DNA from: Rhodospirillaceae bacterium
GTDB taxonomy: Bacteria; Pseudomonadota; Alphaproteobacteria; CACIAM-22H2
DNA: 33,503 nucleotides
NCBI GenBank assembly: GCA_009694125.1
Contig: SHVT01000013.1
Span: 1-33,503 of the forward strand
Reading direction: 5' to 3'
The first letter of the stretch is position 1; each line of letters starts with the position of its first letter. Shown piece after piece: positions 1 to 33,503 of this stretch. Both the position numbers and the translations under genes were made by a program. Below the pieces are notes generated by a model. That model was given only the letters and a program-made list of their open reading frames with translations. It was not told the DNA's origin and searched no databases.

Positions 1-234
1 AGAAAACCAGTATGCTCTGACATGGCGGGCGTCGCACTCCGTGAGTTCGCTGGAGGTCTTGCTTTGACAACAAAACATTACACGAAATCAACGGGTTACA
101 CTACGCCCGCCACCCTAAAATTACTCCGCTCGTGAATAATCCAGGCTAGATTAGTCGGATCGAGGAAGTAGGAACCTTCTCGGACTGCCGGTGATGCAAG
201 CATCGTCTCTGCCATCGACCGAGTGGTTGGGTTC

Positions 235-567
235 ATGACGGCGTATGAATATATTCTGAACCGCAAATTAAACAGTCGGGCCGACGTCACCAAGGCGGAG
301 GATTGGCTGCGCCGGAACATGCCGCGCGGGACCTGGGGACTTGAGTTCGTCGGCGTCGCCGATGAAGAAGACGCCAAATCGGGACGCCGGGTGTCCAAGA
401 TACTTATCCGTTTCAAATTCGGGCAGAAGGAGAACCTTCTGCGCTTCAAAACCGAGTATTTCGAGAAGCGGAAATACGACCCCAAAGAGCATGAAGACCC
501 GAAAGACGCGAAGGCAAACACTGAAGGGAAAAAGAAAGGAATTCTCGCCAAGATATTCGGCGGGTAG
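235..567 (+). CDS. Small hypothetical protein A, tandem paralogue
   Basis: I do not recognise a named family. The product is about 110 residues: an ordered N-terminal part containing a WLRRNMPRGTW segment, then a hydrophobic strand-like stretch (LEFVG) and a second one (ILIRFKFG), then a strongly charged Lys/Glu/Asp linker, and a hydrophobic tail GILAKIFGG. There is no signal peptide or membrane segment, so it is probably cytosolic. The ATG at 235 is preferred; an in-frame GTG at 223 has no clear ribosome binding site either. The downstream gene at 748-1078 is a paralogue with the same layout and tail, which supports this being real coding sequence. Confidence 0.65.
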   Translation: MTAYEYILNRKLNSRADVTKAEDWLRRNMPRGTWGLEFVGVADEEDAKSGRRVSKILIRFKFGQKENLLRFKTEYFEKRKYDPKEHEDPKDAKANTEGKKKGILAKIFGG

Positions 568-747
568 GCCGCCTGGGCCGCCCGCGAAGCGGGAAAGGCC
601 CGCTTGAGCAAGGCTTCCAAGCGGTCACATCGCACGGGATATCTAGCTTGAATGTCTGGGTTATTTGAGAGTAGGTATCGCCTGAAGGTTGAGTATCAGC
701 GGCAGGCCGCGACCATGTCGCCAATGTCGCGATAGCGAGGCAAATGG

Positions 748-1078
748 ATGCTGGTTTCGTTCAAATTCCAGATTTCCACACCAATTCATCGGCAAAAAGG
801 CTCGTGACGACGCTCAGGTGTGGTTGCGCGAGCACGTCAAGAAGGGCGCCTGGAAGATTCAATTCATCGGCATGGGAGAAGTCCGGGACGCCAAGGGCAC
901 GATCCACCCCGTCTACCATCAGAATTTCAAATTCGCCAATAAGGAGGACTGCGTCCTTTTCAAGGAAAAGGTCGTGGACGTGAAGGCGTTCGTTCTTGAA
1001 GATCCGCTCGAGCGCGAGAAAAAACGCGAACAGGAAGCTGCCCAGGGCGGCTTCCTGTCAAAGATATTCGGGAAATAG
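748..1078 (+). CDS. Small hypothetical protein B, paralogue of A, apparently frameshifted
   Basis: This resembles gene A: KARDDAQVWLREHVKKGAW aligns with the A segment around WLRRNMPRGTW, followed by IQFIG, NFKFANKED and the tail GGFLSKIFGK. The start is a problem. An ATG at 748 has a GAGG 7 bases upstream (737-740) and opens MLVSFKFQIS, but that frame stops at about 807. The conserved part lies in another frame that can only begin at a TTG at 689. Removing one A from the A-run at 794-798 joins the two and puts the conserved Trp at residue 25, against 24 in A. So either a base was gained in a homopolymer (mutation or sequencing error) or the TTG start is used. Function unknown. Confidence 0.55.
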
Positions 1079-1110
1079 CGCTTTTTTCTGTTGCGGGTCG
1101 GGCGCGTGAC

Positions 1111-1686
1111 TCAGCCCGGTTGCGAAGCTCGATGCGCGCGCAGGGCGCGATAACAATTGGCAGCGCTGCCGCTGCGCTGCGGGGAACGGGCCTTTTCCCC
1201 GCCATTGCGAACCTCGTAATGCGCGACCTGTAGGTCCCCGGATTTCACATACAGAAAGACGTCGAGGAAACAATCCGTCCCGGCGTAGCGCCATATCTCG
1301 GCGGGGCCATCGCGCTGAACGAAATCCGGCCGCCCGAGCCGATCGGACAGGACTCGTCCGGTCAGCCCGATCAATTCGCCGGGCTGCTCGGTGGCGGGCG
1401 GTAGCGGTGCCACCTTTTCCGCGATCGGCATTGGAGGCGCGCCGGATTCGGCGGCGTTCGATCCACCCATCGACGGAGAGGCCTCGGGGGACTGGGCCAT
1501 CCCCGAATCGGGCCGCGCCGATGACTGCGCCGGCGGGGCGTTGGCCAGCCGTGGCGGCGGCTTGGCGCTACAAGCGGAAGCGCCAAGCGCAAGCGATAGG
1601 GCGAAAATCAGCCCGCAGCGGCCAGAGTTTTGGCGAGGCGGCAACCTGCTTGTCACGATCGGCGGGTCAAGCCTGGGTTGTTTCAA
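1111..1686 (-). CDS. Putative outer-membrane lipoprotein, unknown function
   Basis: The 191-residue product has a hydrophobic N-terminal segment (about residues 25-38) ending in a lipobox-like ASAC, which places the lipidated Cys at residue 39. A Pro/Ala/Ser-rich linker (about 40-100) follows, then a conserved-looking C-terminal domain: a leucine-rich LIGLTGRVLSDRLGRPD segment, WRYAGTDCFLDVFLY and VAHYEVRN. Short lipoproteins with this C-terminal pattern are common in alphaproteobacteria and are annotated as hypothetical. The start overlaps the end of the bactofilin gene by 20 bases, so the two are probably translated from one mRNA. Role unknown; the coupling suggests an envelope function. 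Confidence 0.7.
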   Translation of the reverse strand: MKQPRLDPPIVTSRLPPRQNSGRCGLIFALSLALGASACSAKPPPRLANAPPAQSSARPDSGMAQSPEASPSMGGSNAAESGAPPMPIAEKVAPLPPATEQPGELIGLTGRVLSDRLGRPDFVQRDGPAEIWRYAGTDCFLDVFLYVKSGDLQVAHYEVRNGGEKARSPQRSGSAANCYRALRAHRASQPG

Positions 1687-2314
1687 CGGGCCGAAACAAC
1701 GGAGAATCCGAATTCGCGCCCAAGGCCGAGGATGGCGACGCCGTATCGGCGACAGGCTTCAGCGTCGGGCTTGGACGTGTAACCTGAAGATCGCCCGCCA
1801 ACTCGCCGCCAAGTTCGATTTCGATTTTCCCGTAGCGAACCGAACCGGTGATGCGACCGGTCGATCGAATGAACAATCTCTCGCGCACGATCAGCGAGCC
1901 TTCGAACCGCCCGCCGATCTCGGCGCCATCGACCTCCGCCGTGCCCTTGAAGAAACCGTTTTCGGTAATTTCGATGAAGCGGCTCTCCGAAAGGGTGGCT
2001 TCGACGCGCCCTTCGACAACAAGCCTGTCGCAGGACGTAATTTCGCCCGACAGGCAGATGTCGCGGCCGACGATCAGCTTCTTCGTTTCGGGTTCAGGCA
2101 CCTGTTGACCGGAGCGCCAGCCCGTTTGACTGGTCAACTCGACGAGTCGGCGCCCCGCCGGCTCCGCGCGCGCTGTCGGCGCGCTCACGGGTTTGGTCGC
2201 GGGCAGGGGCGCGGCGCGCGGCGCCGCCGGCTTCGCGGCAGCATCGTGCTCCGCAGTTTCGTCGGTCGGCTGCGTCGACGGTCCGTCCCGGCCATTGTTC
2301 TTACGGCGGAACAT
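1667..2314 (-). CDS. Bactofilin family cytoskeletal protein
   Basis: The 215-residue product has a low-complexity Ala/Pro-rich N-terminus (about 1-75) and a central bactofilin (DUF583) beta-helix domain (about 80-180). The domain opens LIVGRDICLSGEITSCDRL and shows the family's regular short strands ending in small residues (VVEGRVEA, FIEITENGFFKG, DGAEIGGRFEG, GKIEIELGGELAGDLQ). Bactofilins polymerise without nucleotide and scaffold cell-wall or stalk proteins at the inner membrane. The start at 2314 has a GGGAGAG-type ribosome binding site. It is followed by an overlapping lipoprotein gene and preceded by a promoter-like element at 2385-2412. Confidence 0.88.
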   Translation of the reverse strand: MFRRKNNGRDGPSTQPTDETAEHDAAAKPAAPRAAPLPATKPVSAPTARAEPAGRRLVELTSQTGWRSGQQVPEPETKKLIVGRDICLSGEITSCDRLVVEGRVEATLSESRFIEITENGFFKGTAEVDGAEIGGRFEGSLIVRERLFIRSTGRITGSVRYGKIEIELGGELAGDLQVTRPSPTLKPVADTASPSSALGANSDSPLFRPVETTQA

Positions 2315-2384
2315 GCAAGTCTCTCCCTAGCTGGTTGTCCCGTCGTCACGGCGCCGGCCAGGGACCGCCGCGCGACGTGGCCAC

Positions 2385-2412
2385 ACTATACAGCGGCGCG
2401 GCGGGCCCGCAA
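2385..2412 (-). promoter_or_regulatory. Sigma70-like promoter for the bactofilin operon
   Basis: Read on the minus strand, TTGCGG (2412-2407), a 16-base spacer and TATAGT (2390-2385) form a good -35/-10 pair. The predicted transcript start near 2378 leaves a leader of about 64 bases before the bactofilin ATG. Confidence 0.5.
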
Positions 2413-2441
2413 CCCCTGCGGAACGACCGTCTAACCGCAAC

Positions 2442-2469
2442 TTGTACGCAGCGCGCGGGTGACTATACT
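2442..2469 (+). promoter_or_regulatory. Sigma70-like promoter for the PfkB-family kinase
   Basis: TTGTAC (2442-2447), a 16-base spacer and TATACT (2464-2469) form a good -35/-10 pair, about 50 bases ahead of the ATG at 2520. It diverges from the bactofilin promoter; the two -35 boxes are about 30 bases apart. Confidence 0.55.
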
Positions 2470-2519
2470 GCGCCGCCTGTTAATGCCCCTCAAAGCCGTT
2501 CAGCCAGAGTTGTCCGCCG

Positions 2520-3554
2520 ATGACGGAAAATTCCTACGACGTGGTCGGAATCGGCAATGCCATCGTCGATGTGCTCGCCCATGCTGACGATTCTTACCTG
2601 AGCCGGCATAACATGGCCAAAGGGGCGATGACGCTGATCGAGGCGCCGGTCGCCGAGGCCATGTATGCCTCCATGGGGCCGGCAATCGAGTGTTCCGGAG
2701 GGTCCGTCGCCAACAGCATGGCCGGCATCGCCTCGTTGGGAGGCCGTGCCGCCTATATCGGCAAGGTTTCCGACGATCAGCTGGGAAGTGTCTTTGCGCA
2801 TGATATCCGAGCCGCGGGCGTCACCTTTGCCGCCTCGCCCACTGTTGGCGGACCGCCGACGGCGCGCTGCCTGGTATTGGTAACGCCGGACGGGCAGCGG
2901 ACGATGCATACCTATCTTGGCGCCGCCACCCAGATCGGGCCGGAAGATATTGACGCCCCGCTGATCCGGCGTTCGAAGATCGTTTATATGGAAGGGTATC
3001 TGTGGGATCCGCCGCGGGCCAAGGAGGCCATTCGACGCGCGGCGGCGCTCGCCCGCGAAGCCAAGCGCCTGGTTGCCTTCACGTTGTCCGATCCTTTTTG
3101 CGTCGACCGTCACCGCGCCGAGTTCAAGACTTTGGCTGAGAAATACGTGGACGTTCTGTTCGCCAACGAAGCCGAGATCATTTCGCTCTACCAGGCACCG
3201 GATTTCGCGGCCGCGGTCGAGCAGGCCCGCCGCCGGCCTGGGCTGTCGGTGCTAACGCGCAGCGAAAAGGGTTCGCTTGTCGTCGCCGGTAGCTCGACTC
3301 ACGAAATAGCGGCTGAAAAAGTCGGACGGGTCGTGGATTCCACCGGCGCCGGCGACCTTTACGCGGCGGGTTTCCTCTATGGCCTGACCCAAGGCTACGA
3401 CCTGCCGGTCTGCGGCCGCATCGGCTCGATTGCCGCGGCCGAGGCGATTTCCCACCTGGGAGCGCGCCCCGAGGCGCCGCTCGCAACCCTCATCGAACGC
3501 AAGCTCGGCCGTCTCGCCCCGGGCACGAACGCGAACAAGGCGGTCCGCAACTGA
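2520..3554 (+). CDS. PfkB-family kinase, probable adenosine kinase
   Basis: This 344-residue protein is a ribokinase/PfkB-fold sugar or nucleoside kinase. The N-terminal signature is VVGIGNAIVDVLA (8-20). A substrate-site Gly-rich segment GGSVANSMAGIASLG lies at 60-74. The anion-hole and catalytic motif DSTGAGD lies at 273-279, with Asp279 the expected catalytic base. The VGIGNAIVDVLA opening and length fit the adenosine-kinase-like branch typical of alphaproteobacteria, which phosphorylates adenosine to AMP with ATP in the cytosol. Ribokinase-type specificity cannot be excluded from sequence alone. It follows its own promoter and lies 71 bases ahead of typA. Confidence 0.85.
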   Translation: MTENSYDVVGIGNAIVDVLAHADDSYLSRHNMAKGAMTLIEAPVAEAMYASMGPAIECSGGSVANSMAGIASLGGRAAYIGKVSDDQLGSVFAHDIRAAGVTFAASPTVGGPPTARCLVLVTPDGQRTMHTYLGAATQIGPEDIDAPLIRRSKIVYMEGYLWDPPRAKEAIRRAAALAREAKRLVAFTLSDPFCVDRHRAEFKTLAEKYVDVLFANEAEIISLYQAPDFAAAVEQARRRPGLSVLTRSEKGSLVVAGSSTHEIAAEKVGRVVDSTGAGDLYAAGFLYGLTQGYDLPVCGRIGSIAAAEAISHLGARPEAPLATLIERKLGRLAPGTNANKAVRN

Positions 3555-3625
3555 TCCTGCCGCGCCCTCGGGACAAGGCTCGTCCCCTGGCATTTGGCCC
3601 AACCCCTCACCACATGAAGTGCAGA

Positions 3626-5449
3626 ATGTCGATCCGCAACCTCGCGATCATTGCCCATGTCGATCATGGCAAAACGACCCTAATTGACGCCGTTCTGCGC
3701 CAAACTGGAGCCGTGCGCGCCAATCAGAACGTGGCTGAATGCGCCATGGATTCCAACGAACTCGAACGGGAACGCGGGATCACCATCCTCGCCAAATGCA
3801 CCTCGGTGAGTTGGAAGGGCGAACGGCTCAACATCGTCGACACCCCCGGACATGCCGATTTCGGCGGCGAGGTCGAGCGGATCCTGGGCATGGTCGACGG
3901 CGCCGTCGTTTTGGTGGATGCCGCAGAAGGCCCCCTGCCGCAGACCAAGTTCGTGACCGCCAAGGCATTGGCCAAAGGTTTGCGGCCGATCGTCATCATC
4001 AACAAGATGGACCGTCCGGACGCCCGCCCGGAAATCGTTCACAGCGAGGTCTTCGATCTCTTCGCCGCCTTGGGCGCCAGCGAGGAGCAGCTTGATTTCC
4101 CGACCTTGTTCGCGTCCGGGCGACAGGGCTGGGCCACGACCGAGATGGACGGCCAGCGCAACGACCTCAGCCCGCTTTTCGACCTGATCCTCGCGCATGT
4201 GCCGGCCGCGCGGGCCGATGCCGAGGCGCCGTTTGCCATGTTGGCCGCGATCCTGGAATACGACCCCTATCTCGGTCGCGTTCTGACCGGACGGGTTCAC
4301 GCCGGCGTCGCCCGCGTCAACATGTCGATCAAGGCATTGAACCGCGACGGCGTGTTGGTCGAACAATCGCGCGCCACCAAGCTGCTCGCCTATCGCGGCC
4401 TCGAGCGCACGCCGGTCGAGTGCGCCGAGGCCGGCGACATCATCGCGATCGCCGGATTGGAATACGCGTCCGTCCCCGACACCATCTGCATGCCCGACGT
4501 CATGGCGCCAATACCGGCCACGCCCATCGATCCGCCGACCATGGCGATCACGTTTTCCGTCAACGATTCACCACTCGCCGGCCTCGACGGCGACAAGGTC
4601 ACCTCGCGCATCATCGGTGAACGCCTGAAGCGGGAATCCGCCGGCAACGTCGCCATCCGCGTCACCGAGGCAGAATCCCTCGATTCCTTCGAGGTCGCGG
4701 GGCGCGGCGAACTTCAGCTCGGTATCCTCATCGAGACGATGCGGCGCGAAGGTTATGAAATGTCGATTAGCCGGCCGCGGGTTCTGTACCGCAACGATCC
4801 GGTCACCGGACAGCGCCTTGAGCCGATCGAGGAAGTCCAGGTCGACGTCGATGAGCCCTATGCGGGCGTGGTCATGGAAAGGCTCGGCCAAAGACGCGGG
4901 GAGTTGAGGGATTTGCGACCTTCCGGCGGCGGCAAGGTTCGCCTGACCTTCCTGATCCCTTCGCGCGGGCTGATTGGCTATCACGGGGACTTTCTGACCG
5001 ATACCCGTGGCACCGGCATGATGCATCGGTTGTTCCATGGCTTTGCCGCTTACCGCAGCGCCATCGAAGCCCGGCGCACCGGGGTTCTCATCTCGACCGG
5101 CGACGGCACCGCGATCACCTACGCGCTTTGGAATCTTGAGGAGCGTGGCGTTCTCTTCATCAGCGGCGGGGTCCAGGTCTATCAAGGCATGATCATCGGC
5201 GAGAACAGCCGCGGCAGCGATCTCGAGGTCAATCCGCTCAAGGGCAAACAACTCACCAATTTTCGGGCCGCCGGCAAAGACGAGGCCGTGCGCCTGACGC
5301 CGCCCCGGCAGATGACGCTGGAACAGGCGATGGCCTATATCGCCGATGACGAGTTGGTCGAAGTGACGCCGAAATCGATCCGGCTGCGCAAACGCCTCCT
5401 CGACCCCCACGCCCGCAAGCGGGCGAGCCGCGCGCAAGAAGCTGTCTGA
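3626..5449 (+). CDS. typA: Ribosome-associated translational GTPase TypA/BipA
   Basis: A translational GTPase of 607 residues, the usual length for TypA/BipA. The P-loop AHVDHGKTT lies near residues 10-18, the G2 Thr region is RERGITI, G3 is [11 protein letters not shown] and G4 is INKMD. The C-terminal half has the EF-G-like domains III and V and the TypA-specific segment around [10 protein letters not shown]. It binds the 70S ribosome and supports 50S assembly and growth under stress or cold. I chose ATG 3626 ([11 protein letters not shown]) because family members start there. An in-frame ATG at 3614 adds four residues; neither has a clear ribosome binding site. Confidence 0.95.
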
Positions 5450-5476
5450 ACGGCGGCGCTTTTCGCAACAAAGCAC

Positions 5477-5505
5477 TTCAACCGCGGAGTCTTTGGGGCT
5501 AGAAT
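5477..5505 (+). promoter_or_regulatory. Possible sigma70-like promoter upstream of the ampG-like gene
   Basis: TTCAAC (5477-5482), a 17-base spacer and TAGAAT (5500-5505) lie about 40 bases ahead of the ATG at 5544. The -10 box is good and the -35 box is moderate. Confidence 0.4.
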
Positions 5506-5543
5506 CGCACCGATTCGCCATCTGGTGCGGTCAGGAGTACCCC

Positions 5544-6905
5544 ATGAAAAATTGGCTTTCCGCCTTGGCGGTGAATTTCGAACGTCGCGTCGTCGTTGTC
5601 TTTTTTCTAGGGTTTTCTAGCGGCCTACCCTTCCTCTTAGTCTTTTCCACGCTCTCGACATGGCTTGCCAGGGAGGGCGTATCAAAGACCATGATCGGCC
5701 TGTTCGCGTTGGTCGGTTCGGCCTACGCCTTGAAGATCTTTTGGTCGCCGCTGGTCGACCGGTTGCCGTTCCCGCCATTCACGAATTTGCTTGGGAGGCG
5801 CCGCGGCTGGCTGATCTTCTCCCAGCTCGCCTTGATCGTGACGATGATTGGGCTGGGCAGCACCGAGCCCAAGACCGAGCTATGGTGGACAGCGATGTGG
5901 GCGGTTGGCCTGGCCTTCGCCTCGGCCACGCAGGACATTGTGATCGATGCCTATCGCATCGACCTTCTTGAGGAACGGCAGCTTGGCGCCGGCGCATCCA
6001 ACGTGGTGCTCGGCTACCGCGTGGGCCTGTTGGCCGCCGGCGCGGGCGCGCTGACGATCGCGGAGTTATACGGTTGGTTCTGGGCCTACGCGGCGATGGC
6101 CGCCCTGATGGGCGTCGGCATCGTCACCGTTTTATTGACCCCTGAGCCGGAGGTTCGCCTGACGCCCGAGGCGGCTGCCCGCGAGGCCCAACTGACGAAA
6201 TTCCGGGAGCGCTTCATCAATCTATCCGGCCGCCTGCAGACAGTCGCGGCCTGGGTACAAAGTGCGGTCATCAATCCCTTCGCCGAGTTCATGTTGCGGC
6301 CGGGGTGGATCGGGATCCTGCTGTTTGCCGGGTTGTACAAATATGCCGATGGCTTGCTCGGCGTGATGGCCAATCCCTTCTATGTCGAGATGGGCTTCAC
6401 CAATGTCGAGATCGCGGCGATCAGCAAGGGCTGGGGTTTGGCGATGACGCTGATCGGCGGTGTGATCGGCGGCGTCATGGTCGCGCGCTTCGGCATGCTG
6501 CCGGCGTTGCTGATCTGCGGCGTCGCCCAGGCCCTTTCAAACCTGACCTATGTCGCCCAGGCCCTCGCCGGCCATGACGTCGTGGTCCTGACGGCGGTCA
6601 TAGCCATCGAAAACCTGACCGGCGGCATGGCGACCGCGGCCTTCGTCGCCTATCTGTCCAGCCTGTGCAACATCTCCTACACCGCCACCCAATATGCCTT
6701 GCTGACGTCGCTGATGGCCTTCACTCGGCCTTTCCTGTCCTTCGGCGCGGGCGGGATGGCTGAATATCTGGGCTGGGTGGAGTTCTTCCTTGTCTCCACC
6801 CTCGCGGGGTTGCCGGGTCTGCTTGTCCTCTTGTGGATGATGCGTCGCTTCCCTGCGGCCACGCCGACGATGGCGGGACGATCAGCGCGCGCCGGGAACG
6901 ACTAG
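5544..6905 (+). CDS. ampG: AmpG-family muropeptide MFS permease
   Basis: A polytopic inner-membrane protein of 453 residues with about 12-14 hydrophobic segments. Family features include the N-terminal FFLGFSSGLPFLLVFSTLSTWL and the cytoplasmic loop KIFWSPLVDRL followed by LGRRRGW, typical of AmpG transporters. AmpG carries anhydro-muropeptides from periplasm to cytosol for cell-wall recycling and, where AmpC is inducible, beta-lactamase signalling. The ATG at 5544 has an AGGAG at 5533-5537. No ampC or other recycling gene is nearby, so the substrate is inferred from family only. A perfect hairpin (6925-6950) separates it from ald. Confidence 0.88.
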   Translation: MKNWLSALAVNFERRVVVVFFLGFSSGLPFLLVFSTLSTWLAREGVSKTMIGLFALVGSAYALKIFWSPLVDRLPFPPFTNLLGRRRGWLIFSQLALIVTMIGLGSTEPKTELWWTAMWAVGLAFASATQDIVIDAYRIDLLEERQLGAGASNVVLGYRVGLLAAGAGALTIAELYGWFWAYAAMAALMGVGIVTVLLTPEPEVRLTPEAAAREAQLTKFRERFINLSGRLQTVAAWVQSAVINPFAEFMLRPGWIGILLFAGLYKYADGLLGVMANPFYVEMGFTNVEIAAISKGWGLAMTLIGGVIGGVMVARFGMLPALLICGVAQALSNLTYVAQALAGHDVVVLTAVIAIENLTGGMATAAFVAYLSSLCNISYTATQYALLTSLMAFTRPFLSFGAGGMAEYLGWVEFFLVSTLAGLPGLLVLLWMMRRFPAATPTMAGRSARAGND

Positions 6906-6924
6906 CGCAGTCGCGTGGCGAAAA

Positions 6925-6950
6925 GCGTGCCTCCCCGAAGGGAGGCACGC
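6925..6950. terminator. Hairpin terminator between ampG and ald
   Basis: A perfect 11-bp stem (6925-6935 with 6940-6950) closes a CGAA tetraloop. It is flanked by AAAA on the left and TTGGTTT on the right, so it could act on either strand; the T-tract is interrupted. Confidence 0.65.
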
Positions 6951-6970
6951 TTGGTTTAGAGGCGCAGCCC

Positions 6971-8089
6971 ATGCTCATCGGCGTACCCAAAGAAGTGAAG
7001 ACTGCGGAATACCGCGTGGGACTCGTTCCCGCCAGCGTGCGCGAGCTTGTCCTGCATGGGCATGAGGTTATCGTCCAGAGCACGGCGGGCGACGGCATCG
7101 GTTGCCCGGATTCGGCGTATCGCGCCGCCGGTGCCGAAATTGCCCGCGACGCACAGGATGTGTTCGCGCGCGCGGCGATGATCGTCAAGGTCAAGGAATT
7201 GCAGCCCAACGAACGCCCGTTATTGCGCTCGGGACAAATTCTCTTCACCTATCTTCACCTTGCGCCCGATCCGAATCAGACCGCGGCGCTGATGCGATCA
7301 GGTGCGATCGCCATCGCCTATGAGACGGTGACCGATCCGGCCGGAGGATTGCCGCTGCTCGCCCCGATGAGTGAGGTCGCCGGCCGCATGTCGATCCAGG
7401 TTGGCGCCCACTGCCTCGAGAAACGCCAAGGCGGCTCCGGGATGTTGCTGGGCGGCGTGCCCGGCGTGCCGGCCGCAAAGGTCGTGATCCTCGGCGGCGG
7501 CGTTGTCGGCACCAACGCCGCGCGCATGGCGATGGGTCTGGAGGCAAAGGTCACCGTCATCGATAAATCCCTGCGCCGGCTCTACGACCTCGATCTCCAA
7601 TTCGGCGCCAAGCTGTCCACGATCTTCGCGACCGCCGATGCCATCGAAACCCAAATCGCCGACGCCGATCTGGTCATCGGCGCGGCGCTGGTGGCGGGAG
7701 CGGCGGCGCCAAGGCTGGTGACGCGCGAGATGGTAAAACGGATGCGTAACGGCTCGGTCATGGTCGATGTGTCGATCGACCAGGGCGGTTGTTTCGAGAC
7801 CAGCCGGTCGACGACTCACGCCGATCCCACCTTCGTCGAGGAAGGCGTGGTTCACTACTGCGTGACCAACATGCCCGGTGCGGTCGCCCGCACCTCGGCC
7901 TTCGCGCTGAACAACGCGACGCTGCCGTTCACGATTGCCCTTGCCGACAAAGGCTGGAAAAAGGCTCTGGAGGACGATGGCCATTTGCGCAATGGCCTCA
8001 ATGTCGCCGAGGGCCGCGTGGTCCATGCCGCGGTGGCATTGGCTCTGGGTCTGGAGGCACTGCCGGTCGAGCGCATCCTTGCTTCGTGA
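6971..8089 (+). CDS. ald: Alanine dehydrogenase
   Basis: A 372-residue NAD-dependent enzyme for reversible oxidative deamination of L-alanine to pyruvate and ammonium; the length matches the family. The N-terminal signature MLIGVPKEVKTAEYRVGL, the pyruvate-site stretch AMIVKVKELQPNE and the segment LHLAPDPNQT with its conserved His are all present. The Rossmann nucleotide site is VVILGGGVVGTNAA (about 175-188), and the late NMPGAVARTSAFALNNATLP is typical. The start has a GAGG at 6959-6962. It lies just after the terminator at 6925-6950, so it probably has its own promoter, and may serve alanine catabolism or ammonium assimilation. Confidence 0.95.
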   Translation: MLIGVPKEVKTAEYRVGLVPASVRELVLHGHEVIVQSTAGDGIGCPDSAYRAAGAEIARDAQDVFARAAMIVKVKELQPNERPLLRSGQILFTYLHLAPDPNQTAALMRSGAIAIAYETVTDPAGGLPLLAPMSEVAGRMSIQVGAHCLEKRQGGSGMLLGGVPGVPAAKVVILGGGVVGTNAARMAMGLEAKVTVIDKSLRRLYDLDLQFGAKLSTIFATADAIETQIADADLVIGAALVAGAAAPRLVTREMVKRMRNGSVMVDVSIDQGGCFETSRSTTHADPTFVEEGVVHYCVTNMPGAVARTSAFALNNATLPFTIALADKGWKKALEDDGHLRNGLNVAEGRVVHAAVALALGLEALPVERILAS

Positions 8090-8127
8090 TTTCCGCCGGA
8101 AGCGTGGGCCAGCCCCATACAATAGAA

Positions 8128-8161
8128 AGGCGCCCGGTCGCGGGGGGCAGACCGGGCGCCT
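8128..8161 (-). terminator. Minus-strand factor-independent terminator
   Basis: A perfect 12-bp GC-rich stem (8128-8139 with 8150-8161) with a 10-base loop is followed on the minus strand by TTTCTATT. On the plus strand the same stem could still slow transcription leaving ald, but it lacks a T-tract there. Confidence 0.65.
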
Positions 8162-8250
8162 GAAGCTCCGTGAGGAGCCCGAGAGCGGCAGGGGAACCGC
8201 TCTCAAACGGAGGGATCCCGGGCGGGACCTCCGCCTCTGTTCCGGGATAT
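8128..8250 (-). ncRNA. Candidate structured small RNA or long structured 3' UTR of lolA
   Basis: The 278-base gap between ald and lolA holds consecutive hairpins. Read on the minus strand: arms 8248-8242/8221-8215 (7 bp, with an internal 5-bp GGCGG/CCGCC option); 8204-8197/8188-8181 (8 bp, loop rich in C); 8178-8174/8169-8165 (5 bp); and 8161-8150/8139-8128 (12 bp perfect), followed by TTTCTATT. The last is a normal factor-independent terminator for minus-strand transcription only. A weak TTGTTT-17-CATATC element lies just upstream on this strand. Another 8-bp hairpin (8293-8300/8306-8313) sits nearer lolA. It could be a separate sRNA or the processed 3' end of the ftsK-lolA transcript. No Rfam family recognised. 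Confidence 0.4.
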
Positions 8251-8367
8251 GGGAAGGCCCAAACAACAAAACAAGATGATCGCATCGGGTCAGCCATGCG
8301 ATTCACGCATGGCCGACTGGCGTCCATCGCCAAGGACCGCGGGCGCTCCGGCCGCAGGTGTCGCGTG

Positions 8368-9009
8368 TTACTCGCGACGTTCCTTGCCGTGAATGCGCGG
8401 GTCGGCAAAACGGAAAAGGTGATCTTCGAGAGGCAGTCCATAAGTGGCGTCATACAACGCCACCTGCGTCCGATTGCCTTGCCCGTCCACCACACCCCAA
8501 CGGGCGAGCGCGAAGGGTTGCTCGCTGAATACCAGCGTCAGGCTACCCGCCCGCAGATCCTTGGTCTGGATGAGGGTGATGTAGAGGGCGTTAGGGGCAT
8601 GTTCGACATCGGTGACGGTGACTTCGCCGGACAATTCGACCTTTTCCCGCACCAGGATGCCGACCGGAGTCGAGTCGAGCGGAATATAGCTGACCGATTC
8701 CAAGGACGAATCGTAATGAATTAGGTGACCGCCGTTCGAGATCAAAAGAACCGGCGTCGGCGGATCGTATTCGACGCGGAGTTTACCGGGCCGGGACAGA
8801 TAGAAGGTCCCTTCGGCGGTCGATCCGTCCGGCCCCATCTGAAGCAGCCGCGCGCGCATCGTGCGCAGACCGCTGAGGTAGGACTCCACGCGGGATATAT
8901 CGGCGCGGTCGGTCGGCAAGATCGGAGCCGCGAACGCGCCGCCGGAATGCGCGAGCAACGGCGAAGTCCCGGCGGCCGCGATGCCCGTCACGAAAGTTCG
9001 CCTCTTCAT
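8368..9009 (-). CDS. lolA: LolA-family outer-membrane lipoprotein carrier
   Basis: A 213-residue periplasmic protein. The N-terminus MKRRTFVTGIAAAG followed by a hydrophobic stretch and AFA is a signal peptide; the RRTFV motif resembles a Tat signal more than a Sec one. The mature part has the LolA pattern: a helix RVESYLSGLRTMRARLLQ, then AEGTFYLSRPGKLRVEYDPP, LLISNGGHLIHYD and a series of beta strands. LolA ferries lipoproteins across the periplasm from LolCDE to the outer membrane. I chose ATG 9009 because the longer in-frame extension would bury the signal peptide. It is 114 bases downstream of ftsK, a neighbour pairing frequent in alphaproteobacteria. Confidence 0.87.
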   Translation of the reverse strand: MKRRTFVTGIAAAGTSPLLAHSGGAFAAPILPTDRADISRVESYLSGLRTMRARLLQMGPDGSTAEGTFYLSRPGKLRVEYDPPTPVLLISNGGHLIHYDSSLESVSYIPLDSTPVGILVREKVELSGEVTVTDVEHAPNALYITLIQTKDLRAGSLTLVFSEQPFALARWGVVDGQGNRTQVALYDATYGLPLEDHLFRFADPRIHGKERRE

Positions 9010-9123
9010 GGTCCGCTCACCTCCCCAAGACCCGTCGCCATGTCGATATGGGGCGCGCCGCGTCATTCGACAACCCATCGCCTCTGCCGCTATACGCCAA
9101 GGAGACGTGGCCTCGCCGCGCGG

Positions 9124-11511
9124 CTATTCGTTGTAGTCGCCCTTGGGCGCCAGCACTTCGCGCTTGCCGACGTGATTGGCGGTGCCAACGACACCTTCTT
9201 CTTCCATTCGCTCGATCAGGCGCGCGGCGCGATTATAGCCGATTTGGAGATGACGTTGGATGAAACTGGTCGACGCCTTGCGTTCGCGACAAACCAGAGC
9301 CACCGCCTGATCGTAGAGATCGTCGCCCGATCCGCCGCCCTGCCCATCCGGCGCGGGCGCGCCGCCGAACTCCTCGTCCTCCGCCGTCACATCGTCCATA
9401 TAGGCCAGCGTGCCCTGGCGCTTGATGAAATTCACCACGGTCTCGACTTCTTCATCGGAGACGAACGGACCGTGTATGCGGGTGATGCGACCGCCGCCCG
9501 CCATGTACAACATATCGCCTTGTCCCAGAAGCTGCTCCGCTCCCTGCTCTCCGAGGATCGTGCGACTGTCGATCTTGGAGGTGACCTGGAAGCTGATGCG
9601 CGTTGGAAAATTCGCCTTGATCGTGCCGGTGATGACGTCCACCGACGGTCGCTGCGTCGCCATGATCAAATGCAGGCCGGCAGCCCGCGCCATTTGAGCC
9701 AGACGTTGCACCGCCCACTCGATGTCCTTGCCGGCGACAAGCATTAGATCGGCCATCTCATCGACGATGACAACGATGAACGGAAACGGCGAAAGATCGA
9801 GCGGCTGTTCCTCGAAAATCGCTTCGCCGGTCTCGGGATGAAACCCCGTCTGCACCTGACGCGTCAGGGTCTCGCCTTTCCGCCGGGCTTCGGCGAGGCG
9901 CGCATTGTAACCGGCGATGTTGCGAACCCCGAGTTTGGACATCGCGCGGTACCGGTTCTCCATTTCCCGCACCGCCCATTTGAGGGCGACGACCGCCTTT
10001 TTCGGTTCGGTGACCACGGGTGTCAGCAGATGCGGGATCCCGTCATAGACCGACAGCTCCAGCATCTTCGGATCAATCATGATGAAACGGCATTCGTCCG
10101 GCGGCAGGCGATAGAGCAGCGACAGGATCATCGTATTGATCGCCACGGACTTGCCCGAGCCGGTCGTGCCGGCGATCAGGAGATGCGGCATCCGGGCGAG
10201 ATCCACGATCATTGGAATGCCGCCAATGTCCTTGCCCAGGACAAGGGTGAGTTTGGCGGCGGTTCGTTCATATTCGTCGGCGGACAGAAGGGCGCGAAGA
10301 TACACAACTTCGCGCGTGGCGTTGGGTAGCTCGATGCCGATGACATTGCGCCCCGGAATGACGGCCACGCGGACCGACACCGCGCTCATCGAACGGGCGA
10401 TGTCGTCGGCCAGGCCGATAACCCGCGAAGTTTTGGTCCCCGGCGCCGGCTCGAGTTCATAAAGCGTCACCACCGGGCCGGGACGGACCTTGACGATCTG
10501 GCCCTTGATGCCGAAATCGTCGAGCACGGTTTCCAGCAACCGGGCGTTGCGCGCGAGCGCGTCGTCATCAACGACGCTTCCCCGCGTCGTCGTCGGCGGT
10601 TTCTCCAACAACTCGAGCGGCGGCAGCCGGTAGTCGCCGCTGGGCGCGAGATCGAGCGCTGGCTGGCGCGGTGCGCTTTTCTTCGGCGGCGCCGCTTTCT
10701 TGGCGACCGCCGGCTCGCGTTCCACCAATTCCTCAGGCGGCAGGGGCGTCGGCGCCTCGTCAAGTTCCAGCGCCGCGGATTTCCCGTCCAGCCGCGGCTC
10801 CACACGCTCGCGGCGCGCCGCCTTTTCGTCGGCGCGCCGATCGGCGGGATCGCCCGGCCGCCAGTTCGCGAGACGGCGCAGCCCACGCCCGCCCATGCCG
10901 GCAATCCACGCACTGCCGCGGCCAAGAGCTCGCCATTCACCCCAGGTGAAGGCGAGCGCCACAAACAATGCCACCGCACTCAAACTTGCTGCCGCCGTGC
11001 CCACCGCCTCGGCGCCGAGCCCGAATCGGTAGGACAACCCGACGACGCCGCCCAGCAGCGTGGCACCCAATGCGCCGCCGAGATTGGCATCCAGCGGCCG
11101 CGGCCACGGGGTCGGCGCGCCAATGGCGGCCAGTGACATGGCCGCCAAAAGCAACGTCACCGGCAGCAGCGACACGCGCAGCCACCATAGCGGCAAGGCG
11201 CGATCGGCCATCAAACGCCAGCCCCAGGACAAGAGTATGACCCCGGCAAGCCCGGCCGCCGCGCCAAGGCTTTGCAGCAGCAGATCGGCGGCGATGGCGC
11301 CCGCTCGACCGAGTAGGTTTTGCGCGGCCTGGTTGGTGGCGCGATTGAGCGATGGATCCTTGGGTGAATAGGAAAGCAGCGCCACGAGAAGGGCGAGCCC
11401 CAACGCGAATACGGCGAATCCGGCGATTTCAATCAGGCGCCGTCTGACGAACAGACCGGCGCCCGCGGGAAGCATCGGAACTTTGCCAACGAGGGAACGC
11501 GATTCGGACAT
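9124..11511 (-). CDS. ftsK: DNA translocase FtsK
   Basis: A 795-residue divisome motor. The N-terminal quarter has four or more membrane segments (about 27-190). A Pro/Ala/charged linker (about 205-310) follows, then the alpha/beta RecA-like motor with a Walker A GTTGSGKS near residue 449 and a Walker B-like [13 protein letters not shown]. The C-terminal winged-helix gamma domain ([22 protein letters not shown]) is complete; it reads KOPS-type sites and activates XerCD at dif. The start has AGGAGGGG overlapping the stop of the upstream aminotransferase, only 12 bases away, so the two genes are in one operon with lolA. Confidence 0.96.
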
Positions 11512-11523
11512 GGCGAGCCCCTC

Positions 11524-12720
11524 CTAGCCGAGAATTTCGTCGACGCGGCGCAACGCCCGCGACGTCGTTTCGAGATCGTGAACCAGCGCCACGCGGATGT
11601 AGGGCTGCCCAGGATTGCGTCCGGCCGCGTCAGGCCGCGCAAGGTAAGCGCCGGGCAGAGTCCTGATCGCCGCCTGTTCCCACAATAGCCGCGCCGCCCT
11701 TTCTCCATCGCCGGCATCGAGCCACAGGAAAAATCCGCCATCGGGCCGATAAAAGCCGAGCCGGCCGCCAAACACACGCTCCGCCACATCGAACTTCGCG
11801 CGGTATGACGCCCGCATTGCCTCGACGTGAGCCTCGTCTCCCCACAATGCCGCGGAGGCGAACTGAACCGGCAGGGGCATGGTGGCCGCGCTGTACGGAA
11901 TGACCTTCGCGAAGGCGGCCATGATCCGGCGGTCGCCGGCGATAAAACCCGACCGCAGACCCGGCGCGCTCGACCGCTTGGAGAGGGTATGAAAAACCAC
12001 CACGCTGTCGCATCCCTCGCCGAGAGCGGCGCAGGCTTCCAGCGCGCCGGGAGGGAGGACGCCGTCGCTGTAGATTTCGGCGTAACATTCATCCACCGCC
12101 AGCACGAAGCCGCAGCGGCGCGCGAGTGTGATCGCCTGTTTTAGGTAATCCAGGTTCGCGACCGCGCCTTGTGGGTTGGACGGCGAACACAGATACATGA
12201 GCGCGGTTCGTTGAAGCACCGACGCGGGAATCGCATCAAGGTTCGGCAAGAATCCGGTTTGGCGCGTCGCCGGCAGGAAAACCGGCTCCGCTCCAGCCAT
12301 CACGGCGGCGCCGAAATAAACCTGATAGAAGGGATTGGGCATGAGCACCGCCGGCGGATTACCGCGACCGCATTCGGCGGCGGCGAGCTCGGCGATCATG
12401 AACAACGCCTCCCGCGTGCCCGCGCAGGGCAGCACCTGATGGTCGGGATCGATGAATCCTGGCGGCAGCCGATAACGCCGCGTGAGCCAATCGGCGCAGG
12501 CACCGCGGAATTCGGGCAGCCCCAACATGGGTGGATAACGCCCCCACCCCGCCGCATGGCGAGCCAAGACCTCGTGCAGCAAAGGCGGCGGATCATGTTG
12601 GGGGTCGCCCACCGACATCGCAATCGGCACGGTATTGGCGCGCGGCGTCACGCCCTCAAGAAGCTGGGCGAGCCGGCGGAAGGGGTATTCCGTAAGCTGA
12701 TCGAGGCGCTGGTTCAGCAT
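11524..12720 (-). CDS. Class I/II PLP aminotransferase, DapC-like
   Basis: A 398-residue fold-type I aminotransferase. YPPMLGLPEFRGACADWL (about 62-79), SPSNPQGAV (about 179-187), VDECYAEIYSDG (Asp210) and LSKRSSAPGLRSGF carry the PLP site; Lys248 is the expected Schiff-base residue and Asp210 pairs with the pyridine nitrogen. The closest familiar group is succinyldiaminopimelate or aspartate-type aminotransferases, so a role in lysine and peptidoglycan precursor synthesis is plausible, but substrate cannot be fixed from motifs. It is immediately upstream of ftsK. The start is close behind an AGGCGG. Confidence 0.85.
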   Translation of the reverse strand: MLNQRLDQLTEYPFRRLAQLLEGVTPRANTVPIAMSVGDPQHDPPPLLHEVLARHAAGWGRYPPMLGLPEFRGACADWLTRRYRLPPGFIDPDHQVLPCAGTREALFMIAELAAAECGRGNPPAVLMPNPFYQVYFGAAVMAGAEPVFLPATRQTGFLPNLDAIPASVLQRTALMYLCSPSNPQGAVANLDYLKQAITLARRCGFVLAVDECYAEIYSDGVLPPGALEACAALGEGCDSVVVFHTLSKRSSAPGLRSGFIAGDRRIMAAFAKVIPYSAATMPLPVQFASAALWGDEAHVEAMRASYRAKFDVAERVFGGRLGFYRPDGGFFLWLDAGDGERAARLLWEQAAIRTLPGAYLARPDAAGRNPGQPYIRVALVHDLETTSRALRRVDEILG

Positions 12721-12844
12721 CCGCCTGGCGGTTGCCGCAAATCTCTACCGGGTACAAAAGGTAAACGATGATAGCGGCACGGTCGCGCGGATACAAGCGC
12801 TGCACGCAGCCCCTAGATTAGTCTGTCGCTTCACCCTACTAGAT

Positions 12845-12875
12845 CGAGGGCGGGCCCTTTCCGGGACCACCCTCG
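12845..12875 (-). terminator. Hairpin downstream of amt
   Basis: A 13-position stem (12845-12857 with 12863-12875) with one G-T wobble and one mismatch encloses a short loop, 6 bases after the amt stop codon on the minus strand. No T-tract follows, so it may act with Rho or protect the mRNA end. Confidence 0.45.
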
Positions 12876-12881
12876 TGTCTA

Positions 12882-14114
12882 TCATCCGCGGATGTCCTCT
12901 TCGGGATAGGCGCCGATCTTGTGGATTGATAAATCGGCCCCGACCGTCTCCTCCTCCGGCGTCAACCGGATGCCCACGGTGCTTCGCAACACCGAATAAA
13001 GCAGGAGGCCCGCAGCCAAGGCATAAAGCGACCCGCCGATTGTACCCACGATTTGCGAGATCAGTCCAACTCCACCAAGTCCACCGAGCGCGGGTTGGCC
13101 GAAGATACCGCAGGCGATGCCGCCCCAAAGCCCGCACATACCGTGCAGCGGCCACACGCCGAGCACATCGTCCACGCACCATTTCGCCTGGCAACGGTTG
13201 AACCCCCAGACGAATAAGCCACCCGCGACACCGCCGGTGATCAGCGCGCCAATAGGGTGCATCACGTCGGAGCCGGCGCAAACCGCAACCAAGCCGGCGA
13301 GCGGCCCATTGTGAACAAAGCCCGGATCGTTGCGCCCGACGAAAACGCTCACCAACACGCCGCCGATCATCGCCATGAGTGAATTGATGGCAACCAAGCC
13401 GCTGATCCCTTCGACGCTTTGTGAACTCATGACATTAAAACCGAACCAGCCGACCGACAGAATCCAGGCGCCGAGGGCAAGCAGAGGTATATTGGAGGGT
13501 GGGATCGCGGTCGCCGGCCCGCGGGCGCTGAAACGGCGGTGGCGGGCGCCCAGCATCAGCACCGCGCCAAGCGCGATCCAGCCACCCATGGCGTGGACGA
13601 CGACCGACCCCGCGAAATCATGAAACTTTGCCCCGAAGGCCGCTTCCATCCAGTCCTGAAAACCGAATCGTGTGCCCCAAATCGCACCTTCGAAGATCGG
13701 GTAGACGAGTGCGACCAGAACGAAGCTCGCCGCCGCCTGAGGCCAAAATTTCGCGCGTTCGGCGATGCCGCCGGAAATGATGGCCGGAACCGCCGCGGCA
13801 AAGGTCAAAAGGAAGAAGAATTTTACAAGGTCGTAGCCCGACGCCCCATACAGCGCACCGGCGTCCGTCGCGGAGCCCGCGAGAATTGGCGCCGAGACGA
13901 AGAAATCGACGCCATAAGCCACTGCATATCCGATGAAAAAATAGGCAATGGTCGAAACCGAAAAATCGACCAGGATCTTGACCAGAGCGTTGACTTGATT
14001 TTTGCGACGGACGGTACCGGCCTCGAGGAAAGCAAAGCCCGAGTGCATGGCCAGCACCATGATGGCGCCCATGAGCAGAAAGAATACGTCCGCCCCGGTC
14101 CTTGTAGTCTGCAT
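12882..14114 (-). CDS. amt: Ammonium transporter, second Amt paralogue
   Basis: A 410-residue polytopic inner-membrane Amt/Mep/Rh channel with about 11 helices. Both pore histidines are visible: SVVVHAMGGW in the middle and WPLHGMCGLWGG later. The N-terminus FFLLMGAIMVLAMHSGFAFLEAGTVRRKNQVNAL is typical of the family. There is no cleavable signal peptide, unlike the neighbouring amtB. I prefer ATG 14114, which follows a run of G, to the longer start at 14132. It lies downstream of amtB beyond a hairpin and a 310-base gap with a possible TATAAC -10 box (14199-14194), so it may be expressed separately. A duplicated Amt next to glnK-amtB may differ in affinity or act as a sensor. Confidence 0.92.
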   Translation of the reverse strand: MQTTRTGADVFFLLMGAIMVLAMHSGFAFLEAGTVRRKNQVNALVKILVDFSVSTIAYFFIGYAVAYGVDFFVSAPILAGSATDAGALYGASGYDLVKFFFLLTFAAAVPAIISGGIAERAKFWPQAAASFVLVALVYPIFEGAIWGTRFGFQDWMEAAFGAKFHDFAGSVVVHAMGGWIALGAVLMLGARHRRFSARGPATAIPPSNIPLLALGAWILSVGWFGFNVMSSQSVEGISGLVAINSLMAMIGGVLVSVFVGRNDPGFVHNGPLAGLVAVCAGSDVMHPIGALITGGVAGGLFVWGFNRCQAKWCVDDVLGVWPLHGMCGLWGGIACGIFGQPALGGLGGVGLISQIVGTIGGSLYALAAGLLLYSVLRSTVGIRLTPEEETVGADLSIHKIGAYPEEDIRG

Positions 14115-14424
14115 GGCGCCCCCCTGTTGCATCTTTTCGCGGCGATCGCCGAGAGCCTTGTCCCGGGGATCTGGGGGATTATTAGCCTCAAAAGTTATAC
14201 CAATACAGAGTCTTAGAGCGCCAAATGGGCCAAATCCTTTGAAATCCGCACAAATGCCCTATTTCTTGGCAGTTGGTCGCGCCGACGGCGCAGCTGCGCG
14301 CCGACCCAAGATGCCAAAATATTCGGCAATACCGGGAAATATTGTACTTTTTTTAGGCAGCTCGATTGGAAATGGCCGGCAACCCGAAGGTCACCGGCCA
14401 TTCGTCCAGTCTCAAGAGCGGCGG
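14115..14424. other. Intergenic region between amtB and amt
   Basis: This is AT-richer than its surroundings. It holds the amtB terminator hairpin (14371-14402), a perfect palindrome GCGCAGCTGCGC near 14288-14299 and, on the minus strand, a TATAAC that could be an amt -10 box. No coding sequence or clear sigma54 element was seen. Confidence 0.5.
14371..14402 (-). terminator. Hairpin terminator downstream of amtB
   Basis: A 9-bp perfect stem (14371-14379 with 14394-14402), extendable with internal AACC/GGT pairing, lies 22 bases after the amtB stop. On the minus strand it is followed by TTCCAATC, a weak T-tract. Confidence 0.5.
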
Positions 14425-15726
14425 CTAACGGACCGCTTCGCCATGCAGGGTCATGTCGAGACCCTCGCGTTCGTCGTCGTCGCTGACACGTAGCCCGATT
14501 AACACGTCGATGACCTTTAGGATGATCGCCGAGACGACGGCGCAATAGACGACCGTAACCCCGATCCCATAGAGCTGGGTCACGACCTGGCCGGCGTTTC
14601 CTTCAAGCAGTCCCGGAGATGTCCCCACCGATTCCGCGGCGAAGACGCCGGTCAGGATGGCCCCGACGGTGCCGCCGACCGCGTGTACGCCGAAGGCATC
14701 GAGCGAGTCATCATAACCAATGGCGTGTTTGAGGCTGGTCGACGCCAAGAAGCAAACAACCCCCGCGGCGACGCCGATGATCAGCGCCCCGCCCGGCAGC
14801 ACGAAACCGGAGGCGGGGGTGACTGCCACCAAACCGGCGACGGCGCCGGAAACAATGCCGAGAACACTCGGTTTGCCCTTGGCAAGCCACTCCGCGAACA
14901 TCCAGGACAGGGCGGCGCCGGCCGTCGCGATTTGAGTCACCGCCATCGCCATGCCGGCACGGCCGTCCGCCGCAAGCGCCGATCCAGCATTAAACCCGAA
15001 CCAACCGACCCACAGCAGCGAGGCGCCGATCACGGTGAGGGTCAGGTTATGCGGCGCGAAATTCTCAGTGCCAAAGCCACGCCGCTTGCCGATGATCAGA
15101 GCCGCCATCAATCCGGCGACGCCGGCGTTGATGTGGACGACCGTGCCGCCGGCATAGTCGAGGACACCCGCGCCGCCGAGGAAACCGCCGCCCCAGACCC
15201 AATGGGCAACCGGCACGTAAACCAGAAGCGACCATGCGCCCATGAACCACAACATCGCCGAAAATTTCATGCGATCGGCGAAGGCCCCGGCGATGAGGGC
15301 GGGCGTAATGATGGCAAAGGTCATCTGGAAGGTCATGTAGACGGTTTCCGGAATGGTCTTGGCCAAGGGATTGATCGACCCGACTTCCATACCCGACAAC
15401 AACACGCGCGATAGACCGCCGAGATAGGCACCGCCTCCGGTGAAGGCCAGGCTGTATCCCACTACCATCCACAAGACGGTGACGAGGCAGCACACGGCGA
15501 ATGACTGCATCATCGTCGCCAGAACATTCTTCTTGCGCACCATGCCAGCGTAGAAGAGCGCCACCCCAGGCACGGTCATCAGAAGAACCAAGGCGGTCGA
15601 AGTCAACATCCAGGCCGTGTCGCCACTATTTATCGGCGATGCCTCCTGGGCGATGGCGGTCGACGTGAACATCGCAACAGCGGCGGCCACCATCGCCGCG
15701 AAAGACATTTGAATTGGTTTTTTCAT
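14425..15726 (-). CDS. amtB: Ammonium transporter AmtB
   Basis: A 433-residue Amt channel. It opens with a cleavable signal peptide (MKKPIQMSFAAMVAAAVAMF, cut near AIAQ), then GDTAWMLTSTALVLLMTVPGVALFYAGMVRKKN. The twin pore histidines lie in TVVHINAGVAGL and GVHAVGGTVGAI. AmtB conducts ammonium at low concentration and is blocked by deuridylylated GlnK, which is encoded just upstream. The ATG at 15726 is preferred because a GGAG sits close before it. A sigma54-like element lies about 98 bases upstream (15824-15838), pointing to NtrC control; no NtrC site was recognised. Confidence 0.95.
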   Translation of the reverse strand: MKKPIQMSFAAMVAAAVAMFTSTAIAQEASPINSGDTAWMLTSTALVLLMTVPGVALFYAGMVRKKNVLATMMQSFAVCCLVTVLWMVVGYSLAFTGGGAYLGGLSRVLLSGMEVGSINPLAKTIPETVYMTFQMTFAIITPALIAGAFADRMKFSAMLWFMGAWSLLVYVPVAHWVWGGGFLGGAGVLDYAGGTVVHINAGVAGLMAALIIGKRRGFGTENFAPHNLTLTVIGASLLWVGWFGFNAGSALAADGRAGMAMAVTQIATAGAALSWMFAEWLAKGKPSVLGIVSGAVAGLVAVTPASGFVLPGGALIIGVAAGVVCFLASTSLKHAIGYDDSLDAFGVHAVGGTVGAILTGVFAAESVGTSPGLLEGNAGQVVTQLYGIGVTVVYCAVVSAIILKVIDVLIGLRVSDDDEREGLDMTLHGEAVR

Positions 15727-16081
15727 CGTAAACTCCATCTCCGACGGCCCTCTGGCCAGAAGCCGGCTCGCGCGACCGTTCTGAAATCGGGGGCCAACGC
15801 AATCACGGTCTTTACGCTGTTCATCAAGAAGCGTGCCATGGAGGATTGGCGCCCTCGGCCCTGCGAATCCCCGAAAATCCGCAGCCCGGGAATCGCCTTG
15901 CCCAATAGCCGCCCCGCAATTGCACAGAAAATAGGCTGATTGGCCCTGGGTGATTTGTTTTTGAGCATAAGGCCGTGCGAACGAATCGGGAAGGACAAAT
16001 CATGAACACCCAGGACCACCGAGGAGACGCCTCGGATTCTCAGGGGTGCCCGTTCGTCAGCGGTCCAAATGTCTTCAGGGA
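15727..16081. other. Intergenic region between glnK and amtB
   Basis: This 355-base gap holds the amtB sigma54-like element (15824-15838) and a 6-bp hairpin (16019-16024/16030-16035) shortly after the glnK stop, without a T-tract. On the plus strand a 27-codon reading frame (16002-16085) has an AAGGA 6 bases before its ATG; its coding status is doubtful. Nothing else was recognised. Confidence 0.5.
15824..15838 (-). promoter_or_regulatory. Sigma54-like -24/-12 element before amtB
   Basis: On the minus strand it reads TGGCACGCTTCTTGA, against the sigma54 consensus TGGCACG-N4-TTGC. All but the last position match; the -12 GC is GA. The predicted start leaves about 85 bases of leader to the amtB ATG. 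Confidence 0.55.
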
Positions 16082-17879
<1,798 letters not shown>

Positions 17880-17883
<4 letters not shown>

Positions 17884-18275
17884 GCGCGGCGAGAATTCGC
17901 GCCGGGATCTCGGCTCAAGCCGCGCGTGGCCAAGGCATCGAGATAGGCTTGCCAGATTTCGGCGTGGCGCGTTCCCAAACGATAAAGGGTCTCCCAGGAA
18001 AATATCCCGGTATCGTGCAGGTCGTCGAATTGAATGCGGATGGCGTAATTCCCGACCGGCTCGAGGGCGACAATCCCAACATGACGGCGGCCGGCGACGA
18101 TGGTTTTGTCGCCGGGCCCGTGTCCCTGGACTTCGGCCGAGGGGCTTTCCACGCGCAGATATTCCGCGGTGAGAACGAAGCGGCTGCCGTCGTCGAAATC
18201 GACCTCGAGAACCCGTTCCGCCTTTTTCAGGCGGATTTCGGTGGGGAAATGCAGCGAGCCGTACTGACCGCTCAC
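17880..18275 (-). CDS. DUF971 (GBBH-like N-terminal domain) protein
   Basis: A 131-residue cytosolic protein, mostly one DUF971 domain: [43 protein letters not shown], later [34 protein letters not shown]. The same domain forms the N-terminus of gamma-butyrobetaine hydroxylase and stands alone in many bacteria, often near Mrp/ApbC iron-sulfur carriers. Its exact job is not settled. Its ATG overlaps the stop of the Trm112-like gene by 4 bases (translational coupling). It is the last gene of the cnoX operon. Confidence 0.87.
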
Positions 18276-18553
18276 GGTTGGCGGTCGCCGGGCGCGCCAA
18301 TCACCTTCGGCTGGTCGAGCGACCGCGCCTCATCAACGAGCATGATCGGAATTCCGTCGCGGATGGGGTAGGCAAGGCCGGCTTGCTGGCTAATCAGCTC
18401 CTGGGCCTCGCGGTCATAACGCAGCGGTCCCTTGGTCAAGGGACAGACCAGGATTTCGAGCAGCTTTGGATCGATACCGCGCCCGGAGTCCTTGGCGCGC
18501 CCCTCGCCCGACTTGCCCGCGGCGTCGGGGTCAGTGCCGGGCGCCATCGCCAC
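18272..18553 (-). CDS. Trm112-family (UPF0434) protein
   Basis: A 93-residue protein. After a 25-residue charged, probably disordered N-terminus comes the Trm112 domain: [49 protein letters not shown]. The family activates or stabilises methyltransferases; bacterial members are poorly studied. Only one Cys of the usual zinc-binding set is visible, so zinc binding is unlikely. It overlaps the LON-domain gene upstream by 23 bases and the DUF971 gene downstream by 4. Confidence 0.87.
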
Positions 18554-19190
18554 TGTGCTCTAGAATCGCCATTTCGAGCAGAGCCGTCAGCAGTTTGGCG
18601 CGCTCGCTCAGGCTGACCGATTCAAGCAAGGCCTGCTTTTCGCCTGGCCCGAACGGACAAATCATCGACAACGTCGTCACCAGCCTTTCGTCCGGCGTCG
18701 TCTTCACCGTCTCCCACTCGACGGCAATGCTGTGGCTCTTGAAATAGGGCAGCAAGGCCGCGAGCAGTCGATCGCGTTCGATCGGGGTTTCCTCCGCATC
18801 GAGATCGCGGCGAAAGCGGTCATAACCGACCGTCACCCGTCGGAAGCCATCGACCAAGGGCAATTCCCCGGTCACGTCGAATCGGCAGATTCCCATCAAG
18901 GACAGGAGATACCGTCCGTCATCGGTCTCGCTGAACGAGGTGATGCGGCCGGCGCAGCCGGTGGGATAGAGCCGCGGCAACCGACCGATCTCTTCCTTTT
19001 CGGTCGGCTGGATAATGCCGATCATGCGATCTTTTGAGGCGAGGCTGGCTCGCGTCATCGCGAGATAACGCGGCTCGAAGATATTAAGCGGGAGTTTGCC
19101 GCGCGGGAGCAGCAGTACGCTCGGCAGCGGAAACACCGGAATAGACGGCGGTAGATCGTCGAAATGCGGATCGAAGGGGCCGCGGCTCAT
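18531..19190 (-). CDS. LON-peptidase substrate-binding-domain protein
   Basis: A 219-residue protein with only the N-terminal LON domain (PUA-like fold): [29 protein letters not shown], then [23 protein letters not shown] and [16 protein letters not shown]. It has no AAA or protease domain, so it is not a protease itself; stand-alone LON-N proteins are common in alphaproteobacteria and of unsettled function. The ATG at 19190 has a GAGGAAG directly upstream; a longer in-frame start at 19226 lacks one. It follows cnoX in the same direction, suggesting a protein-quality role. Confidence 0.85.
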
Positions 19191-19326
19191 GGTCTTCCTC
19201 GTACTCGCTCGCACAGTTCGGCGCAACCGGCGCGGACATGGCCAGCGTTTAGACGCTCCGAGCGTCGTGCCGATTTGGCGGCGCCCGAGGCGCCCAGAGC
19301 GGCTTGCGAACGCGCAAAACTCGGCA

Positions 19327-20241
19327 CTAGGAGAACATCATGGACGACAAGCGCCGGCGGCCCTCGACGGTCAGTTTGTGGGTGGGGCCGAGCGCCTCAA
19401 AGAACTTCAAAAGCTGCTTCCGGGCGGCGTCATCGTTCCATTTGCGATCGCGACGATAGGATTCGAGCAATTGCTCGATGGCCGCCTCCTGCCCGCCGCC
19501 GCCGAAAAGAACGATGGCGAGTTCGAGGCGGGCCTGATGGTCGCCGGGATTGACTTTGATCATCTCCTCTAGCCTGCCCTGCTCACCGCTGGCCTTCTGC
19601 GCCTGTTCGGCAAGCTCGACGGCGGTGCGGGCGGCGGCGACCTCGGGATCGGCGGCCTTGTCGCCGGGGACCGACGCAATCAAGTCCTTGGCCTTGGCCA
19701 CGTCGCCGGCCAGCAAATAACAGCGCGCCAAGCCAGCGATGGCGGGGACATTGTTGGCTTCGCGCGCGAGCACCTGGGCATAGAGCGCGCTGGCGGTCCC
19801 CGAATCCCCGCCGGCGAGCGCCGCCTTTGCCTGCTCCAGCGCTTGCTCCACCGGCGACGGGACACCCGCGCCCCCGGTCAGGCGGGCAATGAACGCCTTG
19901 ATCTGACTCTCGGGCAAGGCGCCGACGAAGCCATCGACCGGCTGTCCGCCCTTGAAGGCGTAGACGGCGGGAATGGATTGGATGCGAAGTTGAGCGGCGA
20001 TTTCCTGGTTGTCGTCGATATTGACCTTGACCATGCGTACCGCGCCCTTTGCCTCCCGCACGACTTTTTCCAGGAGGGGGCCAAGCTGCTTGCAGGGCCC
20101 GCACCAGGGCGCCCAGAAATCGACGACCACCGGCACCTGACGCGACGCCTGGATGACGTCGGTCATGAATGATTCGGTGTCGCCGTCCTTGATCAGGTCG
20201 GCAACCGGCTGCCGGGCGCCGTCGTCGATGATTTGTTCCAT
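19327..20241 (-). CDS. cnoX: CnoX-type thioredoxin-TPR protein (YbbN family)
   Basis: A 304-residue cytosolic protein. The N-terminal thioredoxin fold (about 20-125) has VVVDFWAPWCGPCKQ with the redox pair Cys47/Cys50 and a cis-Pro in SIPAVYAF. The C-terminal half is a TPR array (about 130-295: EQALEQAKAALAGGD, LARCYLLAGDVAKA, NPGDHQARLELAIVLFGGG). This is the chaperedoxin CnoX layout. The E. coli protein lacks the WCGPC site, whereas alphaproteobacterial ones such as in Caulobacter keep it and reduce substrates. It holds clients during oxidative (bleach) stress and hands them to GroEL. It leads a four-gene operon. Confidence 0.92.
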   Translation of the reverse strand: MEQIIDDGARQPVADLIKDGDTESFMTDVIQASRQVPVVVDFWAPWCGPCKQLGPLLEKVVREAKGAVRMVKVNIDDNQEIAAQLRIQSIPAVYAFKGGQPVDGFVGALPESQIKAFIARLTGGAGVPSPVEQALEQAKAALAGGDSGTASALYAQVLAREANNVPAIAGLARCYLLAGDVAKAKDLIASVPGDKAADPEVAAARTAVELAEQAQKASGEQGRLEEMIKVNPGDHQARLELAIVLFGGGGQEAAIEQLLESYRRDRKWNDDAARKQLLKFFEALGPTHKLTVEGRRRLSSMMFS

Positions 20242-20466
20242 TCCCTTAATTCCCTGGCCCTTCGGCCAGCTTGGCGTGGAGCGGCTGGGCGCTCAAGAAA
20301 GCGCAGATTAGAAAATGGCGTGAGATCGGGGCCAAGACAACCCCAAAGACCGCGGGCGCCCAAGGTCGATGTGCTGCCGGAGCCGCCCGGCCCTCGCTGC
20401 CGGGCTCGGCGCCAACGGCATGACAGCCAGCGTTCGAGGCGACGTTTTGGATTTGGCATCGCTCTC

Positions 20467-20494
20467 TTGCAAAGCTAGGCGCATTCCGTATTAT
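20467..20494 (+). promoter_or_regulatory. Sigma70-like promoter of tRNA-Gly
   Basis: TTGCAA (20467-20472), a 16-base spacer and TATTAT (20489-20494) give a transcript start about 18 bases before the mature tRNA 5' end. Confidence 0.6.
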
Positions 20495-20518
20495 CCACGC
20501 CTTGCCGAACGCGGCCAT

Positions 20519-20593
20519 GCGGGAGTAGCTCAGGGGTAGAGCATCACGTTGCCAACGTGAGGGTCGAGGGTTCAAATCCCTTCTCCCGCTCCA
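20519..20593 (+). tRNA. tRNA-Gly(GCC)
   Basis: A complete cloverleaf: acceptor GCGGGAG (20519-20525) pairs with CTCCCGC (20583-20589); the D-arm contains AGCTCAGGGGTAGAGC; the anticodon stem TCACG/CGTGA encloses loop TTGCCAA with anticodon GCC; the T-arm contains GGTTCAAATCC. The discriminator is T at 20590, and CCA is encoded (20591-20593). Confidence 0.97.
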
Positions 20594-20778
20594 GTTCGGC
20601 AGGATCTGATCCGTCTCACCGCGCTCACCATCGCCTTCAGCAGCCTACGACAGCGCGCCGATCCTGGCCGATCGAGGATCGGCGGGCCCATCGGACCTCG
20701 CGCCGCCGTCGGCTTTGCACCGGCCAGGGGATGCGGTAGCTTGCTGTTATCGAATAAAAAAATACGAATAGTGGAACG

Positions 20779-23700
20779 ATGCCGGCGCGCGCGGATAGGG
20801 ACAAGTCCAAGTTAATCGACAAGATCGTGGCGCTTGCCCGTGGCAAGGTCGAGCGCGGCAAGGCCGACGAGACCGAGGCCTTCACCCGTGTCTATTACGC
20901 CAACGTCCCGCCCGACGACATTGCCGAGGCAACCCCGGAGAATCTGTGCGGCGCCGCCCTCGCCCTTTTGTCGTTCGGCCGGTCGCGGGTTAGCGGAGCC
21001 GCCAAGGTGCGCGCCTATAATCCGCGATTCGAGGAACACGGCTGGTCATCCCCCCACACGGTCATCGAAGCTGTTACCGACGACATGCCGTTCCTGGTCG
21101 ATTCGCTGACCGGCGAGTTGAACCGGATGGACCTGACCGTTCATCTTGTCGTGCACCCCGCCGTCCATGTTCGCCGCGACGCTAACGGCGCGACCGAGGA
21201 TCTCGGGTCCAAGGCGGCGAACGCGCGCGCGGAATCCTTCATCCACGCAGAAGTCGACGAACAGGCCGATCCGGACATGATCGAGACGATCCGGGCCGGG
21301 ATCGAAAGAGTGCTTTCCGATGTCAGGCTTGCCGTGACCGATTGGCGGGCGATGCGCGCCAAGGCCGCCGACATCCTGGCCAAGATCGACGGCGTGCCGT
21401 TGCCCAAGGATGAAATCGGCGCCGCCGGCACCTTTCTCGAATGGCTCGATGCCAACAATTTTACTTATCTCGGTTATCGCGACTACACGCTCGACGGCAT
21501 TGACTCCGACGCGCGTTTCAAGGTCGTGGAAGGCTCCGGCCTGGGGGTTCTGCGCGATCCGGCGGTCTCGGTCTATGACGATGCCAACGAGGCGGCGACG
21601 CTGCCACCGGAAGTCCACGATTTCCTGAAGCAACCCAAGCTGCTGCGCATCGCCAAGACCGACCGCCGTTCGACGATCCATCGGCGCAGCCTGATGGATG
21701 TCATCGCCGTGAAGTCATTCGACGCCAAAGGCGGGGTCGCCGGCGAGCGCATGATTCTCGGCTTGTTTACCTCCGCGGCCTATAGCCAGAGCCCCCGCGA
21801 CATTCCCCTCTTGCGCGAAAAGCTGGAGGCCGTGATGCGCCGTTCCGGCTTCACGCCGGGCAGCCATGACGGCAAGGCGCTGCTCCACATCCTTGAGACC
21901 TTTCCCCGCGACGAGCTCTTCCAAATCGGCGAGGACGACCTGTTCGGCGTTGCGCTCGGCATCCTTCATCTCCAGGAGCGGCAACGTACCGCCCTCTTCG
22001 TCCGCCGCGACCCCTTCGAACGGTTCCTCTCATGCCTGGTCTTCTGCCCCCGGGACCGCTACACCACCGAGCTGCGGCGCCGCTTTGAAACCATCCTCGA
22101 TGCCGCTTTCAACGGCCGGGTGACGGCATTCCAGCCGTTCCTGTCCGAGGAATCGGCCTCGCACGCATCCATTTCATACTGCGCACAAAACCCGGAGCCA
22201 TTCCCGACTACCGCATCGAGGATATCGAAGCCCGTCTGGTCGAGGCCGGCAGAAGCTGGGCCGATTCGCTGAAGGACGCCCTGGTGGCATCAAAGGGCGA
22301 ACGCGGCGGACTCGCCTTGTTCCGGCGTTATGGCGATGCCTTCTCCACGGCCTATCGCGACAGTTTCACGGTTGCGGCCGCAATCCACGACATTGACCGA
22401 GTGGAAGAGGCACGTGCGCAAGGCGGCCTCGCGATGAGCCTCTACCGCCCGGTCGAGGCGGCCGAACACGCGCTGCGTTTCAAGATATTTCACAGCCACG
22501 GCGCCGTGCACCTATCGGACATCCTGCCGATGTTGGAGCATATGGGCCTGCGCGTCGTGGAGGAAACACCCTATCCGGTGACGCCGCAAGGCGCGACCGC
22601 GCCGGTGTGGATGCACGATTTCAGTCTCTTGTCCCGGACCGGCGCCGGAATCGACATCGGTGCGGCGAAAGCCGACTTCCAGGAGGCGTTTGCCCGAATT
22701 TGGTCCGGTGAACTGGAGGACGATGGCTTCAACCGCCTGGTGCTGCTGGCCCGCATCAATTGGCGCGAAGTCACGATCCTCCGCGCCTATTGCAAATATC
22801 TGCGGCAGGCCGGCATCGCCTTCAGCCAGACCTATATGGAAGACACGCTGGCCAACAATCCGGATCTGGCGCGCCTTCTCGTCGAGATTTTCCGCGCGCG
22901 CTTCACGCCCGGCAAAGAAACGCCCCAACGCCTCGGCGCCGCCGAAATGGAAGCCGAGTTCCTGAAGAAGCTCGATGCGGTGAGCAATCTCGACGAAGAT
23001 CGTATCCTCAGGCGATTTCTCAATGTCCTGCAGGCGACGCTGCGCACGAACTTTTTTCAAACGACCGCGAACGGGCCAAAACCTTACCTGTCATTCAAGC
23101 TCGACAGCCTAGCCGTCGACGAGCTGCCTCTGCCGCGGCCGCGATACGAAATCTTCGTCTATTCGCCGCGCGTCGAGGCGATCCACCTGCGCGGCGGCAA
23201 GGTGGCGCGCGGCGGCATCCGCTGGTCCGATCGGCGCGAGGATTTTCGCACCGAAGTCCTGGGCCTGATGAAGGCCCAGATGGTGAAGAACGCGGTCATC
23301 GTTCCGCTGGGCTCCAAAGGTGGATTCGTGGTCAAACGTCCGCCGACGGAAGGCGGGCGAGACGCTCTCCAGGCCGAGGTCGTGGAGTGTTACAAGACAT
23401 TGATACGCGGGCTTCTGGACATCACCGACAACCTAAAGGGCGACAAGGTCGTGCCGACCGCCGATGTCGTTCGCCGCGACGACGACGACACCTATCTGGT
23501 CGTCGCCGCCGATAAAGGAACCGCCACATTTTCCGACATCGCCAACGGCGTTTCGCGCGAATACGGATTCTGGCTCGACGACGCCTTCGCCTCCGGCGGC
23601 TCCGCCGGTTACGATCACAAGAAAATGGGCATCACCGCACGCGGCGCGTGGGAATCGGTGAAGCGCCATTTCCGCGAACTTGGCATCGATGTGCAATCGA

Positions 23701-25610
23701 CCGCCTTCACCGTGGCCGGCGTGGGCGACATGTCCGGGGACGTCTTCGGCAACGGCATGTTGCGGTCGAACCATATCAAGCTGGTCGCCGCGTTCGACCA
23801 TCGCCACATTTTCATCGATCCCGATCCCGACCCCACCGCGAGCCTCAAGGAACGCGACCGCCTGTTCAAACTGCCGCGTTCGTCCTGGGCGGATTACGAC
23901 AAGGCCGTCCTGTCGCCCGGTGGCTCGATCATCGACCGCAAGGCGAAGTCGGTGGCCGTGACGCCGGTGGTGGCGAAGCTCCTCGACATCAAGGCCGAAA
24001 CGATAACCCCGGCGGCGCTCATGCAGGCAATCCTGCGCGCCAGAGTCGACCTCTTGTGGTTCGGCGGCATCGGGACATACGTCAAGGCCTCCACCGAGAG
24101 CGCCGCCGAAGCCGGCGATCGCGCCAATGACGCCATCCGCGTCAATGGCCGCGAGATTCGCGCCCGTGTCGTGGGCGAAGGCGCCAATCTCGGCGTGACC
24201 CAACGCGGTCGTATCGAATATGCGCGCGCAGGCGGGCGAATCAACACCGACGCGATCGACAATTCCGCAGGCGTCGATACCTCCGATCACGAAGTCAATA
24301 TCAAGATCCTCCTCGGCGAAGTCGTCGGCCGCGGCGATCTGACGCTTAAGCAGCGCAACGACTTGTTGACCTCGATGACCGATGACGTCGCCGCGTTGGT
24401 GTTGCGCGACAACTATCTACAGACACAGGCGATCAGCGTCGCCGAGGCGCAAGGCCATCGCTCGCTTGACCAGTACGCCCGCCTGATGCGCGCTCTCGAA
24501 CGCGCGGGCAAACTCAACCGGGCGATCGAATTCCTGCCCGATGACGAGGGTCTGGCCGAACGTCAGAACTCGGGAACTGGGCTGACTCGCCCGGAACTCG
24601 CGGTGTTGCTCGCTTATGGCAAGATGTCGCTCCACGACGAGCTGCTGCCCGCCGACCTCCCGGACGATGCGCTCCTGGTCGAGGACTTGCTGAGATATTT
24701 CCCCCAAGCGCTCAGGGCCAAACACCGCGACGCCGCCGAGCGGCACCGGCTGCGGCGCGAGATTATCGCCACGGTCGTCACCAATAGCATGGTCAACCGG
24801 GTTGGCCCCACCTTCGTCAACGAAATGCGCGAGCGAACCGGCCGGTCGGCGAGTGAGATCGCCCGCGCCTATGCGGTCACGCGCGATGTTTTCGAGCTTC
24901 GCAAGATTTGGACCGCCATCGAAGGCCTGGACAACAAGGTCCCGGCTAAGACCCAGACCGACATGTTGCTCGCCGTCAGCCGCCTGGTGGATCGAGCCAC
25001 GTCGTGGTTCCTGCGCAACGGCACCCATCCGATCGACATTGCCGCCTATGTCGCCGAATTCGGCCCTGGCGTCGCGGCCATCGCCCAAGCCTTGCCCAAG
25101 ATGCTGGCGGCCGAGCGGCGCGAGGCGCTCGCCCGCCGCACCGAAGCCTATGCCAGTGCCGGCGTGCCCCAGGATTTGGCGGAACGCGTGGCCGGGCTCC
25201 GCGATCTGCCCGCCAGCGGCACCATCGTCCGCCTGTCGCGCGGCGGCACGTTCGACGTCGAAACCGTGGGCCGCGTCCATTTTGGGGTCGGCGCCCGTCT
25301 GGGCATCGATTGGCTGCGCGGCGCGGCGCAGCGCCTGGACCCCGCCACGGCCTGGCAAAAACTCGCGGTCGGCGCCGTACTTGACGATCTCGTCGCGTTG
25401 CAAAGCGAGATCGCCAGAAAACTGCTCGCCGCGGTTGATGCCGCCGCTGCGGATAGAGCGAGCGCCGGCTTGGAGGCGTGGCTCGCACCCCGACGCACTG
25501 CGGTCGAACGATTCGAAGAAACGTTAAGCGAAATCAGGGCGGCGAACGCGGTCGACCTCGCCATGCTCACCGTCGCCACGCGCGAGCTGCGCGCGCTCGC
25601 GACGGTCTAA
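20779..25610 (+). CDS. gdhB: Large NAD-specific glutamate dehydrogenase, interrupted by one frameshift
   Basis: About 1,610 residues, the size of the large GdhB-type NAD-glutamate dehydrogenase that oxidises glutamate to 2-oxoglutarate and ammonium. The N-terminal regulatory part reads MPARADRDKSK onward; the catalytic core has VVPLGSKGGFVVKRP, GITARGAWESVKRHF, VAGVGDMSGDVFGNGML and VGEGANLGVTQRGRIEYA. The first frame runs to a stop at 22272, but similarity switches frames at about 22156: LSEES continues as LARIHFILRTKPGAIPDYR only after adding one base after GGC at 22155-22157. An extra C would restore a CCC run, so the break is in a homopolymer. Otherwise the gene is intact. A weak -35/-10 pair lies just before 20770. 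Confidence 0.92.
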
Positions 25611-25654
25611 CACCGCGCTCGACCCGAACGCCGAACCGGCCGCTTTAGGAAACA

Positions 25655-27787
25655 ATGAGGAAATTGGAGTCCGCGGATATTGCCGCCTGGATCGGGCAGG
25701 GTCCGCCGCCCATGCTTCTCCTTGGTGCCGGCGCCTCGACGCCAGCCATGCCCCTGGCCAATGAGATCAAACACGAAATCCTCGTCCAAGCCATGAAGGC
25801 CGCGACATCGATTTCTTCGGGGAGCCATGATCGCAAGCGGCTGGCCGACCTTGAGCAACGACTCGCCGAGCCGCACCTTACACTGGAGCTTCTGTGCGCC
25901 GCCTTGCGATACCGCCTGCGGCTGTCCGGCGAAGACATCGCGCGCCTGCTCCGTTCGGTCCTCGGGGGAATTCAGCCGAATGCGTTTTCGCGTGCGGTCG
26001 CGGCGCTGCGCAAGGCCGAGCGACTGGGCCCAATTCTGACGGCCAATGCCGACACGCTTCTCTACCGAGCCATCGTCGAAAGCGGGGCGCAATTCAGACT
26101 TGTGACGAAGAGTTCTTGCGCGACCGCGGCGGCGGGAGATCTTGCCGTCGAAATTAAGGACATCTGCGCCTTCCGCGGCACGCTGCTCTCGCCAGCGGAC
26201 GTTGCGGACGACAGTTTTCCATCCCAAACCTATGCGCCGCCGGCCGCCGTGGACATGCATGGCATGGCGCGCCCATTCTCGCCGCAAATGACGGCGTATC
26301 TGAAGGCCGCGTTCCATGCCTATCCACGGGTCCTGGTATTCGGCTATTCGGGCAACGACCACTACGACATGAACCTGCTGCTGCGGCGCGCGGTTCGAGA
26401 CCGCCCCAACGCTCTCGACGATTGGCTGTGCCTGTCCGCCGACGGCGATCGGGGCGCGCTCGCGGACCTGTTTGTCGACAAGCACGGGAGCATCCGGAGC
26501 ACAGCCTTTGGGCAGGCTTCGGCCAAGACATTTTGCACCGCGGCGGCTTCGCTGCTTGCACTGCCGGGCGGGCGGTACGACGACACACCGGCCAACGAAT
26601 TGGAGTGGACCGAGAGGGTCTCGGAATATTTCTCGCAGAGATTATCGGCGATTCAGCACCGACTCGACCTCTCGGAGTTGATCGACGACCTCGAAAAGCG
26701 ATTGCATTATGCCTGGGTAGTCGCGGAACGGTTCCAACTCGACAATTTCGGTTATGACCCGATTGAGATCCGTGCCTTCGGCGGCCTGGATCGGGGCGAG
26801 AGCGGGCGACCGCGGGGTTACGAAAACGTGGCCTATGGCGCGTTCGTCGAAGCCCAGGAGGAATTTTGGCGATTGCGCAACATTGCCGGACCGGCCGGGC
26901 CGGCATCGATCGATGCCGTCATCACCCGGTTCACGAAGATTCAGCGCGATATCGCTTTGGCTCTCAACCGGCCGCGTCGCGATATCGACCAGGCGATGCT
27001 CCTGGTCGGGCAGGCCATCTGCCAAAATCACATCGGCCTGGCTGAGATGCAACGGTTGCGCGCCGGCGTACGAGGCGACGACGCGACGAAAATTCGGGCC
27101 AAGGCCCGCACCCGCTTCCGCCGCGCCGTGGGCCTGGCCGAGCAAGCAAAGGCGCGGGCGATCAAAGTCGACGACGTGGTTTTCACCCAGGCCAGGGACG
27201 GTGCCGAGGGGATCGTCTGGCACATCGTGCCCGCCGATCTGTGGGAGCTGGCGGCCCGCGACAATTTATGCCGGACCCTTGAGCGCGACGATGCCATCGC
27301 CGGGCTTCGAGACGTGATCCTCGCCCGCCTGAGGCTTGTCAACGAGGACGATGCGGCCTATGCGGCCGGACATTATGTTCGGCTGTGTAGGCTCGGCCTC
27401 GATCTCGTCAAATATATCTACCAAGCGCAGGGTGAAACGCAGGCGCCCGCCGATGCCGCATCGATCGAAAGCGAAAATGACGGCGGCGAATTCATACGGA
27501 TCGGCGATTGGGCCATTGATGAAGTCATGGAAAATGCCGTCGACCGATATCGATTCATCGCCGGCGACAGGCATCCCTGGCTGTTGGCCTGGTTCGATGC
27601 GCGCCTGATCCGCGAGGCCGCGCGGCGAGCGACCGGCGCGGCCGAGGCCGTGGTCAAGGAGGCACAGACCTTCTTTCCCGCCGAGGCGGTCGCGCGGCAG
27701 CCGGAACTCGCCCTGGCCATGCGCCGATTCCAGCGGCGGACAGAGGAATGCCGAAAGGCAAACCTGATCGGCGGCCTTCGGAGTTGA
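25655..27787 (+). CDS. SIR2-like domain protein with unknown C-terminal region
   Basis: A 710-residue protein not matching a named gene. Residues about 18-265 look like a SIR2-type NAD-binding fold: LLLGAGAST (21-29), ILTANADTLLYR (127-138; usual form TTNYD, Asn131 the likely catalytic Asn), MHG (201-203; His202 in the usual catalytic HG) and VLVFGYSGNDHYD (226-238). The remainder (about 330-710) is Arg/Ala-rich, predicted helical, without recognised repeats or motifs. There is no signal peptide or membrane segment. Similar SIR2-plus-large-helical-domain layouts in DSR1/DSR2 and other antiphage systems destroy NAD. That is an analogy, not a shown homology. An AGGA sits 4 bases before the ATG. 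It lies 44 bases after gdhB and is followed by a hairpin. Confidence 0.7.
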   Translation: MRKLESADIAAWIGQGPPPMLLLGAGASTPAMPLANEIKHEILVQAMKAATSISSGSHDRKRLADLEQRLAEPHLTLELLCAALRYRLRLSGEDIARLLRSVLGGIQPNAFSRAVAALRKAERLGPILTANADTLLYRAIVESGAQFRLVTKSSCATAAAGDLAVEIKDICAFRGTLLSPADVADDSFPSQTYAPPAAVDMHGMARPFSPQMTAYLKAAFHAYPRVLVFGYSGNDHYDMNLLLRRAVRDRPNALDDWLCLSADGDRGALADLFVDKHGSIRSTAFGQASAKTFCTAAASLLALPGGRYDDTPANELEWTERVSEYFSQRLSAIQHRLDLSELIDDLEKRLHYAWVVAERFQLDNFGYDPIEIRAFGGLDRGESGRPRGYENVAYGAFVEAQEEFWRLRNIAGPAGPASIDAVITRFTKIQRDIALALNRPRRDIDQAMLLVGQAICQNHIGLAEMQRLRAGVRGDDATKIRAKARTRFRRAVGLAEQAKARAIKVDDVVFTQARDGAEGIVWHIVPADLWELAARDNLCRTLERDDAIAGLRDVILARLRLVNEDDAAYAAGHYVRLCRLGLDLVKYIYQAQGETQAPADAASIESENDGGEFIRIGDWAIDEVMENAVDRYRFIAGDRHPWLLAWFDARLIREAARRATGAAEAVVKEAQTFFPAEAVARQPELALAMRRFQRRTEECRKANLIGGLRS

Positions 27788-27801
27788 ATGCTCTCCCATA
27801 C

Positions 27802-27818
27802 GGGGGCGAAACGCCCCC
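27802..27818. terminator. Hairpin after the SIR2-like gene
   Basis: A perfect 7-bp GC stem (27802-27808 with 27812-27818) with an AAA loop lies 14 bases after the stop. No T-tract follows, so termination is uncertain. Confidence 0.4.
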
Positions 27819-27914
27819 AGCGCACGGGAATCAGTGATGGCGAAATCATCGGCGCCTCCACGGCAACGCCAAATGGATATATCATTCCCGCCTCCCATCC
27901 GGGGTAGGTGCCAA

Positions 27915-28649
27915 ATGCGGATCGCGGGCCTGTTGCTGCTTGTATCGATTCTCCTCCCGTTGCCGGGACGGGGCGCGGATGACCCATTGCTAGCGGAACG
28001 GATGGCGATGGTCGGAGACATCAAAAGGAGCGTGGCGCGGACCGAGCGCCTGACCGGCATTGGTGAGATCGATCCCCGCGTATTGACCGCCTTCGCCATC
28101 GTGCCGCGCCACATTTTCGTGCCGCCGCAGCTGGTCCCGCATGCTTATGCCGATACACCTCTGCCGCTCGGTTTCGGGCAGAATTTGACCCAACCCTTCG
28201 TGGCCGCGCTGATGACTCATCTGCTCGGCATCAATCGCGGCGACAGGGTCTTCGAGACAGGCACCGATACGGGTTATCACGCCGCCATCTTGATGGAGCT
28301 GGGTGCGCGCGTATTCAGCGTCGAAATCGTCGAACCCCTCCATGCGGTAGCCAGGCGGCTGGTCGAGATTCAAGGTTATGGGCGGATCACGCTCCGCCTG
28401 GGTGATGGCTATTACGGGTGGGCGGAACACGCCCCCTACGATGCGATGTTGATTAAGGAATCGGCGGCCTCGGTCCCGGCGGCGTTGTTACGCCAGTTGA
28501 AGCCGGGCGGGCGCATGGTCATCCCTCTGGGGCCCCCGGATGGCCCCCAATACCTGACCCTGATCCGGAAGGATCGCGAGGGCAATATCGAACAGGACGC
28601 GATCCTGCCGGTCAGCTTTGCGCCGTTTCAGGGCGGCGACCGCATCTGA
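27915..28649 (+). CDS. pcm: Protein-L-isoaspartate O-methyltransferase with signal peptide
   Basis: A 244-residue SAM-dependent methyltransferase. The family landmarks are MVGDIKRSV, FAIVPRHIFVPP, AYADTPLPLGFGQNLTQPFVAALMTHLL, motif I VFETGTDTGYHAAIL (usually EIGTGSGYQ) and the acidic VEIVEPL. It repairs isoaspartyl residues by methylation. Before the domain is a hydrophobic stretch MRIAGLLLLVSILLPLPGRGAD that looks like a cleavable signal peptide, suggesting export. That is odd because SAM is cytosolic. Motif I also departs from the usual form. A longer in-frame start at 27834 would keep the hydrophobic stretch further inside. The ATG at 27915 is preferred. Confidence 0.87.
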   Translation: MRIAGLLLLVSILLPLPGRGADDPLLAERMAMVGDIKRSVARTERLTGIGEIDPRVLTAFAIVPRHIFVPPQLVPHAYADTPLPLGFGQNLTQPFVAALMTHLLGINRGDRVFETGTDTGYHAAILMELGARVFSVEIVEPLHAVARRLVEIQGYGRITLRLGDGYYGWAEHAPYDAMLIKESAASVPAALLRQLKPGGRMVIPLGPPDGPQYLTLIRKDREGNIEQDAILPVSFAPFQGGDRI

Positions 28650-28662
28650 AGTTCCGCCGCGG

Positions 28663-29145
28663 TTAAGAGGCAGCTCGCGCCCGACGGCGAGACCAGGCAA
28701 GGGTAAAGGGCAATTTCAGCAACTGGTACAACGCGGGCGCGGCGAGGGCAGCCGCGGCGACATAAGCAAGGCTGACGACATCCAGCGGCAGGGAAGGCTC
28801 GAACTCCCGAAAAGCCGCCGATGCGATGCCGGGATCGACATGGCGAAGGAAAGCAAAAGGCCGCGCCAGGGGTGAGGCCTCGCGCAGCGCCGCCATCGCC
28901 GCCTCCAAATCCTCGACGCGCGAACGCACGAGGGCGGAGAGCCCTTCACGTGTGCCGGGATCGGCGGCCAAATACGCGGCCGAACTCGACAAACGTTGGA
29001 CCGCAAGGCGGGCCTCGTCCAGATGGCCGCCGAGTCTCTGCAAATAGTGCTGAACGAATGTCTGAAATTGCGAGGCCGAAAGCGCGGCCGCCACGCTCAA
29101 ACCCGCGGCAATCAGCCGATCGACGGCGCGAAGGAGAAAACCCAT
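28663..29145 (-). CDS. DUF2937 family protein
   Basis: A 160-residue protein. The N-terminus MGFLLRAVDRLIAAGLSVAAALSASQFQTFVQHYLQRLGGHLDEARL matches the DUF2937 pattern: a membrane segment followed by FvqqYlQRLgGhldE. A second hydrophobic segment lies near 121-145 (DVVSLAYVAAAALAAPALYQLL) with a basic C-terminus. It is probably an inner-membrane protein with two helices and a coiled-coil loop. Function unknown. It is adjacent to the unknown gene at 29176-29964 on the same strand, 30 bases downstream of it. Confidence 0.82.
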   Translation of the reverse strand: MGFLLRAVDRLIAAGLSVAAALSASQFQTFVQHYLQRLGGHLDEARLAVQRLSSSAAYLAADPGTREGLSALVRSRVEDLEAAMAALREASPLARPFAFLRHVDPGIASAAFREFEPSLPLDVVSLAYVAAAALAAPALYQLLKLPFTLAWSRRRARAAS

Positions 29146-29175
29146 GACGTCGATTCGGCGGCGGGCGAAAATCGC

Positions 29176-29964
29176 CTAGTTTTGGCCGGCGGGCTGGTAA
29201 TTGTCGACCAAGGCCTTGACCAGATCGAGATGAAGATCGGCCCCTTCCGGATCCATCGCTTCCTTCAAATATTCGACGAATTCGGGCGACAACAACAAAT
29301 CCTTCAGATGGAAGGCCACCCATTGAGCCTCGCGCACGATCTGCGCGTCGACCAACATAAGAATCAGAACGAGCGACCCCCGCCCGAGCATGGTTCGCAC
29401 GATGTCATGGTCGCCATGCGCCTCGAACAGGTGAAACAGGTCGTTGCACAACTCGCGCACCTTATCGACGTCGCTGCGCTTGCCGTGGTCGGTGATCAGG
29501 CAGATCGACGATTGCGCGACGCTGGCCGCGACATCGGCATCGGCGGGAAATTCCCGGCTGAGCGTCAGCAAATTCTTGTAGATCGCCGCGGCGGCGGCGA
29601 TGTCGTCTTTTTCGCCGAAATCGTAGACCAACACCGCGGCCGCGGCGGCAAGGGCGCGACGCAGATACCCACCCGGTGGTGTCGCCGCGGCCATCGCCGC
29701 CATATCGGTATGGAGCGATTTCACCAAATCCAGATCGCCGCGTTTATGCGCCGCGGTTGCCGTGAGCTGCTGCATCGGCGCCATCATTTCCGCGCGCGGC
29801 ATGCGGCCATTGCCACGTTCGACAAGTTGGCCCCATTCCGCGAGTTTGGCACGGAGGCCGGCGGCATCGTCGGAATCGCGCGGCAAAAGGCGATGAATGG
29901 CCGCGTCCGGGTCATCCTTCGCCAGATATCGGATCAAACCGATGAGATCGCTATCGACTGACAT
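29176..29964 (-). CDS. Hypothetical helical protein
   Basis: I do not recognise a family. The product is about 262 residues, mostly helical (RAEMMAPMQQLTATAAHKRGDLDLVKSL, YKNLLTLSREFPADADVAASVAQSSICL), with no signal peptide or transmembrane segment. The helical repeats with DPDAA, DLDLV and VRELCNDL have a TPR-like look but do not match the consensus. The ATG at 29964 lacks a good ribosome binding site; a TTG at 29985 in the same frame is possible. It lies just upstream of the DUF2937 gene on the same strand and may be co-transcribed. Confidence 0.65.
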   Translation of the reverse strand: MSVDSDLIGLIRYLAKDDPDAAIHRLLPRDSDDAAGLRAKLAEWGQLVERGNGRMPRAEMMAPMQQLTATAAHKRGDLDLVKSLHTDMAAMAAATPPGGYLRRALAAAAAVLVYDFGEKDDIAAAAAIYKNLLTLSREFPADADVAASVAQSSICLITDHGKRSDVDKVRELCNDLFHLFEAHGDHDIVRTMLGRGSLVLILMLVDAQIVREAQWVAFHLKDLLLSPEFVEYLKEAMDPEGADLHLDLVKALVDNYQPAGQN

Positions 29965-30145
29965 AACAACATCATCGGTCGGCAAATCGCCTTTGCCAAT
30001 GCCTTTTTTGCCCGGCGGCGTTCACGGACGGGGGATATTGAAATTCGCTCCGGAGCCAACCTATTTCCACGTCGCCTATGCCGCGATCGCGCCCTTGATG
30101 TGCGTCAAGGCGGATCCGCGCGTTGGATATCTAGTTGTTGGAAGA

Positions 30146-30400
30146 GGAATGGAGAGCGCTGGCTAGGGTGTCATCATAGACGCCGCCAAGGGCCAAGTGC
30201 TGACGGCCAATCATGTCGTCGATCGGGCAGACGAGGTCTGGGTGACCCTCCGCGACAATCGGCGACTGAAAGCCGAGACCGTCGGCAAGGATCGCGGCAC
30301 CGACATCGCCTTGCTTAGGATCCCGGTCGCGGCCAATGCGGGGCCGATCGCCCTGAATATTATCCGCGGCGAAACCCCCATGGTTGTCATCCTACGCTGA
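30146..30400 (+). pseudogene. DegP/DegQ (HtrA) protease relic with internal deletion
   Basis: The frame reads ...MESAG, a TAG stop (30164-30166), then GVIIDAAKGQVLTANHVVD (catalytic His region), LRDNRRLKAETVGKDRGTDIALLRI (catalytic Asp region), and directly PIALNIIRGETPMVVILR and a stop at 30398-30400. The last piece resembles the C-terminal end of the second PDZ domain of DegP/DegQ. The catalytic Ser region and almost all of both PDZ domains are missing, so about 330 residues have been lost. The TAG replaces what would normally be Ser in the GSGVIID motif. Upstream (29965-30145) I see no intact coding sequence. Confidence 0.75.
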
Positions 30401-30492
30401 GACCGCCGCGCCGCGCCTTTAGGTTGGGGTCGGCGTGCTTGCGTTTCGCGACAAGCGGAGGATGATCGCCGTGGCTCAATTCCATCCCGAAT

Positions 30493-31215
30493 ATGGTCAT
30501 GACCCGCGCCGACGCTGGCCCCTTCCCAATCACCGGCACAGATCTTCAGGACCGCATCCTCTACCGTGATGCGCTGATGCTCATCATCGACAAGCCACCT
30601 GGGCTGCCTGTTCATGCCGGGCCGGGGCGGGGGCGCAGCCTTGAAGATTTGTTCGATGCGCTTCGCTTCGGCCTGCCCAATCCACCTGCGCTCGCCCACC
30701 GGCTGGATCGCGACACCAGCGGCTGCCTCGTTCTCGGTCGCCACCGGCGCGCATTGAGGCGGCTCGGCGGGCTTTTCGCCGAGGGCAAGGTGGAGAAGAT
30801 CTATTGGGCCGTGGTCGAGGGCCGACCAGCGGCGGCGGCGGGTCGAGTCGAACATCCGCTTAAGAAGATCACACAAAAAGCCGGCTGGCGAATGGTCGTC
30901 GCCGCCGATGGCCAGAAAGCGATAACCGATTACCGAATCATCGGCGAGGGAGCCGGGCGGTCATGGATCGAGTTTCGTCCGCGCACCGGGCGCACCCATC
31001 AAATCCGCGTCCACGCCGCGATGTTGGGTTGTCCGTTGGTCGGCGAACCCATCTATGGCGGCGCCCCGCCCGATGCGTGCGTGCCGCTTCACCTTCACGC
31101 CCGCGAAATCAGCGTGCCGCTCTATGAAGGAAAGCCAATCGTAACCGCCGTCGCCTCGCCGCCGGCGCACATGACGGCCGCCCTCGCATCGTGCGGCTAC
31201 GTCGTGAGCCCGTAA
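30493..31215 (+). CDS. RluA-family pseudouridine synthase
   Basis: A 240-residue RNA-modifying enzyme. Motif I is LMLIIDKPPGLPVHAGPG. The catalytic motif HRLDRDTSG has Asp72, and the later RPRTGRTHQIRVHAAMLGCPLVGEPIYGG is the family C-terminal signature. It converts uridine to pseudouridine in rRNA or tRNA; the lack of an S4 domain suggests an RluA/TruC-like member rather than RluD. Target not determinable. ATG codons at 30493 and 30499 are both possible and neither has a strong ribosome binding site. It follows the DegP relic. Confidence 0.9.
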   Translation: MVMTRADAGPFPITGTDLQDRILYRDALMLIIDKPPGLPVHAGPGRGRSLEDLFDALRFGLPNPPALAHRLDRDTSGCLVLGRHRRALRRLGGLFAEGKVEKIYWAVVEGRPAAAAGRVEHPLKKITQKAGWRMVVAADGQKAITDYRIIGEGAGRSWIEFRPRTGRTHQIRVHAAMLGCPLVGEPIYGGAPPDACVPLHLHAREISVPLYEGKPIVTAVASPPAHMTAALASCGYVVSP

Positions 31216-31300
31216 CTTCCGTCACGGGGAATTGGACTACTTCACCGCCGCCGCCGTTGTCATCGTAGGCTGGGTTGCAGCCGAACCGATGGAGGGTGTG

Positions 31301-31735
31301 GTGTGGCGGATTTTGGACACTGTCTCGATCGCCGGCCTCGTCCTTGCCGGGGGAATGACGCTGACGGCGACCCCAACGACGGCCGGCACCGGCATTTCGA
31401 TCACCTATTCTTTCGGTCATGGGTCCTCCCATGACCGGGACTGGAGATCGCGGCGGGGCGGCAATAATCGCGGGCACCAATTCGGGCACTATCGCCCGGC
31501 GCCGAGGATCTTTTGGCCGCCACCCCCGCCCAGGGTCGTCGTGCTGCCCCCACGCACTGTTTATGTTCCCAGCTACCCGGTCCTTCAGGCGGCACCGGCA
31601 TCGCCGGTATTCCGCGGCCCCGATGGGCGGTATTGCCGGGAATACCAGACGACGGTCACCATCGCCGGTACCGGACAACTGGGCTACGGCACCGCCTGCC
31701 TGGAGCCGGACGGCTCTTGGCGGGTCGTGAACTGA
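31301..31735 (+). CDS. Small secreted protein with surface-antigen C-terminal motif
   Basis: A 144-residue protein. GTG 31301 is chosen because GGAGG (31290-31294) sits 6 bases upstream; an ATG at 31289 adds four residues. The N-terminus WRILDTVSIAGLVLAGGMTLTATPTTAG is a signal peptide. A His/Arg/Gly-rich low-complexity part follows, then a Pro-rich stretch (WPPPPPRVVVLPP), and a C-terminal YCREYQTTVTIAGTGQ, YGTACLEPDGSWRVV. This matches the end of the RT0821/Lpp0805-type surface protein domain. Probably periplasmic or outer-membrane associated. A perfect 10-bp inverted repeat lies inside the gene (31414-31437). Confidence 0.72.
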   Translation: MWRILDTVSIAGLVLAGGMTLTATPTTAGTGISITYSFGHGSSHDRDWRSRRGGNNRGHQFGHYRPAPRIFWPPPPPRVVVLPPRTVYVPSYPVLQAAPASPVFRGPDGRYCREYQTTVTIAGTGQLGYGTACLEPDGSWRVVN

Positions 31736-31845
31736 CCCCGGCACCGGCCGCATCGACGCCACACTTCGGACCAGTCAATCCGCGACAACCACCCAAAAGG
31801 TTGGCAGAGTCACCCGGACGATTCGGTTTCGTATCTGGGGGACGG

Positions 31846-32328
31846 ATGACCTTCACGGGGCATCGCAGGTGGTGGATGGCTTTTGGTCTGATTTCGGCCT
31901 TGCTGAGCGGCTGCTCCGCCGGGACCGGCGCGATCATCGATTTCGCTTCTCTCCAGCGGCCGGGCAGCCCGAATAATTTCCTGGTGTGCCCGGATGGTTT
32001 TTGCCGGGCAGCGGTGGACATGCCGAGCCCGGCTTTCGCGGCTACGCCCGATGTCCTGCTCGCGGCGACCAAACGGGCATTGGGCCGGCAGGAACGCACG
32101 GCGCTGGAGCTTGAGGACCAGGGTCGCCGCCAACTCGTCTATGTTCAGCGCTCCGCGCTGATGCGCTTCCCCGACCGCGTCTGGATCGAAATCGTGCCTT
32201 TGCCCGGCAACCGCTCGGGGCTGGCCGTGTTCAGCCGGTCGATCTACGGCTATTCCGATTCGGGCGTGAACAAGGGCCGGGTCTTGGCCTGGCTGGACGC
32301 GATCGGCGCGGAGTTAGCCGCGCGTTAG
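31846..32328 (+). CDS. DUF1499 family lipoprotein
   Basis: A 160-residue protein with a lipoprotein signal: GLISALLSGCSAG, Cys23 being the lipidation site. The mature part fits DUF1499: NNFLVCPDGFCRAAVDMPSPAF at the start and EIVPLPGNRSGLAVFSRSIYGYSDSGVNKGRVLAWLDAIGAEL at the end. DUF1499 proteins are of unknown function and often sit in the envelope. A GGGGGA lies close before the ATG. It is one of three small envelope proteins in a row. Confidence 0.82.
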   Translation: MTFTGHRRWWMAFGLISALLSGCSAGTGAIIDFASLQRPGSPNNFLVCPDGFCRAAVDMPSPAFAATPDVLLAATKRALGRQERTALELEDQGRRQLVYVQRSALMRFPDRVWIEIVPLPGNRSGLAVFSRSIYGYSDSGVNKGRVLAWLDAIGAELAAR

Positions 32329-32418
32329 GCGGCTTTGGCCGGCCGGTTTGCGCGGGGAGGATGCACCAACCTGGCGATGGGGCTAAGATAACCTTGGAAT
32401 GACCCCAGGAGGTGATCC

Positions 32419-32775
32419 ATGAGCCCAAGATTGATATTGGCTTCGGCCGCCGCGCTCGCCGCCTTTGGCGCGACGTCTGTCTTCGCCCATCACGGATGGA
32501 CGGGATATGACGAGAGTAAGACGTTGACGCTGACCGGCTCGATCAGCCGCATCTATTTTGGCAACCCGCACGTTCAGATCGACCTGAAGGGCAGCGACAA
32601 GGCATGGAATGTGGTGCTGGCGCCGCCGGCCCGCATGCAAATGCGCGGGCTGCCGGAGGGCTCGCTAAAGACCGGCGATACGGTCAGCGTCATCGGCTAC
32701 GCCCATCGCGGCTCGCCCAGCGAGCTGCGCGCCGAACAGATCGTGGTCGCGAGCAAGACCATCGAAATGCGCTGA
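32419..32775 (+). CDS. DUF6152-like small periplasmic protein
   Basis: A 118-residue protein with a cleavable signal peptide (SPRLILASAAALAAFGATSVFA, cut before HHGW). The mature domain opens HHGWTGYDESKTLTLTGSISRIYFGNPHVQIDL and is a small beta-rich fold of the kind now called DUF6152. The function is unknown. The ribosome binding site is unusually strong: AGGAGGTGATC at 32407-32417 fits the full 16S anti-Shine-Dalgarno, spaced for the ATG at 32419, suggesting high translation. Confidence 0.75.
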   Translation: MSPRLILASAAALAAFGATSVFAHHGWTGYDESKTLTLTGSISRIYFGNPHVQIDLKGSDKAWNVVLAPPARMQMRGLPEGSLKTGDTVSVIGYAHRGSPSELRAEQIVVASKTIEMR

Positions 32776-32988
32776 AGTCCGTCGGCCTTGGCGCCGCCTT
32801 CGCCCCGGGGGATAACACGCTTTGACTTCCTCGGCGCAGAGGCCGCGTCGTTTGCCTGAGCCGGGCCGAATAAGCCGGACAGACTTCGGCGAGAAGGTTA
32901 TGCGCGGGTCGCCGCCAACGGGCGTCGCCGGAACCTTTGATTGCGGCTATCAACGAGGACCCGTGCACGAAGCAGCCGACATTCGGTC
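32776..32988. other. Intergenic region before the TPR-like fragment
   Basis: No coding sequence, hairpin terminator or promoter was recognised with confidence. A 5-bp inverted repeat TTGAT/ATCAA lies near 32936-32952. Confidence 0.3.
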
Positions 32989-33159
32989 ATGACTGGCCCT
33001 GAGGTCGACGGTCGCCCCGCCTCGGCATGGCTTGCGGCAGTTCGCGAGTCCGAGCGGCGCGGGGAATTGCTGGCCGCCTATGACATCGCCGAACGGGGGC
33101 TCGAGCGGTATCCGGACGATGTCCCCCTCAAACATCGGGCGGTGCTCGCCCTTGTGTGA
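32989..33159 (+). pseudogene. N-terminal fragment of a TPR-like protein
   Basis: The 56-codon frame MTGPEVDGRPASAWLAAVRESERRGELLAAYDIAERGLERYPDDVPLKHRAVLALV ends abruptly where a TPR protein would normally continue with a second helix pair. The 18-residue-plus pattern AYDIAERGLERYPDDVPLKHRAVLAL is TPR-like. Shortly after lie transposase sequence and inverted repeats, so the gene was probably interrupted by the mobile element. The intact function is unknown. Confidence 0.55.
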
Positions 33160-33233
33160 AATTGCTTCCAATCACGACCCCTCCCAAAATCGGAACAACT
33201 TATTGATCTCGCATGGAAATGCGCCGACTGGGT

Positions 33234-33263
33234 GGGGTCACGTTTCGCGCGAAAAATGACCCC
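33234..33263. repeat. Near-perfect palindrome beside the transposase fragment
   Basis: GGGGTCA (33234-33240) and TGACCCC (33257-33263) flank a central TTTCGCGCGAAA, giving a 30-base near-palindrome. A third GGGGTCA, within an 11-base direct repeat GGGTGGGGTCA, lies at 33314-33324 (first copy 33230-33240). These may be ends of mobile-element fragments. Confidence 0.5.
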
Positions 33264-33341
33264 CTCCGATTTCGCAGGTTTCCGAACAAGATCAATGGAC
33301 TGAGACACTTCAGGGGTGGGGTCATTGTTGGACACGATTTC

Positions 33342-33503
33342 ACACTCGACGGCGCCGTCATTGGCCGCAACATGCAGCGCCATCGCCACCAAGAGTTCAT
33401 CCGCTTCCTCAACACAATCGACGCCGAGGTTCCAGCCGGAAAGATCGTGCGCGTCGTCCTCGACAACTATGCCGCTCACAAGCACCCCAAGGTCCGCCAA
33501 TGG
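33342..33503 (+). mobile_element. IS630-family transposase fragment, 5' truncated and running off the window
   Basis: In one open frame the DDE-type region reads TLDGAVIGRNMQRHRHQEFIRFLNTIDAE, then VVLDNYAAHKHPKVRQW at the window edge. This is the IS630 catalytic-core pattern with the LDN Asp. The usual N-terminal DNA-binding half and the first catalytic Asp are absent; similarity fades before about 33342 and the preceding sequence does not continue the family. It is adjacent to the TPR-like fragment at 32989-33159. Confidence 0.75.

What the first reader, a model, noticed from the sequence alone, without database searches (positions are those of the whole stretch)
25655..27787. Stand-alone SIR2-like protein with a large unrecognised C-terminal region, possible NAD-depleting defence effector
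The N-terminus shows the SIR2 fold landmarks (GAGAS, TANAD, HG, GYSGND) with Asn131 and His202 in the catalytic places, so NAD cleavage is plausible. The remaining 380 residues resemble nothing I know. Single-gene SIR2 plus helical-domain proteins (DSR1/DSR2) and SIR2 effectors in Thoeris and other systems deplete NAD in phage infection. Against this, the gene sits among housekeeping genes right after gdhB rather than in a defence island, and no partner is visible. The neighbouring NAD-using gene could equally suggest a metabolic or regulatory role.
Basis: partly seen in the sequence, partly recalled or inferred. Interest (0 to 1): 0.75.

Follow-up and report, generated by a model that had tools for sequence, protein, structure and literature searches.

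The report
Rare SIR2–helical protein, catalytic histidine lost
This gene encodes a rare two-part protein: an NAD-cutting enzyme domain like those bacteria use against viruses, joined to an undescribed helical part. The copy in this genome seems to have lost a key catalytic residue that its relatives keep.

Summary
The 710-aa ORF at 25655-27787 is real, and residues 16-265 are a SIR2-like domain of the defence/NADase type. Profile comparison gives E 7e-9 with a SPARSA SIR2-APAZ protein. Pfam SIR2_2 is sub-threshold for this copy but significant for a homologue.

"His202" (VDMHGM) is not the catalytic HG: it is Gln in a sister species and has no counterpart in other SIR2 proteins. The true HG is residues 174-175. 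Both sister species and a full-length 709-aa gammaproteobacterial homologue have His there; the window has Arg (CGC versus CAC). This copy is therefore probably a crippled NADase; the sister copy in G002 is intact.

The unknown C-terminal half is conserved in the distant homologue (26% identity, collinear), so this is one two-domain family, absent from NCBIfam and PADLOC. It is very rare: all three genomes of this genus at the same spot (gdh-SIR2-PCMT), no other genome of the family, and one gammaproteobacterium, where it is AT-rich and beside a probable transposase remnant.

Best reading: a single-gene, DSR-like candidate defence NADase with its own sensor. Defence is inferred, not shown. Linkage to gdh looks incidental: one species has lost most of gdh but keeps the gene.

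The parts
25655..27787 (+). 710-aa SIR2-like protein gene (N-terminal SIR2 domain plus conserved undescribed helical C-terminal region)
   Evidence: ORF; orthologues; distant full-length homologue
25700..26449 (+). SIR2-like domain, residues 16-265
   Evidence: hhalign to SPARSA SIR2-APAZ, E 7.4e-9, P 95.8; Pfam SIR2_2 sub-threshold 17.6 bits; homologue 37.5 bits, E 3e-9
25724..25738 (+). GAGAS motif, residues 24-28
   Evidence: alignment
26039..26053 (+). TANAD motif, residues 129-133, with catalytic Asn131
   Evidence: aligned with TTNFD of SPARSA/PDC-S65 proteins and the QNID of a sirtuin
26174..26179 (+). True HG motif position, residues 174-175; Arg174-Gly in the window, His-Gly in the family's other members
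   Evidence: CGC versus CAC in G001, G002, L007; LHG in G711 and in Meso/Kleb/Strep SIR2 proteins
26258..26263 (+).
   Evidence: Gln in G002, RK in G711
26342..26359 (+). GYSGND motif, residues 230-235
   Evidence: aligned with GFRGSE, GYAGWD, GWSADW of other SIR2 proteins
26627..27784 (+). C-terminal helical region, residues 325-710, conserved within the family, no library match
   Evidence: invariant columns in A3; no Pfam match at E<=10; low-confidence, mostly helical models

Best explanation
The gene belongs to a rare, undescribed two-domain family: an N-terminal SIR2-type NAD+ hydrolase fused to a roughly 380-residue helical C-terminal region. By analogy with DSR2, the C-terminal region would act as sensor and regulatory scaffold. 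On binding an unknown infection cue it would switch on NAD+ cleavage in the SIR2 domain and stop phage growth by NAD depletion. Shown here: the SIR2 domain with its motifs, the conserved full-length architecture, rarity, absence of a visible partner gene, a horizontally acquired look in one host, and vertical retention in this genus. Inferred: NADase activity, sensing by the C-terminus, antiphage role. The window's allele carries H174R at the catalytic position and is probably enzymatically dead or weak.
For: SIR2 domain aligns with a SPARSA SIR2-APAZ effector (E 7.4e-9, P 95.8), which lies beside a short pAgo gene, and with PDC-S65 SIR2 proteins (E 3e-6 to 6e-6); an unrelated control gives E 0.75. 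It matches a canonical sirtuin only weakly (P 30), and the Cys residues of a zinc module are absent. A full-length collinear 709-aa homologue exists in G711. Distribution is patchy: 3/3 genomes of the genus, 0/20 others of the family, one hit in phylum-wide samples. The G711 gene has 33% GC in a 44% locus, beside a Tn5-like transposase remnant (weak, E 0.03). In DSR2, mutating N133 or H171 lowers or abolishes NADase activity (PMC10981675, PMC11087589).
Against: No defence genes nearby in the window; the locus is fixed in the genus with host-like GC. No copies on plasmids, in phages or in viral contigs. No DSR, ThsA or Avs5 model hit. The catalytic His is Arg in this copy, and the G001 copy has a frameshift. 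Both structure models were low confidence (pLDDT 39-41), so fold and sensor role are not demonstrated.
Confidence: 0.5

Rival explanations
1. A decaying gene: a former defence NADase whose activity has been lost in most of the genus, by H174R in the window species and by frameshift in G001, leaving G002 as the only intact copy.
For: R174 in the window against His in all family members; +1 frameshift in a G8 run in G001.
Against: dN/dS about 0.13-0.17, close to neighbours, in all pairs. Changes at positions conserved with G711 are not in excess in the window lineage (8, 3 and 8 for window, G002, G001). Long open frames are retained. The lesions are single-base differences in metagenome assemblies and may be recent or errors.
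Confidence: 0.25
2. A resident metabolic or regulatory SIR2-like protein of this genus, for example NAD- or ADP-ribose-linked control of glutamate catabolism together with the neighbouring NAD-glutamate dehydrogenase.
For: Fixed gdh-SIR2-PCMT order in three species; only 44 bp between gdh and the gene; host-like GC3; purifying selection.
Against: In G001 (94% complete) gdh is reduced to remnants and no other copy was found, yet the SIR2 gene persists. Relatives with gdh lack the gene. The distant homologue is not near gdh.
Confidence: 0.15
3. The R174 protein is a working variant, or a dead SIR2 scaffold that binds NAD or a trigger and signals without hydrolysing NAD.
For: HG is not absolute: Avs5 works with NG (PMC12931631), and the Halobaculum PDC-S65 protein also reads NG; selection persists on the gene.
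Against: Ala or Gln at that place abolished Avs5 defence; sister species keep His; Arg was not seen at this place in any other protein aligned here.
Confidence: 0.07

Closest known systems
DSR2 / DSR1 (defence-associated sirtuins)
   Same: Single gene, N-terminal SIR2 domain with catalytic Asn and His about 40 residues apart, long helical C-terminal region, no partner gene
   Different: 710 aa, whereas DSR2 is a longer protein (984 aligned C-alpha atoms); no PADLOC DSR hit; C-terminal region not recognisably similar; trigger unknown; the window copy lacks the His
SPARSA SIR2-APAZ effector (with short pAgo)
   Same: Closest SIR2 domain by profile comparison; same GAG, TTNxD, HG and GxxG landmarks
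   Different: No recognisable APAZ region and no Argonaute gene next to it; an extra stretch of about 20-25 residues between HG and GYSGND (including MARPFPP)
PDC-S65 (PADLOC candidate defence SIR2 protein)
   Same: Stand-alone SIR2 protein of 570-610 aa with an unknown C-terminal half; SIR2 domain alignable
   Different: Only weak similarity, confined to the SIR2 domain; C-terminal half not matched
ThsA (Thoeris) and Avs5
   Same: SIR2 NADase effector fused to a sensor
   Different: No SLOG domain, no STAND NTPase, no TIR partner found

Membership tests
SIR2_2 (PF13289) / SIR2-like domain | Sequence match to the family | tested here: inconclusive
   Window copy 17.6 bits, below the 24.5 cut-off; homologue L029 37.5 bits, above it; hhalign to SPARSA SIR2 E 7e-9
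SIR2_2 (PF13289) / SIR2-like domain | GAGxS, TxNxD and GxSxxD motifs | tested here: met
   Alignment
Active SIR2 NADase | Catalytic Asn | tested here: met
   Asn131 aligns with the TTNxD Asn
Active SIR2 NADase | Catalytic His of the HG motif (Asn tolerated in Avs5) | tested here: not met
   Arg174 in the window; His in G001, G002, L007 and G711
Active SIR2 NADase | NAD+ hydrolysis | not testable with these tools
   Needs an assay
DSR1/DSR2 | SIR2 plus helical C-terminal region in one gene without partner | tested here: inconclusive
   Single gene without a visible partner; helicity rests on low-confidence prediction only
DSR1/DSR2 | Sequence match to DSR models | tested here: not met
   No PADLOC DSR hit for the window copy or homologues
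SPARSA | APAZ region and adjacent short pAgo | tested here: not met
   No pAgo among the neighbouring genes scanned; C-terminal half has no match
Thoeris ThsA / Avs5 | SLOG or STAND domain and system partners | tested here: not met
   No such Pfam or PADLOC hit
Canonical sirtuin deacetylase | Zinc-binding Cys4 module | tested here: not met
   Only two Cys lie between Asn131 and GYSGND and neither is kept in the homologue

The most novel reading that the evidence does not exclude
A previously undescribed family of single-protein immune NADases whose conserved C-terminal domain directly senses a phage component, found so far in one freshwater alphaproteobacterial genus and one gammaproteobacterium, with one natural catalytically dead allele.
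Probability: 0.3. Interest if true: 0.55.

Novelty: new variant of a known kind. Interest (0 to 1): 0.42.

Why it matters
If right, it adds a SIR2-plus-sensor family absent from the defence library searched, with a conserved C-terminal region that could reveal a new phage trigger. The natural H174 and R174 alleles offer a ready control for testing the catalytic step. It also corrects the motif assignment: an H202A mutant, as first proposed, would not have tested catalysis.

Tried and rejected
Two AlphaFold2 runs (whole protein, and residues 325-710) gave pLDDT 39-41, so no fold search was run: matches would be meaningless. Armadillo-repeat PDB hits to residues 18-75 were rejected as chance: low per-domain scores, and the region holds the GAGAS loop. 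The hit in G606 (an open frame of 39 aa with five stops) was rejected as chance. G184 is a canonical sirtuin matched around the catalytic Asn only, useful as a motif anchor. Searches for mobile copies in plasmids, phages and viral contigs were negative. The pre-insertion (empty) site could not be located, because in relatives gdh and PCMT lie apart beside other genes. The rhodanese neighbour in G716 gave no synteny information. A consensus promoter/terminator scan found nothing above chance.

Full report
OBSERVATION. The ORF at 25655-27787 (+) encodes 710 aa. The next gene upstream is the C-terminal part of an NAD-specific glutamate dehydrogenase, 44 bp away; downstream is a PCMT-like methyltransferase. 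Pfam SIR2_2 matches residues 127-264 below its cut-off (17.6 against 24.5 bits). No match was found in PADLOC, NCBIfam or (above noise) PHROGs.

FAMILY. Orthologues exist only in the two other genomes of the genus (86-91% identity) and in a fragment from a further metagenome assembly (L007). None was found in the 20 other genomes of the family or in class, order and phylum samples except one: G711, which shares only the phylum with the window and looks gammaproteobacterial from its gene content, with a 709-aa full-length homologue. Those samples overlap, and the search's first-look filter may miss very distant relatives. The alignment is collinear from end to end at 26% identity, with conserved residues in both halves (for example N-terminal GAGA, GPILT-N-D and ARPF-P; C-terminal VP-D-W-L-A-DNL-R and YRFI). 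The C-terminal region therefore belongs to the family and is not a random fusion.

CATALYTIC MOTIFS. Profile comparison of the family with a Mesorhizobium SIR2-APAZ protein, whose gene overlaps a short pAgo gene, gives P 95.8 and E 7.4e-9 over residues 16-265. Comparisons with PDC-S65 proteins and a Klebsiella plasmid SIR2 protein agree, and an unrelated control gives E 0.75. The multiple alignment puts the HG motif at residues 174-175. G001, G002 and L007 read FHG, G711 reads LHG, and the window reads FRG, through CGC in place of CAC. In DSR2, H171A and N133A lower or abolish activity. Avs5 tolerates Asn or His but not Ala or Gln at this place. Arg was not among the residues reported there, so the window allele is predicted to be impaired. 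Whether the change is real or an assembly error cannot be decided here.

SELECTION. dN/dS is 0.13-0.17 between the three species, within or slightly above the range of neighbours (0.07-0.15). Changes at positions conserved with G711 are 8, 3 and 8 on the window, G002 and G001 lineages. That shows no clear relaxation in the window lineage, so long-standing loss of function is not supported. The G001 copy carries a one-base insertion in a G8 run around residue 410.

CONTEXT. In the genus the order gdh-SIR2-PCMT is fixed. In G001 and L007 gdh is reduced to its two ends, and no other gdh copy was found in the 94%-complete G001 genome, yet the SIR2 gene stays. This argues against a role tied to GDH. 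In other members of the family gdh and PCMT lie in different places beside other genes. In G711 the gene has 33% GC in a 44% locus and lies beside a remnant with a weak match to the Tn5 transposase dimerisation domain (E 0.03), which suggests horizontal arrival. No copies were found in plasmids, phages or viral contigs.

MECHANISM. The anatomy (SIR2 NADase domain plus a conserved, probably helical region, one gene, no visible partner, patchy distribution) is that of DSR-type effectors. I infer that the C-terminal region senses an infection cue and unleashes NAD hydrolysis. Helicity rests on low-confidence models. The defence role is an inference from architecture and distribution only.

VERDICT. 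This is a new family-level variant of SIR2-type candidate defence proteins, with a corrected active-site assignment and a probable catalytic lesion in the window's own copy.

Noticed in passing
window 22100-22290: The NAD-glutamate dehydrogenase, a single ~1600-aa frame in G002 and other relatives, is split here into ORFs 20779-22272 and 22284-25610 by a one-base deletion near 22155.
   Followed up: partly
L009 9550-10430 and L007 1697-2577: In G001 and the L007 contig the glutamate dehydrogenase gene has a very large internal deletion plus a frameshift; only its two ends remain beside the SIR2 gene.
   Followed up: partly
L009 around 11715: G8 homopolymer with a one-base insertion breaks the SIR2 frame in G001; it could be a phase-variable tract, a pseudogene lesion or an assembly error.
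   Followed up: no
window 29176-29985: 269-aa protein without any Pfam match, 94% conserved in G001.
   Followed up: no
L042 3944-5668: Halobaculum PDC-S65 SIR2 protein has NG in place of HG, like the variant reported for Avs5.
   Followed up: no
window 27802-27818: G/C-rich inverted repeat (GGGGGCGAAACGCCCCC) just after the SIR2 stop codon, partly kept in G001 and G002; no T run follows.
   Followed up: no
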